Shown here piece after piece: positions 1 through 64,000 of a stretch of 64,000 nucleotides of DNA. The position numbers and the translations under genes were made by a program. Positions within the stretch are counted from its first letter, which is position 1; every line of letters starts with the position of its first letter. Origin of the DNA: Spongiibacter tropicus DSM 19543 (GTDB lineage: Bacteria; Pseudomonadota; Gammaproteobacteria; Pseudomonadales; Spongiibacteraceae); the NCBI RefSeq assembly GCF_000420325.1, contig NZ_ATUS01000001.1, forward strand, positions 872,463-936,462. Direction: 5' to 3'. Under the pieces are notes generated by a model. It ran no database searches, was not told where the DNA came from, and saw only the letters and a program-made list of their open reading frames with translations.

Positions 1-219
1 CTGCTGGTGAAGCCCAAGTTCGAAATTGAGCCCCAGATTCGTGAGAGTGGCTTGCTGCGCATGCGCGGCGAGTTCGATCTGAACCCGGTAACGCTGAAAT
101 TCGACCTGCTGTACCAGCGAATCTACGGCGAGTGGCGGATGATCGGTGTTGCGGTCGTCACAGGCGAACTCAACGACAAGAAAATTGCCGAAGACTGGTT
201 CAGAAAACGCCGGTGGTAG
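1..219 (+). CDS. C-terminal fragment of an unknown protein (5' end outside window)
   Basis: The reading frame is open from the first base and ends at a TAG at 217-219, so only the last 72 or so codons are present. The visible part is rich in charged and aromatic residues and ends in a basic tail (WFRKRRW). A stretch reading LYQRIYGEWRMIGVAV has the feel of the last strand of an NTF2-like or DUF4019-like cone fold, but this is a weak resemblance. There is an internal GTG at 7, yet nothing suggests it is the true start. A hairpin lies just downstream, so this is probably the last gene of its transcript. Confidence 0.55.
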   Translation: MLVKPKFEIEPQIRESGLLRMRGEFDLNPVTLKFDLLYQRIYGEWRMIGVAVVTGELNDKKIAEDWFRKRRW

Positions 220-228
220 ACGTCCACT

Positions 229-259
229 GCGCGACAGCAGCTCGCTGCCGCGCATTTTC
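229..259 (+). terminator. candidate hairpin terminator
   Basis: Arms GCGCGaCAGC (229-238) and GCTGcCGCGC (244-253) can pair with one mismatch around a 5-nt loop. A short run of T (attttct) follows. It sits 10 bases after the stop codon of the gene at the left edge. Confidence 0.45.
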
Positions 260-374
260 TCCACTTTCCCGAACAAATCTGCCCCTCTGACGCCCCCGCT
301 TATTGACGCGGTCATTTTGCGCATTAACATGCACAGCCAACCGTACGTGACCGGCGACCAACTAAGGAAGAACC

Positions 375-1100
375 ATGAAACTTCAAACCAGCCTGCTGCT
401 GTCCATGCTGGCGGCAAACACTGCTATCGCCCAAAGTGAGCCCCCGAAGTGGGAAGGCGATATTGAATTCGGCTATTACCAGACCGATGGCAACAGCAAC
501 GAAACCAGTGTTCTGGCGAAAGGTCAGGCAAATCGCAAGGACGGTTTGTGGACAAATCAAATCAAAGGCAACGCACAGAACAGTGAAGTTGAAGGCGTGC
601 GCTCTGACGAGCAATACTTCCTCTCAGACCGCCTGTCCTACGATGTCAGCGAGTACAACTACACCTTCGGCTACGCCTCAATGAACAAAGACCGCTTCAG
701 TGGTTACGTCTATCAGGCCACTCTCTCCGGTGGTTATGGTCGACGCCTGCTGAAAAACGAGCGCGTGACCTGGGACGCCGAAATCGGCCCCGGTTACCGG
801 ATCAGCGAGTTTGACGGCCAAGGCGAAGACGGCAAAGACGGCATGGTTGAAGAACTCATCGTGCGCCTGTCTACCGAGCTGAACGCCAAGCTGTCTGAAA
901 CCGCCAGTTTCGAGCAGACGCTGTCGGTAGAGAGCGGCGACGAAAACACCTACAGCAAATCCGTTACCGCGCTGAAAACCAAAATTGTCGGCGGCTTTGG
1001 CCTGAAAATCAGCTACACCATCGAGTACAACGAGACGGTTCCGCAAGCCGTTGTGCACATGGATCGCCAGACAGCCGTTACGCTGGTATACAGCTTCTAA
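375..1100 (+). CDS. DUF481 family outer-membrane protein
   Basis: This is a 241-residue exported protein. Residues 1-19 form a signal peptide ending in a TAIAQ-type cleavage site. The mature part alternates polar and aromatic residues in short strands and ends in an aromatic residue (TLVYSF), as outer-membrane barrels do. The opening WEGDIEFGYYQTDGNSN pattern and the FSDRLSYD/GYGRRLL-like segments match the DUF481 (YdiY-like) family, whose exact role is unknown. The start is ATG 375 with AAGGAAG upstream. It is monocistronic: it converges with the Crp/Fnr regulator that ends 3 bases away. Confidence 0.85.
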   Translation: MKLQTSLLLSMLAANTAIAQSEPPKWEGDIEFGYYQTDGNSNETSVLAKGQANRKDGLWTNQIKGNAQNSEVEGVRSDEQYFLSDRLSYDVSEYNYTFGYASMNKDRFSGYVYQATLSGGYGRRLLKNERVTWDAEIGPGYRISEFDGQGEDGKDGMVEELIVRLSTELNAKLSETASFEQTLSVESGDENTYSKSVTALKTKIVGGFGLKISYTIEYNETVPQAVVHMDRQTAVTLVYSF

Positions 1101-1103
1101 GGC

Positions 1104-1799
1104 TCAGCCCTCACTGGCTTCACGGCGCAGCGCATCTTCATCGAGGATGCGCAGGCGCCCATAAGCCAGCGCCACAAGCCCCGCCTTTTCCAGACGTTTC
1201 AGTTCGCGACTGACCGCCTGTCGCGAGACCCCCAGCATTTTTGCCAGATCCTCCTGCGGCAGATGTACCGCCAGTTGGCCGTGCTCATCACAACCGTAGA
1301 AGGTTTTGATATCCAGAAGTCGAAGTGCCAGCCGCGAGGCCAGCGGTTGCAAGGCCGCCGCTTCCACATACGACAGCGCCAGCCGCAATTTTCGACACAA
1401 CATAGGCAGGAAATAACGATACAGCTCCGGGCGTTTGGCCAACAGTTCATCGAGGTCGCTCTTGGCGATGCTCAGTAGTTGCGAGGCGCCTCTGGCAACC
1501 GCATCATGACTGCGCGGACCGCCATCAAACAGCGAGACCTCACCAATCCAGTCCCCCGGCTCTGCCATCATCACCAACAGTTCGCGCCCACTGCGACTGC
1601 TGTTGCCCAAAGACACCCGGCCGCTCAACAGGCCGTACATGGCTTCCCCGGCATCCCCCTGCTTGTACAGGTATTCACCATCTGCAAGATGGCGAAACTT
1701 GCAGCGGGCCAGCAGCGCTTCCACCAGCTCCGCCGGCAGCCCCACCATCAGCGGATTCCCCCGCAATATATCGCGTTTGTCGACCAAGCCACCCTCCAC
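1104..1799 (-). CDS. Crp/Fnr family transcriptional regulator
   Basis: The 231-residue protein has an N-terminal cyclic-nucleotide-binding-type beta-roll (about 15-130; GEAMYGLLSGRV, GDWIGEVSLFDGGPRS), a dimerisation helix, and a C-terminal winged helix (about 150-225). The recognition helix reads GVSRQAVSRELKRLEKAG. There is no Fnr-type cysteine cluster at the N-terminus, so an iron-sulfur oxygen sensor is unlikely. The ligand is unknown. It is transcribed away from the class II aldolase operon. A perfect 22-bp palindrome of Crp-site geometry lies in the shared intergenic region, which makes it a likely local regulator (inference). It is distinct from the Vfr-like Crp at 51.3 kb. Confidence 0.88.
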   Translation of the reverse strand: MEGGLVDKRDILRGNPLMVGLPAELVEALLARCKFRHLADGEYLYKQGDAGEAMYGLLSGRVSLGNSSRSGRELLVMMAEPGDWIGEVSLFDGGPRSHDAVARGASQLLSIAKSDLDELLAKRPELYRYFLPMLCRKLRLALSYVEAAALQPLASRLALRLLDIKTFYGCDEHGQLAVHLPQEDLAKMLGVSRQAVSRELKRLEKAGLVALAYGRLRILDEDALRREASEG

Positions 1800-1839
1800 A
1801 GCCCGGCGGCGCCCTCCAGCCGAGGGGCCACTTTCGGCA

Positions 1840-1861
1840 AACTGTCAACGGAGTGACAGTT
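1840..1861. promoter_or_regulatory. perfect palindrome, candidate operator for the adjacent Crp/Fnr-type regulator
   Basis: AACTGTCA (1840-1847) and TGACAGTT (1854-1861) are exact reverse complements separated by 6 bases, the half-site geometry of Crp-family operators (TGTCA-N6-TGACA here, against TGTGA-N6-TCACA for E. coli CRP). A GATAAT -10-like hexamer at 1903-1908 would put the start of the aldolase mRNA near 1912-1915. The dyad would then be centred about 62-65 bases upstream, a class I activator position. Assignment to the neighbouring regulator is inference. Confidence 0.6.
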
Positions 1862-1925
1862 CTACTCGGGCAAAGCCCGCAAAATAACGCTATCTTCTAC
1901 TGGATAATAAAAGAGGAGCAACACA

Positions 1926-2681
1926 ATGTCCGCAGATGTTCGATCTCAAGTCTCGGAAGAGGAATGGAAACTCCGCGTCGACCTGGCCGCCGCCTACCGG
2001 CTGGTCGCCCTGTTTGGCTGGGATGATCTGGTTTTTACCCATATTTCGGCGCGGGTACCCGGCGAGCCGGGGCACTTCCTGATTAACCCCTACGGCATGT
2101 TGTTCGAGGAAGTCACCGCCTCATCGCTGGTAAAAATCGACCAGAATGGGGAAAAGGTGATGGACTCCCCCTATCCCGTCAATCCCGCGGGCTTCACCAT
2201 TCACAGCGCCATTCATGCCGCCCGCGAAGACGCTCACTGTGTGATGCACACCCACTCGCTCAACGGCGTCGCCGTCTCGACCCAGCGCGAAGGCCTGTTG
2301 CCCATATCCCAGCAATCCACACTGGTACTGGCGGCTCTGGGTTATCACGACTACGAGGGCATCGCCCTGAATGAAGACGAAAAGCCGCGACTGGTGGCCG
2401 ACCTTGCCGATAATACCTTCCTGATGCTCCGCAACCACGGCCTGCTGACCGTGGGCAATACGCCTGCCGATGCCTTTCTCGCCATGTATATTTTTGAGGC
2501 GAGCTGTATGATTCAGGTACGCGCACTGGCCGGTAATCGGGAACTGGTGCCGGTTCAGCCGGAGATTGTCGACGGCGTGAAAGAAGCGGCTCGCATCGTG
2601 ACAAAGGGGCTGTTTGGCGACCTCGCTTGGCCGGGGCTGTTGCGCCGACTAGATCGCAAAAACCCCGGCTACGATGAATAA
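1926..2681 (+). CDS. class II aldolase/adducin family protein
   Basis: The 251-residue protein spans the whole class II aldolase/adducin head fold. Visible metal-site motifs are the HTHS segment (about residue 107) and the RNHGLLTVG segment (about 170), which provide zinc-binding histidines in fuculose-phosphate aldolase relatives. The opening WKLRVDLAAAYRLVALFGWDD is typical of the subgroup annotated as class II aldolase without a proven substrate. The start at 1926 has a strong GAGGAG Shine-Dalgarno. It is the first gene of an apparent operon with an Mpo1-like and a DUF6868-like gene, and lies opposite a Crp/Fnr regulator. The reaction is not identifiable from sequence alone. Confidence 0.88.
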   Translation: MSADVRSQVSEEEWKLRVDLAAAYRLVALFGWDDLVFTHISARVPGEPGHFLINPYGMLFEEVTASSLVKIDQNGEKVMDSPYPVNPAGFTIHSAIHAAREDAHCVMHTHSLNGVAVSTQREGLLPISQQSTLVLAALGYHDYEGIALNEDEKPRLVADLADNTFLMLRNHGLLTVGNTPADAFLAMYIFEASCMIQVRALAGNRELVPVQPEIVDGVKEAARIVTKGLFGDLAWPGLLRRLDRKNPGYDE

Positions 2682-2697
2682 CCGTCAGGAGGTAGAT

Positions 2698-3018
2698 ATG
2701 AACGACCAGACACTGCCAACACACTTCAACAGCTTTGCGGAGTTCTATCCCTACTATCTGTCCGAGCACCAGAACCGTACCTGCCGCCGCCTGCATCTGA
2801 TTGGCAGCCTGCTGGTACTGGCGCTGCTGTTTGGCAGCATAGCCACCGCCCAGTGGCAATGGCTGTGGCTGCTCCCGGTTGTGGGCTACGGTTTCGCCTG
2901 GGTGGGTCACTTCTTTTTCGAGCACAACAAACCCGCCACCTTCAAACATCCGCTCTACAGCTTTATCGGCGACTGGGTGATGGCCAAAGACCTGCTTACG
3001 GGTAAAATCCCTCTGTAA
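2698..3018 (+). CDS. Mpo1/DUF962 family membrane protein
   Basis: I chose ATG 2698 because AGGAGG lies 5 bases upstream; an in-frame ATG at 2674 overlaps the aldolase end. The 106-residue product begins with the family signature FNSFAEFYPYYLSEHQN, followed by HLIGSLL. It has two hydrophobic segments, and GHFFFEHNKPATF at residues 75-85 carries the conserved His/Glu/His. Yeast Mpo1 is an iron-dependent dioxygenase in fatty-acid alpha-oxidation; whether bacterial short members share this is unproven. It probably acts in the inner membrane and is co-transcribed with its neighbours. Confidence 0.82.
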   Translation: MNDQTLPTHFNSFAEFYPYYLSEHQNRTCRRLHLIGSLLVLALLFGSIATAQWQWLWLLPVVGYGFAWVGHFFFEHNKPATFKHPLYSFIGDWVMAKDLLTGKIPL

Positions 3019-3044
3019 GAAAGCACCATGAACGGAGCCCGATG

Positions 3045-3287
3045 ATGGACCTGCATGCACTGGAAGCCCTGCTCTACTACTGCTGTTTGATCAACGGCGG
3101 TCTGCTGCTGATCAGCGCGGGGCTGCTCATGGGCTTTCAGGACTCGCTGCTGGCGCTGCACAGCCGTGTACTCGGCGTGCCGCCAGCACGCTTGCGGGTA
3201 CTGTACGTGCAGTGGCTCGCCGCCTATAAAATTCTCTTCCTGCTGTTCAACCTCAGTCCCTATCTGGCTTTACGACTGATGAGCTGA
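3045..3287 (+). CDS. DUF6868-like small two-helix membrane protein
   Basis: The product has about 80 residues and two hydrophobic helices: LLYYCCLINGGLLLISAG near the N-terminus and YKILFLLFNLSPYLAL at the C-terminus. They flank an amphipathic loop with LHSRVLG. The YKIL-FN-PYLALR ending matches the pattern I know for DUF6868 proteins, whose function is unknown. GGAG at 3034-3037 is 7 bases before ATG 3045 and 4 before the alternative ATG 3042, so 3045 is slightly preferred. It is the third gene of the aldolase operon. Confidence 0.7.
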   Translation: MDLHALEALLYYCCLINGGLLLISAGLLMGFQDSLLALHSRVLGVPPARLRVLYVQWLAAYKILFLLFNLSPYLALRLMS

Positions 3288-3394
3288 TGACTCCGCGCCC
3301 CATGAAAAACTCGGCAGCACGTGGCAAATACGCTAAAGTGTGACACTTGCCATCACCCCGGCCGCCAATAATTTCATAATGAACAGGGGCAATT

Positions 3395-4144
3395 ATGCGA
3401 CAGATACAGGCTGGCAGACTGCTCGTACTATGGATACTCGGGCTCAGCAGCACACTGTCAGCAGCAAGCGACAAGGAATTTCGCAATCGCTATATCGCAG
3501 AAGTGAACGACCAGACCTGGGTACTGAACCTGGACAGTCGCCGCAGCTTCGCATCGATGATCAGCGCCAAGCTGCAAATGGGCGACGCCCTCAACCGCAT
3601 GATTTTACTCGGCAATATCGATGAGGGCCTGATCACCGGCACCTACAAGCCGCTGCGCGTCAGCGCCATGGCCGACGAGAAAATCTTTACGCTGCAATGG
3701 ATCGATGATCGCAGCGTACGCCTGACACTCGACGGCGCCAATGCGCTGGCCAGACATGGTATTACACTGCGCGCCGACGCAAACGTAAACCCTGTGGATG
3801 ACGCCCTGGTCGGTCGCTGGTACAGCGATGTCACACCCGGCATCGACGCGCAGAATCCCTATATGGGGCAGCAGTGGAGCATTCAGTTTCAAGACGACGG
3901 CAGTCTCTGTGAGGATTCACGACGCGTTGACAGCCGCCAGCCACCGCAGGACTACTCTCCCTGCGAGCAGGGAAGCAAACACCTCTGGAAAGCCGAGAAC
4001 GGCAAAATTCATGTCGCCGACGACAACGGCAACTGGTCACTGAAATTTGATTACCGGCTGATGGGTGGCCGCCTGGTAGTCAGCTATCCCGACGGTCAGC
4101 GACGCATCGCCAGCCGTCCGGATCAGCGCCTAAGCGCGCAGTAA
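3395..4144 (+). CDS. uncharacterised secreted protein
   Basis: The protein is 249 residues with a signal peptide at about 1-24 (LLVLWILGLSS core, cleavage near SAA-SD). The mature protein contains repeated short beta-type segments such as ITGTYKPLR and VGRWYSDVTPG, and two cysteines (CEDSRR, SPCEQG) that could form a disulfide in the periplasm. No family was recognised. The second half, with a WYSDV...NPYMGQQWSIQF...GSLCEDS pattern, resembles lipocalin/META-type periplasmic modules only loosely. It is monocistronic, and its last 15 bases overlap the convergent panE. Confidence 0.65.
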   Translation: MRQIQAGRLLVLWILGLSSTLSAASDKEFRNRYIAEVNDQTWVLNLDSRRSFASMISAKLQMGDALNRMILLGNIDEGLITGTYKPLRVSAMADEKIFTLQWIDDRSVRLTLDGANALARHGITLRADANVNPVDDALVGRWYSDVTPGIDAQNPYMGQQWSIQFQDDGSLCEDSRRVDSRQPPQDYSPCEQGSKHLWKAENGKIHVADDNGNWSLKFDYRLMGGRLVVSYPDGQRRIASRPDQRLSAQ

Positions 4145-5137
4145 GGCCAATAGTTCCTCGCCACTGAAATCGCGGCGTCCGCCCTGCTCAGCCGCCTTGA
4201 TCAACTCCCGCACCCGCTCGTTCGCCGTCGCGACCAAACCGTGGCGCCGGGCTAAATCAGCCACCTCACCATTTAGCCAGTCCACCTCGGTGCGGCGACC
4301 CAATTCCAGGTCCTCCCACATGGACGACCGCGCCAGGGGGTCCATTCGCAACATGGGCTGAGCCACTTTACGGAAAAGCCAGTCCGGGCTGCGCAAGACC
4401 CAGGGCAACACCGACGGCGGCACGGCGGTCAATTTCAACAGCGGCAGACCCGCCGCACGAATGGCCTGCAGTGCCTCGGTTTGCAGCAGGGCCAGGCAAC
4501 GACGGTAAGCCCGCTGCGACAGCTCGTCCTTCAGCGGCAAGCCCGACAGCGCATTAATGGGATTATTCAGATTGAGCAGCAGCTTGGACCACTGCACCGC
4601 CACCATATCCGGCTGCCACTCAAACGGCGTCTGCGTAGCGGCAAATAGCGAGGCCAGCTCATCCATCGCGGCACACTCCTCCACCATAATCGCGCCGTCG
4701 GTACCGGCATGAAAATGCCCCTCACCACAGTTCAAAACATTGAAGGCAATCATCCCCGCCAGCACCGGCTGATTGGGTAGCGACTGACGAAGCTGGGCAG
4801 CATTACCCACACCATTTTGCAGGCTGACAATCGTTTCGCTGCCGTTGAGTACGCCGGCCAGTTGCTCTGCCACCGCTACCGTATCGGCGGATTTTACGGT
4901 GACAAACAGGCAATCCAGCCCGGTCATCGCCGCCGCCTCGGTGTGCAGGTGCAGCAACTCCGCGTCCAACTGCCGATCCAGACCACGCAGATCGCTCACT
5001 CGCAACCCGTGCGCCGACAGCGTTTCCGCCATGCGCGGGCGCAGCAGAAAGTGCACCTCTGCGCCCGCCAACTGCATTACCGCTCCCACGTAACAGCCTA
5101 TGCTACCCGCACCGACGATTCCGACCTTCACAGGCAC
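4130..5137 (-). CDS. panE: 2-dehydropantoate 2-reductase family (KPR/PanE)
   Basis: The 335-residue protein opens with a Rossmann motif (VGIVGAGSIGCYVG) that binds NADPH. The ketopantoate-reductase hallmarks follow: LDCLFVTVKS at about 75, SLQNGVGN at about 100, and the K-LLNLNNPINAL segment at about 190 that supplies the catalytic Lys/Asn. In pantothenate synthesis such enzymes reduce 2-dehydropantoate to pantoate. The isolated location means it could instead act on another 2-keto acid. The start is GTG 5137 with AGAGGG close upstream; GTG 5128 is an equally possible start. Confidence 0.82.
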   Translation of the reverse strand: MPVKVGIVGAGSIGCYVGAVMQLAGAEVHFLLRPRMAETLSAHGLRVSDLRGLDRQLDAELLHLHTEAAAMTGLDCLFVTVKSADTVAVAEQLAGVLNGSETIVSLQNGVGNAAQLRQSLPNQPVLAGMIAFNVLNCGEGHFHAGTDGAIMVEECAAMDELASLFAATQTPFEWQPDMVAVQWSKLLLNLNNPINALSGLPLKDELSQRAYRRCLALLQTEALQAIRAAGLPLLKLTAVPPSVLPWVLRSPDWLFRKVAQPMLRMDPLARSSMWEDLELGRRTEVDWLNGEVADLARRHGLVATANERVRELIKAAEQGGRRDFSGEELLALLRA

Positions 5138-5367
5138 GACCCTCTACTTGTTATCATGATCGACATTATACGGCCATTCCCAGGCAGCCGTCGGTCAAAT
5201 CCCCTATTGGCAAGCTGGCGCCACCGGGCAACACTGCTGTGACGCGAACAGCACAATGTCATCTGTTTGTAACTGTCATTGGTTTCAGGCATTCGCTACA
5301 CTGAGCCGCTGAAATTCTGAGATTGAACGCTAAACGGCGATAGCTCTAGCATCAACACGGTGACCCC

Positions 5368-6585
5368 ATGTCCGAGAACACTCCGCAGACTGCCCAACAC
5401 GATAGCAAGCCGCCCCTCCTGTGGCTGCAGACTGTCCTGTTCAGCAGCACCTTTCTGATTGCCGCTATCGGCGTGCCCTGGTACGGCTTGACCCACGGTT
5501 TTACCGCGGCGGGCTGGATTGCCTTTGTACTGGTACTGGGTGCCAACGGCATGTCGATCACCGCTGGCTATCACCGCCTCTGGGCACACAACGCCTATAA
5601 AGCCCACTGGAGTCTGCGCCTGTTTTTCGCACTGTTCGGTGCGGCGGCGACTCAGAACAGTATCCTGATCTGGGCCAGCGGCCATCGCCGTCATCACCGT
5701 CATGTCGACGATGTTGAACACGATCCCTACTCCGCCAAGCGGGGCCTGTGGTTCTCGCATATCGGCTGGATGCTTCGCGACTACCCGGCCAGCAGCGAAG
5801 ACTTTTCCAATGCCCGCGATCTGCAACGCGACAAAATTGTCATGTGGCAGCACCGCAACTATCTGGCACTGGTAGTCATCATGAACTTTGCGCCCGCGCT
5901 GGCGCTCGGCTTTGCCACCGGCAATATGCTGGAGCACGTGCTGCTGGCCGGTGTTCTGCGCCTGGTGGTCAGCCACCACACCACATTCTTTATTAATTCG
6001 CTGGCCCACTACTGGGGTCGCCGTCCCTACACCGACGAAAACACTGCCCGCGACAACGATCTGCTGGCCCTGTTCACCTATGGTGAGGGCTACCACAACT
6101 ACCACCACATCTTTCAGAACGACTACCGCAACGGCATTCGCTGGTGGCACTACGACCCTACCAAGTGGCTGATCAAAAGTGCTTCGTGGTTGGGCCTGAC
6201 CTGGGACCTGAAGCAAGTCCCCGATTTCAAAATTCAACGCGCAGTGCTGACCATGCAGTTCAAACGCACCGAGCAGGCCCTGCGCAAACGTGTGGTTGAA
6301 GCCCCGCACCTGAAAGAGTTTCTGGAGCAGGAATACCAGCAGTTCCGCAAGACGCTGGCCGACTGGAACACCGTTAGCCAGCAGTGGATGGACGCCAAGC
6401 GCGCCACACTGACCGCTCAGAAAAATGCCCTGCAACAGAACCTGCACGAACACAAAGAACAGCTTCAACACAATCTGGCTGAAGCCTGGGAACACGCCAC
6501 GCTGCGCAGCCGCTTTAAAGAGTTGGAGTACGCTCTGAAAATGCAGCGCAAACGCCTGCAACTGCTCAGCGCACAAATGGCATAA
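5368..6585 (+). CDS. acyl-CoA/acyl-lipid fatty-acid desaturase with C-terminal coiled coil
   Basis: The 405-residue inner-membrane di-iron desaturase has the three histidine boxes of the stearoyl-CoA desaturase class: HRLWAH (about 69), HRRHHRH (about 106) and HNYHH (about 249). Four hydrophobic helices lie between them. It should introduce a double bond, probably delta-9, into saturated acyl chains and so adjust membrane fluidity. Residues from about 300 on are an extended Gln/Glu/Arg-rich helical tail with heptad character (EQALRKRVVEA through LKMQRKRLQLL), beyond the catalytic fold; its job is unknown. It is monocistronic and followed by a terminator. Confidence 0.9.
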   Translation: MSENTPQTAQHDSKPPLLWLQTVLFSSTFLIAAIGVPWYGLTHGFTAAGWIAFVLVLGANGMSITAGYHRLWAHNAYKAHWSLRLFFALFGAAATQNSILIWASGHRRHHRHVDDVEHDPYSAKRGLWFSHIGWMLRDYPASSEDFSNARDLQRDKIVMWQHRNYLALVVIMNFAPALALGFATGNMLEHVLLAGVLRLVVSHHTTFFINSLAHYWGRRPYTDENTARDNDLLALFTYGEGYHNYHHIFQNDYRNGIRWWHYDPTKWLIKSASWLGLTWDLKQVPDFKIQRAVLTMQFKRTEQALRKRVVEAPHLKEFLEQEYQQFRKTLADWNTVSQQWMDAKRATLTAQKNALQQNLHEHKEQLQHNLAEAWEHATLRSRFKELEYALKMQRKRLQLLSAQMA

Positions 6586-6619
6586 GCGGGGCGCAAGCGC
6601 CGCACAAAGCAACGCCCCA

Positions 6620-6652
6620 ACAGGCCCTCTTCGGAGGGCCTTGTTGTTTCTG
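6620..6652 (+). terminator. rho-independent terminator of the desaturase gene
   Basis: AGGCCCTC (6622-6629) pairs with GAGGGCCT (6634-6641) around a stable TTCG tetraloop, followed by TGTTGTTT. It lies 36 bases after the desaturase stop codon. Confidence 0.85.
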
Positions 6653-6755
6653 CCTGCCGCATTATCTAAGTCGATCGATATCCGTCAAATTCCGCTTGTC
6701 GCGCCTCGTCAAACCCGTTAATTTCTATTGGCGTTTTTTCAAGGAAGCAATAACT

Positions 6756-7361
6756 ATGCAGGGACTCTTTCGATCCATCACGCTGGCAAGCGCCGTCATT
6801 CTACCCGTAGCCGCACAGGCACAAGTCTCATCGCCAACGTCGCCAGAACCGGTGTTTCGCGGCATCGTAAATGCGGCCGTCACTGACGGCGGTGATGACC
6901 TCGCCAAAGTGCAGTTCAAGAATGCCAGCAGCGAGAAAATCAAAGCCGGTAGCTTGCTGATGCTGGGCGGCGGCGTATTGATTCAGCCTCGTGGCAGCGC
7001 TTTTTCCTACCAGCTTACGGCCAACTACCATTTCGACAGCATTACTGCGAAGAATGGCGACGCCAGCTTCGACCGCTTTCCGCTGGAGGCCTTGGTGTTT
7101 TACAACAATGGCCAGCACCGCTTCGGCGTCGGTGTGAGCCACCACCTATCTCCCGAAGTGGAATTTGATTTCGATGACTTTGCCAAGGAAACCGTCGAAT
7201 TCGATGATGCCACCGGCTTTGTCGTTGAGTACAACTACGAGATCTCTGAGAGAGTATGGCTGGGTCTACGACACACCTCGATCACTTACGAGGTCAGTGA
7301 TATCAATGGCGCCGAGGTGGATGGTGACCATTTTGGCCTGACCGCCCACTTCGCTTTCTAA
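6756..7361 (+). CDS. uncharacterised outer-membrane beta-barrel protein
   Basis: I set the start at ATG 6756, preceded by AAGGAAG, because it places a normal signal peptide at the N-terminus (MQGLFRSITLASAVILPVAAQAQ). An upstream TTG at 6696 would add 20 residues ahead of it. The 201-residue product is made of alternating beta-type segments rich in Tyr, Phe and Asp and ends in Phe (LTAHFAF), the outer-membrane insertion signature. It resembles the porin-like OmpW/outer-membrane beta-barrel superfamily in general shape only. An acidic patch (EFDFDDFAKETVEFDD, about 130) is unusual and could bind cations. Flanking genes give no functional clue. Confidence 0.75.
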   Translation: MQGLFRSITLASAVILPVAAQAQVSSPTSPEPVFRGIVNAAVTDGGDDLAKVQFKNASSEKIKAGSLLMLGGGVLIQPRGSAFSYQLTANYHFDSITAKNGDASFDRFPLEALVFYNNGQHRFGVGVSHHLSPEVEFDFDDFAKETVEFDDATGFVVEYNYEISERVWLGLRHTSITYEVSDINGAEVDGDHFGLTAHFAF

Positions 7362-7377
7362 ACCACGCTTCAACAAC

Positions 7378-7411
7378 GCTCACCGCTGGGCTGTCGCCGA
7401 ATGCGGTGAGC
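7378..7411 (+). repeat. inverted repeat after the beta-barrel gene
   Basis: GCTCACCGC (7378-7386) is the exact reverse complement of GCGGTGAGC (7403-7411), with a 16-nt loop. It begins 17 bases after the stop codon but no T-run follows, so termination is possible but not shown. Confidence 0.4.
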
Positions 7412-7603
7412 GAGCGTCTGGTGCAAATACTGCCCGTCACGCGACACAGCAACCGCCCAAAAGTCTGTATAACAGGCCGCCACATGATGGCTGTGCTGAA
7501 TCAAGCAGCCAGAAACTGGATGCTGACAAGACAGACGTGGTTAACTGTACAAAGCGATTCCTCAATCCCGGGATAGGTCGCCGAGCCGTAAAGCAGGATT
7601 GAC

Positions 7604-8473
7604 ATGAAACGCTACAAAATTGTGCATCAAACCCAATACAGCTTTTCCGGCCCTGTTCTGCTGCAACCACACAGTTTGCGCTTGCGCCCAAGAGAGGGGC
7701 CGGAGCTGCGCATCGAAAGCTCAACACTAGATATCTCGCCAGCGGCGACTCTGCGCTGGCAGCGAGATGTGGAGGGCAACGCCGTCGCTACAGCGTCCTT
7801 CTCAGGCAGCACCCAGAGCCTGCGAATACAAAGTGACGTGATTATTCAGCAGTACGACCAGGCCCCACACGACTTCCTGGTTGCCGATTACGCAGTCGAT
7901 TACCCGCTGTACTACCGCGATGAAGACAAGGTTCTACTGTCACCGTATGTGCGCTTACCCTCGGCGGCCGACAGCGGTCTGCTAACAAACTGGGTAGCCG
8001 GTATCTGGCAGCCTGGCGAGACCATTCAAACCTTTGCATTATTACTTCGCCTGAATCAACGCATTTATCAAACCCTGACCTACCGAAGGCGTGAAGAAGA
8101 AGGCGTACAAAGTGCAGAACAAACCCTATCACTAGCCTCAGGATCCTGCCGGGATTCCGCCTGCCTTTTTATGGCTGCAGCACGACACTTGGGCTTCGCC
8201 GCCCGCTTTGTCAGCGGCTACCTCTATGCCAACGCCACCCCCAATGCGCCGGGTGAGCCGGGGTCTACCCATGCCTGGGCGGAAGTATTTATTCCAGGCG
8301 CTGGCTGGAAAGGGTTTGACCCAACCCTGGGCAGTATTGTGGGGGATGAACATATTTCGGTCGCTGTTGCGCGGCTGCCGGAATCGGTGCCGCCTATCGC
8401 AGGCGCTTTTCACGGCCCGTATGGCGCCAACATGGTAGTCAATGTCTGGGTGACTGCTCTAGGCCCCCTCTGA
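7604..8473 (+). CDS. transglutaminase-like protein with bacterial transglutaminase N-terminal domain
   Basis: The 289-residue protein starts with the beta-rich domain common to bacterial transglutaminase-like proteins (YKIVHQTQYSFSGPV...LRLRPREGP). A papain-fold core follows, with the catalytic Cys in GSCRDSACLF (about 182), His in STHAWAEVF (about 224) and Asp in KGFDPTLG (about 241), so the triad is intact. Related proteins act as peptidases or amidases rather than cross-linkers. No signal peptide is seen, so it is probably cytoplasmic. The next gene, 20 bases downstream, is a second member of the same superfamily, and the two are likely co-transcribed. Confidence 0.85.
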   Translation: MKRYKIVHQTQYSFSGPVLLQPHSLRLRPREGPELRIESSTLDISPAATLRWQRDVEGNAVATASFSGSTQSLRIQSDVIIQQYDQAPHDFLVADYAVDYPLYYRDEDKVLLSPYVRLPSAADSGLLTNWVAGIWQPGETIQTFALLLRLNQRIYQTLTYRRREEEGVQSAEQTLSLASGSCRDSACLFMAAARHLGFAARFVSGYLYANATPNAPGEPGSTHAWAEVFIPGAGWKGFDPTLGSIVGDEHISVAVARLPESVPPIAGAFHGPYGANMVVNVWVTALGPL

Positions 8474-8493
8474 CCACAAAGGACAGTTTCACT

Positions 8494-9276
8494 ATGTGGC
8501 TACAAACCAGCTGCGAACTACAATTTCTGATCGATATTCCAACGCCGATGATCCTGATGCTTCGCCCCCGGAGCGGCGCCCAACAATGGATTGCCAGCGA
8601 AGAGTATCTGCTCTACCCCAGTGTTTCCGCCGTGGAATTTACCGATGATTACGGCAATCTTTGCCAGCGGCTGACCGCTCCCCCCGGGGACTTCCTGCTA
8701 TCGACATCCGCCCGCATCCTCACCACCGACAGCATCGATGAGGCCCACGGTAGCGGCTTTGTCGACATTCAGAACCTGCCTGACGGAGTGCTCAAATACC
8801 TGCTGCCTAGCCGCTACTGCGAGTCAGACCGGTTTGGCGAAATGGCGGCAGAAATCGTCAAAGACCAGAAACCCGGCTACGACCAAGTCGCCCAAATCGA
8901 GCACTGGCTGCACAACTCCATTGGCTTCCAGCCCGCCAGCAGTTTTTCCTCGCTGTCAGCCATTGAAGTGAATCAACAAAAATCAGGGGTATGCAGAGAC
9001 CTGGCTCATCTGGGCATTGCCCTCTGCCGAAGCCTTAGCATTCCTGCCCGTATGGTGGTGGGCTACTTCTACCACCTCGAACCCATGGAGCTGCACGCCT
9101 GGTTCGAGGCCTATGTGGCCGACCGCTGGTATACCTTTGACGCCACCCAAACCGAGAAGAAGGGGGGGTACGTGGCCATCGGCTACGGCCGTGATGCCGC
9201 CGACGTAGCCATTTATAACCAATTTGGACCGGCCATCACCCTGATACATCAGAAAGTTCGAGTACGTTCAATTTAA
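8494..9276 (+). CDS. transglutaminase-like family protein
   Basis: The 260-residue second paralogue of the pair has an intact triad: Cys in SGVCRDLAHLG (about 168), His in MELHAWFEAYV (about 200) and Asp in YTFDATQ (about 215). The N-terminal part (TSCELQFLIDIPTPMILMLRPRSG) is a divergent version of the bacterial transglutaminase N-terminal domain. In related genomes this type sits beside the longer type, which suggests a joint substrate, but this is inference. There is no signal peptide. The start at ATG 8494 has AAAGGACAG about 10 bases upstream. Confidence 0.82.
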   Translation: MWLQTSCELQFLIDIPTPMILMLRPRSGAQQWIASEEYLLYPSVSAVEFTDDYGNLCQRLTAPPGDFLLSTSARILTTDSIDEAHGSGFVDIQNLPDGVLKYLLPSRYCESDRFGEMAAEIVKDQKPGYDQVAQIEHWLHNSIGFQPASSFSSLSAIEVNQQKSGVCRDLAHLGIALCRSLSIPARMVVGYFYHLEPMELHAWFEAYVADRWYTFDATQTEKKGGYVAIGYGRDAADVAIYNQFGPAITLIHQKVRVRSI

Positions 9277-9377
9277 TGCTTTTTCAAGCCCCCAAAAAAC
9301 GGGTTCGGCTCTAGGTGAAAATCTACGCCCAGGTTCAATATGAACAAAAAACCGCCGGCATCCACCAGATCAACGCC

Positions 9378-10316
9378 TCATGGAGAAGGCATCCATAGTG
9401 GCGCCGACAGCAATTCTCCTTGCCAAGCATCGAGAGTGGATACCGGGCTGCGGTAACGCAACTGCAAACGCAGTGGCGCACTACGTCGCTGCAGTGCGGG
9501 GGCATTGCCTTTTGCGTCGGTCTCACTCAATTGCCACTGGCGAGACAGCACCCTCAGCGAAAACTGGTAATCACTGCCGGCATTGATACGCTGCGGCTCC
9601 GGTGTTTCGCAGGGAGAACGCTGTACCACCGCCGCCGTCTGTTCACCGGTAAAGGCGAAGGCACAATGCTGAGGATCATCGATCAGCCAGACCGCCTTAT
9701 CAGCAAAATTATGAATACGCACCTCAAGTTCGTTCACTGCATTGTCGGTAAGCGGCTTGTCGCCTTCTTTCCAATTCACCGAGATACCGAGGTCAGCCCA
9801 GCGATAGCCCCTGATCAGGGCACGCCCTTGCTCATCGACGGCCAGCTCAATATCCAGTGGTCTCGGAACCGACTCGCCGCCACGCTGCATCAGTTCCATT
9901 GCCTTGGCTTTGTCCTGCTGCCGATAGAGCTGTTCAATGCCGTAGCGAAGCCGCAGCTGCTCATCGAAGCGACGATCGACACGCCCCTCAATAAAGATGT
10001 CACCGGCAGGCGGTTCTGAATACAAAGCTTTCAGGTGGTAAACCCCTTCCTGCCCCGGCCGCAAGGCAGCATAGATTTTGTCACCGCGCTGGAGAACGTC
10101 CAACGGCGCCGGACCGCGATAGGCACTGGCCGCAACAAGATTAATATCGTAATTCAAGGTGAGGTAATCACCGCGAAAGGGATCGCGGGGGTCCAGAGGT
10201 TCGGTGCGCAGATACACGGTATGGCCGTCGTGGTAGAGGCGCTCCCACATCATTGCGAACACCGCCAGAAACAACAGTTGCAGCAGGATTGCCGCCGTCA
10301 GCAACTTAGCGCGCAT
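9378..10316 (-). CDS. GDYXXLXY domain-containing membrane-anchored protein
   Basis: I chose ATG 10316 because it gives an N-terminal signal anchor (MRAKLLTAAILLQLLFLAVFA); an upstream in-frame start at 10385 would lie inside the preceding gene. The 312-residue product carries the name-giving motif GDYLTLNY at about residue 45, within the DPRDPFRGDY context. These proteins are regularly encoded directly after DUF2157 membrane proteins, as here, where the two genes overlap by 11 bases. The bulk is predicted to lie in the periplasm. Its biochemical role is unknown; coupling to DUF2157 is well supported by context. Confidence 0.82.
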   Translation of the reverse strand: MRAKLLTAAILLQLLFLAVFAMMWERLYHDGHTVYLRTEPLDPRDPFRGDYLTLNYDINLVAASAYRGPAPLDVLQRGDKIYAALRPGQEGVYHLKALYSEPPAGDIFIEGRVDRRFDEQLRLRYGIEQLYRQQDKAKAMELMQRGGESVPRPLDIELAVDEQGRALIRGYRWADLGISVNWKEGDKPLTDNAVNELEVRIHNFADKAVWLIDDPQHCAFAFTGEQTAAVVQRSPCETPEPQRINAGSDYQFSLRVLSRQWQLSETDAKGNAPALQRRSAPLRLQLRYRSPVSTLDAWQGELLSAPLWMPSP

Positions 10317-11610
10317 GGGGCTTCTCCAATTTACGACGTTCCTGCTGGCGGCTGTAGCGCAGCCCGGCCAGCAAAAGCAGCACACCCAGCAGCAAGAAGA
10401 CCGAAGCCCGGGCTAACAAGCTGTGGAACAGGTCGTTGAAGCGCAGCAAGGTCAGCACGGCCAGCAAGATGCTACCCGCCGCAAGACTGCCGGGACGAAT
10501 TTCCTCACTCCCCCGGTAAATGAACAAGAGCGCGTAGGCCAGCAACGCGAGATTGGCCACGGCCTCTAACACGCCGGGGATTGGCGAGCTGATGCGACTG
10601 TACAAAATCGCTAACAGCGGCAACCACAGCAGCAGATACTCCAGCCACTGCTGCAGGCTGCGGGGCCGCAGTCGCTGATCGAACAGAGTCACGCCCGCTG
10701 CGGCAAACAGCAACAGCACCATGGTCGCCGTGAAGGCCTGCGCCAGCGGCTGTGCCGCCAACGCCGAGGGCAGTGCAACCACCTCCGCCAGTTTACTGAA
10801 GCTCAGCAGCAACAGGGTCGCCCACCAAAGTGCCATACCGCTTTGGTAAAGCGGGGTGACACTCTGGGTCCACGGCAGTCGGGGGGCCAGACGTTCGGCA
10901 CTTAGGTAAATCGCGCCCAGCAACAGGCCGTAGAATAACGCTGCGTCTTCATCCACACGCCAGGCGCTGGGCAAAAAACACAGGGGCAGTGCCAGCAACA
11001 CCATCCTCAACAGTGCCTGAGAGCGAAGGATATGCGCCAGGGGAAGCACGCCCACCAACAGCAGAACACTGCCCTGCAGATGCAAACGTTCGAAATCGCC
11101 CGCCTCGGCCAGCGTCCAGCAAGTGATCAGCACAACCGCCAGCAGAGCCTGCCCCACCGAGGGCAGCAGCCACGCCATCAGCAGCGCCGCAAAGGCCCAG
11201 AACATAAACGCGTCAGGATAGTGGCGATCGACATGATAGATCTGTGCAATCAACCAAACGGCGGCACCGAATATCATCGTACCCAGCAGGTGCAGGGCCT
11301 GACTCAAACGCGGTTGGCTGCGCAGGGCGGCGGCGGCCAGATGGCTGAGCACAAAACCACCGAAAATCATGCCCAGTTTGCTGTAGCGGTGCATGGCCTC
11401 CCAGTTGTAGGCAATCAGCAGAATTACCCCCAGCCCCAGCATAATGGCGCCCAGCGACGCAAAAATGCTGCGCGCCCGCGGTCGCTCTACGCGCGATACC
11501 GCCGTATCCGGGTAGCGCTCGTACAGGCGGTTAGCCTGCTCGTCATTGATCAATCCTTCGCGCAGCCACTGGGCAATTTCGGCACGCAGCCAGGGCTTGT
11601 GGTTATCCAT
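10306..11610 (-). CDS. DUF2157 family multi-spanning membrane protein
   Basis: The 434-residue protein begins with the cytosolic DUF2157 head (RAEIAQWLREGLINDEQANRLYERYP). About ten to twelve hydrophobic helices follow, for example SIFASLGAIMLGLGVILLIAYNW, which carries the characteristic GxGxILLIAYNW pattern. It ends in a basic tail. Function is unknown. It overlaps the start of the GDYXXLXY gene, so the two are translated from one mRNA and probably form a membrane complex. The gene lies 54 bases downstream of a KefB-like antiporter on the same strand and may share its transcript. Confidence 0.83.
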   Translation of the reverse strand: MDNHKPWLRAEIAQWLREGLINDEQANRLYERYPDTAVSRVERPRARSIFASLGAIMLGLGVILLIAYNWEAMHRYSKLGMIFGGFVLSHLAAAALRSQPRLSQALHLLGTMIFGAAVWLIAQIYHVDRHYPDAFMFWAFAALLMAWLLPSVGQALLAVVLITCWTLAEAGDFERLHLQGSVLLLVGVLPLAHILRSQALLRMVLLALPLCFLPSAWRVDEDAALFYGLLLGAIYLSAERLAPRLPWTQSVTPLYQSGMALWWATLLLLSFSKLAEVVALPSALAAQPLAQAFTATMVLLLFAAAGVTLFDQRLRPRSLQQWLEYLLLWLPLLAILYSRISSPIPGVLEAVANLALLAYALLFIYRGSEEIRPGSLAAGSILLAVLTLLRFNDLFHSLLARASVFLLLGVLLLLAGLRYSRQQERRKLEKPHAR

Positions 11611-11664
11611 AATGGCGGTGATTCTCTTAACAAATAGTTTTTATCGATCTCGGAGTGCGCCCGC

Positions 11665-13254
11665 TCAGGCCACCGCATTCGCGCCTTCGGGCGTGTCGTC
11701 CAATGCGTCGAGCACACGCTCCGCAAAGCCGTGACCGGCTTCCGCATACAGATTGAAGCTGATACACCCCATGTCACGCAACTCTCGCTGCTGGTCAGCA
11801 AAGCGGGAAATAACAGCGATGTCGCCGCGATAGCCCAGCGACTGTAGCATACTCACCACCCGCACATTTTCGCTGTGGTTACTCAGGCAGACCAGCAGCA
11901 AGCGACGGCGAGATAATTCAGCGCGCTCGAGAAAATCCCGGTCACTGGCATCGCCCGCTACACAGCGCATACCTTCGCGCTGCAACTGCGCCGCCTTCTC
12001 GGCACTTTCTTCAATCCCCATAATGCGGCCAGGATAGTGCTGGCTCAGGTATTCATAGGCACCACCGCCAATGCGACCCATACCGAAAATCACAATCTCG
12101 GCATCGCCCAGATCAACGCCCTGCTCCGCGGCCAGCAGCTGCTGACGCTCGAAACCCTGCAAGCGTGCGCCGTGACGCCCGTAAAACTGATGTGCCAGCT
12201 TGTTAAGCGGCGCCGATATAAACAGCGACATCGCCATCGACACCGCCAGAATCGTCAACCATTGCTCCGGCAACAACCCCTCTTTCACCGCCAGCGCAGC
12301 GACGATCAGACCAAACTCGCTGTAGTTACTCAGCGACAGGCCCGCCAATAAGCCCGTCCGGGCACGCAGCCGAAACAGCATGAGCAGCCCAAAATAGATA
12401 ATCGGCCGCAGCAGCACCAAGATCGCCAGCAGCAGCGCCAGTGCCAGCATGCCGGCGTCCGGCAGACCGTAATAACCAATGCTGAGGAAAAATGCAGTGA
12501 GAAAGATATCTTTCAGGGTGAGCAGCCCCTTGTACAGCTCCACGCTCTTGTCACTGTTCGCCAGCAACACGCCAAACACCAATGCGCCCAATCCCGCCTT
12601 GAGGTGCAGCGCCTCAAACAGCCAGGCACTGGCCAGTGCCATAGCAAGCCCATAGAGCACCAGCAGTTCGCCGTGCCCCGCCATATCCAGCAGTTTCAGC
12701 AGCGGCCGGCGCAGCAGTGGCAGCGCCACCAGCATCAGTGCCCAGGGACTGGGCCAGTCACCGGAGGAGAACAGCAGAAAAGCCACCGCCATGATGTCCT
12801 GCACAATAAGAATGCCGATGGCTATCTGCGCGTGCAGTGCCGCGCCCTCGCCGCGCTGTTCAAAAATTTTGACCGCGAAGACCGTGCTGGAAAAGGACAG
12901 GGCAAACGCCAGCACCCAGGCCGTTTCGGTTGGCAATGCCGTGTATTTGGGCAGCAGAAAATGCAGGCTGAGCAGCACCAGCGTGGTGAGAGGCACCACT
13001 AACAGCGCATGCAGCGATGCGGTCGCCCAAATCTGCGGCGCGAGCAATTCACGTATCTTAAGTTTGAGGCCGATCGTAAACAGCAGCAGAACCACGCCGA
13101 TATCCGCCAACTGGTTGATCACATCTCTGTCACCCAGTTCCAGCGCACCGGCCATAAAACCGGCAAGCAGAAAGCCCAATAGCGGAGGCATATCCATGCG
13201 CCGGAAGATCAGGCCAGCGAGAAATGCCAGGGCAAGTAACAGGGGCTCGATCAT
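11665..13254 (-). CDS. KefB/YbaL-like cation:proton antiporter with TrkA-N domain
   Basis: The protein has two parts. Residues 1-375 are a CPA2-type antiporter membrane domain of 12 or so helices, with the GFLLAGFMAGAL and GLKLKIREL landmarks. Residues 395-529 are a cytosolic RCK/TrkA-N Rossmann domain (IVIFGMGRIGGGAYEYL), which binds NAD(H) and gates transport. The family exchanges potassium or sodium for protons and protects against electrophiles or alkaline pH. I placed the start at ATG 13254 (MIEPLLLALAFLAG), which leaves 529 residues; in-frame ATGs at 13266 and 13326 are possible and none has a clear ribosome site. Confidence 0.87.
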   Translation of the reverse strand: MIEPLLLALAFLAGLIFRRMDMPPLLGFLLAGFMAGALELGDRDVINQLADIGVVLLLFTIGLKLKIRELLAPQIWATASLHALLVVPLTTLVLLSLHFLLPKYTALPTETAWVLAFALSFSSTVFAVKIFEQRGEGAALHAQIAIGILIVQDIMAVAFLLFSSGDWPSPWALMLVALPLLRRPLLKLLDMAGHGELLVLYGLAMALASAWLFEALHLKAGLGALVFGVLLANSDKSVELYKGLLTLKDIFLTAFFLSIGYYGLPDAGMLALALLLAILVLLRPIIYFGLLMLFRLRARTGLLAGLSLSNYSEFGLIVAALAVKEGLLPEQWLTILAVSMAMSLFISAPLNKLAHQFYGRHGARLQGFERQQLLAAEQGVDLGDAEIVIFGMGRIGGGAYEYLSQHYPGRIMGIEESAEKAAQLQREGMRCVAGDASDRDFLERAELSRRRLLLVCLSNHSENVRVVSMLQSLGYRGDIAVISRFADQQRELRDMGCISFNLYAEAGHGFAERVLDALDDTPEGANAVA

Positions 13255-13448
13255 TGCTGAATCCATGCAGTGGTGGGTGAAAATGCGGCGCGGCGCTTCT
13301 GCACCGGATAAGCAATTATTATGCACACAGATGCACGCAGTTTAAATCACAGGCCAAGCGCGATTCGCAGCAATGCTAACGTATACTGCAAAAGCGTTCC
13401 GCGACAACGACGCCGCGACGCCTGCCAGTAATAACAGGAAGCAGCACT

Positions 13449-14324
13449 ATGTCAGAGAAACACCCCCTACGCCGGGCCAACTTCCCTTCAGCACGGGAAG
13501 ACCGGCACCCCCACGAGAGTGAATTCCCCCCCGCCTATCGTCTGGCCTTCGCCGATGAAGATTTCCTGCTGCGCGATGAACTCAGGGGATTGCGCTTTCA
13601 CCTTGAGCTGCAGAAACCCGAAATGATCTTGCAGGAAGCCGGCGTGGAATCGACGATTGCCGTCTTCGGCAGCGCGCGCTTTCTATCTCCCGATGATGCC
13701 CGCACAGCGCTGGAAGAAGCCGAGGCCAGCGGCGACCCGGCCCGCATTCGCGTTGCCAAACGCCAGCAGCGCAACAGCCACTACTACGAACAGGCACAAC
13801 GGCTGGCGGAACTAGTCACCCAACACTCGCTCAACTGCGCCGAGAGTGACCAACTGTATATCTGCACCGGCGGCGGCCCCGGCATTATGGAAGCGAGCAA
13901 TCGCGGTGCACAGGCGGCAGGCGGACGTTCGCTCGGCTTGAATATCGTGCTGCCGCACGAACAGCAGCCCAACCCCTACATCACGCCGGAATTCTGCTTC
14001 CGCTTCCACTACTTCGGCATCCGCAAAATGCACTTCATGTTGCGCGCACGCGCCGTGGTCGTATTCCCCGGCGGTTTCGGCACCATGGACGAGCTGTTTG
14101 AAGCACTGACGCTTATCCAGACCGGCAAATCACGGGAGGTGCCGGTGATTCTGGTCGGACATGAGTTCTGGCGTCAGGCGCTTAACCTCGAGTTTCTTCG
14201 GGACGAAGGCCTGATCAGCCCGGAAGACGTCAACCTGATCAAAGTGGTCGACACCGCCGATCAAGCCTGGCAGGAAATTATCGAGCACTATGAAATTACG
14301 CCGGGGCAATGCCCCCGCTGCTAG
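13449..14324 (+). CDS. LOG family (TIGR00730) Rossmann-fold protein
   Basis: The 291-residue protein carries both signatures of the 'lysine decarboxylase-like' LOG family: GGGPGIME (about 139) and PGGFGTMDELFE (about 209). These form the nucleotide-binding and phosphoribohydrolase active site. Characterised members cleave nucleoside 5'-monophosphates to free base and ribose 5-phosphate. It has about 70 extra N-terminal residues compared with short LOG proteins, typical of one bacterial subgroup. ATG 13449 is preceded by AACAGGAAG. It is divergent from the KefB-like gene. Confidence 0.88.
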   Translation: MSEKHPLRRANFPSAREDRHPHESEFPPAYRLAFADEDFLLRDELRGLRFHLELQKPEMILQEAGVESTIAVFGSARFLSPDDARTALEEAEASGDPARIRVAKRQQRNSHYYEQAQRLAELVTQHSLNCAESDQLYICTGGGPGIMEASNRGAQAAGGRSLGLNIVLPHEQQPNPYITPEFCFRFHYFGIRKMHFMLRARAVVVFPGGFGTMDELFEALTLIQTGKSREVPVILVGHEFWRQALNLEFLRDEGLISPEDVNLIKVVDTADQAWQEIIEHYEITPGQCPRC

Positions 14325-14397
14325 CCCTGCCATCAAGCGGAGCGCGGTCGCGCTGTGATATAGTCGCCTGCGACTTTCACAGCGCGCCTGAGTTTCC

Positions 14398-15861
14398 ATG
14401 TCTGAATCCCTCGTCCAGCTCGACAATATCCGTTTTGCCTATCGGCTCGACCCCATTCTCGACGACTTTGATTGGCAGTGGCCGCCGCACAAGCACATTG
14501 CCGTACTCGGCGGAAACGGCTGCGGCAAAACCACCCTCGCAAAACTGATTACCGACCAACTGCGTCCCAATCGCGGCGAGCGCCACTATGCCGACGGCAT
14601 TGCACCGGGCGATATTGCGCACATCTCCTTCGATCAGCACCGGGAACTGATGGAGCACGACCGCCGTTTTGATGACAGCGAAAACCGCGCAGATGCCTTT
14701 GATATCGGCACTCGGGTACGCGATGCCATCCTGCAGGGACATCCCGCCTCGGCGGGGTTTGACGCGCTGTGCGAACGTCTGGGCATCGCGCATATTCTCG
14801 ATCGCGGCATCCGCTTTATCTCCACCGGCGAAAGCCGCAAAACACTGCTGGCCCGCGCCCTGTATTCATCGCCCAAGGCCCTGATCATCGACAATCCGCT
14901 GGAAGGGCTGGACGCCAAGGCCCAGCGCGAAATGCGCCGCTTGCTGGATGAGCTGGTGGCCTCGCCCACACCCGTACTGCTGCTCACCAAGTCGGCAGCC
15001 GATATTCCCGACGGCATCGACGATGTACAGATCATGGAGAACGGCCGCATCAGCGATCACTGCAGCGTTCAGCAGGCCCGCGAACGCTTTGCCCCCCGCG
15101 CGCACTTCAGTAAGCCGCTGCCGGTTCAGCCGGGTATAGACTGGCCCGCAGATCAACCGCTGTTTGCACTGGAAAATGTTGAGGTCAGTTTTCGCGGCAC
15201 GCCGGTGTTGCGCGATATCAACTGGCGACTGATGCCCGATCAGCATTGCTGGATCAGCGGTCCCAACGGCGCGGGCAAATCCACCTTACTCGGCTTGCTG
15301 TGCGGCGAAAATGACAAGGCTTACGGCCAGCATGTCGAACTGTTCGGTCGTCGTCGCGGCAGTGGCGAAAGCATCTGGGAGATCAAATCCTGGTTCGGCC
15401 TGCTCAACACCAGCATGCAGCTCAACAGTCTGAAGCGCGTAAAGGCGATGGATGTGATTGCCTCGGGCTTCTTCGATTCCGTGGGGCTTTACGAAGACCC
15501 GAGCCCCGCGCAACAGCAACTGGTGCTGCAATGGCTGGACGCCCTGGAGCTGCTGCCACTGCGGGAGCAGCGTTTTGAGCGCCTCTCATTCGGTCAGCAG
15601 CGCATGATTCTGCTGGCGCGGGCCATGGTGAAATCACCCCGGGTATTGATTCTCGACGAGCCCTGTATCGGCCTTGATGAAGAACAGAAGGCACGGCTGC
15701 TGGGCGCCGTGGATCAGATCGCCGCGCAGGGCCAGACCCGCATGCTGTTTGTCAGCCACCGTGAAGATGAGGTTCCCGACTGCATCAACCAGCAGTTGCG
15801 GCTGGTGCCGGCTGACGGCGGCGGCTACACCGCCGAGGTCGTCAACGCGCCGCGCCGATAA
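14398..15861 (+). CDS. double ABC-ATPase, ModF/PhrA-like
   Basis: The 487-residue protein contains two complete ATP-binding cassettes and no membrane segment. Domain 1 has Walker A GGNGCGKTT (about 39) with a non-canonical signature STGESRK and Walker B LIIDNPLEG. Domain 2 has Walker A GPNGAGKST (about 286), signature LSFGQQR and Walker B LILDEPCIG. Length, order and the SFDQHRELMEHD stretch fit ModF (PhrA), a protein linked by operon position to molybdate transport in E. coli. No mod genes are nearby here, so the transport role is unproven. The stop codon lies inside a GC-rich hairpin shared with the convergent mrcB. Confidence 0.8.
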   Translation: MSESLVQLDNIRFAYRLDPILDDFDWQWPPHKHIAVLGGNGCGKTTLAKLITDQLRPNRGERHYADGIAPGDIAHISFDQHRELMEHDRRFDDSENRADAFDIGTRVRDAILQGHPASAGFDALCERLGIAHILDRGIRFISTGESRKTLLARALYSSPKALIIDNPLEGLDAKAQREMRRLLDELVASPTPVLLLTKSAADIPDGIDDVQIMENGRISDHCSVQQARERFAPRAHFSKPLPVQPGIDWPADQPLFALENVEVSFRGTPVLRDINWRLMPDQHCWISGPNGAGKSTLLGLLCGENDKAYGQHVELFGRRRGSGESIWEIKSWFGLLNTSMQLNSLKRVKAMDVIASGFFDSVGLYEDPSPAQQQLVLQWLDALELLPLREQRFERLSFGQQRMILLARAMVKSPRVLILDEPCIGLDEEQKARLLGAVDQIAAQGQTRMLFVSHREDEVPDCINQQLRLVPADGGGYTAEVVNAPRR

Positions 15862-15869
15862 GCGCGGCG
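15848..15869. terminator. GC-rich hairpin between convergent modF-like and mrcB
   Basis: CGCCGCGC (15848-15855) and GCGCGGCG (15862-15869) pair exactly around CGATAA. No T-run follows on either strand, so it may act as a weak bidirectional terminator or a 3'-end stabiliser. Confidence 0.4.
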
Positions 15870-15878
15870 GCAAGTCGC

Positions 15879-18179
15879 TTAATCGAAGAGCTGTTTTATC
15901 CAGTTAAACATCTTCTCGCCATCGGGTGCGCAACCGCCGCGATCACGTGGTTCGCTGCCCTTGATAAAGGGCATATAGCGCGCCCCGTCACACCAGGATT
16001 GACTGAGTCTGCCGCTCTCGCTGTCCACCCACACATACTCGATATTGGACTGGCGCATAAACGGCATCTGTTCCGTGCTGGCCTCGGCCATAAACTGACG
16101 CCAAACCCGCAGTGCACCGCTGGCCCCGGTCAGACCGGTTGAGGCATTGTTATCCAGCCCCATCCACACCACGGCAAGATAATCCCCGGCAAAGCCTGCG
16201 AACCAACTGTCGCGAGTGTCGTTACTGGTGCCGGTTTTTCCCGCCACCCGATAGTCTTTGGGCAGCACGTTGTAGGCCGTCTTGCCGGTCCCCTCGCGCA
16301 TGGTTTCCAACATGGCGTACTGCAAGAGATGCACCGGCGCCGAATCGATCACCTGCCGGGGCTTTTGCGGGTAGCGCGCCAGCGGTTTGCCGTCGGCGTC
16401 GGAGACCGCATAGATCGTGCGCAGCGGCGTGTAACGACCATCGGCCGCAATGGTCTGATACATCCCTGCCACTTCAATCGGCGCCAGCGCCGCCGCACCA
16501 AGCAGCATGGAGGGTACTTCCAGCAAGGGGCGGTGCACACCCAGACGCTTGAACATCTCCATAACCTTGCTCAGCCCGACATCCAGGCCGAGATTGGCCG
16601 TGGACAGGTTATAGGAATGCGACAGCGCCTCGTGCAAAGGCACGCGACCGTGAGCTTTCTTCCCATAGTTCTGCGGTTTCCACAGGCTGCCATCCGCATT
16701 CGGTACGCTCAGCGGCTCATCCCGCAGCGGGGTCATCAGCGTGTAGCGGTTGGGCTCGTTGAGCGCCGTGAGGTACACCGCCGGTTTAGCCAGCGAACCA
16801 ATCGGGCGAAGGGCATCCAGCGCACGGTTAAAACCCGCATAGCGCGGTTGGCGTCCGCCGATAACTGCCACCACATCGCCGCTGTTCACAGCGGTGACCA
16901 CCATTGCCACCTGCAGATCCTTTTGGCGGGATTCGAGCTGCTTCAGAGCTTTGCTGGTAGCCGCCTCGGCGCGCCGCTGCAGGGTGGGATCAAAGGGCGT
17001 AAAAATCCGCAGCCCTTTCTTCTGTAAATCCTGTCTGGCGTAATCGCGGCTTAACTGGCGACGCACTAGGTCGACGTAGGCGGGATACACCCCCGCCAGC
17101 GCCGAGCTTTTCGACAGGCCCAGCGGCTCTTTTTTCCACAGGGTCAACTGCTCTTCCGTCAGCCAGCCTTCTTCCGCCAGCTCACCCAGCACAATATTGC
17201 GTCGCGAGATCGCCCGCTCAGGATGACGCCAGGGACTGTAATACGAGGGCCCTTTGACCAGCCCCACCAACACCGCGACCTGAGACAGGTCCAGTTCCTT
17301 AAGCGGCCGGTTAAAGTAGTGCCGGGCGGCCAGACCAAAACCGTGAATGGCGCGATTCCCCTCCTGCCCCAGATACACCTCGTTGAGATAGGCCTCGAGA
17401 ATCTCATCCTTGCTGTAGTGCACTTCGGTCAGCAGCGACATCGCCGCCTCTTTCATTTTGCGCCACAGGCTGCGCTCATTGGTGAGCAGCGTATTTTTAA
17501 CCAGCTGCTGGGTGAGTGTGCTCCCGCCCTGCACCGTGCGACCGGCCTTGATATTGACCAGCATGGCCCGGGCGATACTGCGCGGCGAGATTCCCCAGTG
17601 TTCATAGAAACCGCGATCTTCGACCTGCAACAGCGTTTCCACCAGCATTTCCGGCGCATCTTCCAGAGACAGCATCAGCCGGTCTTCGTGACGATCCGGG
17701 TATACCCCCCCAATCACCGTCGGGTCGAGCTGCTCCTCGGCAATCCGCTCACCCAGCTCGTTGCGCACCACGCCAACAGTGGTTGCCCCCATCGTCACCG
17801 TGACCTTGCGCGCATCGCGGCGACCATCAGCAAAATCGAAAGGCCGCAGATAGATCGTAAAGGTATCGCCTTCGCGGCGATAACTGCCCGGCTCGCTGAC
17901 CATACGCAGGCGACGGTAGCCGAGGTTGCGCAGCTCTTCTTCCAGTTCATAGGCCGTGAGCACCGCGCCCGAGGCCAGCACCAGCGGTCGCGCATAGACC
18001 TTGGCGGGTTGATCGTAGCGGTCAGAGGCGAAGGCATCGCGTACCTGCGCATCGCAGTAGGCGAAGAAAATGAGTAAGGGGACCAGACCGGCAATCGTCA
18101 ACTTGAGCAGTAAGCCCCGCCAACTCCGTGGACGAAGTGCGCGGAGACGGGTACGAAGCGATGTTTTTTTCTTGGGCAT
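15879..18179 (-). CDS. mrcB: penicillin-binding protein 1B, bifunctional peptidoglycan synthase
   Basis: The 766-residue protein has, in order: a basic cytosolic tail, one membrane helix (about 22-42, LLKLTIAGLVPLLIFFAYC), a UB2H domain (about 55-145), a GT51 glycosyltransferase with catalytic Glu187 in VEDRGFYEHWG and the GGSTLTQQLVKN motif, and a transpeptidase with Ser462 in GSLAK, an SYN motif (SHSYNLST) and KTGTSND. It polymerises lipid II and cross-links stem peptides in the periplasm. UB2H binds the activator LpoB in enterobacteria; no lpoB is present here. It is divergent from the PfkB kinase gene. Confidence 0.95.
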   Translation of the reverse strand: MPKKKTSLRTRLRALRPRSWRGLLLKLTIAGLVPLLIFFAYCDAQVRDAFASDRYDQPAKVYARPLVLASGAVLTAYELEEELRNLGYRRLRMVSEPGSYRREGDTFTIYLRPFDFADGRRDARKVTVTMGATTVGVVRNELGERIAEEQLDPTVIGGVYPDRHEDRLMLSLEDAPEMLVETLLQVEDRGFYEHWGISPRSIARAMLVNIKAGRTVQGGSTLTQQLVKNTLLTNERSLWRKMKEAAMSLLTEVHYSKDEILEAYLNEVYLGQEGNRAIHGFGLAARHYFNRPLKELDLSQVAVLVGLVKGPSYYSPWRHPERAISRRNIVLGELAEEGWLTEEQLTLWKKEPLGLSKSSALAGVYPAYVDLVRRQLSRDYARQDLQKKGLRIFTPFDPTLQRRAEAATSKALKQLESRQKDLQVAMVVTAVNSGDVVAVIGGRQPRYAGFNRALDALRPIGSLAKPAVYLTALNEPNRYTLMTPLRDEPLSVPNADGSLWKPQNYGKKAHGRVPLHEALSHSYNLSTANLGLDVGLSKVMEMFKRLGVHRPLLEVPSMLLGAAALAPIEVAGMYQTIAADGRYTPLRTIYAVSDADGKPLARYPQKPRQVIDSAPVHLLQYAMLETMREGTGKTAYNVLPKDYRVAGKTGTSNDTRDSWFAGFAGDYLAVVWMGLDNNASTGLTGASGALRVWRQFMAEASTEQMPFMRQSNIEYVWVDSESGRLSQSWCDGARYMPFIKGSEPRDRGGCAPDGEKMFNWIKQLFD

Positions 18180-18257
18180 AAAAGCTCTCGTTGAATTGCA
18201 AATCCGGTCTGGGCACGGATAATAGCCGCACTTTACGGCAAGTTATTGGCAAATAAG

Positions 18258-19259
18258 ATGAAAAAGTATCATGTTTACGGCATCGGCGCGGCGCTGGTGG
18301 ACACCGAAATTCAGGTCCAGGACAGCGAACTGCAAACAATGGGCGTCGAGAAAGGCTTGATGACCCTGGTCGATGAAGCCCGCCAACAGGAGCTGTTGGA
18401 CCAGCTCGAAGGCCATCTGGTTCACTCCAAACAGGCCAGCGGTGGCTCCGGCTGCAACTCGGTAGTGGCCGCCGCCTACTTTGGCGCCAAAGGCTTCTAC
18501 TCCTGCAAAGTTGCCAATGACGAATTCGGAGAAGTTTTCCTGAACGATATCCGCGCGGCGGGTGTGGACGCCAACTTCGACGACGACCGCGATCACGGCC
18601 AAACCGGCAAGTGTCTGGTACTGATCAGCCCCGACGCCGAGCGCAGCATGAATACCCACCTGGGTATCAGCGCCGAGCTGTCGGTAAAAGAATTGAACGA
18701 GGCGGCGCTGGCCGATTCGGCCTACTACTACATGGAAGGTTATCTGGTCACCTCCGACACCGGCCGCGCCGCTGCCATTCGTGGCCGTGAAGTGGCGGAA
18801 CAGAACGGCGTAAAAACCGCGCTGAGCTTTTCCGACCCCGGCATGGTGGAGTTTTTCCGCGAGGGTATGGCCGAGATGCTGGGTAACGGTGTCGACCTGT
18901 TGTTCTGCAATGAAGACGAAGCCAAAGGCTGGGCACAGACCGATTCCATCGACGATGCCGTGGAAACCCTGAAAGCCGTTGCCAAAACGTTCGCCGTTAC
19001 CCTCGGTGCCAAGGGCGCGCTGGTGTTTGACGGTGAAACGCTGCACAGCATTGCGCCGTATCGGGTCGATGCCGTCGACACCAATGGCGCGGGCGATATG
19101 TTCGCCGGTGCCTTCCTCTACGCCATCAGCCACGGCCACGACTTTGCCACGGCAGGCAAACTCGCCAGCCGCGCCTCAGCCGAAGTCGTTTCGCAATACG
19201 GCCCGCGCCTTCCCGGTGCAGCCCACTCGGCTCTGCGCGACGAAATCCTCAGCGCCTGA
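18258..19259 (+). CDS. PfkB/adenosine-kinase-like sugar or nucleoside kinase
   Basis: This 333-residue ribokinase-fold enzyme has the N-terminal glycine-rich region (SGGSGCNSVVAAAYFGAKG, about 58) and the catalytic C-terminal motif DTNGAGDMFAGAF (about 272), with Asp as the base. The YHVYGIGAALVDTEIQV opening is the pattern usually annotated 'adenosine kinase' in proteobacteria, but substrate specificity cannot be read from sequence. ATG 18258 is preferred over the in-frame TTG at 18246. No operon partner is seen; the next gene, soxR, is convergent. Confidence 0.85.
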   Translation: MKKYHVYGIGAALVDTEIQVQDSELQTMGVEKGLMTLVDEARQQELLDQLEGHLVHSKQASGGSGCNSVVAAAYFGAKGFYSCKVANDEFGEVFLNDIRAAGVDANFDDDRDHGQTGKCLVLISPDAERSMNTHLGISAELSVKELNEAALADSAYYYMEGYLVTSDTGRAAAIRGREVAEQNGVKTALSFSDPGMVEFFREGMAEMLGNGVDLLFCNEDEAKGWAQTDSIDDAVETLKAVAKTFAVTLGAKGALVFDGETLHSIAPYRVDAVDTNGAGDMFAGAFLYAISHGHDFATAGKLASRASAEVVSQYGPRLPGAAHSALRDEILSA

Positions 19260-19277
19260 ACCGCCGGGTAAACACGG

Positions 19278-19739
19278 CTATTGAGGGTCAAAGGCCCTCG
19301 CCCCCGGACCATATTCCGCTGCGCGATCTTCCGGGTTGCGCAGCGGACAGTCCGACACCGACAGACAACCGCAACCGATACACACCGTCAGCTTGTCCTT
19401 CAGCGCCGTCATTTTCTCGATGCGCGCTTCCAGCTCTTCCCGCCAGATCGACGACAAACGATTCCAGTCTGCCGCACTGGGTGGCGCGTCCTGCGGCAGG
19501 GTTTCCATGTGTTCGCGAATTTCTGACAGCGACAAGCCCAGACTTTGCGCCACCTTAATCACCGCGAGCTGCCGCAGAATATGCCGGGGATAACGCCGTT
19601 GATTACCCGCGTTACGACGACTGCGTATCAGGCCTTTGGTCTCATAAAAATGCAGGGTCGACACAGGAATACCGCTTCGCTGCGATATCTGCCCCACGCT
19701 GAGCATTTGCATAGCCACTTTGGGCGGACTTTTTTCCAT
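19278..19739 (-). CDS. soxR: SoxR, redox-sensing MerR-family regulator
   Basis: The 153-residue protein has the MerR winged helix (VGQISQRSGIPVSTLHFYETKGLI), a long dimerisation helix, and the C-terminal [2Fe-2S] ligand set C-x2-C-x-C-x5-C in CIGCGCLSVSDCPLR. The oxidised cluster activates transcription by untwisting promoters with long spacers. Such a promoter lies 22 bases upstream of the soxR start and points toward the RND operon. The N-terminus carries about ten extra residues compared with usual SoxR, so the real start may be ATG 19712 or 19706. Confidence 0.95.
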   Translation of the reverse strand: MEKSPPKVAMQMLSVGQISQRSGIPVSTLHFYETKGLIRSRRNAGNQRRYPRHILRQLAVIKVAQSLGLSLSEIREHMETLPQDAPPSAADWNRLSSIWREELEARIEKMTALKDKLTVCIGCGCLSVSDCPLRNPEDRAAEYGPGARAFDPQ

Positions 19740-19760
19740 TTTTTATTTATAGCCCATCTA

Positions 19761-19791
19761 TTGACCTAAACCAAGGTTGAGGTTTTAAGCT
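19761..19791 (+). promoter_or_regulatory. SoxR-type promoter driving the RND efflux operon
   Basis: A -35 element TTGACC (19761-19766) and a -10-like TAAGCT (19786-19791) are 19 bases apart, the over-long spacing typical of MerR-family promoters. The spacer holds the dyad CCTAAACC-AA-GGTTGAGG (19765-19782; one mismatch between arms), close to the known SoxR box with CCT...AGG ends. It lies between soxR and the adaptor gene and points to the adaptor. Confidence 0.8.
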
Positions 19792-19944
19792 GCCCACTAT
19801 CGACTCACCTACCGCCCCTTCGCAACCCTGTCGGTAGCGTCACTCTGGCTCCCGGGGGTTGATAACACACCGTTCCCGAACGCGACTTCACAGCAAGCCG
19901 CTCCGGTGCTTACGGCCTGAAAATACCGATAGCTGGAAACCACG

Positions 19945-21072
19945 ATGAGCACACCACATTCCGAACAGGCAACAACCAAGAATTCGCGAACGCTGACCGT
20001 CACGCTGCTGAGCTTCTGCATTGCCGTCGCCGTATTTCTCTTGCTGCTGGGCTGGAAGCAGTGGCGCCAGGGCGGTGCCGCCGCCCAGCCCTATCCGCCG
20101 ACCGCCGTCGCCGCGATGCGAATCACCCCGACCGATATCCCCAACTCACTGCATGCCGTGGGCTCACTGCGCGCCGTCCGCGAGGTCGTGCTCGCCCCGG
20201 AAGTGGCGGGCCGGGTGGTCAGTATCGGGTTTGACGCAGGAGAAACCGTGGCGGCAGAACAGCAACTGCTGCAACTCTATGATGCGCCCGAGCAGGCCGA
20301 CCGCGCCGCCGCACTCGCCCGCGTGAAGCTCGCTGATGCGCAACTCAAACGGGCAACACGGCTGGTCGACAGCGGCGCCGAATCTCGCGAAATTCTCGAC
20401 CAGCGTACCGCTGAGCGCGACCAGGCGCTGGCAGCGGTCAAGCAGTTGGACGCCCGCATTGCGCAGAAGCAGATTCGCGCGCCCTTTGCCGGTCAGCTCG
20501 GCATCCGTCAGGTCGATCTCGGCCAATACCTCAATCCCGGCGAGACCATTGCGACACTGACGGACACCTCCCAGCTATATGTGGACTTCACCGTACCTCA
20601 GCAGGAACTGCGCTGGGTGCAACAGGGTGGCAAGGTTCAGGTCGTCAGCGATGCCTGGCCCGATAACAGCTATACCGCCACGGTCACCACGGTCGAGCCG
20701 CGCATCAGTGCCGACACCCGCAACATTCAGATTCGCGCCCAACTGGACAATCCCGGCGAGCACCTTCGTCCCGGCATGTTCGTCAACGCCAGCCTGAGCC
20801 TGCCCGAGCAGAAGGAGCAGCTCGTCGTGCCCTCTACCGCCATTCAAACCACGGCATTTGGCTCGAATGTGTTGCTGGTTCGCGGCGCCGAACCCGAAAA
20901 AGCGGGACAGGCAGAATACGTGCAGGTGCAAATCAGCCGACGACTGAAAGATCAGGTCGTGATCAGCAGCGGGCTGAAAGCGGGCGATATCGTGGTGACC
21001 GAAGGCCAACTGAAAGTCCCACCGGGAGCCCCCGTCACCGTCACTAAACTCCGCGCGGCTGAGGAGTCATAA
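19945..21072 (+). CDS. RND efflux periplasmic adaptor (MexH-like)
   Basis: The 375-residue membrane-fusion protein has an N-terminal anchor at about 22-42 (TLLSFCIAVAVFLLLLGW), a biotinyl-lipoyl-like hairpin (LAPEVAGRVVSIGFDAGETV and AGQLGIRQVDLGQYL) and a short coiled coil between them. Beta-barrel and membrane-proximal domains follow. It bridges the RND pump and the outer-membrane channel. It is the first gene of a three-gene operon under a SoxR-type promoter; the pump starts 2 bases after its stop. In P. aeruginosa SoxR controls mexGHI-opmD, and this operon has the same logic without a mexG. Confidence 0.92.
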   Translation: MSTPHSEQATTKNSRTLTVTLLSFCIAVAVFLLLLGWKQWRQGGAAAQPYPPTAVAAMRITPTDIPNSLHAVGSLRAVREVVLAPEVAGRVVSIGFDAGETVAAEQQLLQLYDAPEQADRAAALARVKLADAQLKRATRLVDSGAESREILDQRTAERDQALAAVKQLDARIAQKQIRAPFAGQLGIRQVDLGQYLNPGETIATLTDTSQLYVDFTVPQQELRWVQQGGKVQVVSDAWPDNSYTATVTTVEPRISADTRNIQIRAQLDNPGEHLRPGMFVNASLSLPEQKEQLVVPSTAIQTTAFGSNVLLVRGAEPEKAGQAEYVQVQISRRLKDQVVISSGLKAGDIVVTEGQLKVPPGAPVTVTKLRAAEES

Positions 21073-21074
21073 GC

Positions 21075-24000
21075 ATGGCGTTCACCGATCTGTTTATCCG
21101 CCGCCCCATCCTGTCGATTGTGGTCAGCCTTCTGCTGCTGCTCGTCGGTGGCAGCGCCATGTACTCGCTGCCCATTCGGGAATACCCGGCCATGGAAAGC
21201 GCGACCATCGTAATTACCACCGGTTACCCCGGCGCCACTCAGGACGTCATGCAGGGCTTTGTCACCACACCCATTGCGCAGGCGGTATCCACCGCCAGCG
21301 GCATTGAATACCTGACCTCCACGTCGACTCAGGGCAACAGCGAAATCAAGGCCAAGCTGGTGCTGAATGCCGACTCCGACCGCTCGATGACGGAAATTCT
21401 CGCCAAGGTCCAGCAGGTCAGTTACCGCCTGCCCGAAGGCACCCTCGACCCGGTGATCAACAAGATTACCGACGGCGCCTCGGCGGTGCAGTATCTGGCC
21501 TTCGTCTCAGAAGAGCTGCCGATTCCCATCATCACCGACTTCGCCACGCGCGTGGCGCAGCCCCTGGTCACCTCGATTCCCGGTGTGGCCTCGGTCGACT
21601 TTGGCGGCGCACAGACCCTCGCCATGCGTATCTGGGTTGATCCCAACCGCCTCGCGGCGCGGGGCATGTCCGCAGGCGAGGTCGCCGCCGCTCTGCGCGC
21701 CAACAATATTCAGGCTGCACCGGGACAACTGAAAGACAGCGAGACCGTTATCAATATTACTGCAGGCACCGACGCCAGCAGCATTGAGGAATTTCGTCAG
21801 CTAGTCATCAAGCAAAGCGACAGTGGTCTGGTACGCCTCGGCGATGTCGCCACCATTGAGCTTGGCGGGCAGAACTATGACTCCACGTTTGCCAGCAGCG
21901 GTCGCCGGGCGATCTCCATGGCAATCTCGCCCACCCCGGACGGCAACCCGCTGGAGATCGTCAAAGCCGTAAAAGCCTTGATCCCCGACCTTCAGCGCTC
22001 AGCGCCACCGGGATTAGAGGTCTTCAGTAACTTCGACGTCGCCCACTTCGTCAACGCCTCTATCGACGAAGTGACCCACACGCTGATCGAAGCCGTGATC
22101 ATTGTGGTACTGGTGATCTTCCTGTTTCTCGGCTCGTTCCGGGCGGTGATTATCCCGGTGGTCACCATTCCCCTGTCGCTGATCGGCACCGCGATTCTGA
22201 TGCTGGCCTTCGGGTTTTCGCTGAATATGCTCACCCTGCTGGCGATGGTGCTGGCCATCGGGCTGGTGGTGGATGACGCCATTGTCGTCGTCGAAAACAT
22301 TCACCGCCACATTGAAGAAGGCCTGTCGCCAGTCAAGGCCGCGCTCATCGGCGCCCGCGAAATTGTCGGCCCGGTGATCGCGATGACCATTACGCTGGCC
22401 GCCGTCTATGCCCCCATCGGCCTCACCGCAGGGCTCACCGGCGCCCTGTTCAAGGAATTCGCCTTTACGCTGGCCGGTTCCGTCTTTGTCTCGGGCATCG
22501 TCGCCCTCACCTTGTCGCCGATGATGAGCTCCTGGCTGCTCAGCGACAAAGTCCACGAAGGCCGACTCACCAAACTGATCGAGAAGAACGTGGGGCGCCT
22601 CGAAGCCCGTTACGACAGGGTCTTGCACCACACTCTGTCTGCGCGCCCGGCCGTGTTGGCCGTGGGCGCGGTGGTGCTCGCCGGCATCGGCGTCCTGTTC
22701 ACCGGCAGCCAGCGCGAACTGGCCCCGCAGGAAGACCACGGCTACATCTTCACCTCGGTGAAAGCACCGCAGTACGCCAACACCGACTACACCGAGCGCA
22801 ACACGCAGCAGATCGTGGATATCTTCAGCAGCCTGCCCGAACACCTCAACAGCTTCATGGTGAACGGTGCGGGCGGGCAGAATAATGCCTTCGGCGGTGT
22901 GGTCCTCAAGGAATGGCAGGAACGCGAGCGCAGCTCCGCCGAAATACAGGGTGAACTGAACGCCCGCGTGGCCGGATTAACCGGGGTGTTCGCGGCGATC
23001 TTTCCACCGCCGCCCCTGCCCGCAGGCAGCGGCGGTCTGCCGGTGCAGATGGTCGTGCGCTCCTCCGATGACTTCTCCGCCCTGTACCAGGCAATGGAAA
23101 AGATCAAAGGCGCAGCCTGGGGCAGTGGCCTGTTTGTTTTCGTCGACAGCGACCTCGCCTTCGACAGTGCGGAAGCACGGGTATCCATCGACCGCGCGAA
23201 AGCGGGCGAACTGGGCGTGACCATGCAGGCCATCGCCGACACACTGGCAATTCTGGTGGGCGAAAATCTGATTAACCGCTTTAACTGGCACGACCGCTCC
23301 TACGACGTGATTACCCAGGTGCCCGCCGCCCAGCGCCTGACCCCGGACAAGCTCGGTCAGTACTACGTTAAAGCCGGCTCCGGTGAGCTGATCCCGCTGT
23401 CCACGGTCATCGACGTGAGCATTCGCCCGCAGGCCAATCGCCTGCCGCAATTCAATCAGATGAACTCGGTCACCCTGTCCGCCGTACTGGCGCCCGGCGT
23501 CACCATGGGGCAGGCCGTGACGTTTCTGCAAAATCAGCAAATCCCGCCCGGCGCGAGTATCGACTGGCTGTCAGACAGTCGGCAGTACGTCAGTGAAGGC
23601 AACCGCCTGATGGTGTCGTTTGTCTTCGCGCTTATCGTCATCTTTCTGGTTCTGGCGGCGCAGTACGAGTCCTTCCGCGATCCGCTGGTGATTCTGGTGA
23701 CCGTCCCGCTGGCGATCTGCGGAGCGCTGATTCCGCTGTATCTGGGCTTCACCACACTGAACATCTACACCCAGATCGGTCTGGTAACGCTGATCGGCCT
23801 GATCTCCAAGCACGGCATTCTGATGGTGGCGTTCGCCAACGAAATTCAGGTGCACGACCAGGTCGACCGCGCCACGGCGATTCGCAAAGCCGCAAGGGTG
23901 AGAATGCGCCCGATCTTGATGACAACAGCGGCCATGGTCGCCGGTATGATCCCGCTGCTGTTTGCCAGCGGCGCCGGATCGGCCAGCCGCTTCGCCATCG

Positions 24001-24152
24001 GCATTGTCGTGGTGATGGGCATGCTGATCGGCACCCTGTTCACCCTGTTCATTCTGCCCACTGTCTACAGCTTTATCGCCAAGGACCACCGCGCCGCCAG
24101 CACCTCCAGTCGCGCGCGGGAACTGGCCGAAGGAGAACCCAATCATGTCTAA
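21075..24152 (+). CDS. RND multidrug efflux transporter, HAE1 family (MexI-like)
   Basis: The 1025-residue inner-membrane proton-driven pump has twelve membrane helices with two large periplasmic loops. The start MAFTDLFIRRPILS is typical of the MexI/MdtB-like group. The essential proton-relay Asp pair lies in GLVVDDAIVVVENI (about 396-409), and a C-terminal half landmark is LIGLISKHGIL. The protein is full length. It is encoded between its adaptor and outer-membrane channel; an 8-base overlap with the channel gene suggests coupled translation. Substrates are not predictable, but SoxR control points to redox-active compounds (inference). Confidence 0.95.
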   Translation: MAFTDLFIRRPILSIVVSLLLLLVGGSAMYSLPIREYPAMESATIVITTGYPGATQDVMQGFVTTPIAQAVSTASGIEYLTSTSTQGNSEIKAKLVLNADSDRSMTEILAKVQQVSYRLPEGTLDPVINKITDGASAVQYLAFVSEELPIPIITDFATRVAQPLVTSIPGVASVDFGGAQTLAMRIWVDPNRLAARGMSAGEVAAALRANNIQAAPGQLKDSETVINITAGTDASSIEEFRQLVIKQSDSGLVRLGDVATIELGGQNYDSTFASSGRRAISMAISPTPDGNPLEIVKAVKALIPDLQRSAPPGLEVFSNFDVAHFVNASIDEVTHTLIEAVIIVVLVIFLFLGSFRAVIIPVVTIPLSLIGTAILMLAFGFSLNMLTLLAMVLAIGLVVDDAIVVVENIHRHIEEGLSPVKAALIGAREIVGPVIAMTITLAAVYAPIGLTAGLTGALFKEFAFTLAGSVFVSGIVALTLSPMMSSWLLSDKVHEGRLTKLIEKNVGRLEARYDRVLHHTLSARPAVLAVGAVVLAGIGVLFTGSQRELAPQEDHGYIFTSVKAPQYANTDYTERNTQQIVDIFSSLPEHLNSFMVNGAGGQNNAFGGVVLKEWQERERSSAEIQGELNARVAGLTGVFAAIFPPPPLPAGSGGLPVQMVVRSSDDFSALYQAMEKIKGAAWGSGLFVFVDSDLAFDSAEARVSIDRAKAGELGVTMQAIADTLAILVGENLINRFNWHDRSYDVITQVPAAQRLTPDKLGQYYVKAGSGELIPLSTVIDVSIRPQANRLPQFNQMNSVTLSAVLAPGVTMGQAVTFLQNQQIPPGASIDWLSDSRQYVSEGNRLMVSFVFALIVIFLVLAAQYESFRDPLVILVTVPLAICGALIPLYLGFTTLNIYTQIGLVTLIGLISKHGILMVAFANEIQVHDQVDRATAIRKAARVRMRPILMTTAAMVAGMIPLLFASGAGSASRFAIGIVVVMGMLIGTLFTLFILPTVYSFIAKDHRAASTSSRARELAEGEPNHV

Positions 24153-25581
24153 GCCTATCGGTCTTGCGGTCGTAGCCTCGGTCCTGCTCAGCGCCTGTGC
24201 CAGCGGGCCGGACTTCCACTCCCCTGCGGTGCCCGACACCGCGACCACGGCATTCACCACGCCGTGGCCCGCAAGCGATGCGCCGGTAAGCGCACACTGG
24301 TGGAAGCTCTACAACGACGAGGCGCTGAACGCGCTGATTCAACAGGCGCTGGCCGCCAATACCGACCTTCGGGTCGCAGAGGCCAATCTGCAACAGGCCA
24401 GCGCCCGCTTCCGCGAATCACGCAGCCAGTATGTGCCGTCGACCACCGCCAATGCGGGCGCCAGCTATGGGCGCGATCAGCGCGTTTGGAGCGGCCCCGA
24501 TCGCGCGCCGACGCAGTGGAGCTACAGCGGCGGCATGGACATCGCCTATGAGGTCGACCTGTTTGGCCGGGTACGACGGGATGTGCAGGCCGCCCATGCA
24601 GACCGCGACGCCATCGAAGCAGCGCGCGATGCCGCCCGTCTCGCCGTTGTCGCCGAAACCACCCGCGCCTACGTTGATGCCTGCGGTCTCGGCCAGTCGC
24701 TGCATATTGCCGAGCAGGCCGTGGCGATCGCCGACAAGCAGTTGCAATTGACTCAACAACGCCAGACCGCCGGTGCAGCAACCCAACTCGATGTGGCCCG
24801 AGCGGCTGCCGATCTGGCGGCCACCACCTCGACACTCTCACCATTGAGCGCCGAGCGTCAGAGTCGCCTGCTCGAACTTGCGGCCCTGCTCGGTGAAACC
24901 CCCGCCAACATTCCTGCCGCCGCGCGGGACTGCGCACAAATCCCCACGCTGCTGAGCAGCATTCCCCTGGGCGACGGGGCGGCGCTGTTGCGCCGTCGGC
25001 CGGATGTGCGCGCGGCGGAGTATCGCCTGAAGGCCGATACCGCCCGCATCGGCGTGGCGATTGCCAGCCTCTACCCGCAAATCACCCTGGGCGCGTCAGC
25101 CAGCTACTTCCGCAACGACACCCTGCCCAGCAACGAGCACTGGTCCTTCAGCATCGGGCCGCTGTTGTCCTGGCACTTCCCCAACCAGTTGGCAGCGCGT
25201 GCGCAAATCCGGCAGGCCGAGGCGCGCAGTGCCGCCACACTGGCGGAATTCGATGGCACGGTGCTGACCGCGCTGAAAGAAGTAGAACAGGCGCTGACCC
25301 ACTATCAGGCCACCCTGCAACAGCAAGCCACGCTGTCCGATGCGCAGCGCTATGCCAGCACCGCCTACACACTCGCCAGACAGCGCCATGCTGCGGGCGC
25401 CGCCACCTTTATCGAGGTGCTGGATGCACAGCGAACACTGATCGAGGCGCAGCGCTCAAGCGTAGCCGCAGCGCGGCAATTGGGGACCCAAGGCGTCGCG
25501 GTATTCCGCGCACTGGGCGGTGGCTGGGAAACCGACGAGATGGCACTGCCCACCGCTTTGCACAGATCTTCAGGTACCTAA
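24145..25581 (+). CDS. outer-membrane efflux channel lipoprotein, NodT family (OpmD-like)
   Basis: This 478-residue TolC-type protein has a lipoprotein signal (LLSAC, Cys18) and two OEP repeats, visible as two long helical stretches (about 60-240 and 270-460). The repeats include the conserved YEVDLFGRVRRD segment and LRRRPDVRAAEYRLKADTAR. It forms the trimeric outer-membrane duct of the pump encoded upstream and completes the tripartite system. A short inverted repeat follows the stop codon (GCAGCC ... GGCTGC near 25585-25610), without a T-run. Confidence 0.93.
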   Translation: MSKPIGLAVVASVLLSACASGPDFHSPAVPDTATTAFTTPWPASDAPVSAHWWKLYNDEALNALIQQALAANTDLRVAEANLQQASARFRESRSQYVPSTTANAGASYGRDQRVWSGPDRAPTQWSYSGGMDIAYEVDLFGRVRRDVQAAHADRDAIEAARDAARLAVVAETTRAYVDACGLGQSLHIAEQAVAIADKQLQLTQQRQTAGAATQLDVARAAADLAATTSTLSPLSAERQSRLLELAALLGETPANIPAAARDCAQIPTLLSSIPLGDGAALLRRRPDVRAAEYRLKADTARIGVAIASLYPQITLGASASYFRNDTLPSNEHWSFSIGPLLSWHFPNQLAARAQIRQAEARSAATLAEFDGTVLTALKEVEQALTHYQATLQQQATLSDAQRYASTAYTLARQRHAAGAATFIEVLDAQRTLIEAQRSSVAAARQLGTQGVAVFRALGGGWETDEMALPTALHRSSGT

Positions 25582-25661
25582 CCAGCAGCCTTCTTCATAT
25601 TGGCGGCTGCCATAGGGACCCACGCCAGCTGAATAAGTAACAGCCAGGACGAATGCCGCTA

Positions 25662-26285
25662 CTAGCTCGAAAGGCTGGCCACAATAGCGTCAACACGGTG
25701 ATTGAGAAGTTCAATAGCGCTCGGCTCCCCACTAGCGTCCCCATTGCGCAGTGAATTCTGTAAATAGATAAAGGCGACATCAACAATACCGATGGTTTTG
25801 AAAATTTGCCTTACATAGGGCGTCAAGAAATCAGGCTGACCGCCCAAGTCGGCACCCAGAGAACCGCCGCTGGCCACAATGACAGTTGTCGGTCGGTCTG
25901 CTAACAAGCCTTCTTTACCCTGGTCTGTGTGAGCAAAGGTTCGCCCAGGGCGCACGACGCCATCAACCCACGCTTTGAACACTGCGGGCACAGTAAAGTT
26001 GTGCACAGGCATATCAATAACGACGGTTGTCGCTGCAGCAAGCTCCCCAATCAACACCTCTGACTCCTGCAGGCAAAGCTCATGCGCGGGTGTTCTCTCA
26101 GATGGCGGCAGCAAACTGGCTTCTGCGAAACTGGCATCGGGAAAAGGAGGAGAATCAAACGCCAAATCACGGCGACACAGCTCATTGCCGGTCTCCAACT
26201 TAAGACGATCAACACACATTCCACCCAGCTTACGGCTGAGTGAATCTGCACCTCGCGGGCTTGCACTAATATGAAGTATATTCAT
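25662..26285 (-). CDS. azoR: FMN-dependent NADH:azoreductase / NAD(P)H quinone reductase (AzoR)
   Basis: The 207-residue flavodoxin-like-fold enzyme carries the family markers: the N-terminal phosphate loop ISASPRGADSLS, the flavin segment MPVHNFTVPAVFKAWVDGVVRPGRTF and IVASGGSLG. It reduces quinones and azo compounds by two electrons using NADH, avoiding radical formation. ATG 26285 gives the canonical MNILHISAS start. It is the last gene of an overlapping trio (AhpD-like, GNAT, azoR) divergent from a MarR regulator. In other bacteria azoR genes are controlled by MarR-type regulators sensing quinones or thiol stress, which fits here. Confidence 0.9.
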   Translation of the reverse strand: MNILHISASPRGADSLSRKLGGMCVDRLKLETGNELCRRDLAFDSPPFPDASFAEASLLPPSERTPAHELCLQESEVLIGELAAATTVVIDMPVHNFTVPAVFKAWVDGVVRPGRTFAHTDQGKEGLLADRPTTVIVASGGSLGADLGGQPDFLTPYVRQIFKTIGIVDVAFIYLQNSLRNGDASGEPSAIELLNHRVDAIVASLSS

Positions 26286-26748
26286 CAAGGCGGGAGGGCA
26301 AGGTATAAGAGAAGCGTAATGCCGTCGCAAGCATATCCTCACGATAGTAGAAGCGATGCCCTAGGGTATTGGATAGCGGCGTATCAAGAATAAATTTCTC
26401 CAACCCCAGGCGGCCTGCCTCTTGCTTGAGGTGGCGCATGAGAACATGACCATGCCCGGCGCTGCGGGACTGCTGATCGGTCACCAGATCGTCGACATAA
26501 AAATGCCGCCCGTGAATCATATTGTCCTGAATGCGAAACCCAGCAAGGGCAACGATGCACTCCCCGACCACTAACGCAGCAAGCCGATACCCTCCATCTG
26601 TCTGACGACGCCATCTTTCGACAAATTCATCTTCCGAGCAGAGATGCGGACGAAGCTGCTGCATTAGAGAAAAACACGGTATAACGTCTTTCTCTGTATC
26701 TAAAAACCGAAATTCAGCCGAGGGTTCCGTACTCATTTCTCCACTCAT
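26266..26748 (-). CDS. GNAT family N-acetyltransferase
   Basis: The product has 160 residues when started at ATG 26748, whose A overlaps the preceding stop (ATGA). ATG 26736 and an upstream ATG at 26802 are alternatives. The GNAT core is visible: VDDLVTDQQSRSAGHGHVLM includes the acetyl-CoA pyrophosphate loop (R-S-A-G-H-G), with the strands VVGECIVALAGFRI before it and LEKFILDTPLSNTLGHRFYYRE after it. The acceptor is unknown. It is translationally coupled to the AhpD-like gene and overlaps azoR by 20 bases, so it belongs to the same stress-type unit. Confidence 0.82.
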   Translation of the reverse strand: MSGEMSTEPSAEFRFLDTEKDVIPCFSLMQQLRPHLCSEDEFVERWRRQTDGGYRLAALVVGECIVALAGFRIQDNMIHGRHFYVDDLVTDQQSRSAGHGHVLMRHLKQEAGRLGLEKFILDTPLSNTLGHRFYYREDMLATALRFSYTLPSRLDEYTSY

Positions 26749-27212
26749 TTCTTCACCGACTGGGGCGGAAACTGCAGACCTCCCGCTATGCGGTTCCAGC
26801 AATTTATGACTCCAATGGTCACCGTTAACAGCTCAAATTCTTCCCTGGAAAAATGCACGCTGACCCGTTCCTTCACCGTATCCGGTAAAGGTTGACCTGG
26901 CAGCATCGTCAGATGCTCAGCCCACTCAAGCGCCGCGGCCTCCCGGGCAGAGAAGACACCGGCATCCCGCCAGGAGGAAATGAGATCCAGTTTCGACTGG
27001 GGAATATTCAGTACGCGGGCAATATCCAGATGAAGCTGTGTGCAAAAAGCACAGCGATTGATAATGGAAACCCGCAATTTAACCAGCTCTGAAAGCGTTT
27101 TATCCAATCCTCGGCTGTCCACAGACTTACCAAGCATGATCAAGGCATCATGGGCATCGGACATTGTATTTCTGAAAGTATCATAATCCTTGCAGACCAG
27201 TGGCTGAGGCAT
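26745..27212 (-). CDS. carboxymuconolactone decarboxylase / AhpD-like alkylhydroperoxidase
   Basis: The 155-residue all-helical protein has the AhpD-type active site CAFCTQLHLD (two redox cysteines plus His) at about 60, followed by the AALEWAEHLTML helix. AhpD-like enzymes use the Cys pair to reduce peroxides or regenerate peroxiredoxins. ATG 27212 starts the first gene of the trio. It is divergent from the MarR gene across 66 bases that contain an inverted repeat. A peroxide or electrophile response is a reasonable inference. Confidence 0.88.
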   Translation of the reverse strand: MPQPLVCKDYDTFRNTMSDAHDALIMLGKSVDSRGLDKTLSELVKLRVSIINRCAFCTQLHLDIARVLNIPQSKLDLISSWRDAGVFSAREAAALEWAEHLTMLPGQPLPDTVKERVSVHFSREEFELLTVTIGVINCWNRIAGGLQFPPQSVKK

Positions 27213-27241
27213 GATTGACTCCCTCGGTTAAATGGCAATAA

Positions 27242-27257
27242 TGTAATAACTCTTACA
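27242..27257. promoter_or_regulatory. inverted repeat, candidate MarR operator
   Basis: TGTAA (27242-27246) and TTACA (27253-27257) are exact reverse complements separated by 6 bases. The 16-bp dyad lies between the divergent AhpD-like and MarR genes, where an autoregulatory MarR site is expected. The arms are short, so support is moderate. Confidence 0.5.
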
Positions 27258-27278
27258 ACTTATCAAAGCTCTTATATT

Positions 27279-27761
27279 ATGCGCAACTCAAATCTACCCT
27301 CTCAAACCAACATTCCAGCAGCAGGAGAAGGCAAACGCGGGGAATCTGGCTACCTCGGCTATCTGTTGCGCCAAGCAGCGGGGGCCTACCATACAAGGCT
27401 TGCGCGCGCCTTGTCCGACCTCGCGATCACTCCTCCACAGTTCTCAGTGATGACGATGATCAATGCCTATCCTGGCGCATCTAATGCGGATATCGCTCGC
27501 TTGGCGATCCTTACCCCTCAAACTGTCAGCGTAATCATTGGAAACCTGGAAAAAGCCGGACTGGTCATCCGACGGCCACATGCCATACACGGTAGAATTC
27601 AGCAGCTTGAGCTCAGCGAGCAGGGTAAACAGCAATTAAGTACTGCCCGACGCCGCGCACACACTATTGAGAAGGAGTTGACAGAAGAATTAGCAAAAAA
27701 CGACGAAGACGTAATCCGCCGCTGGCTGGCTGGCGCAGCCCAGAGAATGAATGAGAAATAA
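27279..27761 (+). CDS. MarR family transcriptional regulator
   Basis: The 160-residue winged-helix protein has its core at about 40-140: ITPPQFSVMTMINAYPGASNADIARLAILTPQTVSVIIGNLEKAG, with helix-turn-helix and wing (RRPHAIHGRIQQLELSEQG). It has no Cys in the usual sensing position, so a thiol switch of the OhrR type is not evident. It is divergent from the AhpD-like/GNAT/azoR unit, which it probably represses. No clear ribosome-binding site precedes ATG 27279. Confidence 0.88.
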   Translation: MRNSNLPSQTNIPAAGEGKRGESGYLGYLLRQAAGAYHTRLARALSDLAITPPQFSVMTMINAYPGASNADIARLAILTPQTVSVIIGNLEKAGLVIRRPHAIHGRIQQLELSEQGKQQLSTARRRAHTIEKELTEELAKNDEDVIRRWLAGAAQRMNEK

Positions 27762-27844
27762 GCTTGGTGAGCCACCGAAAAAATTGCAACAATGCTGCTT
27801 CATTCGCCTGCACGATAGCATAGCTACACCGTCGCTGATCAGAA

Positions 27845-28570
27845 CTACCGCAACAACTCACGCGCACTCACAATGGCAACGAAACGCTGTAACAGACTCG
27901 CCGCCACGGGCGTGTCAGCCACGCCGTCGAGTATCGCCGACACATCACGGCCTGCCGCCGTCAGTGCATCGGCCTGCTGCTCAATGTAGGAGCGCATAAT
28001 GGCGGCGGAGTACTCCGGGTGAAATTGAACGCCGTAGGCGACCTCACCGAGTCGATAGGCGTGATTGGGCTCGAAGGCATTGCAAGCCAGACGCGTGGCA
28101 CCGGGTGGCAACTGCAGCACCGTCTGCGAGTGAGTAACGTGAGCAAGGAACGAGGAAGGCAAGTCACCGAAGATGACGTCGTCCTGTGCCGCAGGCAGCA
28201 ACTCAATGGGCGCCGTACCAATTTCCTTGCCTTGGGGATGGTAGCCCACCTCTCCACCGGCAGCCTTTGCCAGCAACTGGTGACCGTAGCACACGCCGAA
28301 AATCGGCGTTCCGGCCTCCAGCAATGTTCGCAACCAGACTTCGGTCGCCACACTCCACGGCAATTCGTCAGTAACCATCGAGTGCGAGCCGGTAATCACC
28401 ACGCCCGCGCATTGCGCGACGGCAGGCAGGGCTTCACCATGCTCGACATCCACGCTCCGCACCGGCAGCGCATCACCCAGCGCGGCACGCGTCCAGTCAT
28501 CAAAATCACCAAACTGCTCGCCGGTCGCCGGAAACGTCGTACCCACCTTGAGAATCACGATCTGCTTCAT
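27845..28570 (-). CDS. class I glutamine amidotransferase (GMP synthase-like, stand-alone)
   Basis: The 241-residue protein has the class I triad: nucleophile Cys in FGVCYGHQLLA (about 98) and the His/Glu pair in YGVQFHPEYS (about 183). The oxyanion segment ITGSHSMVTDELPW is also present. It lacks the ATP-pyrophosphatase domain of GuaA, so it belongs to the group annotated 'GMP synthase-like glutamine amidotransferase'. These may hydrolyse gamma-glutamyl compounds; the substrate is unknown. It stands alone between the MarR gene and an accessory region. Confidence 0.85.
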   Translation of the reverse strand: MKQIVILKVGTTFPATGEQFGDFDDWTRAALGDALPVRSVDVEHGEALPAVAQCAGVVITGSHSMVTDELPWSVATEVWLRTLLEAGTPIFGVCYGHQLLAKAAGGEVGYHPQGKEIGTAPIELLPAAQDDVIFGDLPSSFLAHVTHSQTVLQLPPGATRLACNAFEPNHAYRLGEVAYGVQFHPEYSAAIMRSYIEQQADALTAAGRDVSAILDGVADTPVAASLLQRFVAIVSARELLR

Positions 28571-28786
28571 TGCTGTCCTGACACTATGCTCGCTATCACC
28601 ACCCGCCCGACCGCAATGGGATGACCACCAACGCGGCGAGTCGGCGCCGTGCTGCCCTCAATGCATCAACACAGCGTATTCACGCAGGGCAGCCATAGCA
28701 AAATAAAGGAAAACGGCGGAATGTACAGGCTCAGGCATCACCAATTAAGAAAATCGTTAGACTTGACAGAATACGAGGCCCCGGCG

Positions 28787-29278
28787 CTAGCCGATGTAGA
28801 ACTGAAAACGAATGGCTGCGATGAAACCATCCTCTACGATGAAGTGGACACAGGTCTCTGCAACCCCGCAGTAACCGTAGTCGCCGTCATTGGCCGCAAA
28901 CGGCAGTTGCACCAATACCGACGACGACATGTCCACCGCGATACCGTTACTCAGCGGCCAGGACGACGAGGTCAATTCGATCGCGTAAACATAGATATTC
29001 GGCGCCGCTGACTCGGCGACAAAAGCGCGCAGCACTATTCCATCAAGTACCCACTCCACATAGTGGCCGGGATTTCCCCCGCCATCTATGGTGTGACTGG
29101 AGACGGTTTTTGAAGTGAGGTCGCCAAACGCAGCAAGTTGCTGCTCACTGGTGGGGAAAGAAAGGGGAAACAGCTCCCGAACCCAAGTGCTGATACGCTC
29201 CAATGTCGCCAGCTCATCCGCTGAAGCAGGAAGAGACAGTGGAATCAGTATGATCAGCGCGAGTACGCGAGCGTTCAT
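28787..29278 (-). CDS. uncharacterised exported protein
   Basis: I chose ATG 29278, which has GGGAAGAA upstream and gives a proper signal peptide (MNARVLALIILIPLSLPASA). The mature part (about 143 residues) has no recognised domain. It contains a glycine-rich turn (TIDGGGNPGHYVEW) and a single pair of Cys (YCGVAETC) that could form a disulfide in the periplasm. It shares the D-G-G-G-E/N motif style with the next gene upstream (VIDGGGENK), which may be coincidence. It lies at the edge of the accessory region on the same strand as the genes above it. Confidence 0.6.
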   Translation of the reverse strand: MNARVLALIILIPLSLPASADELATLERISTWVRELFPLSFPTSEQQLAAFGDLTSKTVSSHTIDGGGNPGHYVEWVLDGIVLRAFVAESAAPNIYVYAIELTSSSWPLSNGIAVDMSSSVLVQLPFAANDGDYGYCGVAETCVHFIVEDGFIAAIRFQFYIG

Positions 29279-29358
29279 AAGGCATTCTTCCCGCAGTAAA
29301 CGCCGCCAAGGGAGGGGCCTGAGGCAAACATAGACATTCAATGCTCACCGGAAACGCC

Positions 29359-29682
29359 TCAATGCTTGGCGTGGTAATCCGCCGCCTCCAGCAGCAAGGC
29401 CGCCAACTTGCGAGCCTCAGCCGCAGGCAGAGTAGCTGGCATCATTTGATAGCTGCCCAGCGACGTCGTGACCAGCTCCAGCCCTACCTTGTTCTCACCA
29501 CCGCCATCAATCACATGCACCTTGATCTTGCTGGCGATCATCCGACGTTTTGCCGACACGCCGTCATAAGTCTTGATAATACGCCCGCCGAACAGCATGC
29601 CTTTCCCGCGTCGGGTGAGCATGACAAACAGCACAATGCCCAGTACGGCGAAGATAACAATTAAGGGAATAATGTCTGCCAT
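29359..29682 (-). CDS. uncharacterised small membrane-anchored protein
   Basis: The protein is 107 residues with one N-terminal membrane helix (IIPLIVIFAVLGIVLFVML) and a basic stretch (TRRGKGMLFGG). A soluble beta-rich portion follows, ending in an Ala/Leu-rich helix (AEARKLAALLLEAADYHAKH). ATG 29682 has AGGAG upstream. I do not recognise a family. It lies 46 bases downstream of the TonB-like lipoprotein gene and is probably co-transcribed with it. Confidence 0.65.
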   Translation of the reverse strand: MADIIPLIVIFAVLGIVLFVMLTRRGKGMLFGGRIIKTYDGVSAKRRMIASKIKVHVIDGGGENKVGLELVTTSLGSYQMMPATLPAAEARKLAALLLEAADYHAKH

Positions 29683-29728
29683 GGGAACTCCTGATTAAAA
29701 ACGGATGGCTGATGACGCTGCAACGTCG

Positions 29729-30187
29729 TTATTGTTCGTCAACGACGCTACACCGGGAGCGCCACATTGCATCAAGTTGTTGGTGCGTTTCCTGCGGCAT
29801 ATTCCCGACAATGTATGTGAAGATATTGTTGGTTCTCACCGGTTCTTTCGAGGTATTCGTCTCCGATGGGCGGTATACAAACTGACTCACCGCCTCTATT
29901 GATACCCGATCAAAAGTCTTGTCAGGCAACGCCTTCACCACCACCGGATTGGCCACCCGCCCTTCGGAGGTAATGATATAGGACACGTTGACGCACCCTG
30001 ACTTCCCTCTGCTCAAATTGCTTCTTGGGAATTGCGGTGCCTGCTTGCTAACCGCTTCCCAATAACGCGTATCGAGCGAATTCACGACAACTTGCGGCTC
30101 CGGCACCGACGGATCGTAAACTGTGGCTCGGGAGGCACAGCCAGAAAGGATGGTTATCACTACTACAGCGGTAAGTGTGTTCTTCAT
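29729..30187 (-). CDS. lipoprotein with TonB C-terminal-like domain
   Basis: The 152-residue protein has a lipoprotein signal peptide ending in ILSGC (Cys16). Residues about 60-125 resemble the TonB C-terminal fold: GCVNVSYIITSEGRVANPVVVKALPDK with the typical G-x-V-x-V...G-x-V-x-N-P-x-V pattern, then FDRVSIEAVSQFVYRP. Free-standing lipoproteins of this type are usually of unknown function and need not energise receptors; no ExbB/ExbD genes are near. A 249-bp stretch upstream contains no gene. It holds a GTCTAAC heptamer at 30312-30318 that resembles an integron core site. Confidence 0.72.
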   Translation of the reverse strand: MKNTLTAVVVITILSGCASRATVYDPSVPEPQVVVNSLDTRYWEAVSKQAPQFPRSNLSRGKSGCVNVSYIITSEGRVANPVVVKALPDKTFDRVSIEAVSQFVYRPSETNTSKEPVRTNNIFTYIVGNMPQETHQQLDAMWRSRCSVVDEQ

Positions 30188-30436
30188 AACATACCACCTG
30201 AAGTCTTATGATTTTTCCGGAGGACGTCGCCGATAAAAGGCAGATTAATCTTGCTGACGACAAGCTCGCGAGTGGTGCCCTACAGGGCGAAGGCGCCAAA
30301 GGCGGGGAGATGTCTAACATCGGTCCTCCTGCCCACAAAGCGGGGTATTCCACACCCGGAGATGATTTCTATAGATTGTGACAGAGGCTATAACACCAAA
30401 CGCCCGAAACAAAGCCCGGACAAGTGTCCCGACCTG

Positions 30437-31216
30437 TCAGGCACCGACAGCCAAAACGGTTCGGCATTTGGGGAAGCGGCTGCAACCCCAAAATTCCTTA
30501 CCAGCATTCGCCCCGGATTTAGCTTTTCTAAGGATCATCGCTTCGCCACACTTCGGGCAAAGCTTCGTGTCTGACTTAGCCTCCTGCGCTACAACGAGGT
30601 CCGCCCCTTCTTCATTGCGATGAGGGAATTCTGCGTCCGCTGACGTCGATTCGCTCAGATCTGACAACACTTCCGAAACAGCTTCCTCGGAGGTTTCCGG
30701 CGACAGACCTTGTGATACCGCCAATTGCGGTGAAGGGAGGTCTTCTAGTTGTCGCTTCAAATCCGCAATAGCGTATGACTTCGCTGCCTTGATGCGAAGA
30801 ATGGGAACACCTGCAGAGCGGCACGCTCCGTTGAGAAAGTCGTCTCTCTTTCTTGCCTTTGATGATCCGTGGCTCGAATCATCCAACTCGACAGCAAGCT
30901 TGATAGAACAATCGGCTGGATCGCAGACGATGAAGTCAAAGTGCTTTGATGAAACGGCGTTGAACGCACGTTGCCAATCAGAACGATTGAGGCCTTTCTT
31001 TGGGGAAATGACATCGGCGACCCGAACTTTAGAAAAGACGATTCCATTATCACTGACTGCCTGAACAAGTACCCCGTAAAAGGATCGTTCCGCCTTCGAC
31101 AGCAGGTACTTGGAGCGCTGGTACGGATATTCGCGTGAGCCGCCCTGCCCTTTTGACCGCACGAGAAGTACGAGCGCGCCAACGATGACGATTGCAGCAA
31201 TTAGTAGTATATCCAT
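30437..31216 (-). CDS. DUF2726 protein with C-terminal topoisomerase-type zinc ribbon
   Basis: The 259-residue protein has an N-terminal membrane helix (LLIAAIVIVGALVLLV). A DUF2726 domain follows (about 35-145), a PD-(D/E)XK-like fold with CDPADCSIKLAVELDDSSH, in which Asp and Glu plus the following His sit at the positions expected for the nuclease core. After an acidic linker comes a zinc ribbon (about 220-259; CPKCGEAMILR ... FWGCSRFPKC), as at the C-terminus of type IA topoisomerases. Related DUF2726-zinc-ribbon proteins are common on mobile DNA. Substrate and activity are unknown. ATG 31216 lies 15 bases from a core-like site. Confidence 0.8.
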   Translation of the reverse strand: MDILLIAAIVIVGALVLLVRSKGQGGSREYPYQRSKYLLSKAERSFYGVLVQAVSDNGIVFSKVRVADVISPKKGLNRSDWQRAFNAVSSKHFDFIVCDPADCSIKLAVELDDSSHGSSKARKRDDFLNGACRSAGVPILRIKAAKSYAIADLKRQLEDLPSPQLAVSQGLSPETSEEAVSEVLSDLSESTSADAEFPHRNEEGADLVVAQEAKSDTKLCPKCGEAMILRKAKSGANAGKEFWGCSRFPKCRTVLAVGA

Positions 31217-31231
31217 GACGATTCTCTAAGC

Positions 31232-31323
31232 TCCTAACACCCTGTGACTGAGGCAGAAGGAAAAGCGCAGCGTTTCGGTTGTCCCGCCGCGCTTTTCAGC
31301 GATTAACTGCGCGCTTGTTATGA
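31232..31323 (-). repeat. attC-like site (integron recombination site), candidate
   Basis: Read on the minus strand, an inverse core TCATAAC (31323-31317) and a core GTTAGGA (31238-31232) bound 92 bases containing the strong inverted repeat GAAAAGCGC ... GCGCTTTTC. On the plus strand it shares CCCGCCG-CGCTTTTCAGC (31283-31300) and AACTGC..GC..TTGTT with the site at 32781-32855. It lies between the 76-residue membrane protein gene and the DUF2726 gene, where a cassette boundary should be. A plain intergenic repeat remains possible. Confidence 0.5.
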
Positions 31324-31344
31324 GGCCCAGCTACGGCCAACGGA

Positions 31345-31575
31345 CTATTCATGGGAGCCACCGAAAAATATTCTCCGAAAATTCAGCGCAATTGCCAACA
31401 AACAGCCCACAGCGGGAATTAAAAGGATTACACAAAATACGATGCTTTCCCTGAGGTGGAAGGCTAGCCCTAGGCAAATAAACAGGACAAGCAATATAAT
31501 CCCAATGCTTTCTACACCACTACCAACTTCACCAACATCCGTTAGACACCTGAAATTCCGATATTTGATTTTCAT
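31345..31575 (-). CDS. uncharacterised small two-helix membrane protein
   Basis: ATG 31575 has GAGGGGG 8 bases upstream and gives a 76-residue product, with two hydrophobic helices (SIGIILLVLFICLGLAFHL and SIVFCVILLIPAVGCLLAIAL) and a basic end. No family was recognised. An upstream in-frame start at 31620 would overlap the preceding small gene. It is bounded downstream by an attC-like site. Confidence 0.55.
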   Translation of the reverse strand: MKIKYRNFRCLTDVGEVGSGVESIGIILLVLFICLGLAFHLRESIVFCVILLIPAVGCLLAIALNFRRIFFGGSHE

Positions 31576-31607
31576 GCGAATATCCCCCTCGCTCGAGGTC
31601 AATGGGA

Positions 31608-31745
31608 TCAGGTCTTGCACTGTGCCTCAACCAAAAAACTGGAGCTATTCTTATCTTGAAAACTCACGAGGCAAGACCTGCCCCTTGCATCTGTAATCCC
31701 TGAAAACTTAAAAAGCCTTTCTGCTATTGAATTACTTCGTTTCAC
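31608..31745 (-). CDS. possible 45-residue small protein
   Basis: GTG 31745 is preceded by AAAGGAG with 6 bases between, an excellent ribosome site. It lies 26 bases beyond a core-like GTTATGT (31777-31771), the expected place for a cassette gene. The short product (starts VKRSNSIAERLFKF, ends EAQCKT) has a basic amphipathic beginning and two Cys. No homologue was recognised. The same frame is open upstream to 31844, but that part crosses the putative recombination site. Confidence 0.4.
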   Translation of the reverse strand: MKRSNSIAERLFKFSGITDARGRSCLVSFQDKNSSSFLVEAQCKT

Positions 31746-31770
31746 ATATCGCTCCTTTGAGCACACGGAT

Positions 31771-31850
31771 ACATAACGCCCGCCTTTTAGGCAAACAAAA
31801 TAAGAGCAGCGTTTTTGACTGCCGCAGCCCCACAGGAACGACAAAATGTC
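31771..31850 (-). repeat. weak attC-like site, candidate
   Basis: On the minus strand a core-like GTTATGT (31777-31771) is preceded by GGCGG and by a GCTGCGGCAGTC stretch. The stretch aligns with GCTGCAGTTGAC in the site at 32781-32855, and both start with GTCGT. The inverse core is degenerate. An AACGACA-tt-TTGTCGTT hairpin (31837-31852) follows the upstream gene's stop codon. It is the least certain of the three sites. Confidence 0.3.
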
Positions 31851-31855
31851 GTTTT

Positions 31856-32734
31856 TCAGTCATTTTTATGATGCATTAGCACAGAGAGAGCTTTTGATAG
31901 CTCTGCCTCATCTTTCAGAGCCTGAGAGAGGCGATCTGATAATTCGCCTAGCACTACCCGAACACTACTAGCTATTGATAAGCACTCCTCATCAGTAAGA
32001 GCATGGACTCCTTCGCTTAAAGCACTATGCAGAAGTAGAATTGGGCTATGTCCATCTATAAGTAAGCTTTCAGGTATGGCATCTTTGGCCATATCCAACG
32101 CATTACTAAATTGAGTCTCATTTATCGCTGCTTTAAGCACTTCGACTTTTTCTTCCGGAGCGCCAATCTTCTCTGAAACCTTTATAATTTCATTCAAAAT
32201 TCTATTTTTTTGACTCTCCACAACTCTACGATAATAGATAAAAGATCCAATCCCCAACCCCTGATTTTCACACCTTCTTCCTTTTAAGAAAGTATCCCGA
32301 TCCGGTCCAATAAGTTTTATCAGTCGAGGGGGCGTAGGTGGTCCGTAAGTAGGTAGCTCTCCGAATTTATATAGCTCTCCCTCTGGCTCTCCTTCAGCAC
32401 CTATCCTAGCTCCAAGCGAAAACGTTTTAGTATGCGCTTGGCAGTTGGAGCACCGGTACGTCAGATAGAAGTATTGGTATTTTTTGCTCAACTCTTTTCC
32501 AACACCCGCAACACATCGGAAAAACCTTGTACCATTGCATGCTTCCCCTGGGCAGTGCAATTGGATTTCAGGAGTTCTCAATATATCTTGAAAAAAGCGA
32601 CCACCTCGAAGGATTTTATGTTCTGACAAATCAGAAATGCGCGTCATTTTATTGGGAGGAGTTCCCTCCAGAAAATCCACTATGGTTTCGTATTGGATTT
32701 CCTCAACCACTTCTGATTCTTCTTCAGAACTCAT
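31856..32734 (-). CDS. uncharacterised protein with zinc-ribbon-like cysteines
   Basis: The 292-residue soluble protein is richer in A+T than the flanking core genes. Residues about 60-100 hold two cysteine pairs (HCPGEACNGTRFFRC and YRCSNCQ), suggesting one zinc-binding module. A Pro-rich linker (PTYGPPTPPRLIKLIGPDRD) follows. The C-terminal half is helical, with GHSPILLLHSALSEGVHALTDEECL and RVVLGELSDRLSQALKDEAEL. I recognise no named family. The layout (zinc module, then helical bundle) recalls proteins of phage-defence and plasmid loci, but that is only an impression. Confidence 0.65.
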   Translation of the reverse strand: MSSEEESEVVEEIQYETIVDFLEGTPPNKMTRISDLSEHKILRGGRFFQDILRTPEIQLHCPGEACNGTRFFRCVAGVGKELSKKYQYFYLTYRCSNCQAHTKTFSLGARIGAEGEPEGELYKFGELPTYGPPTPPRLIKLIGPDRDTFLKGRRCENQGLGIGSFIYYRRVVESQKNRILNEIIKVSEKIGAPEEKVEVLKAAINETQFSNALDMAKDAIPESLLIDGHSPILLLHSALSEGVHALTDEECLSIASSVRVVLGELSDRLSQALKDEAELSKALSVLMHHKND

Positions 32735-32780
32735 TTATTTCTCCATTTTTTCTTTTAGACTAACGCTAAATATTATTTTT

Positions 32781-32855
32781 TCTTAACCCGCCGTCCGCTT
32801 TTCAGCAGCAAAAGTGGGCGGCGGATCAAACGTCAACTGCAGCTCCTTGTTGGAC
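32781..32855 (-). repeat. attC-like site (integron recombination site), candidate
   Basis: On the minus strand it begins with a perfect inverse core GTCCAAC (32855-32849; consensus RYYYAAC), followed by AAGGAGCTGCAGTTGAC, and ends at GTTAAGA (32787-32781). Inside, CCGCCGcCCaCTTTT can fold on GAAAAGCGGACGGCGG with two mismatches. It shares an 18-of-20 base block with the site at 31232-31323. It lies exactly between two same-strand genes. An alternative end is GTTAGTC at 32764-32758. Confidence 0.5.
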
Positions 32856-32869
32856 GACAACACGACGAG

Positions 32870-33694
32870 CTAGCCAAATTTCTTAGCACACCAACCCAGC
32901 GGATTGTGCTTTCTAGGGCTAGCTTGCCAATAGTTCCAGACATCTTCAGGCAGGACTTTACGCATATCGAGCGGCTTCATAGCAAGGACCTCCTCATTAT
33001 GTAGGTAAACAATCTCCACGTTGCTAATTGAGTTTAGAAGCCTATGCCGAGCAATGTCCTCCTTCTTTCCGACGTGAGAGTCCCCCTGCAACTCGACTAC
33101 GACCATGCGCTTACCTGTCCAAAAGGCGATATCTACTCTCGTAGAGTCAGGCTCGTTACCAAGTATTTTCTTATTTAAGTGGAACCAAGCTTCCGGCATC
33201 GGCAATAAAGCAGCAAATGCGTGGGTGTAATCTTCCGGGTCACCTGGCTGGCCTGACCAAGAGTATTGAGGAACGTTCCCCCCTAAGCTCTCATCTGCAA
33301 AAACATCCAAAACGTACTTGGTATACAACTTCAAAAAGAGTTTTGCAGCTGCTGTAGTTTGGAGCTGCTTTCGATCACACAACTCGACGAAATATTGTAT
33401 TACGTACTCGATAGATTCTTTTACGGCAAACTCATCGAATTCCTGAGTTGTTCTCCAGTCTGGGCAAACCGAGCGAAAATCACTTATCCGAAGAGCTTCA
33501 GAATTCTGAGGATCAACGACTAAACAGGGAAACTCGAATCCGAGGACAACGCTTTCCATACCTATAGATTGAATGTGTATACCGTGCTTCGAAGGCTTTC
33601 CCGATCTTTTCCAGCTCTCGCAGCCTTGAGGCAAGAACTCCTGCTGCTTGCAAGCAAACGGTATTAGTGACACGGATAACTTGGACTCGATCAT
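32870..33694 (-). CDS. uncharacterised protein with PD-(D/E)XK endonuclease-like C-terminal domain
   Basis: The 274-residue protein is A+T-rich compared with the core genome. Its C-terminal third reads TRVDIAFWTGKRMVVVELQGDSHVGK, a strand with Asp followed by a strand with Glu-x-Gln and a downstream His. This is the layout of restriction-endonuclease-like folds (VELDGxxH in Vsr/DUF559 relatives). The N-terminal two-thirds are helical and unrecognised. The start ATG 33694 lies 8 bases after a perfect GTTRRRY heptamer. Nuclease activity, and whether it serves defence, DNA repair or something else, are unproven. Confidence 0.65.
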   Translation of the reverse strand: MIESKLSVSLIPFACKQQEFLPQGCESWKRSGKPSKHGIHIQSIGMESVVLGFEFPCLVVDPQNSEALRISDFRSVCPDWRTTQEFDEFAVKESIEYVIQYFVELCDRKQLQTTAAAKLFLKLYTKYVLDVFADESLGGNVPQYSWSGQPGDPEDYTHAFAALLPMPEAWFHLNKKILGNEPDSTRVDIAFWTGKRMVVVELQGDSHVGKKEDIARHRLLNSISNVEIVYLHNEEVLAMKPLDMRKVLPEDVWNYWQASPRKHNPLGWCAKKFG

Positions 33695-33702
33695 TCAAGT
33701 TG

Positions 33703-33709
33703 ACCTAAC
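33703..33709 (-). repeat. GTTAGGT core-site heptamer before the array's first gene
   Basis: On the minus strand GTTAGGT (33709-33703) matches GTTRRRY exactly and is followed 8 bases later by the ATG of the nuclease-like gene. It could be the end of an attI or attC. No convincing partner arm was found upstream, and a heptamer alone is weak evidence. Confidence 0.3.
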
Positions 33710-34047
33710 AGGTTAAGGGCAGTGGGATTTGTCGCCCAACATTTATATATCGCGCGCGCTCGGTTTGTCCTGACAAAAAATTCGCCAGATTTCTTACAAA
33801 CCACTGAATTTATTAATAAACAACTGGAAATTGAAAAAATAGGCCGCCAAAAAAGCGTGCGTGCGTAGTTATCTTGGAGAGGGGGCATCATATCTCTTGC
33901 CTCACTTCCCTATGTGGCTGATTTTCTGAGTGCTCCTGAAGGCTGCGCTGGATAAACACGCATCGCTTGCAGGAATAATGAGCATAGGGGCTGGTTTGGA
34001 AAAATACCACTGGAAATTCAGCCAGCGTTGCCGTGCTGTTTCGAGGC
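33710..34047. other. gene-poor A+T-rich spacer
   Basis: No gene is convincing here. A minus-strand open frame of 66 codons (33891-33691) has no family, no good ribosome site, and crosses the core-like heptamer. The stretch contains long A/T runs and a GCGCGCGC tract (33753-33760). No integrase or transposase fragment is visible. It separates the accessory genes from the YajG operon. Confidence 0.5.
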
Positions 34048-34051
34048 ATAA

Positions 34052-34078
34052 AAAAAGGCCCTTAGTCAGGGCCTTTTT
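34052..34078 (-). terminator. bidirectional rho-independent terminator
   Basis: AAAAAGGCCC (34052-34061) pairs perfectly with GGGCCTTTTT (34069-34078) around TTAGTCA, with T-tracts in both directions. It ends the yajG-DUF2333-PCuAC transcript, which runs leftward. Confidence 0.92.
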
Positions 34079-34117
34079 ACCTTACTGAAAAACCGCTTTC
34101 TAGCGGCAGCACAGACT

Positions 34118-34726
34118 TTAGTCGTTGCTTTTATCCAGCAGGAAGTTTTGCAGTTTGGCGTCGGCCAACATGTTTTCCAGCACATCGACGACCAGCTTGT
34201 TCACCATTTCTTCGTTATGCGGCTCGCTGGGCGCGTTGAAGAATTTTTCCTGACGCTTGATTTTGTAGCGACCTTCATAGCGACTGTTCTGTCGCACGGC
34301 TTCTACCCGCACCTGGGCTTCCATATCCATGGGATGGCCCACGCCGTCGGTATCGGGGTGGTTGTACACCAGTGACTCAAAGACAACGTGCAGGTCGGTG
34401 GTTTGCGGGCTGAGGCTGTCGACTTCAAAGCCCAGAGCCTTGAGGTGGTCTTTCAGCGCGGGCTGAATCGCCAGCGACAGGCTTTCGCCGAGGGTGATCA
34501 AGGCGGTATCGCGGTAGGCGCCACCACGGCTGCCCAGCACTTTGTCACGGCGGTCGTCACTGACGCGCACGTGCACGGGCTGTTTATTGCCAATGGCTTG
34601 TTCCGGCGCGGGGAAGCTGGGCGCCAGCGTAATTTTTTGGGGGCTTTGCGCACAGGCGGCCAACAGCACCGCAGCGGCAACGGCAACGGCCACAAGGGGT
34701 TTGATTACAGAGTGAATGGCTGTCAT
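34118..34726 (-). CDS. YajG family lipoprotein
   Basis: This 202-residue protein has a lipoprotein signal (LLAAC, Cys25). The YajG-like core begins ITLAPSFPAP and includes VRVSDDRRDKVLGSRGG and ALKDHLKALGFEV; its sheet-helix pattern ends in LVVDVLENMLADAKLQNFL. YajG proteins are envelope lipoproteins of unknown function. The gene follows DUF2333 by 3 bases and is last before a strong terminator, so the three-gene order PCuAC-DUF2333-yajG is one transcript. Confidence 0.85.
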   Translation of the reverse strand: MTAIHSVIKPLVAVAVAAAVLLAACAQSPQKITLAPSFPAPEQAIGNKQPVHVRVSDDRRDKVLGSRGGAYRDTALITLGESLSLAIQPALKDHLKALGFEVDSLSPQTTDLHVVFESLVYNHPDTDGVGHPMDMEAQVRVEAVRQNSRYEGRYKIKRQEKFFNAPSEPHNEEMVNKLVVDVLENMLADAKLQNFLLDKSND

Positions 34727-34729
34727 GGC

Positions 34730-35764
34730 TTATCCTTTTGAGAGCAAATCGCGCAAATCGATAATGGCAGCATTGGCCCGTGAAATGTACGAGGCCATTA
34801 CCAGCGAGTGGTTTGCCAGCAGGCCAAAGCCGCTGCCGTTCAGAATCATTGGGCTGTAAATCGCTTGCTGGGTTCCTTCCAGCTCGCGGATGATCTGCCG
34901 CAGGCTGACGGTGGCGTTTTTGTTATCCAGCACGTCGGCAAAGTCGACCTCGGCCGCTTTCAGGAAGTGCAGCAGTGCCCAAGCGCTGCCGCGGGCTTCG
35001 TAGAAGACGTTGTCGATATCCATCCACGGAGTTTTAACCCGCTGATCCGACGACGAGGGTGTGGACTGCCGCGCGCTGGGGTCATTGGCCAGATCGGTGT
35101 TGACTCGGGGGCGACCGACGCTGGCGCTCAGACGCTGGGAGAGACTGCCCAGCCGGGATTCCACAACCGAGAGCCAGTAGCGCAGATTATCGGCGCGGGC
35201 GTAGAACTGCGCATCGGGCTGATCGACATCGCTCAGGCGGCTGCGATAGGCCTTGAGATAGCGAATGGCGGCGCGGTACTCAGACTCCGAGGCGGGCACG
35301 GCCCAGCTATTGGAGGAGAAGTTAAAGCGCGGTTCGGCCTTGGCCAGATCTTTGTCTTCCTGAGATTGCGACTGGGAGCGACTGTAGCTTTCGCGCAGGG
35401 CGCGGCTGAGATCGCGCACTTGCATCAACACGCCGTATTCCCAGGAAGGCATATTGTCCATCAAGACGCCGGGCGGGGTGATGTCGTTGCTGAGAAAACC
35501 GCCGGGCTTGTCGAGCAGCAGCTCGGCCACATCGATCAGTGCCGAGGTGGTGGCAGAACCGACCACAGCACTGCGGCTGTTGTCCCGATCGAACTGGGTG
35601 GCGGGCAGTTCCGGCGTGAAGCTCCAGTAAATACCCAGGCCGCAGACCAGCAGCAGGTAAAGGCCGCCGGCAATACCGGCGATGTGCGCGACATTGCGGT
35701 TACCCAGCCAGTCTTGCAGGGCTTCTTTTATACCGGCAATGGCATCCATCAAACGCTGTTTCAT
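34730..35764 (-). CDS. DUF2333 family membrane-anchored protein
   Basis: The 344-residue protein has a short cytosolic start and one membrane helix (IAGIAGGLYLLLVCGLGIYWSF, about 28-49). A large periplasmic domain follows, with the family landmarks LDKPGGFLSNDITPPGVLMDNMPSWE and the LRIYWLS-like segment DNLRYWLSVVESRLG. It is found mainly in gammaproteobacteria; function is unknown. Its ATG overlaps the stop of the PCuAC gene by one base (TGATG), a sign of translational coupling. Confidence 0.87.
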   Translation of the reverse strand: MKQRLMDAIAGIKEALQDWLGNRNVAHIAGIAGGLYLLLVCGLGIYWSFTPELPATQFDRDNSRSAVVGSATTSALIDVAELLLDKPGGFLSNDITPPGVLMDNMPSWEYGVLMQVRDLSRALRESYSRSQSQSQEDKDLAKAEPRFNFSSNSWAVPASESEYRAAIRYLKAYRSRLSDVDQPDAQFYARADNLRYWLSVVESRLGSLSQRLSASVGRPRVNTDLANDPSARQSTPSSSDQRVKTPWMDIDNVFYEARGSAWALLHFLKAAEVDFADVLDNKNATVSLRQIIRELEGTQQAIYSPMILNGSGFGLLANHSLVMASYISRANAAIIDLRDLLSKG

Positions 35765-36234
35765 CAGTGATGTTCTCCGTGTCCGTGGTGCTCATCGTGC
35801 CCGTTCATTGGGGCTTCTTTTAATACGCTGCGCACGGGCGCGTCTATTTCGTATTCCGCGCCGCTGTCGTCAATCAGGCTGAACTGCACTCGCTCGCCAT
35901 CGCGCAGGGGCGCAGTGAGGTTAATCAACATCAGGTGATAGCCACCCGGCTTGAACACCAACTGCTCTCCGGCGGCTACGGTGACGCTGTCCTGACGACG
36001 CATGGCCGCCATCCCATTGTGCTGACCGTGACTGTGAATTTCCAGGCGCTCCGCCGCACGGCTGCTGCCTGCGCGAAGGGTCAGTGGCGCATCGCCGGGG
36101 TTCACCAAGGTGAAGAAGGCGGCGGTGTTTTTCTGGGTTGGCGGTAGTCCGCGCACATAGACCTGTTCAACGCTCAAGCCGAGCGCTGACAAAGGCAAGA
36201 TTGCTGCGAGTAAAAGCAGCCATTTGCGGGTCAT
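35764..36234 (-). CDS. periplasmic copper chaperone PCuAC (DUF461) with His-rich tail
   Basis: ATG 36234 follows GGAGG with good spacing and gives a signal peptide (MTRKWLLLLAAILPLSALG). The 156-residue product has the Cu(I) site of the family: LEIHSHGQHNGMAAMRR (His and Met ligands) and, about 21 residues later, GGYHLML (H-x-M). The last eleven residues (HDEHHGHGEHH) form a His cluster that would bind a further metal, as in some PCuAC proteins. PCuAC delivers copper to the CuA centre of cytochrome oxidase. Divergent dsbD could reduce the oxidase cysteines, so a shared role in oxidase assembly is plausible. Confidence 0.9.
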   Translation of the reverse strand: MTRKWLLLLAAILPLSALGLSVEQVYVRGLPPTQKNTAAFFTLVNPGDAPLTLRAGSSRAAERLEIHSHGQHNGMAAMRRQDSVTVAAGEQLVFKPGGYHLMLINLTAPLRDGERVQFSLIDDSGAEYEIDAPVRSVLKEAPMNGHDEHHGHGEHH

Positions 36235-36365
36235 AGATTCCTCCAGTGTGTACATGCAAGACAGCGCCGTCGATCTGACTTACTATGGGCGCCGCGCCTC
36301 GCACGTGACCTATGGGTGTCAGGCGTTGCGCCCTATGATAACGCCAGTTGCCAGCGATAGTCCTT

Positions 36366-38057
36366 ATGAGTCGGTTTTTATTACTGTTTTTCCTGTTCGC
36401 CAGCATACTTCCCAGCTATGCCAACGACCCTTTTGGCAAAGGCACGCAGAGCTTTTCGCTGGACCAGCAACCGGCGTTTTTGCCGGTGGAAGAGGCCTAT
36501 CAGGCCAGCATTGATGTACTGGACAACAGTCTGCTGGTCGACTGGCGTATCGCCGACGGCTACTACCTGTACCGGGAGCGCTTTGAGGTGGTCGCCAGCC
36601 GCGACGGTCAGGCCATCGCTGCCGAGCTGGAGTTCAGCCCCGGCAAAGTGAAAGACGATCCGTATTTTGGCCGCACCGAGGTGTACTACCACGGTGCGAG
36701 TATTCGTATTGGCGAGCTTGGCGATCCCAAGGGCCTGAAGCTGAAGCTGACCTCGCAGGGCTGCGCCGATGCCGGACTCTGCTATCCGCCGCGCACCCAG
36801 TATTTCTCGGCCGATGCCGATGGCGTGTTCCGCGAAACTGCCCGCCCGTCGACCACCGCTACCGCCACGGCCGTTGCGCCTCCTGAGTACAGCAGCCTGC
36901 CGGTGATTCTGTTGCTGGCCGCCCTCGGCGGCGCCATCCTGAATTTAATGCCCTGCGTCTTCCCGGTACTGGGGCTGAAGGTGCTGAGCTTCACCAATGC
37001 CCACCACGGTCGGCCGGTCAATCACGGACTGGTGTACAGCGCCGGGGTGGTGCTCAGTTTTGTGCTGGTTGCCGGCGTGCTGATCGGTATGCAGCAGGCG
37101 GGACAGGCCGTGGGCTGGGGCTTTCAACTGCAGTCACCACTGTTTGTGGCCTCACTGGCGGCGCTGTTTTTTGTTCTGTCGCTGAACCTGCTGGGGCTGT
37201 TTGAGCTCGGCGGCCGCTGGATGAATATCGGCGGTGATCTCAGCCAGGAACCCGGATTTCGCGGTAGTTTCTTTACCGGCGTACTGGCAACGCTGGTGGC
37301 GAGCCCCTGCACCGCGCCATTTATGGGCAGCGCGATTGGCTATGCCGCCACCCAGCCCCCGACCATTGCGCTGCTGGTGTTCGCCAGCCTCGGCGCGGGC
37401 ATGGCACTGCCGGTGTTGCTGCTGACGATTTTCCCCCAGTGGCTGCGCTGGCTGCCCAAACCCGGCCAGTGGATGCTGCACCTGCGCCAACTGATGGCCT
37501 TCCCTCTGCTTGCCACAGCCATCTGGCTGGCGTGGATAGTGGGCCGCCAGACCGGCGCCGACGGCATGGCGGGCACGCTGCTGAGCTGGCTGCTGCTGGG
37601 CCTGGCCATTTGGTTGTGGGGATTGGGTGGACGCCGCAAGTGGCTGGCGGTGGTCAGCCTTGCCGCGATACCGTCGTTGCTGGTGGGCAGCCTGCAACGC
37701 GCACCGGAGGTCTCCGCCAGCGGGCAGTTTGATGCAACTCAGATCACCGCACTTCGCGAGTCCGGGCGCGCGGTGTTTCTGGACGTCACCGCCGACTGGT
37801 GCATTACCTGCGCCGCCAATGAAGCCCTGGTGCTGAACACCGATGACATTCAACAGGCCTTTGCCGACAGCAATGTGGAATATCTGGTGGCGGACTGGAC
37901 GCGATATGACCCCGCGATCACTGCACTTTTGGCGGAGTTCGAGCGTAATGGCATCCCGTTGTATGTGTATTACCCGGCAGATATGAGTGCGGCCCCGCAA
38001 ATACTGCCCCAGGTCCTCAATAAAACGATGGTACTGCGGGTACTGAACACCCCTTAA
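36366..38057 (+). CDS. dsbD: thiol:disulfide interchange protein DsbD
   Basis: ATG 36366 starts a signal peptide (MSRFLLLFFLFASILPSYA); an in-frame upstream ATG at 36348 is less likely. The 563-residue protein has all three DsbD parts: a periplasmic alpha domain with the CADAGLCYPP Cys pair, an eight-helix beta domain with MPCVFPVLGLK and SPCTAPFMG cysteines, and a C-terminal thioredoxin-like gamma domain with WCITC. It carries reducing power from cytosolic thioredoxin to periplasmic substrates, including cytochrome c maturation. It is the first gene of the segment with conserved order leading to purD and the RetS-like kinase. Confidence 0.95.
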   Translation: MSRFLLLFFLFASILPSYANDPFGKGTQSFSLDQQPAFLPVEEAYQASIDVLDNSLLVDWRIADGYYLYRERFEVVASRDGQAIAAELEFSPGKVKDDPYFGRTEVYYHGASIRIGELGDPKGLKLKLTSQGCADAGLCYPPRTQYFSADADGVFRETARPSTTATATAVAPPEYSSLPVILLLAALGGAILNLMPCVFPVLGLKVLSFTNAHHGRPVNHGLVYSAGVVLSFVLVAGVLIGMQQAGQAVGWGFQLQSPLFVASLAALFFVLSLNLLGLFELGGRWMNIGGDLSQEPGFRGSFFTGVLATLVASPCTAPFMGSAIGYAATQPPTIALLVFASLGAGMALPVLLLTIFPQWLRWLPKPGQWMLHLRQLMAFPLLATAIWLAWIVGRQTGADGMAGTLLSWLLLGLAIWLWGLGGRRKWLAVVSLAAIPSLLVGSLQRAPEVSASGQFDATQITALRESGRAVFLDVTADWCITCAANEALVLNTDDIQQAFADSNVEYLVADWTRYDPAITALLAEFERNGIPLYVYYPADMSAAPQILPQVLNKTMVLRVLNTP

Positions 38058-38059
38058 GC

Positions 38060-38088
38060 AGTGTGACAGTGTTAGCACTGAACACACT
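38060..38088 (+). terminator. hairpin after dsbD
   Basis: AGTGTGacAGTG (38060-38071) can pair with CACTgaACACACT (38076-38088) around TTAG with a small internal mismatch. It begins 3 bases after the dsbD stop. There is no T-run, so termination is uncertain. Confidence 0.4.
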
Positions 38089-38225
38089 TATTTCGGCTAA
38101 AAACCGTGCATCGTCTGCAATCTTGCAGGAAACTTGCAGACATCTCAAAAATTTGAGCTGTTTCGTTGGACTCGCTTTTTCAATTGCGGCAAACTACGCC
38201 AAATTTTCTGATTTTTCGGTGATGT

Positions 38226-38666
38226 ATGGCGTCTATTCTCGTGCTGCACGGCCCCAATCTGAACCTGCTCGGCACCCGCGAGCCGGCGGTTTACGGGCAT
38301 CAGACACTGGCCGACATCAACGCCGATTTGCAGCAGGCAGCCACCGCGGCCGGACACCACCTGCAGAGCCTGCAAAGTAACGCGGAAGCGGAACTGATCG
38401 AGCGCGTTCACGACGCTCGCCACGAAGGCATCGACTTCATCATTATTAACCCCGCAGCGTTCACGCACACCAGCGTGGCGCTGCGCGATGCCCTACTGGG
38501 CGTCGACATTCCCTTTATTGAAGTTCACCTGTCGAATGTCCACGCCCGCGAAGCCTTTCGCAGCCATTCCTATTTCTCAGACATTGCCCGCGGTGTGATC
38601 TGCGGCCTGGGGCCTCAAGGCTATCGCCTGGCTCTGGACGCGGCATTGCAGCAATTGGGCAGCTAA
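38226..38666 (+). CDS. aroQ: type II 3-dehydroquinate dehydratase
   Basis: The 146-residue enzyme is the usual length for the dodecameric type II class. Visible active-site segments are [16 protein letters not shown] (catalytic Tyr on the flexible loop), [11 protein letters not shown] (substrate binding), [14 protein letters not shown] (catalytic His) and [11 protein letters not shown]. It removes water from 3-dehydroquinate in the shikimate pathway. It is followed at 36 bases by accB, a gene pairing conserved in Pseudomonas. Confidence 0.96.
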
Positions 38667-38702
38667 ACACTCAACACTAAAACCTCACACAAGAGAGCGA
38701 CT

Positions 38703-39164
38703 ATGGATATCAGGAAAGTAAAAAAATTAATTGAGCTCCTGGAAGAGTCGAACATCGACGAACTGGAGATCAAGGAAGGCGAGGAATCGGTACGCATCAG
38801 CCGTAACAGCGGCGCGGCCGCCGTGGCAGCTCCCCAGTACTACGCTCAGCCCGCGGCAGCCCCTGCTCCCGCCCCGGCACAGGCGGCAGCCGCTCCTGAA
38901 GCGCCCGCCAGCAGCGAGCCGACAATCAACGGCCACGTGATCAAATCGCCCATGGTCGGCACCTTCTACCGCTCGCCGTCTCCGGGTTCTCCGGCCTTTG
39001 TTGAAGTGGGCCAGCACGTGAAAGCGGGCGACGTGGTGTGCATTGTCGAAGCGATGAAGATGATGAACCAGATCGAAGCCGACAAATCCGGTGTTGTCGA
39101 AGCCATTTTGCTGGACGACGCGCAGCCCGTGGAATTTGACCAGCCTCTGATCACTATCGTGTAA
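38703..39164 (+). CDS. accB: acetyl-CoA carboxylase biotin carboxyl carrier protein
   Basis: The 153-residue protein starts with the AccB N-terminal helix region ([23 protein letters not shown]). A flexible Ala/Pro linker follows (about 45-77), then a biotinyl domain with the modified Lys in [12 protein letters not shown] (about 119) and the protruding 'thumb' segment [14 protein letters not shown]. It carries carboxybiotin between AccC and the AccAD transferase in the first step of fatty-acid synthesis. It forms an operon with accC, 57 bases downstream. Confidence 0.97.
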
Positions 39165-39221
39165 GTCGGCCAGGCCCGATACAGAGAATACGATACCCGC
39201 TATCAGAGGACACCCGAGGAC

Positions 39222-40562
39222 ATGCTTAAAAAAGTCGTTATCGCCAACCGTGGCGAAATCGCACTGCGCATCCTGCGCGCCTGCAAAGAGCTCGGCATCA
39301 AAACTGTTGCCGTTCACTCTGTGGCCGACCGGGATTTGATGCATGTGCGTCTGGCCGATGAGTCTGTGTGCATCGGCCCCGCGCCGTCGCCGCAGAGCTA
39401 TTTGAATATTCCAGCCATTATCAGTGCCGCCGAAGTGACCGACGCCGTGGCGATCCATCCCGGCTACGGCTTTCTGGCAGAAAATGCCGACTTTGCCGAA
39501 CAGGTAGAGAAAAGCGGTTTCACCTTTATTGGCCCCAGCGCGGACGTTATCCGCCTGATGGGCGACAAGGTGTCGGCCATCCGCGCCATGAAAGAAGCGG
39601 GCGTGCCCACTGTGCCCGGCTCCGATGGCCCGATTGATCAGGACAGCGACCGCACACTGGCGATCGCCCGCCGAATCGGCTATCCGGTGATCATCAAAGC
39701 TGCCGCCGGTGGCGGTGGTCGCGGTATGCGCGTGGTGCACAGCGAAGCGGCTCTGCTCAACGCCGTGTATGTGACCCAGTCAGAGGCCAAGGCGGCCTTT
39801 GGCGACGATACCGTCTACATCGAGAAATTCCTGGAAAACCCGCGCCACGTGGAGATTCAGGTACTCGCCGATGGTCAGGGCAACGCCATTCACCTGGGCG
39901 ACCGCGACTGCTCGCTGCAGCGCCGTCACCAGAAAGTGCTGGAAGAAGCCCCCGCCCCCGGCATTCCCGACGATGTGCGCAACCGCGTTGCCATGTCCTG
40001 CGTGGAAGCCTGCATCAAGATCAACTACCGCGGCGCAGGAACCTTCGAGTTTCTGTATGAAAACGGCGAGTTCTTCTTTATCGAGATGAACACCCGGATT
40101 CAGGTAGAGCATCCGGTCAGCGAAATGGTGACGGGCGTGGACCTGATCAAGGAGCAGTTGATGATCGCCGGTGGCGAACCGCTGCGCCTGCGTCAGGAAG
40201 ACATCAAGGTTGAAGGCCACGCCTTCGAGTGCCGGATTAATGCCGAGGACCCGAAGACCTTCATGCCCTGCCCCGGCAAGATCAAGCACTACCACGCCCC
40301 CGGCGGCCTGGGCGTGCGCGTCGATTCGCATCTGTACAGCGGTTACACCGTGCCGCCAAACTACGACTCGATGATCGCCAAAATCATTACCTGGGGCGAT
40401 GACCGTAAATCGGCGCTGAATCGCATGCGCACCGCACTGGACGAGCTGGTGGTAGACGGCATTCGAACGAATACCGAGCTGCACCGCGATCTGGTTCGCG
40501 ACAGTGCTTTCCGGGAGGGTGGCGTAAGCATTCACTATCTCGAAAAGAAACTGAAAATCTGA
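39222..40562 (+). CDS. accC: biotin carboxylase subunit of acetyl-CoA carboxylase
   Basis: The 446-residue ATP-grasp enzyme is the length of E. coli AccC. Motifs include the N-terminal [17 protein letters not shown], the glycine-rich ATP loop [10 protein letters not shown] (about 165), the metal-binding [20 protein letters not shown] (about 287-305) and [11 protein letters not shown]. It carboxylates biotin on AccB using ATP and bicarbonate. A strong terminator follows, so accBC ends here and prmA has its own promoter or reads through. Confidence 0.97.
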
Positions 40563-40580
40563 TTTACTGCGCATCGTGCA

Positions 40581-40609
40581 AAGGGGCCTGCTGGCCCCTT
40601 TTTTGTTTT
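40581..40609 (+). terminator. rho-independent terminator of accBC
   Basis: AAGGGGCC (40581-40588) and GGCCCCTT (40593-40600) pair exactly around TGCT and are followed by TTTTGTTTT. It lies 18 bases after the accC stop. Confidence 0.93.
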
Positions 40610-40644
40610 AACGTGTTTATTTGACTCGCAACAAGGCCACCATC

Positions 40645-41526
40645 ATGAGCTGGTTACAGATCCGTCTCGACGCCAACCCCGACACCGCCAGTGCGCTGGA
40701 AGATGCGCTGCTGGACTGCGGCGCCGCCTCGGTCACGATGGAAGACAACGCCGATCAGCCGCTGTTTGAGCCGCCCATCGGCGAAACGCCAGTGTGGCAG
40801 AACACCCGAGTCACCGGCATGTTTATGGCCGACACCGATATGGTCGCGGTACTGGCCGGACTCAATCAGATTTATGGCGAGCTGCCACCCCATCGCATTG
40901 AAATTCTGGAAGACCGGGACTGGATTCGCGAGTGGATGGACAGCTACCACCCGCTGCAGTGCGGCGAGCGCCTGTGGATTTGCCCCAGTTGGCGCGAACC
41001 CACCGACCCGGATGCCGTGAACCTGATGCTCGACCCCGGTCTGGCCTTCGGCACGGGCACTCACCCGACCACCTGGCTCTGCCTGAACTGGCTGGACAGC
41101 CAGCCGCTGCAGGGCAAGACCGTCATCGACTATGGCTGTGGTTCCGGCATTCTGGGCATTGCCGCCCTGCTGCTGGGCGCCGAGCGAATGATCGCCGTGG
41201 ATATCGATCCGCAGGCACTGCAAGCCACTCGCGACAATGCTCAACGCAATAATATCGACCCAGCGCGTATCGACTGCTATTTGCCAGAGGACCTGCCGGA
41301 GGTGTTGAAAGGCGATGTGCTGCTGGCGAATATTCTTGCGGGCCCCTTACTGGAACTCGCACCGGCATTGGCCGAGACCATTCCCGCCGGTGCACCGGTC
41401 TGCCTGTCGGGCATTCTCGATACCCAGGGCGACGGCATCTGCGAGCGCTACAGCCAGTGGTTTGAGCAGTTCGGGCGCCAGCAGCGCGAAGAGTGGCTGC
41501 GAATTACCGCCGTTAAAAAAGGCTGA
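40645..41526 (+). CDS. prmA: ribosomal protein L11 methyltransferase
   Basis: ATG 40645 gives the standard MSWLQIRLDA start; a TTG at 40621 is in frame upstream but lies in the accC terminator region. The 293-residue protein has an N-terminal substrate-recognition domain (about 1-60), then a linker and a Rossmann methyltransferase with the SAM motif IDYGCGSGILGIAALLLGA (about 162) and the LANILAGPLLEL active-site strand. The preceding MLDPGLAFGTGTHPTT is a PrmA hallmark. It trimethylates amino groups of ribosomal protein L11. Confidence 0.96.
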   Translation: MSWLQIRLDANPDTASALEDALLDCGAASVTMEDNADQPLFEPPIGETPVWQNTRVTGMFMADTDMVAVLAGLNQIYGELPPHRIEILEDRDWIREWMDSYHPLQCGERLWICPSWREPTDPDAVNLMLDPGLAFGTGTHPTTWLCLNWLDSQPLQGKTVIDYGCGSGILGIAALLLGAERMIAVDIDPQALQATRDNAQRNNIDPARIDCYLPEDLPEVLKGDVLLANILAGPLLELAPALAETIPAGAPVCLSGILDTQGDGICERYSQWFEQFGRQQREEWLRITAVKKG

Positions 41527-41528
41527 CA

Positions 41529-41558
41529 TTGAGGCCCGATGAAACTTGCTTTTATACT
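41529..41558 (+). promoter_or_regulatory. candidate sigma-70 promoter for the DUF3426 gene
   Basis: TTGAGG (41529-41534) and TATACT (41553-41558) are 18 bases apart and match the consensus at 4 and 5 of 6 positions. They lie between prmA and the next start codon, 42 bases upstream of ATG 41600. Confidence 0.45.
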
Positions 41559-41599
41559 GACGCCCAGCACGCCTTCCGGCTCAACGATAAGCACTCTGC

Positions 41600-42397
41600 A
41601 TGGTAAGCGACAACGACGATAATAAAGACGCAACGCCCAGCGTCATCTGCCCAGCCTGCGAAACCCGGTTTCGGTATCTGCCCGAGCAACTGGATGCCGC
41701 AGGCGGTTTGCTGCGCTGCGGGGTTTGTCAGGAAGTGTTCAACGCCAAAGAACAACTGGGCCTGATCGACGAGAGTCCCCTGCCCGACCCCGAAGGCGAG
41801 CCAGACGACAGCCCTTTACCCCGACAGGGCGCGGAACTCCTCGAGGGATTGAGCACCGACGACCACGGCTTCGAACACCACCAGACGCCCCCTCCCCGGC
41901 GCTGGCCCTGGGCGATTCTCAGCCTGCTCGCCGCACTGCTGCTTGTCGCGCAACTGGCGTACTGGCAGCGCGACCCGCTGCTGGCTCATCCCAAACTGCC
42001 CGCCAGTTGGAAGGCTCAGGCGCTGTCGCTGTGCGCGACGCTCGAGCTGCGCTGCCGCCGCGACGACAATCAGCGTCCGCAAGCCAGCGAGGCCTTTATC
42101 AGCCAGAAATTGATGGTTCGCGCTCACCCCGACGTGAGCAATGCCCTGCGGGTCGACGTAATTCTGGTCAACCGCAGCCCGGAAAAGCGCGCCTTCCCCC
42201 TGCTGGAACTGCGCTTCAGCGACATGTACGGCAGCGAAGTGGCGCGGCGGCTATTTACGCCAGCGGAGTATCTGGCCGGCGAACTCAACGCGCTGTCACA
42301 ACTTCCCAGCCAGCAACCCGTGCATATCGCACTGGACATTGTCGACCCCGGCAGCGCGGCCGTGAATTATCAGATTGCCCTTTTCGACCCCATTTAA
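41600..42397 (+). CDS. zinc-ribbon and DUF3426 domain membrane protein
   Basis: The 265-residue protein has an N-terminal MJ0042-type zinc ribbon (CPACETRFRYLPEQL ... LRCGVCQEVFNA), an acidic linker and one membrane helix (about 105-125, WAILSLLAALLLVAQLAYW). The C-terminal DUF3426 beta domain contains NRSPEKRAFPLLELRFSDMYG. The protein would put the ribbon in the cytosol and DUF3426 in the periplasm. Function is unknown. Its position between prmA and dusB is conserved in Pseudomonas as I recall. Confidence 0.85.
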   Translation: MVSDNDDNKDATPSVICPACETRFRYLPEQLDAAGGLLRCGVCQEVFNAKEQLGLIDESPLPDPEGEPDDSPLPRQGAELLEGLSTDDHGFEHHQTPPPRRWPWAILSLLAALLLVAQLAYWQRDPLLAHPKLPASWKAQALSLCATLELRCRRDDNQRPQASEAFISQKLMVRAHPDVSNALRVDVILVNRSPEKRAFPLLELRFSDMYGSEVARRLFTPAEYLAGELNALSQLPSQQPVHIALDIVDPGSAAVNYQIALFDPI

Positions 42398-42507
42398 GCC
42401 CGCCCCGATACACTGGTTATTTTCTGAGCGCAAGACTACCGAAAGCAAAATCTAGCGAGTAGAATAGCCGCCCTGTTTTTGTCACGGTCACTCCTTCTCA
42501 TCGGGGC

Positions 42508-43497
42508 ATGGCGATGATCCAGATTGGTTCTCACAAGCTCCCCGCGCGGGCAGTTTTAGCGCCGATGGCGGGCATTACCGACTTGCCGTTCCGCCGCCTG
42601 TGCCTGCAGTTTGGCGCCGGGCTGACCGTGTCAGAAATGCTGATCAGCAACAGCGATCTCTGGCACACCCGCAAAAGTCACCTGCGCCTGGCAAAGGATG
42701 ACGACGCCGTGCGCGCGGTACAGATCGCCGGAGCTGACCCAGAAATGATGGCCGATGCCGCGCGCCGCTGTGCCGATATGGGCGCGCAGATCATCGACAT
42801 CAATATGGGCTGCCCCGCCAAGAAGGTGTGCAAGAAGGCAGCCGGTTCCGCCCTGCTGCGAGAGCCCGTCCTGGTGGAGTCCATCCTCAGGGCCGTGACG
42901 GCAGCCGTGGAAATTCCGGTCAGCCTGAAAATACGCACCGGCTGGTCACCTGAGCATCGCAACGGCGTGAACATTGCACGCTTGGCCGAAGACTGCGGCA
43001 TCGCGTCGCTGGCCGTTCACGGTCGCACGCGGGCCTGCCGCTTCAACGGCAACGCCGAATACGACACGATCGCCGAGATCAAGCAAGCCGTGGCGATTCC
43101 CGTGTTTGCCAATGGCGACATCGACAGTGCGGAAAAAGCGCTGGCCGTGCTGAACCATACTGGTGCCGACGGCATCATGATCGGGCGTGCAGCACAGGGT
43201 CGCCCGTGGCTGTTCAGGGAAATTAATGCCGGACTGGAAGGTCGCCATGTTGCGCCCCCCAGTCTTGGCGAGCGGCGCGACGTTATGCTCGCGCACCTCA
43301 AGGCTTTGCACCGTTTTTACGGTGAACATCAGGGCCTGCGCATCGCGCGCAAACACTGCGCGTGGTACTTGCAGGACATTAATAACGTGGACTTTCGACG
43401 GCAGTTCAACCGCCTCGAAGACGCCAGTGCACAACTAGATGCTGTACAGAGCTTTTTTGAACAGCACGGTAAAAAATTACAGGATGCAGCCGCATGA
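42508..43497 (+). CDS. dusB: tRNA-dihydrouridine synthase B
   Basis: The 329-residue FMN enzyme starts with [22 protein letters not shown]. It has the catalytic Cys in [19 protein letters not shown], the flavin-phosphate segment PVFANGDI and [16 protein letters not shown]. DusB reduces U17 of tRNAs. It overlaps fis by 4 bases (ATGA), the same dusB-fis operon seen in enterobacteria. Upstream, TAGAAT (42460-42465) followed by a GC-rich AGCCGCCC stretch looks like a -10 with a stringent-type discriminator, which would suit growth-rate control of fis, but no good -35 is seen. Confidence 0.96.
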
Positions 43498-43793
43498 ACC
43501 TAAGCCCTCTAAGTGCTGCCGAGAGCAGCCCAGTCAATGACGCCCCCGTCGACGATATTGCTCAGGCCAAAACACTCCGCGACAGTGTTGCTATCGCGCT
43601 GAACAACTACTTCTCCAACCTCGACGGCCAGGACGTCAGCGACGTCTACAATATGGTGCTGTCGGAAGTGGAAGCTCCGCTGCTGGAAGAGGTGATGAAG
43701 TACACCCGCAACAACCAGACCCGCGCATCGCAGATGCTGGGCCTGAACCGCGGCACCCTGCGCAAGAAACTGAAACAGTACGACCTGCTTTAA
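43494..43793 (+). CDS. fis: nucleoid-associated regulator Fis
   Basis: The protein has 99 residues, matching E. coli Fis (98). The N-terminal flexible arm is followed by helices A-B ([41 protein letters not shown]) and the helix-turn-helix [26 protein letters not shown], nearly the E. coli sequence as I know it. It bends DNA and activates rRNA and many other promoters. It is translationally coupled to dusB, and purH starts 32 bases downstream. Confidence 0.96.
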
Positions 43794-43825
43794 AACCCGC
43801 TCCGCACCAGAGGAAACCCGCCCGG

Positions 43826-45406
43826 ATGACTACCGAGACGACTTCACGCCCCGTTAAACGCGCGCTTATCAGCGTATCTGACAAATCAGGCATCGTCGAT
43901 TTTGCCCGCCAGCTCACCGAGATGGGCGTCGAACTGCTGTCGACTGGCGGCACCTTCCGCCTGCTGCAAGACAACAGCATTGCTGTGACCGAAGTCGCCG
44001 ACTACACCGGTTTCCCCGAAATGATGGACGGTCGGGTGAAAACACTGCACCCCAAAGTACACGGCGGCATTCTCGGTCGTCGCGGCACCGATGACGCGGT
44101 AATGGGCGAGCACGGCATCAATGCTATCGATATGGTCGTGGTCAACCTCTACCCCTTTGAAGCGACCGTTGCCAAGCCGGACTGCACACTGGAAGACGCC
44201 ATCGAGAATATCGATATCGGCGGACCGACCATGGTGCGCGCTGCGGCAAAAAACCACCGCGATGTGGCGATTGTGGTGAACGCGAGCGACTACGACGCCA
44301 TCATTGAAGAGATGCGTGCCAACAACGGCGCCACCCAGCACAGCACCCGCTTTGATCTGGCGATTAAAGCCTACGAACACACTGCCGCGTACGACGGCGC
44401 CATCGCCAATTACTTTGGCCGACTGGTACCGGGCGGCAGCGCCAAGTTCCCGCGCACATTCAACAGCCAGTTTGTGAAAGCGCAGGAAATGCGCTACGGC
44501 GAGAACCCGCATCAGGACTCGGCATTTTATGTTGAGCGCCACCCCAGCGAGGCCAGCATTGCCACCGCCACTCAGCTACAGGGTAAAGAGCTCTCCTACA
44601 ACAATATTGCCGACACCGACGCCGCACTGGAGTGCGTGAAAAGCTTCACCAAGCCCGCCTGTGTGATCGTTAAGCACGCCAACCCCTGTGGTGTTGCCGT
44701 ATCGCTGAACGGCATTGGCGAAGCCTACGACCTGGCTTTTGCCACTGACCCCGAGTCCGCATTCGGCGGCATTATCGCCTTCAACCGCGAACTGGATGCC
44801 GCCACCGCGCAAGCGATCTGCGAGCGCCAGTTTGTGGAAGTCATCATCGCGCCCAGCGTCAGCGACGAAGCACTGGCCGTTGTGGCGGCCAAGAAAAATG
44901 TGCGCCTGCTGAGCTGCGGCCAATGGGCCGTGCCGCTGCCCGCACTGGACTACAAGCGCGTGAACGGCGGCCTGCTGGTTCAAGATCGCGACCTCGGCAT
45001 GATCACCGAGCAGGACCTGAAAGTAGTCACCAAGCGCCAGCCGACGGAAGCGGAAATTCACGACCTGATCTTCGCCTGGAAAGTGGCGAAGTTCGTTAAA
45101 TCCAACGCCATTGTCTACGCCAAAAACCGTCAGACCATCGGCGTGGGCGCCGGCCAGATGAGCCGCGTTAACTCAGCGCGCATCGCAGCGATCAAGGCCG
45201 AGCACGCCGGTTTGCCGGTTGAAGGCGCGGTCATGGCCTCGGACGCGTTCTTCCCCTTCCGCGACGGCATCGACAACGCGGCCAAGGTGGGCATTAGCTG
45301 CATTATTCAGCCGGGCGGCTCCATTCGTGATGAAGAAGTGATCGCCGCCGCCGACGAGCATGGCATGACCATGGTCTTCACCGGCATGCGCCACTTCCGT
45401 CACTGA
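43826..45406 (+). CDS. purH: bifunctional AICAR formyltransferase/IMP cyclohydrolase
   Basis: The protein has 526 residues. The N-terminal MGS-like cyclohydrolase domain (about 10-200) shows [30 protein letters not shown] and [10 protein letters not shown]. The C-terminal formyltransferase domain includes [10 protein letters not shown], the catalytic [11 protein letters not shown] and [26 protein letters not shown]. It performs the last two steps of IMP synthesis. purD is 112 bases downstream across a GC-rich hairpin. Confidence 0.97.
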
Positions 45407-45414
45407 GTGCTGAT

Positions 45415-45442
45415 TCGGGGCGGGCGGTTTGCCCGGCCCCGA
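45415..45442 (+). repeat. GC-rich hairpin between purH and purD
   Basis: TCGGGGC-GGGC (45415-45425) can pair with GCCC-GGCCCCGA (45431-45442) with a single bulge, around GGTTT. It begins 8 bases after the purH stop. It lacks a T-run; it may protect the purH 3' end or tune read-through to purD. Confidence 0.45.
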
Positions 45443-45518
45443 CCCCACAGAACTTCCCTGTCAGAGCGGCGCCATCACCGCGCAGTGCTCGCCCGAAAAA
45501 CAATAGGACAGCAATACC

Positions 45519-46796
45519 ATGAACGTTTTGATTATTGGCAACGGCGGTCGCGAACACGCCCTGGCATGGAAAGCGGCGCAGTCTGCAAATGTTGAAACCG
45601 TCTATGTCGCACCGGGCAATGCGGGCACCGCGCTGGACCAGGGCATCGAGAATGTCGACATCGCCGTCAGCGACTTTGCCGCTCTCGCCGACTTCGCCAG
45701 CAACAACAATGTCGGCCTGACCATCGTCGGCCCCGAAGCACCGCTGGTTGACGGTGTGGTCGACTACTTCAGCGAACGCCAGCTACCCTGCTTCGGCCCC
45801 AGCAAAGGCGCCGCGCAACTGGAAGGCTCCAAGGCTTTCACCAAGGATTTTCTCGCCCGCCACGCAATTCCCACGGCGGCCTATGCCAATTTCACTGAGC
45901 TGGAACCCGCTCTGGCCTACCTCCGCGAACAAGGCGCGCCCATCGTAGTGAAAGCCGACGGTCTGGCGGCCGGTAAAGGCGTGATTGTGGCCGAGACACT
46001 GGAGCAGGCAGAAGAAGCCGTGCGCGACATGCTGTCGGGCAATGCCTTTGGCGACGCCGGTTGCCGCGTGGTGATTGAAGAATTTCTGCAAGGCGAAGAA
46101 GCCAGCTTTATTGTGATGGTCGACGGCGAGAATGTGCTGCCCATGGCCACCAGCCAGGATCACAAGCGCGTCGGCGACGGCGACACCGGACCAAACACCG
46201 GCGGCATGGGCGCCTACTCGCCCGCCCCCGTGGTGACCGATGCCGTACACCAACGCATTATGAACGAAGTGATTCTGCCCACCGTGCGCGGCATGGAGCA
46301 GGAAGGCAACCGCTACACCGGCTTTCTCTACGCGGGCCTGATGATCAACCCCGCGGGCGAGCCCAAAGTCATCGAGTACAACTGCCGCTTTGGCGACCCG
46401 GAAACCCAGCCCATTATGCTGCGCCTGCAGTCGGATCTGGTTGAACTTTGCCTGACCGCTCTGCGCGGCGAGCTGGATAGCGCCGACGCTAGCTGGGACC
46501 CTCGCCCTGCCGTGGGTGTGGTCATGGCCGCGGGCGGCTATCCCGCCAGCTATGACAAAGGCGATGAGATTACCGGCATTCCAGCAGAAACCGGCAGCAG
46601 TAAAGTCTTCCACGCGGGCACCAGCCTGCAGGATGGCAAACTGGTCACCAGTGGTGGTCGCGTATTGTGCGCCACGGCAATGGGCGACCGGGTGAGCGAT
46701 GCCCAGGCGCTTGCCTACCAGCTTGTTGACCAGATACAGTGGCGTGGAGCCTTTTGTCGCCGCGATATTGCCTACCGCGCTATCGCCCGCGAATAA
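45519..46796 (+). CDS. purD: phosphoribosylamine-glycine ligase
   Basis: This 425-residue ATP-grasp enzyme begins MNVLIIGNGGREHALAWK. The ATP-binding segment is IVVKADGLAAGKGVIVAE (about 143). The metal-binding end is EYNCRFGDPETQPIM (about 288), and DHKRVGDGDTGPNTGGMGAYSPAP is a GARS hallmark. It joins glycine to phosphoribosylamine in purine synthesis. AGGAC lies 11 bases before ATG 45519. The next gene starts 28 bases after its stop. Confidence 0.97.
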   Translation: MNVLIIGNGGREHALAWKAAQSANVETVYVAPGNAGTALDQGIENVDIAVSDFAALADFASNNNVGLTIVGPEAPLVDGVVDYFSERQLPCFGPSKGAAQLEGSKAFTKDFLARHAIPTAAYANFTELEPALAYLREQGAPIVVKADGLAAGKGVIVAETLEQAEEAVRDMLSGNAFGDAGCRVVIEEFLQGEEASFIVMVDGENVLPMATSQDHKRVGDGDTGPNTGGMGAYSPAPVVTDAVHQRIMNEVILPTVRGMEQEGNRYTGFLYAGLMINPAGEPKVIEYNCRFGDPETQPIMLRLQSDLVELCLTALRGELDSADASWDPRPAVGVVMAAGGYPASYDKGDEITGIPAETGSSKVFHAGTSLQDGKLVTSGGRVLCATAMGDRVSDAQALAYQLVDQIQWRGAFCRRDIAYRAIARE

Positions 46797-46824
46797 TCGG
46801 GAAAACCATGTAATCTGGGAAAAC

Positions 46825-49638
46825 ATGTGCAGGATGCCCGGCGTGCGCAACTCCGTGTCAATGCTGCCCGCGGGCAGCCTGCTCTGGCTGATTCTACTCA
46901 GCCTGTTCAGCGCTCGCCTCGGGGCTGCCCCGCTGCTGCTCGATGAGCGGCAGGATCGGCTCGATCTTTCCCATTATGCCCAGGTCCTCGAGGACCGCAG
47001 CGGCGACTGGCAAATTGCGGATGTCGACAACCGCGGCCTGCAACGCAGTTTCCGTCCGGTCGAAAACGGCGATCTGCATCTGGACAAGCGGGTGCAGCGC
47101 TACTGGTTTCGTTTCAGCCTGAGAAATATCAGCGGCGAGCCAAGCAAGCGGATTTTTGAAATCCGTCCCGCCTACCTCGGCGATATCACCGTATACGCCC
47201 GTAGCAGCAACGACTCGGGAACGGCAAGCCAACTCATCCCCGCGCTCCCGAAAGAGGAGATGTTGCGCCCACAGAATGTGATGGCGCTGACCGTGCCGCC
47301 ACACAGCGACCTGCACGTCTTCGTCCTTGTCGAGAACCACGGTGACTACCGCAGCAGTATCGGTCTGTATCAGCAATCTGAATTCTTCTGGCTGAGTAGC
47401 TATTACGACGCCTTTAACGCGCTGATGCTGGGGATTCTCTGCAGCATTCTGATGTACTGCGTGATTGCCTTTGTCGTCTACAAAGAGCCCCTGTTCATCA
47501 ACCAGGTCGCGTTCTGCATCCTGGTGGCGCTCTCCCAGCTCACTTCCTGGGGGTATATCCAATTCCCCCTGATCACGCCCTCGCCGATGAGCCCCACCAT
47601 GCTGGCGTTCACCCTGGCGATTCTGCTGACCGAGGTCATCTTCGCCCAGCGTTTTCCTATTTACAGCGGCGTTGCCGCAAGCCTATGGAAAAAACTGTTC
47701 CGGCTGCTCACCGCGCTGCTCATTCTCGGCATCGTATTGTCGCCGCTGCTGCAGGGACTGTATGTCGTCATTACACTGTCGCTGGTAATGCCGATCATCA
47801 TGCTGTCGCTGATTGTTGCCGCCATCAATGGCTTTTTTGTCAGCACCAGTCGCCTGCTGTTTTACTACCTGCTGGCAACCGCCGCACTATTGGCCTCCTA
47901 CCTCACCGCCCTGCTCGCCTTCTTCCTGGGCCTTATCGATATCTACGAACTCAATCTGGCGTTTGCGGTGATCGCGGTAGCCAGTGCCGCCAGCCGGATT
48001 GCGCTGTTGATCGCCCGCACCCGCAAACGCTGGCACAAGCAATATCAGGAAGCACAGCGTGTCGCAGTTGTCGGCGAGGTGAACCGCGCCAAAAGCGATA
48101 TTCTGTCGCGCATTACCCACGAGATTCGTACGCCAATCAGTGCCATCGTCGGGGTAACCGAGCTGCTGGAGGACAGCAGCAGCCTGACCACTGCGCAAGA
48201 GGAATACCTCCGCAGCCTGCAACGCTCCAGTCACGAACTGCTGCAATTGCTGGAAGAGGCGGGACAGGCCGCGCGATTCAGCGACAGCGACATGGAGCTG
48301 CGCAGTCAGATCATGTCATTCCCGGAGCTGGTGGGCGATGCTCTGGCGGGTTTCCGTAATCTGGCCGCGGAGCGAGATCTGGAGCTGATCGCCGACATTT
48401 CACCGGAGCTGCCCTCGCAACTGCTCGGCGACCCGTCCCGAATTCGCCAGCTGCTGATTCACAGCGTCAACAGTGCATTCGAGCACAGTGAAAACGGCTT
48501 TATTCTGCTGAAGATTCACCCCGCCTCGCCCCGCCCGGGGCACATCCATATTGAAGTCTCGCATCGCGGACGCCCCTTTGACGCCGAAGAGCGCCAAGCG
48601 CTTTATCCCGCGAAACAGGAGCTTCACGAGAACAATGTGTTGAGCACCCGCTTTGCCATTATCTCGCGACTGGTATCACTGATGCGGGGACAGATCAGTG
48701 TCCGCAGCGCGGGAAACCGCGACCTCCACACCCTGTGCATGTCGATCCAGTTGAATGTGGCCAGTGACAGGTCCCTGAGCGAGCACAGCGTGGCCCTGCT
48801 CAGCGGCAAGCGCCTGCTGGTCGTGGACAGCAATAAAACCTTTTGCGAAGTCATCAACAAACAGTGCAGTGCCTGGGGCATGACTGTCTTTTCTGCGGCC
48901 AGTGAGCAGGCGGCCATCGCCATTTTGCGCAACCAGCGACTGTTGCAGGCCCCGCTGGACTTCATACTGATCGATCACCGGCAACCCGAGAACGGCCTGC
49001 ACCTCGCCCACCGCATCGCCGAGGAAAACAAGGACGCCGCCGATCACCCCAGCATTCTGCTGTTGGCTCATGCCAATATCGACTACGATCAGGACGTTCT
49101 CCGTCAGGCGCGGGTACAGAAAGTGTTGAGCAAGCCGCTGGCTTCCTCCGCGCTGCGCAGCGCCCTGCTCGGCGAGTCGCGCTTCAATGCGAGCAACCCG
49201 AATCGCCAGATCGACCCGCAGACCGACTACAGCGATGCGGCGACGAAAACGCTGCAGTGCCTGATTGCCGAGGATAATCCCAGCAATGCGCTGGTGCTGA
49301 AGCGGATGCTCAGTAACCTGGAGATTGAGGTACAGCACGCCGAGAACGGTCAGCAGGCCTTGAATCAGTTCCTGCGCACGCAGTTCGACCTGGTGATTCT
49401 CGATATCGAAATGCCGGTCATGGATGGTTTGGAAACGGCCCGCCAGATGCGTCACTTTGAGAACGAAGAGGGACGGCGACGCACGCCCATTTTCGGTCTC
49501 AGCGCCAATGCTCTGGATGAACAACGCGACAATTACCTGAACTCCGGGATCGATCTTCATTTGGTGAAACCCATCCGGCAATGGGAGCTGGCAGAAGCCA
49601 TCCAGCGCTGGACCGGCTACACGCATCACAAGTCTTGA
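46825..49638 (+). CDS. retS: RetS-like hybrid sensor histidine kinase with degenerate ATP-binding domain
   Basis: I set the start at ATG 46825 (GGGA 4 bases upstream), giving 937 residues; the frame is open further back into purD. The order is: signal peptide (about 15-35), 7TMR-DISMED2 sensor (about 40-185), 7TM domain (about 190-400), HisKA with phospho-acceptor His432 ([15 protein letters not shown]), HATPase-like domain, receiver 1 (Asp717 in LIDHRQP) and receiver 2 (Asp860 in [10 protein letters not shown]). This is the layout of Pseudomonas RetS, also encoded after purD, which inhibits GacS. The ATPase boxes are lost: the N-box reads [11 protein letters not shown]1 reads SHRGRPF and G2 reads VLSTRF. 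Confidence 0.88.
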
Positions 49639-49672
49639 GTTTGACGTACAATGGCTAGAGATGGAGGCCATT

Positions 49673-50320
49673 ATGCAACGTAGTTTTTCTGCCATAGACC
49701 GGCTGCTGATGGGCGCCGACCGCAGTCTGAAAACACTGGTGCGCGGCAGCGCCACAGCACAGCGCCGCAACCCGTCGGGCGACTATCGCGACAACAGCGA
49801 AGGGCGCGAGGAACAGGCCCGCCGCCACAGCGCCGGACTGATGCGCATCAATCACACCGGCGAAGTTTGCGCTCAGGCGCTGTATCAGGGGCAGGCGCTC
49901 ACAGCACGTCGCAGCGATGTCAAAGAAGCCATGAGTCATGCAGCGGATGAGGAAGTCGATCATCTGGCGTGGTGCGAAGATCGCTTGCGCGAGCTGGGCA
50001 GCCGTCCCAGCCACCTGAACCCGCTGTTTTACGCTGGCGCATTCGCCATCGGCGCGACCGCTGGCGCGATCAGCGACAAGATCAGTCTGGGGTTTGTGGC
50101 AGCGACAGAAGATCAGGTTTGCGAGCACCTGCGTGAACACTTGCACACGCTGCCCAGCGACGATGAGAAGTCTCGGGCGATTCTGGAGCAGATGCTAGAA
50201 GACGAGGCCGCTCACGCAACTCAGGCTCTCGAGGCAGGCGGCGCCGTTTTCCCGCGACCGGTGAAGACACTCATGACCCTGATGTCCAAGGTCATGACCA
50301 AAACCACGTATCACCTCTGA
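49673..50320 (+). CDS. coq7: Coq7-type demethoxyubiquinone hydroxylase
   Basis: ATG 49673 follows GGAGG by 5 bases; an ATG at 49661 lies within the ribosome site. The 215-residue di-iron carboxylate protein has [22 protein letters not shown] (first Glu/His ligands) and [19 protein letters not shown] (second set). Further ligands lie in the C-terminal [10 protein letters not shown]. It hydroxylates the ubiquinone ring late in its synthesis at the inner membrane. It follows the RetS-like gene by 34 bases and converges with a VOC gene. Confidence 0.95.
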
Positions 50321-50336
50321 GCCTCGCGAGACTGAC

Positions 50337-50738
50337 TTACAGCACCCCGGCAATGGGCGGGTGATAAATCATCTGCACGAGATTGCCGTCCGGATCCAGG
50401 CAGTAAAAGCTGCGGGCGCCGTCCCGGTGAGTGCGCGGCGCCGCTTTGATTGCCACCCCGTTTTCCACAAGGAACGTATGCCAGGCATCCACGTCTTCCG
50501 GCTGGCGCAGGATGAAACCCAGGTGGTCAAGACGCTGTCCGGCCACGCTGCGTGGCTGGCCGCTGTAGCGGTGCAGTGCGAGGTTGTCGCAGCCTGAGCA
50601 CAGATAGTAGTTATCCGCGTCGGGCTGCCATTCCACCGCCATCCCCAGCAGTTCGTTATAAAAGCGCAGTGTCTCGTCAAAGTTTTCGACAAACAGCGCC
50701 AGATGGCGCATACCGGCATGGGGATTGGGTCGCTGCAT
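50337..50738 (-). CDS. VOC superfamily (glyoxalase-like) protein
   Basis: The 133-residue protein is made of two beta-alpha-beta-beta-beta modules. Possible metal ligands are visible as MRHLALFVENFDETLRFYNELLG (His), LDHLGFILRQPEDV (His) and YCLDPDGNLVQMIY (Glu position replaced by Gln). The loss of the usual terminal Glu argues against glyoxalase I activity, so the reaction is unknown. ATG 50738 has GGAG 7 bases upstream. It lies 4 bases downstream of the osmC-like gene and is co-transcribed with it. Confidence 0.82.
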   Translation of the reverse strand: MQRPNPHAGMRHLALFVENFDETLRFYNELLGMAVEWQPDADNYYLCSGCDNLALHRYSGQPRSVAGQRLDHLGFILRQPEDVDAWHTFLVENGVAIKAAPRTHRDGARSFYCLDPDGNLVQMIYHPPIAGVL

Positions 50739-50742
50739 GGTG

Positions 50743-51165
50743 TTACTCCACTTCCTCTATCTGATAGGCGTGGACAATCTCCACACCGGCCTTTTCCATC
50801 ATAATGGACGCCGAGCAGTATTTCTCTGCCGACAGCTCCACCGCGCGTTTGATATGCGCTTCCTTCAGCCCTTTGCCACTGACAATGAAGTTCATCGTGA
50901 TTTTTTCAAACACGGCGGGCACGGCATCGGCGCGCTCGGCCTGCAGTTCGCATCGGCAATCGCGCACATCCTGACGCGACTTTTTGAGCATGCTCATCAC
51001 ATCGAAAGAGGCGCAGCCGCCCATACCAACCAGCAGCATTTCCATCGGGCGAATGCCCATGTTACGGCCGCCGTGATCCTCCGGACCATCCATCACCACA
51101 CTGTGACCGCTGCCGGACTCGCCCAGGAACATGGCACCGTCCACCCATTTCACCGTTGCTTTCAT
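50743..51165 (-). CDS. OsmC family peroxiredoxin-like protein
   Basis: ATG 51165 ([13 protein letters not shown]) gives 140 residues; a longer start at 51198 is less likely. The OsmC/Ohr fold shows its first active cysteine in [17 protein letters not shown]. The second Cys usually lies in the [12 protein letters not shown] segment, present here. This YhfA-like subgroup is often encoded next to crp, as here, where crp is divergent. It probably reduces hydroperoxides, though that is not shown for this subgroup. Confidence 0.88.
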
Positions 51166-51308
51166 TGTTACCCCAATACGATTCACAGAAAACGCCAAAG
51201 CTTATCACAGGTCAGGGCTCAGGCTCGCCATCCGGTACAAAGCGAGGCATACTAAAGCTAACAAGTGAAAGGGCCGCAAGCCCAAAGCGTATTGAAAGAG
51301 AGTCGCCC

Positions 51309-51947
51309 GTGTTCCAGGCACCAAAGCCCGAAATTCCAAATCTCGACGATTTCCTCGCCTATTGTCATCGCCGTCGCCATCCCAGCAAAAGCACGCTGAT
51401 CTATGCGGGCGACGACAGCGATGCCTTGTACTACATCATCGACGGCTCGGTCACTGTGTTGATTGAGGACGACGACGGTCGCGAAATGATTGTCGCCTAC
51501 CTCAACAAAGGTGACTTCTTCGGTGAAATGGGCGTCTTCGATGAAGATATCCCCCCGACCCGCAGCGCTTGGGTAAAAAGCCGTACCGACTGCGAGATCG
51601 CGGAAATCAGCTATGCCAAGTTCCGCGAACTGCGCGAGCAGTATCCCGATGTGCTGCTGGCACTGGGCAAGCAGATGGCCAAGCGCCTGCGCCTGACCAC
51701 CCGCAAAGTCGGCGACCTCGCCTTCCTCGACGTCACCGGTCGCGTTGCCCGCACACTGCTTGACCTGTGCAAGCAACCGGATGCCATGACTCACCCGGAC
51801 GGGATGCAGATCAAGATCACCCGTCAGGAAATTGGTCGTATCGTTGGCTGCTCACGGGAAATGGTGGGCCGTGTACTCAAAACCCTGGAAGAACAGGGAC
51901 TGGTTCACGTGAAAGGCAAAACGATGGTGGTGTACGGCACCCGCTAA
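51309..51947 (+). CDS. crp: cAMP-activated global regulator Crp (Vfr-like)
   Basis: GTG 51309, preceded by GAAAGAGAG, gives 212 residues, the normal CRP/Vfr length; the frame is open further upstream but has no homology there. The cAMP pocket shows [10 protein letters not shown] and [27 protein letters not shown]. The winged helix [22 protein letters not shown], with the recognition helix residues R-E-x-x-G-R, is essentially that of E. coli CRP and Pseudomonas Vfr, so it should bind TGTGA-N6-TCACA. It is divergent from osmC. Confidence 0.95.
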
Positions 51948-52066
51948 GCGCACGCTCTAGCGGCAAAACACCCGTATTACTCTGGCGCCAAGCCTTCCCC
52001 TCGGGGGCGCTGGCGCGTAAGATGCGTGCCCCAAATTGCTGGACACGATCAGACGCCTCGCTCCCT

Positions 52067-54931
52067 ATGCCTGAAACATTCGCCGCCGGCCAACGCTGGA
52101 TCAGTACACCCGAACCCGACCTGGGGCTCGGCATTATCCTCGAAGCGGCTAATCGCCGCGTTGTTATCGCCTTCCCTGCTGCAGAAGAAGAGCGCACCTA
52201 TGCCGCTGATCGCGCGCCGCTGTCACGGGTGCAATTTCAAATCGGCGACACCATAGACGTGCCGGAACTGCCGCCGATGAAAGTGCGGGAGGTTCAGGAA
52301 CACAATCAGTGCCTGGTGTACTTTGCCGAAGATGCCCACGGCGATGTTCACCCGGTGCCGGAGCAAATACTCAGCGCCCAGATCCAGTTGCACAGCGCCC
52401 GCGATCGGCTGCTGGCGGGACAACTCGACCACCCCAAGCGCTTCGCCCTGCGCGTCAGCACGCTGGAGCAGCGCAATCGCGCCCGAGCCAGTCACAGCCG
52501 CGGGCTACTCGGCCCTCGCGTCGAGCTGCTGCCCCATCAGTTCTACATCGCACGGGAAGTCGGCGGTCGCGCCCAGCCAAGAGTCCTGCTGGCCGATGAA
52601 GTCGGCCTGGGAAAAACCATTGAAGCGGGCCTGATTCTGCATCAGCAATTACTGGACGAACGCATCAAGCGCGTGGTGATTCTGGTGCCGGAAAGCCTCA
52701 GCCATCAGTGGCTGGTGGAGATGCGCCGCCGCTTCAACCTCAACTTCTCGCTGTTTAATGAGGCACGCTGCCGGGATCTTGACCCCTATCGCGACGATGC
52801 CGACACGGTGTTCTTTGATGAAGACGCGGAGAAAGCGCGAGAACAGAACCCCTTCGAAAGCGAACAACTGATCATCGCCGCCATCGACTGGCTGACCGCC
52901 CACCCTCGGCGCGGACAGCAGTTGCGTGACGCCGGCTGGGACACACTGATTGTCGACGAGGCCCACCACCTGCAATGGCGGGAGGATGGAAGCAGCGACC
53001 CCGGCTACGCGCTGCTGGAATCACTCTGTGCAGCGATTCCCTCCGTTTTGCTGCTGACCGCCACGCCCGAAAATGCGGGGATCGAGGGCCACTTTGCCCG
53101 CCTGCGCCTGCTCGATCCCCAGCGCTACAGCAGCCTGCAAGCGTTCCGCGATGAGCAGGCCCAGTACGGCGTGATCAGTGAACTGATTCAACAGCTTCGC
53201 GCCGACGAGGCCGGTGTCCAGGCTCAGCTGGCAGACTACCTGGATGATGCCCTGCTTGCCGACTTTATCGCCCAACCAGATACTCATCGGAACGCCGTGA
53301 TCGAGGCACTGCTTGATCGCTTCGGCACCGGCCGCAGTCTGTTCCGCAACACCCGTGCGTCGGTCGGCGGTTTTCCCGAGCGCGCACTTCAGGAACACCC
53401 GCTGGCGGCGCCGGACGGCTTTCCCTCCGAACGCCGCGACGCAACGCTGGAAGCACAATTGCAGCCGGAAGGGCTGCTGGGCGACGACTGGACAAGCCGC
53501 GACCCCCGCGTGCAATGGCTGGAGAAATTTCTGCTCAACCGGCCGGATGAACGCTGCCTGCTGATCTGTGCCGACACCGATACAGCGCGCGATCTGGAAT
53601 TGTTTATCCGCCTGCGACGGGGCATTGCCAGCGCGGTTTTCCACGAGGACATGTCGCTGCTGGAGCGCGACCGCGCCGCGGCCTATTTCGCCGACGCCGA
53701 CGATGGCGCCCAACTGTTGGTGTGCTCGGAAATCGGCAGCGAAGGCCGCAATTTCCAGTTTGCCGAACACCTGATTCTGTTCGATCTGCCGCTCAATCCC
53801 GACCTGCTTGAGCAGCGCATCGGCCGACTAGACCGTATCGGCAGGCGGTACAGCGTACAAATTCATGTCCCCTTTTATGAGCACAGTGCCCAGCAGGATC
53901 TGCTGCACTGGTACCGCGATGCTCTGGCCATATTCTCGGAACCCTGCACCATCGGCAGCGCCATGATGCAGCGCTTTGACGAACGGCTTAGAGAAACCCT
54001 GATTAACGCCGATGCCATGCCACAGCTATTGAGTGACGCCGCCGAACAGGCGCAGGCGCTGCGCCAACAGCTTCACTCCGGTCGCAATCAACTGTTGGAG
54101 CTGAACTCCTGTCGTCGCGATATTGCCGATGCGCTGATCGACAGCGTAGAAGCCGAGCAGCGCGGCAGCGAGTTAGCGGCGTATCTCGAACAGCTTGCCG
54201 ACCAGTTTGGTCTGGAGCACGAAGACCACAGCGACAATGCCATTATTCTGCGCCCCGGCGAGCATATGCTCAGCGACGCCTTCAGCGAACTGCCGGAAGA
54301 GGGTATGACCGGTACCTTTGACCGCCGCCGGGCACTCAGCCGCGAGGACATGGCCTTCCTGACCTGGGAGCACCCGCTGCTGCGCGATGCCATGGAGCTG
54401 ATTGCCAATGGCGATTTTGGCAGCGCCTGTATCAACACCCTTTCCGTGAAGGGCTTGCCCGCCGGTACCATGCTGCTGGAAACCTTTTTCAACCCGAGCG
54501 TGCAAGCGCCTGCCGCGCTGGCACTGGATCGCTACCTGCCCGCCCACAGCGCGCGCCTGCTGCTGGACAGTCGGGGCCGACAGCTGACGGATAAAGTGAG
54601 CCACGCGCAACTCAATGCCCTGTGTCAGAATGTGAAGAAAAGCGTGGTACCGGCGCTGATGCGCCAGATTCGCGAGCCCCTGACCGAGCTGCTCAACCAG
54701 ATGGAGTCGCTCGCTGCAACTCAGCAGGACGACTGGCGCCAGCAGGCGCTGAGTCAGTACGAGCAGGCACGGCGCACTGAGCGGGCTCGTCTGCAGGCGC
54801 TTGCTGAACGCAACCCCGCCGTTGGCGAGGACGAGATCGAGCACTTTGATCGGGATACCGAGCAGGGCAAACGCCACATACAGGCGCTGCAACTCAGCAC
54901 ACACGCGCTGCGTCTGGCGATTATCAGCTAA
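52067..54931 (+). CDS. rapA: RNA polymerase-associated ATPase RapA (HepA)
   Basis: ATG 52067 gives 954 residues, close to E. coli RapA (968). The order is: N-terminal Tudor-like domains (about 1-110; RWISTPEPDLGLGIILEA), SNF2 helicase lobe 1 with Walker A DEVGLGKTIEAG (about 180) and DEAHHL, lobe 2 with SEIGSEGRNFQFA and QRIGRLDRIGR, and C-terminal spacer and Rpo-binding regions. It recycles stalled RNA polymerase using ATP. The frame is open back into crp, but that part is a shadow. A small unknown gene follows at 28 bases. Confidence 0.95.
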   Translation: MPETFAAGQRWISTPEPDLGLGIILEAANRRVVIAFPAAEEERTYAADRAPLSRVQFQIGDTIDVPELPPMKVREVQEHNQCLVYFAEDAHGDVHPVPEQILSAQIQLHSARDRLLAGQLDHPKRFALRVSTLEQRNRARASHSRGLLGPRVELLPHQFYIAREVGGRAQPRVLLADEVGLGKTIEAGLILHQQLLDERIKRVVILVPESLSHQWLVEMRRRFNLNFSLFNEARCRDLDPYRDDADTVFFDEDAEKAREQNPFESEQLIIAAIDWLTAHPRRGQQLRDAGWDTLIVDEAHHLQWREDGSSDPGYALLESLCAAIPSVLLLTATPENAGIEGHFARLRLLDPQRYSSLQAFRDEQAQYGVISELIQQLRADEAGVQAQLADYLDDALLADFIAQPDTHRNAVIEALLDRFGTGRSLFRNTRASVGGFPERALQEHPLAAPDGFPSERRDATLEAQLQPEGLLGDDWTSRDPRVQWLEKFLLNRPDERCLLICADTDTARDLELFIRLRRGIASAVFHEDMSLLERDRAAAYFADADDGAQLLVCSEIGSEGRNFQFAEHLILFDLPLNPDLLEQRIGRLDRIGRRYSVQIHVPFYEHSAQQDLLHWYRDALAIFSEPCTIGSAMMQRFDERLRETLINADAMPQLLSDAAEQAQALRQQLHSGRNQLLELNSCRRDIADALIDSVEAEQRGSELAAYLEQLADQFGLEHEDHSDNAIILRPGEHMLSDAFSELPEEGMTGTFDRRRALSREDMAFLTWEHPLLRDAMELIANGDFGSACINTLSVKGLPAGTMLLETFFNPSVQAPAALALDRYLPAHSARLLLDSRGRQLTDKVSHAQLNALCQNVKKSVVPALMRQIREPLTELLNQMESLAATQQDDWRQQALSQYEQARRTERARLQALAERNPAVGEDEIEHFDRDTEQGKRHIQALQLSTHALRLAIIS

Positions 54932-54958
54932 TGTGAACAGGCCCTAAGGGAGAACACC

Positions 54959-55228
54959 ATGTTTCTGTTTTCAATCAACGCCGTCTCCCGTCAGGATCAG
55001 GGTGAATTCACGGCCGGGGAAGAAGTCCCGTTTATCGTCTACATCGACTTCAAAGACCTGTTCGGTGCCGAACAACTGGCCACGGTCTTTGTGATGCGCG
55101 AGGGCTTTCGCGACGTCAACATCATCAAACGTCGTCAGATCAAAATCGATGCCGGTATGAAGAAAGACCCGCAGATTCAGCAGGCGCTGGACAAAGGCTA
55201 CTGCGTGCAGGCCTTCAGCGCCCACTGA
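54959..55228 (+). CDS. uncharacterised small soluble protein
   Basis: The protein is 89 residues, started at ATG 54959 with GGGAG upstream. There is no signal peptide or membrane helix. It is rich in Asp, Lys and Phe, with an F-S-x-N-A beginning, a central VPFIVYIDFKDLFGAEQLATVFVMREGF and a basic VNIIKRRQIKIDAG stretch. I do not recognise a family. It follows rapA closely and is probably in its operon, and it converges with trxC. Confidence 0.68.
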   Translation: MFLFSINAVSRQDQGEFTAGEEVPFIVYIDFKDLFGAEQLATVFVMREGFRDVNIIKRRQIKIDAGMKKDPQIQQALDKGYCVQAFSAH

Positions 55229-55234
55229 GGCCGA

Positions 55235-55684
55235 CTAGCGCAGGCCGGCGAGCTGCTGGTCCAGCCACTGCTCAAATTGCGGCCGGGGCAACGCCCCTGA
55301 CAAGCGCGCCACTTCCCGCCCGTGATGGAAGACCATCAGTGTCGGAATGGAGCGAATCTGGAACTGCGCCGCGGTATTGGGATTTGCCTGGGTGTCGAGT
55401 TTCAGGAAACGCGCCCGCGTCGGCTGCGCAGTAGCTACCGCTTCGTATACCGGTGCAAAGGATCGGCAGGGACCGCACCAAGGCGCCCAGAAGTCCACGA
55501 CCACTGGCAGCGAATCCTTCTGAATAAAGCGCGTGAAATTCCCGTCTCCGGCATTGATCACCGCGCCATTCAGCAGTGCAGCCCGACACTTTCCGCACAC
55601 CGGCCCATCGGCCAGTTTTGCTTCCGGAACACGGTTTATTGCCCCGCAGCCAGGGCAGCTCAGTTGGAGAGAATCGCTTGCCAT
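55235..55684 (-). CDS. trxC: thioredoxin 2
   Basis: This 149-residue protein has the TrxC layout: an N-terminal zinc finger of two CxxC pairs (SCPGCGAIN, VCGKCRA) and a thioredoxin fold with the active site WAPWCGPCRSF (about 68-75). The cis-Pro lies in IRSIPTLMVFHHGRE. It reduces disulfides in the cytosol under oxidative stress, where the zinc finger tunes its redox potential. ATG 55684 has GGAG 8 bases upstream. Confidence 0.94.
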   Translation of the reverse strand: MASDSLQLSCPGCGAINRVPEAKLADGPVCGKCRAALLNGAVINAGDGNFTRFIQKDSLPVVVDFWAPWCGPCRSFAPVYEAVATAQPTRARFLKLDTQANPNTAAQFQIRSIPTLMVFHHGREVARLSGALPRPQFEQWLDQQLAGLR

Positions 55685-55750
55685 TCCATACGCTCCTCGG
55701 CGCTGTCGCTTTCTGTAGATATGCGTGCGAGCGAGGGACTTTTCAAGTCA

Positions 55751-56806
55751 TCAGAGGCTCGACAAAAACCTCAGCACCGCGCGATTGCTCTCGTCAGGCG
55801 CTTCCAACTGAACAAAGTGTCCGGCACCGGGGACCAAACAAATCTCTCGCAAATCAGTGATTCGGCGATGCAGGCGCTGGCGCATGGCCGCATCGAGTGA
55901 GGCGACGACGGGATCTTTTTCTCCGGCAATGAACAGCGCCGGTACCGTGATATTCCAGTCGGCATAGGCAGCTCCAATCTCCCAATTCCGGTCAGCCACC
56001 CGATAACTCGCCAGCGCGCCACTGAACGCCTGCTCCTTCCCTGCTCGCAGATAGTCTTCCGCAATCCCGGCCAGCATCTCCCCGCTCATCCACGGCCAGG
56101 GCAAGGGCGGCGCCTCGGGTAGCACATCGAGATAGCCCGTGCCCTCTGCGGGAAACGCAGACCAGTCTCCCAACGAGCCCTCACCACTCAAGCCCCAGTA
56201 TATTCGCTGTAAAAATGTCTCCGCATTGCGGCCAAGCTCGCGGTCAGCAGGGCCAGGCTGCTGGAAATACTGCGCGTGCAAAAACTGATGGGCGGCGATG
56301 GCCTTAAACCCCACGCTGGGAGGATTCAGTGGCGATGCCACCAGCAAGTTGTCTGCCGACAGGGCATCCAGCTCCGCCTCCGACAAGTCGCCCATGCAAC
56401 TGCGGCCATAGTAGTCGTGATCAAAAGGGACGCTCATCCCCACCACCGCCGCGACGCGCTCGGGCTGGCGCTGAGCCATACTCCATACCATCGACGCGCC
56501 AAAGTCCTGACCAATAAATATGGCCTTTTCAGTCCCCAACGCATCGAGCAGGCCACACATATCCGCCAGCTGCGCATTCATATCGTAGTCGGCAATCTCA
56601 TCGGGGCGACTGCTTTGACCATAGCCCCGCATATCCGGCGCCACGGCGCAGTACCCAGCCTCGGCCAGTGCGCTCATCTGTGCGCGCCAGTTTGTCCAGT
56701 GACCGGGGAAGCCATGGCAGAGCACGACCACCGGCCCGCTTCCCATCGTGTGGATATGTAAATGGATGTCGCCGAGATCAATACGGCGCTGAATCAGTTC
56801 GTTCAT
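55751..56806 (-). CDS. alpha/beta hydrolase of the epoxide hydrolase/dehalogenase type
   Basis: The 351-residue protein has the oxyanion motif HGFPGHWTNW (about 31) and a nucleophile elbow with Asp rather than Ser (IGQDFGASMVW, about 100), so it should form an ester intermediate as epoxide hydrolases and haloalkane/haloacetate dehalogenases do. The acid is in IAGEKDPVVAS and the His in PGAGHFVQLE. A long cap region (about 140-260) carries LQRIYWGLSGEGSLG, which resembles soluble epoxide hydrolases. The natural substrate is unknown. It is monocistronic or the distal gene after tpm. Confidence 0.85.
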   Translation of the reverse strand: MNELIQRRIDLGDIHLHIHTMGSGPVVVLCHGFPGHWTNWRAQMSALAEAGYCAVAPDMRGYGQSSRPDEIADYDMNAQLADMCGLLDALGTEKAIFIGQDFGASMVWSMAQRQPERVAAVVGMSVPFDHDYYGRSCMGDLSEAELDALSADNLLVASPLNPPSVGFKAIAAHQFLHAQYFQQPGPADRELGRNAETFLQRIYWGLSGEGSLGDWSAFPAEGTGYLDVLPEAPPLPWPWMSGEMLAGIAEDYLRAGKEQAFSGALASYRVADRNWEIGAAYADWNITVPALFIAGEKDPVVASLDAAMRQRLHRRITDLREICLVPGAGHFVQLEAPDESNRAVLRFLSSL

Positions 56807-56864
56807 TGTGCGGCCTTGGGGGCGTCTCCCACCCCGGTTTATTGTTATTCAGGCCGCCGCATAT

Positions 56865-57503
56865 TCAGGCTTTCTGCAGCAGCCAGACTTTTTCACGAGC
56901 CGGGCACTGTCCCTTCAAGCCACCCTCAAGGTCCTCGTTATACAAGGCATTGAGGGTGTAGCGGCCTTCATAATGCATACGCAATTCGTCATCGCTGACG
57001 GAGAAGGGAGGTCCGGGCATTCGGCTCTGATCGTAGTCATAATTGATCAATAACTGCGGCGCTGCATCGCTCATCTGGATGAGGTGCTGACTGTAACGGG
57101 CGCGCATCGGCTCGGGCAGTGCGACCAGCGCGGCACGGTCGTAGATGGCATCCACGGCACCAAGGGTTTCTCGGTCGAGAGCAAAGATATCGCCTTGAAA
57201 AATATCCAGACCGGCGGCCCGGTAATGCATCAACTCACCGACCTCACTCCGCTCGGGGATCACGCCCAGCTCATCGAACAACTCATTCACCGCAATCTCG
57301 CTCAATTCGGCGCCCGCAACGCGGTAGCCCTGCGCCAGCAACCAGGCGATATCCCGACTCTTACCGCACAGGGGCAAAAATATACGGCTGCCCTCCGGCA
57401 AGGCCAATGCTGAAAAATAGCGTCGCAACAGCGGGTTCACCTCAGCATTGTGAAAGCCAATATTCTTCTCACTCCAACGTGCGTGCCAAAATTCTGCGTC
57501 CAT
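56865..57503 (-). CDS. tpm: thiopurine S-methyltransferase
   Basis: This 212-residue SAM-dependent methyltransferase is of the bacterial TPMT class. Landmarks are FWHARWSEKNIGFHNAEVNPLL at the N-terminus, FLPLCGKSRDIAWLLAQGYRVAGAELSEIAV (SAM pocket), and the YDRAALVALPEPMRARY segment. In Pseudomonas and E. coli the enzyme methylates selenium and tellurium oxyanions and thiopurines. ATG 57503 has GGAGG upstream. It follows the DUF2798 gene by 17 bases and is in its operon. Confidence 0.93.
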   Translation of the reverse strand: MDAEFWHARWSEKNIGFHNAEVNPLLRRYFSALALPEGSRIFLPLCGKSRDIAWLLAQGYRVAGAELSEIAVNELFDELGVIPERSEVGELMHYRAAGLDIFQGDIFALDRETLGAVDAIYDRAALVALPEPMRARYSQHLIQMSDAAPQLLINYDYDQSRMPGPPFSVSDDELRMHYEGRYTLNALYNEDLEGGLKGQCPAREKVWLLQKA

Positions 57504-57520
57504 AGAAACCTCCTGAAAAT

Positions 57521-57757
57521 TCAGTGTGAATCGCCCTGATCAACGACCAGCCAAACCAGGCGTCGCACCAGTGGATTCACCACCACGACACAGGGGAAAG
57601 CGACGATAAACGCCATGCCCCAGGCTTTCATCCACAACCAGAAAATGCCGTCGATGAAGCCAACATTGATCAGGGAAATAAACAGCGACATGACGCCAGA
57701 CATAATCAGCGACATAAAAAATGCGAATACGTACCCGGTATAACGCTGAGGAATCAC
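57521..57757 (-). CDS. DUF2798 small membrane protein
   Basis: The 78-residue protein has two membrane helices (YVFAFFMSLIMSGVMSLFISL and WLWMKAWGMAFIVAFPCVVVV) ending in NPLVRRLVWLV, the DUF2798 pattern. Function is unknown. GTG 57757 is preceded by GGAGAG with 5 bases between. It is the first gene of an operon with tpm. Confidence 0.85.
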   Translation of the reverse strand: MIPQRYTGYVFAFFMSLIMSGVMSLFISLINVGFIDGIFWLWMKAWGMAFIVAFPCVVVVNPLVRRLVWLVVDQGDSH

Positions 57758-57810
57758 CCGTCTCTCCTTCCTTGCCAGTCAGTTGCGTCGCAGGGCCTTC
57801 CCTCCGACAA

Positions 57811-57826
57811 GTCACATTGCCGTGAC
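57811..57826. promoter_or_regulatory. inverted repeat between DUF2798-tpm and the LysR gene
   Basis: GTCAC (57811-57815) and GTGAC (57822-57826) are exact reverse complements with 6 bases between, inside the 152-base divergent region. It could be an operator for the LysR protein or a Crp-type site of variant sequence; the arms are short. Confidence 0.35.
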
Positions 57827-57909
57827 AGGCTTGCGGGGGCTATGATAAGGCCAATACCATTTAAGCAACCATACTCATTTTTATAAGCTTAATTCTCAAT
57901 TATGCAAAC

Positions 57910-58791
57910 ATGCTAGACGATATCGCACTGTTTATTCATATCGCCCAACAGGGCGGCTTAAGTAACGCGGCAACGCAACTGAGCCTGCCCGTGGCCACGG
58001 TCAGTCGTCGGCTGCAGCGACTCGAGCAGCAACTCGGCTACCAACTGCTGCAGCGCTCTGCACGCCAGTGTGTGCTCACCGTCGATGGCGAAGTGCTGTA
58101 CCAGACCTATGCCGGGCTGGTCGAACAGTTTGAGCAGGCCCAGCAGCAGCTTAGAACCGATATGCAGGAATTGCGGGGCAAGCTGTTGGTGCTGGCGCCG
58201 AGCAATATTTCCCATGGCATGCTGCGCCCAATGTGGCTGGGCTTTACGCGCCAGTACCCCGATATCCAGCTCGAGTTGCAACTCAGCAATCAGTTACAGG
58301 ACATGATTAAAGCCAAGGCGGATCTGGCAATGCGCATCGGCCCACAGGCAGACTCATCCCTGTACCAGAAGCGGCTGGGGCAGATCAGCAAGTTTCTGGT
58401 TGCCGCACCGTCCTACCTCAGCGCGCACCCCGCCCCGCAACAACCCTCGGAGCTCAAGGATCACCGATTGATCGGCACGACGATCGCAGGCAAATGGCGC
58501 CTGAGCCAACGCGAGACCGGCGCCGTGCAGGAAATCCTGCCCCGCTTTAACACCCTGCTCAACGACTCAACCTTTGCCAAGTATATGGCTGTCGATGGCC
58601 AGGGCATCGCCCTGCTGCCGGTCACCGAAAGTCAGGAGGAGTTGCAGCGCGGCCAACTGCGCCGGGTGCTGCCCCAATGGCAGGGCGAACCCCGCGATAT
58701 TTATGCCGTGTGGCCGAGCGGACGACTGCTGAACGCCAAGGCAAAATGTCTGCTCGATTATATGAAGCAGTATATTGCACAACACCTCTAG
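57910..58791 (+). CDS. LysR family transcriptional regulator
   Basis: The 293-residue protein has an N-terminal helix-turn-helix (LFIHIAQQGGLSNAATQLSLPVATVSRRLQRLEQQLG) and a long linker helix, then a C-terminal inducer domain (about 90-290) with RGKLLVLAPSNISHGMLRPMW and AVDGQGIALLPV. It resembles the DsdC/AaeR-like LysR proteins that act on divergent genes, so DUF2798-tpm is a candidate target (inference). The last codons overlap a 15-base direct repeat (58772-58786 and 58792-58806, period 20). Confidence 0.9.
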   Translation: MLDDIALFIHIAQQGGLSNAATQLSLPVATVSRRLQRLEQQLGYQLLQRSARQCVLTVDGEVLYQTYAGLVEQFEQAQQQLRTDMQELRGKLLVLAPSNISHGMLRPMWLGFTRQYPDIQLELQLSNQLQDMIKAKADLAMRIGPQADSSLYQKRLGQISKFLVAAPSYLSAHPAPQQPSELKDHRLIGTTIAGKWRLSQRETGAVQEILPRFNTLLNDSTFAKYMAVDGQGIALLPVTESQEELQRGQLRRVLPQWQGEPRDIYAVWPSGRLLNAKAKCLLDYMKQYIAQHL

Positions 58792-58932
58792 ATATTGCGC
58801 AACACCGCCAGGGCGGCGCGAGGCTGAGGTCTCGGTTTGCCCGTATCGCTCCGCCTGTGGTTTCCCGCCAGACTTGACGCTATCCAAGTGCTCGCTTAAC
58901 GACGCGACAATAACGACAGCAGGGTAAGCCTC

Positions 58933-59214
58933 ATGTTTCTTTCCGAAGACGTGCACAACTTTATGGAAGCTTTGGTCGAGGAGGAATTCAGTCGCCGCAA
59001 CCTGCCGAGCCAGTATGAGCGATCCTATCTGGAAGACCTGTTCTGCCTGAGCCTGAATGCGCTGCCCGCCAAGTACGTCAGACATGCGCTGGATATGCGG
59101 ATGTATATGAGCCCGGAAGAGCGCGGAGAATTGGAGCTTCAGGTGCGCATAGCGGTAGAGAACGCCAGTGAGATTCTTCGCCGCGACCGTCGCAGCGAGA
59201 ACCGGGACGACTGA
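58933..59214 (+). CDS. ComFB family protein (putative cyclic dinucleotide receptor)
   Basis: The 93-residue, all-helical protein matches the late-competence ComFB family. The N-terminal helix reads EDVHNFMEALVEEEF; the Y-x-x-D-L-F-CLSLNALPAKYVRH core follows, with the invariant ALN-LP-xY. Work on cyanobacterial and Gram-negative members reports binding of c-di-GMP or c-di-AMP. It converges with cheB and may link second-messenger signalling with the chemosensory genes. The AGGGTAAG upstream of ATG 58933 is a fair ribosome site. Confidence 0.85.
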   Translation: MFLSEDVHNFMEALVEEEFSRRNLPSQYERSYLEDLFCLSLNALPAKYVRHALDMRMYMSPEERGELELQVRIAVENASEILRRDRRSENRDD

Positions 59215-59240
59215 GCACCGGCGTCAGCAAGCGAGCGGTT

Positions 59241-60314
59241 TCAAGCCTTGCGGCGTTCCTCTGCAGGACGATGCAGGGCAATCAGGCGATCGGCAATGCG
59301 TTTGAGCGGCAGCGCTTCCTGAGCAGCGCCGAGTTTCATTGCGGCACCCGGCATCCCCCAGACCACAGAGCTCGCCTCATCCTGAATTAACGTTGTGGCG
59401 CCCTGATCCAGCATCGCCTTCATCCCCTCTGCGCCGTCTTTGCCCATGCCGGTCAGCAATACGCCTACCGCGTTGCGTCCGACCTGCTCAGCCACAGACT
59501 GAAACAGCACATCGACAGAGGGACGATGACGGTTCACTGGCGGACCACTGTCCAGCTGGCAGTAATAGCGCGCTCCATCGCGACGGATGCGCAAATGCTG
59601 ATCGCCAGGCGCAATGTAGGCATGCCCCTGAAGAATACGCTCACCGTCAATGGCTTCGCGCACGACCATCGCACTGCAACCGTCCATACGTCGCGCAAAG
59701 GGGCCGCTGAACATGCCCGGAATATGTTGAACAATGACCGTGCCGGGGGTATCCGCCGGGAGACCCGACAGCACTTCGCGTATTGCCTCGGTGCCGCCGG
59801 TAGACGCACCAATGGCCAGTACGCGATCGGTCGTGCGAAAGTTAAGTGGATCGGCAGGAGTCAGTATCGGCCGCGACGTGCGGCGCTCCTGCTCATCAGA
59901 AAATGAGCGTCGCATCACCTTCGCTGCCGCCGTCATTTTGACTTTCGCGATCAGCTCTTCAGCATAATCGCGCAGGCCCTGCGCAATATCGATCTCCGGT
60001 TTGGCGACAAAATCGACCGCCCCTATCTCCAGTGCCTCAAGGGTGACTGCCGCTCCAGCCTGAGTCAGAGACGACACCATCAATACCGGCATGGGACGCA
60101 GGCGCATGATATTACGCAGGAACTGGAGGCCGTCCATCTTCGGCATTTCCACATCCAGCGTAATCATATCGGGATTGAGACGTTTGATTTTTTCTCTGGC
60201 GATATAGGGGTCAGCGGCAACGCCAACCACGTCTATATCGGGATCACTGTCGAGAATATCGGAGAGCACATGGCGCATCAGCGCCGAGTCGTCGACTACC
60301 AGAACCTTGATCAT
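59241..60314 (-). CDS. cheB: chemotaxis protein-glutamate methylesterase/deamidase CheB
   Basis: ATG 60314 (GGAAG 7 bases upstream) gives 357 residues. The receiver domain shows [12 protein letters not shown] and phospho-acceptor Asp in [12 protein letters not shown], and the methylesterase domain carries the catalytic Ser in GASTGGTEA, His in VIVQHIP and Asp in [12 protein letters not shown]. It removes methyl groups from receptor glutamates when phosphorylated. It lies 70 bases downstream of the receptor gene and is the last of the mcp-cheB-cheR trio. No cheA or cheW is in the window. Confidence 0.95.
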
Positions 60315-60384
60315 ACCGCTGCTTCCTGCCTGATCAGTGAACACGGGCGGACCGGGGTTTCACCCGACTGTCCGCCCATCACCC

Positions 60385-62982
60385 TCAGAACTCTTCCCAC
60401 TCATCGCTGCCGGAGACACGCTTGCCGCCACCAATGCTGCGGGGCGCCTCGCCGCCTCGGGGAGCCGAAGCTGCCGTGCGCGAAGCCAGCGAGTGAACCG
60501 GTGCCGGTTTCGAAGCATAGCCGGGCGATGCCGCCGGTGCCGCTTCCACTTCGCCGGTGTTGAACAGTGACATACGCTCACTCAGTCCCTTCGAGAGATT
60601 ATCCATCGACTGGCTGGCCGCGGCGGCCTCTTCCACCAGAGCGGCGTTCTCCTGAGTCACCTTATCCATCTCGGAAACCGCTTTGTTCACCTGTTCAATG
60701 CCCGCAGACTGCTCCTGACTGGCCAGAGCAATCTCGGAAATGATATCCGACACTTTCTTAACGCTCTGTACAATCTCTTCCAGAGTCGACCCGGACTCGT
60801 CGATCAGGCGAGAGCCCTCTTCGACTTTTTCCACGCTGTCCTTGATAAGGGTTTTGATTTCCTTGGCCGCTTCGGCGCTGCGCTGAGCGAGGTTGCGCAC
60901 CTCGGAAGCCACCACCGCAAAGCCGCGCCCCTGCTCGCCTGCCCGCGCCGCTTCAACCGCGGCATTCAGTGCCAGCAGGTTGGTCTGGAAAGCAATCTCG
61001 TCGATGACGCCGATAATGTCGGAGATGCGTTTCGACGACGCGTTGATCTCGCGCATGGCACCCACGGCCCGGCCGACGACATCGCCGCCCTTCTCTGCCT
61101 GCCCGCGTGCGCCCGACGCCAGATTGTTTGCCTGCGCGGCATTCTCCGCATTCTGTTTTACGGTGGCGGTGAACTGCTCAACACTGGACGCCGTTTCTTC
61201 CAGCGATGCCGCCTGGGCCTCCGTGCGATTCGACAGGTCGAGGTTGCCCTCGGCAATCTCTGAGGCAGAGCTGCGAATACCCTGCGCTGCCTCGCGAATT
61301 TCCACCACCATGTTTTTCAGATTGAGTACCGAACGATTTACCGCGTCTTGCATGGCGGCAAACTGGCCCTGGTACTGGCCTTCCATCACCTGCATCAGGT
61401 CGCCCTCGGCCAGCGCTTCCATCACTTTGGAGCTTTCGGCCAGCGGCTGTGCGATGGTGTCCATTAACTGGTTCAGGCCGACGCCCAGACGCTGCAGGAA
61501 GCCGACGTTCGCCTCGGTATCAATTCGCGACTCCAAGCGACCGGCAATGGCGCCATCGACCAGTTCGCGAATCTGCTCTTCGGCATTATTCTGCTCGCTG
61601 ACAATCGCATCCATCAGGCCATTAATGACGTTAACCAGACGCTGCATAAAGCCTTCGTAGCGGTCGGCATTCAGGCGCTCATCCAGATGTCCGGCTGCCG
61701 CGGCGGAAATCAGCGACGAAATCTGCCGCTCGGCATCTTTCTGCTCGGTGATGTCTTTCCACTCCACCATATTGCCGGCATATTCGCCTTTGGGGCCGAG
61801 GATCGCCGTGGCGTTCACCTGAAACTCCAAGTCCGCGACCTGAATTTCCGCCTTGGCAGGCAGCGCTTTCAGGTTCGCCAGCAGCGCGCGCTGGTGCTCG
61901 GGTTTCTTGTGGAACATGTCGATGTTCTTGCCCACCAGATTGTCGGCATCGAAACCGGGAAAGCGCTCTCGAAGCACGTCTTCCCGCTTCTTCATCATGC
62001 TGACAACCGCCGGGTTGGCGTAAGTAATATTCAGGTCGGCATCGCAAATCATGAAGTTGGCATCTGCCCCATCCATTGCCGACTGCAGGCGTGCCACTTC
62101 TGTTTCGCGTGCCCGCTGTGCCGTCACGTCCAACCACTCCAGCGTATTGCCCACATAGTTGCCCTTGCTGTCGATCTGGGCCGTCACATTGATATTGAAC
62201 GTAAGGTCACCCACGTGAATATCGGCGGAATGTGGCAGGTTGGCCGGATCCGCCAGCATGCGGCGCTGATGTTCCGGGTGTTTGTGGAAGATATCGATAC
62301 AGGTGCCGACAATGTTGTCGACATCAAAAGTGGGATACACCGACTGCAGGGCATCGCGGTGATTGCTCATCAAGGTGTTGGTCGCCCCGTTCACATAGGT
62401 CACCACAAAGTCGCGATCAATCATCATGATCGCGGTCATGGCATTGTCCACCGCCGTTTGCAAACGCGCGACCTGTACTTCGTGAGCGCGCTCTTCGGTC
62501 ACATCGAGCCATTCCAGCGTGTTGCCGATGTAATTGCCTTTGTCGTCAATCTGCGCCGTGACGTTGATATTGAAGATCAGCTCGCCCACGTGAATATCCG
62601 CGGAGTGAGGCAGATTGGCCGGATCGGCCAGCATGCCACGCTGGTGCGCAGGGTTCTTGTGGAAAACGTCGATGCAGGTGCCAATAATATTTTCGACATC
62701 GAAGCCGGGGTAGACGCTTGCCAGTGCATCGCCGTGACGGCTCAGCAGCTCGCGTGTTGCATCGTTGACGTAGGTCACCACCAGGTCACGGTCGACCATC
62801 ATGATCGCCGTCATGGCGCCACCGACCGCCGTTCGCCAGCGCGCAATCTCGGTTTGCAATGCTGCACTGCTCGTCGTTGACCGGGGTTTCGCCGCCGCGG
62901 TTTTACGGGCGGCAGGCTTGCGAGCCGCCGTCTTCTTGGTCGCACTGGCCTTGCCCGGTGCCTGATCGTTCTGTGCAGCCAT
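60385..62982 (-). CDS. soluble methyl-accepting chemotaxis protein with three PAS domains
   Basis: ATG 62982 follows AGGAGAG; the product has 865 residues and no membrane helix. The order is: a Lys/Ala-rich tail (1-40), PAS1 (51-175), PAS2 (176-300), PAS3 (301-425), HAMP-like helices (about 425-560), and the MCP signalling hairpin (about 570-805) with the conserved tip [21 protein letters not shown] split by residues 662-682. A Pro/Ala linker and the C-terminal pentapeptide EWEEF follow. The PAS units repeat with an exact 125-residue period, and PAS1 and PAS2 are nearly identical. It signals to a CheA-CheW array not encoded here. Confidence 0.93.
61708..62832 (-). repeat. three tandem 375-bp coding repeats (PAS domains)
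   Basis: Units at 62832-62458, 62457-62083 and 62082-61708 each encode 125 residues in register (AMTAIMM..DRD.VVTYVN, FHK.P.HQR, LP.-A-[DE]-I-x-V in each). Units 1 and 2 are highly similar, and unit 3 is diverged, with [16 protein letters not shown] in place of the first motif. The pattern suggests serial duplication with the latest event between units 1 and 2. Confidence 0.8.
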
Positions 62983-63082
62983 TTTTTCTCTCCTTTGGAG
63001 CACATGCGACTGAGTTGCGCTGTACTCCGTATTGACTCGTTGTTGGTAAATTTATCGTTCTGCGGCCTGTGACGGCCTTTAT

Positions 63083-63928
63083 TCACTGTCGCTTGTAGAT
63101 CGTTCTGCCGATAAGTTTGTATTGATTGTTTACCGTGGACAGGTTTTCCGAATGTCCAATAATTAAAATGCCGCCGGGGCGCTGAAGCTGCATCAGCTTG
63201 GCAAAGATTTTTCTTTGCAGATCCTTATCGAAATAAATGATGACATTGCGGAAAAAGATCACATCAAAGGGCCCGCGCACCGGCCAGTCATCCAACAGGT
63301 TCAGTTGCTTGAAACTGATCAGCCGACTCAGCTCGGGCTTCACTCTCACCTTCCCTTGAGAGCGACCTTTTCCTTTCAGGAACCAACGCGACTTTCTTTC
63401 GGCAGGAATATCGGCAATGCGGTCGGCGTCGTACACCCCGTCAGCAGCGCGCTGCAATACCGAGGTATCGATATCGGTGGCAAGAATACGAATATCCCAG
63501 GCGTCGGCATTGGGAAGGCTTTCGAGCACGGTCATGGCAATGGTGTAAGGCTCTTCACCGCTGCTGCAGCCCAGCGACCATATCCGCAAGCGTCGACTGC
63601 CGTTGCCGCCGTTATTCAAATACTCACGCAGAAAATCAAAATGGTGGGGCTCGCGATAAAAGCTGGTGAAGTTGGTGGTAATCGCATTGATGAATTCAAC
63701 GCGCTCATCATCGCCATTCGCTGAATCAAGAAAGTCGATGTAATCCGAAAAGTCTTTTAAACCGAGGCGTCGAATACGTTTGGCAAAGCGGCTGTAAACC
63801 AATTGGCGCTTCTCGTCGCTGATATTAATTCCAGTGCGACTGATCACCATATCTTTAAGACGATTAAAATCCTTGTCAGTAAAGGCAAATTCAAAATTAC
63901 TTGTTGTTGACGGACAGGGACTGCTCAC
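63083..63928 (-). CDS. cheR: chemotaxis protein methyltransferase CheR
   Basis: The 281-residue protein has the alpha N-terminal domain (FEFAFTDKDFNRLKDMVISRTGINIS...YSRFAKRIRRLG) and the SAM methyltransferase domain with RIWSLGCSSGEEPYTIAM (about 130) and FDVIFFRNVIIYFDK. It adds methyl groups to receptor glutamates; its beta-subdomain could dock the EWEEF tail of the neighbouring receptor. The start is GTG 63928 without a good ribosome site; an in-frame stop lies at 63976-63974. It is 100 bases upstream of the receptor gene. Confidence 0.95.
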   Translation of the reverse strand: MSSPCPSTTSNFEFAFTDKDFNRLKDMVISRTGINISDEKRQLVYSRFAKRIRRLGLKDFSDYIDFLDSANGDDERVEFINAITTNFTSFYREPHHFDFLREYLNNGGNGSRRLRIWSLGCSSGEEPYTIAMTVLESLPNADAWDIRILATDIDTSVLQRAADGVYDADRIADIPAERKSRWFLKGKGRSQGKVRVKPELSRLISFKQLNLLDDWPVRGPFDVIFFRNVIIYFDKDLQRKIFAKLMQLQRPGGILIIGHSENLSTVNNQYKLIGRTIYKRQ

Positions 63929-63932
63929 AGTT

Positions 63933-64000
63933 ATGGACTCAACACCAAAAGAAGAAAGCGTATTTGAAGTAGATCACAGCGTTTTCTCCGCAAGACATAA
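63933..64000 (+). CDS. possible 5' end of a divergent gene (cut by window end)
   Basis: ATG 63933 opens a frame without stop to the window edge (starts MDSTPKEESVFEVDH). The composition is hydrophilic, but only about 22 codons are present and there is no clear ribosome site. The minus strand here could instead hold leader sequence of cheR. Confidence 0.25.
   Translation, partial: MDSTPKEESVFEVDHSVFSARH

Follow-up and report, generated by a model that had tools for sequence, protein, structure and literature searches.

The gene at positions 46825..49638 (+ strand) of the 64,000-nucleotide stretch of Spongiibacter tropicus DSM 19543 DNA analysed here (the window) encodes a retS-type hybrid histidine (pseudo)kinase of 937 aa that has lost its ATP-binding boxes and kept its phospho-sites. 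It is very probable that this protein is a membrane-bound hybrid histidine pseudokinase and represents RetS in its genus, and the most likely reading by analogy is that it does not signal on its own but holds back a partner kinase, GacS. The pseudokinase mode is already known from Pseudomonas aeruginosa RetS: in the part of Francis et al. (2018, PMC5992135) available to us, that protein is described as having a degenerate HATPase domain and no autophosphorylation, and as inhibiting GacS by draining phosphate to its second receiver (REC2), by an HExxT phosphatase activity and by blocking GacS autophosphorylation. The new element is a family-wide comparison of ATP-box loss in RetS proteins linked to purD or coq7; a literature search confined to papers outside subscription access found no paper surveying how ATP boxes have been lost in the different RetS families.

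The open frame begins at 46699 and corresponds to 979 aa, and the start at 46825 gives the 937-aa product; an MCRMP-like peptide near the start is also found in two congeners (L111, L112). On the 5' side lies a gene which we take to be purD (45519..46796, +) and on the 3' side one which we take to be coq7 (49661..50320, +), both names coming from reading of the sequence and recall. The gene order is purH, purD, the retS-type gene and coq7, and the frames farther upstream of purH are, on the same footing, presumably accC, prmA, dusB and fis.

The architecture of RetS is present in Pfam searches: a 7TMR-DISMED2 sensor domain (residues 50-176; 46972..47352, +; PF07696, E 2.8e-15), a 7TMR-DISM 7TM region (residues 196-387; 47410..47985, +; PF07695), a HisKA or DHp domain (residues 422-478; 48088..48258, +; PF00512), a degenerate HATPase_c domain (residues 535-630; 48427..48714, +; PF02518, 27.2 bits against a cut-off of 26.4) and two receivers, REC1 (about residues 660-778; 48802..49158, +) and REC2 (residues 813-927; 49261..49605, +). 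The 7TM region scores 24 bits, under the 29-bit cut-off, yet other RetS proteins match over the full length, and the intact 7TMR-DISM sensor of the original prediction is upheld. So is its intact His432, since H432-E433-I-R-T436 (48118..48132, +), within HEIRTP, forms the phospho-acceptor His plus the HExxT phosphatase motif. The further claim that both receivers are intact is right for REC2 (E816, D817, D860, S893 and K915) and slightly too strong for REC1, which retains D668, D717 and K770 and is weakened by a Ser (S669) at the second acidic position. H432, T436, D717 and D860 are present in all 18 RetS-bearing genomes of the genus. In HExxT the acidic position holds Glu in the S. tropicus protein and Asp in the 17 other genomes, and Asp for Glu in this motif is usually tolerated. 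The second acidic position of REC1 is not Asp in 16 of the 18 genomes, S. tropicus being one of them, and this loss within the genus adds to the protein a second decay (48802-49158) that has drawn less notice.

Alignment with the genome's own GacS located the three nucleotide-binding boxes. The N-box Asn is replaced by Ser (S550; 48472..48474, +); the G1 position reads SHRGRPF (residues 579-585; 48559..48579, +) instead of DxGxG, with H580, G582 and P584 in the D.G.G columns; and the G2 position reads NVLSTRFAI (residues 604-612; 48634..48660, +), with no glycine and with V, S and R in the three glycine columns. These are the three changes that had been predicted from the sequence. No D.G.G, D.G or G.G was found anywhere in residues 481-660, so a canonical box has not been shifted elsewhere, the possibility that the prediction had offered as its own test. 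The protein lacks the N, G1 and G2 boxes of an active hybrid kinase and has the degenerate HATPase domain without G boxes that the accessible text of PMC5992135 gives as a feature of RetS. Among the 27 HisKA matches in the genome it is alone in lacking both G1 and G2; the other 26 served as a control, and a G2-like motif was found in each of them and D.G.G in 25, which argues that the loss is neither chance nor a genome-wide habit. Within the genus, the G1 Asp is absent from 18 of 18 proteins (His stands there in every one), as are the G2 glycine pair and any other G2 glycine, and the N-box Asn remains in 7 of 18. An AlphaFold2 model of the kinase core alone had a mean pLDDT of 42 and was set aside.

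The assignment to RetS draws on both homology and gene neighbourhood. Kinase-core crystal chains of P. aeruginosa RetS (7n0e_B and 6dk7_A), the solved relatives that inform most, match the protein in the PDB with E about 4e-29 to 7e-29, and the kinase cores are 33% identical. The distances from the phospho-acceptor His to the HExxT Thr, the REC1 Asp and the REC2 Asp are +4, +285 and +428, compared with +4, +289 and +434 in P. aeruginosa RetS, whose His position, 424, was deduced from the HExxT motif. By this register T436, D717 (48973..48975, +) and D860 (49402..49404, +) are the counterparts of T428, D713 and D858, the last being the phosphate sink according to the available P. aeruginosa account. 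Of the family's 21 genomes, 18 have a full-length protein of this kind, the 17 relatives being 36-57% identical to the S. tropicus protein; all 18 genomes belong to one genus, and in the three genomes of the family's other genus no RetS match was found at E<=1e-60 (0/3). In the 18 genomes the gene invariably has purD upstream and coq7 downstream.

A profile built from 13 RetS-type proteins was run against 390 genomes of the order, and its matches together with the 18 genus proteins gave 94 usable proteins (95 loci were chosen and 94 counted, L238 having no matching frame; the additional G006 kinase L128 was excluded). Of the full-length top matches nearly all were used, at one per genome; G245 and G325 are among those omitted. 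In 71 of the 94, purD or coq7 lies within the stretch read, and these proteins come from 13 families of the order, among them the family closest to P. aeruginosa; in the Pseudomonas-like family (f21), 15 of 17 are linked to purD or coq7 within the stretch read. In one linked family the kinase cores reach 88% identity with the P. aeruginosa RetS fragment (L195). The conserved linkage and these cores place the S. tropicus protein under RetS, and the orthology first proposed from its position beside purD is supported by sequence comparison. Among named relatives, a single scan of genome contigs gave generic hybrid kinases only (best local identity 43%), none of which was used, and the matches in a plasmid collection were likewise all generic hybrid kinases, each covering less than 80% of the protein.

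Across the 71 linked RetS proteins the ATP site is the part most often given up. The N-box Asn and the G1 Asp each survive in 32, the full D.G.G in nine and the last two G2 glycines in six; the N-box Asn, D.G.G and the G2 pair are all kept in four, and the N-box Asn, G1 Asp and G2 pair are all gone in 30. The phospho-sites of the same proteins are nearly constant: the REC2 Asp is present in all 71, the REC1 Asp in 70, the His in 69 and the HxxxT Thr in 63. A tree was made from 51 of the 94 proteins by a quick search with the ATP-domain columns left out, and it has some long branches (L251, L227 and L188). On this tree the G1 Asp changed at least four times (three rows without a parsed H-box being uncounted), and the union of the box-less proteins of f1+f29 and f43 in one clade was rejected (AU p 0.0005, for groups chosen after the tree had been seen). 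Intact boxes beside purD occur in three members of f28 and one of f4, and these members suggest that the RetS ancestor was active, the count of changes alone being unable to separate loss from gain. HxxxT and REC2 are kept in f1, f29 and f43, and f34 is without the Thr. Two further pairs of proteins depart from the common pattern. L233 and L236 (f30 g31), lying between purD and coq7, have lost the phospho-acceptor His and kept REC2. The purD-linked L228 and L231 (f2 g3) are without the HExxT Thr, and their REC2 has T/Q for the acid pair and Leu for the Lys; they are possibly pure binders at most. That RetS began as a working kinase beside purD, that the use of ATP was lost repeatedly and independently, and that lineages now keep different subsets of the tools for inhibiting GacS is a history to which we give an even chance.

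A full-length GacS (L154; C5:252800-255502) was found when gacS was sought in the genome, as the original prediction had recommended. It matches the BarA/GacS model with 675 bits (the model's own cut-off is 890), and it has intact boxes (NAIKF, DSGIG and GTGLGL) and an HPt-like HGLKG. All 18 genomes of the genus have a GacS at E<=1e-150 with canonical boxes, and the HPt motif was recognized in 17 by the pattern used; RetS and GacS co-occur in 18 of 18. A GacA candidate (C4:128916-129554) scores 269 bits against a cut-off of 280, the next match scoring 73, and the genome contains three CsrA genes. In the other genus, a GacS-type kinase (E 1e-118 to 1e-125) occurs in all three genomes, with no RetS match at the threshold given above, so GacS does not need RetS. 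In the order, a GacS-type match was found in 20 of 21 RetS-bearing genomes and in 4 of 12 others, a contrast that we do not interpret because nine of the 12 were picked for zero RetS-profile matches and that profile recognizes further hybrid kinases too, GacS among them.

The simplest reading, by analogy, is that the same mechanism operates in this genus as in P. aeruginosa. The periplasmic DISMED2 domain and the 7TM region would sense a signal, and the DHp domain would pair with GacS, while the ATP-binding domain, presumably unable to bind or use ATP, would be kept folded as a surface for regulation. D860 of REC2 could take over phosphate from the GacS histidine, lowering GacS output; the GacS receiver could be dephosphorylated through HExxT (T436); and autophosphorylation of GacS would be blocked in the heterodimer with RetS. 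GacA activity would be lowered as a result and CsrA/RsmA freed. The retention of T436 and D860 and the published mode of P. aeruginosa RetS, as far as the accessible text describes it, support the earlier proposal of a protein without autokinase activity that binds or drains a partner kinase. All of these biochemical steps are carried over from P. aeruginosa; the residues, the synteny, the GacS, GacA and CsrA genes and the purifying selection were observed directly.

The ATP domain may be dead as an ATP site, but it is not free to drift. Within the genus REC2 and DHp have the highest mean pairwise identities (0.78 and 0.74); REC1 (0.59) and the ATP domain (0.54) come next, and the sensor is lowest (0.37). 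The dN/dS ratio is far under 1 in all domains giving usable values; for the ATP domain the four unsaturated pairs of eight gave 0.011, 0.066, 0.045 and 0.076, the other four being saturated. The "dead" domain is constrained by purifying selection, which would be in keeping with a surface that still has a regulatory or binding role. The same constraint could be read as a sign of unorthodox nucleotide binding, with weak kinase or nucleotide-gated activity retained, and one G1 glycine and the N-box Asn of 7 of the 18 genomes would fit; against this stand the G1 His in 18 of 18, the lack of any G2 glycine in 18 of 18 and the loss of other box subsets by RetS proteins of other families, and we regard such activity as very unlikely. 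The loss of three ATP boxes might also be taken for the decay of a gene without function, a reading that is hardly credible given a full-length frame in 18 of 18 genomes, the low dN/dS and the retention of all phospho-sites.

There is a small chance that the protein is a general phosphate sink and that, in place of GacS, a different hybrid kinase or a histidine phosphotransferase is its partner. The genome offers 26 other HisKA matches, and in P. syringae, according to the part of the literature at hand, RetS-dependent control of the T3SS is independent of GacS. Two observations speak for GacS instead: conservation within the genus is highest in DHp and REC2, and each of the 18 genomes has a GacS.

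Kinase-inhibiting RetS-type pseudokinases would on the main reading extend past the Pseudomonas family. For this the gene neighbourhood is an independent line of evidence, and it carries purD- or coq7-linked RetS into 13 families of the order. The residue most often kept is the phosphate-sink Asp of REC2 and the part let go is the ATP site, which agrees with the in vivo weight given to the phosphate drain in the accessible published account. The family supplies natural variants for separating the three inhibition mechanisms and, if the tool subsets do differ by lineage, would amount to a natural dissection of the mechanism of inhibition.

The closest known system is P. aeruginosa RetS, which shares a homologous kinase core, the purD neighbourhood (in the Pseudomonas-like family), the H, HExxT and two receiver Asp residues at near-equal spacing and a degenerate ATP domain. 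It differs in its boxes, where the N-box Asn survives in DNAFK, the G1 Asp-x-Gly in DSGHP and a part of G2 in LGSHLGL, whereas in the S. tropicus protein the N-box Asn, the G1 Asp and all G2 glycines are gone, REC1 is short of one acidic residue and coq7 adjoins. The weakened REC1 fits the dispensability of D713 reported in the available P. aeruginosa account; the same weakening is unseen in the Pseudomonas-like family, so the use of REC1 may differ. A second DISM-7TM hybrid kinase of the genome (G000:C1:1587108-1587704; L001, L018) has canonical boxes and a long tail past the receiver, and LadS was considered for it. The architecture of DivL of Caulobacter crescentus differs from that of RetS, and its structure (4q20) is a weak PDB match to the protein. 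As described in the sources at hand, DivL is likewise a kinase-like regulator of another kinase whose own ATPase domain is not needed, but its partner, CckA, is stimulated by it, whereas RetS inhibits its partner. LadS of P. aeruginosa is, on the same partial accounts, a hybrid kinase that also acts on GacS; unlike the protein described here, which is without the boxes for it, LadS autophosphorylates and feeds phosphate to GacS.
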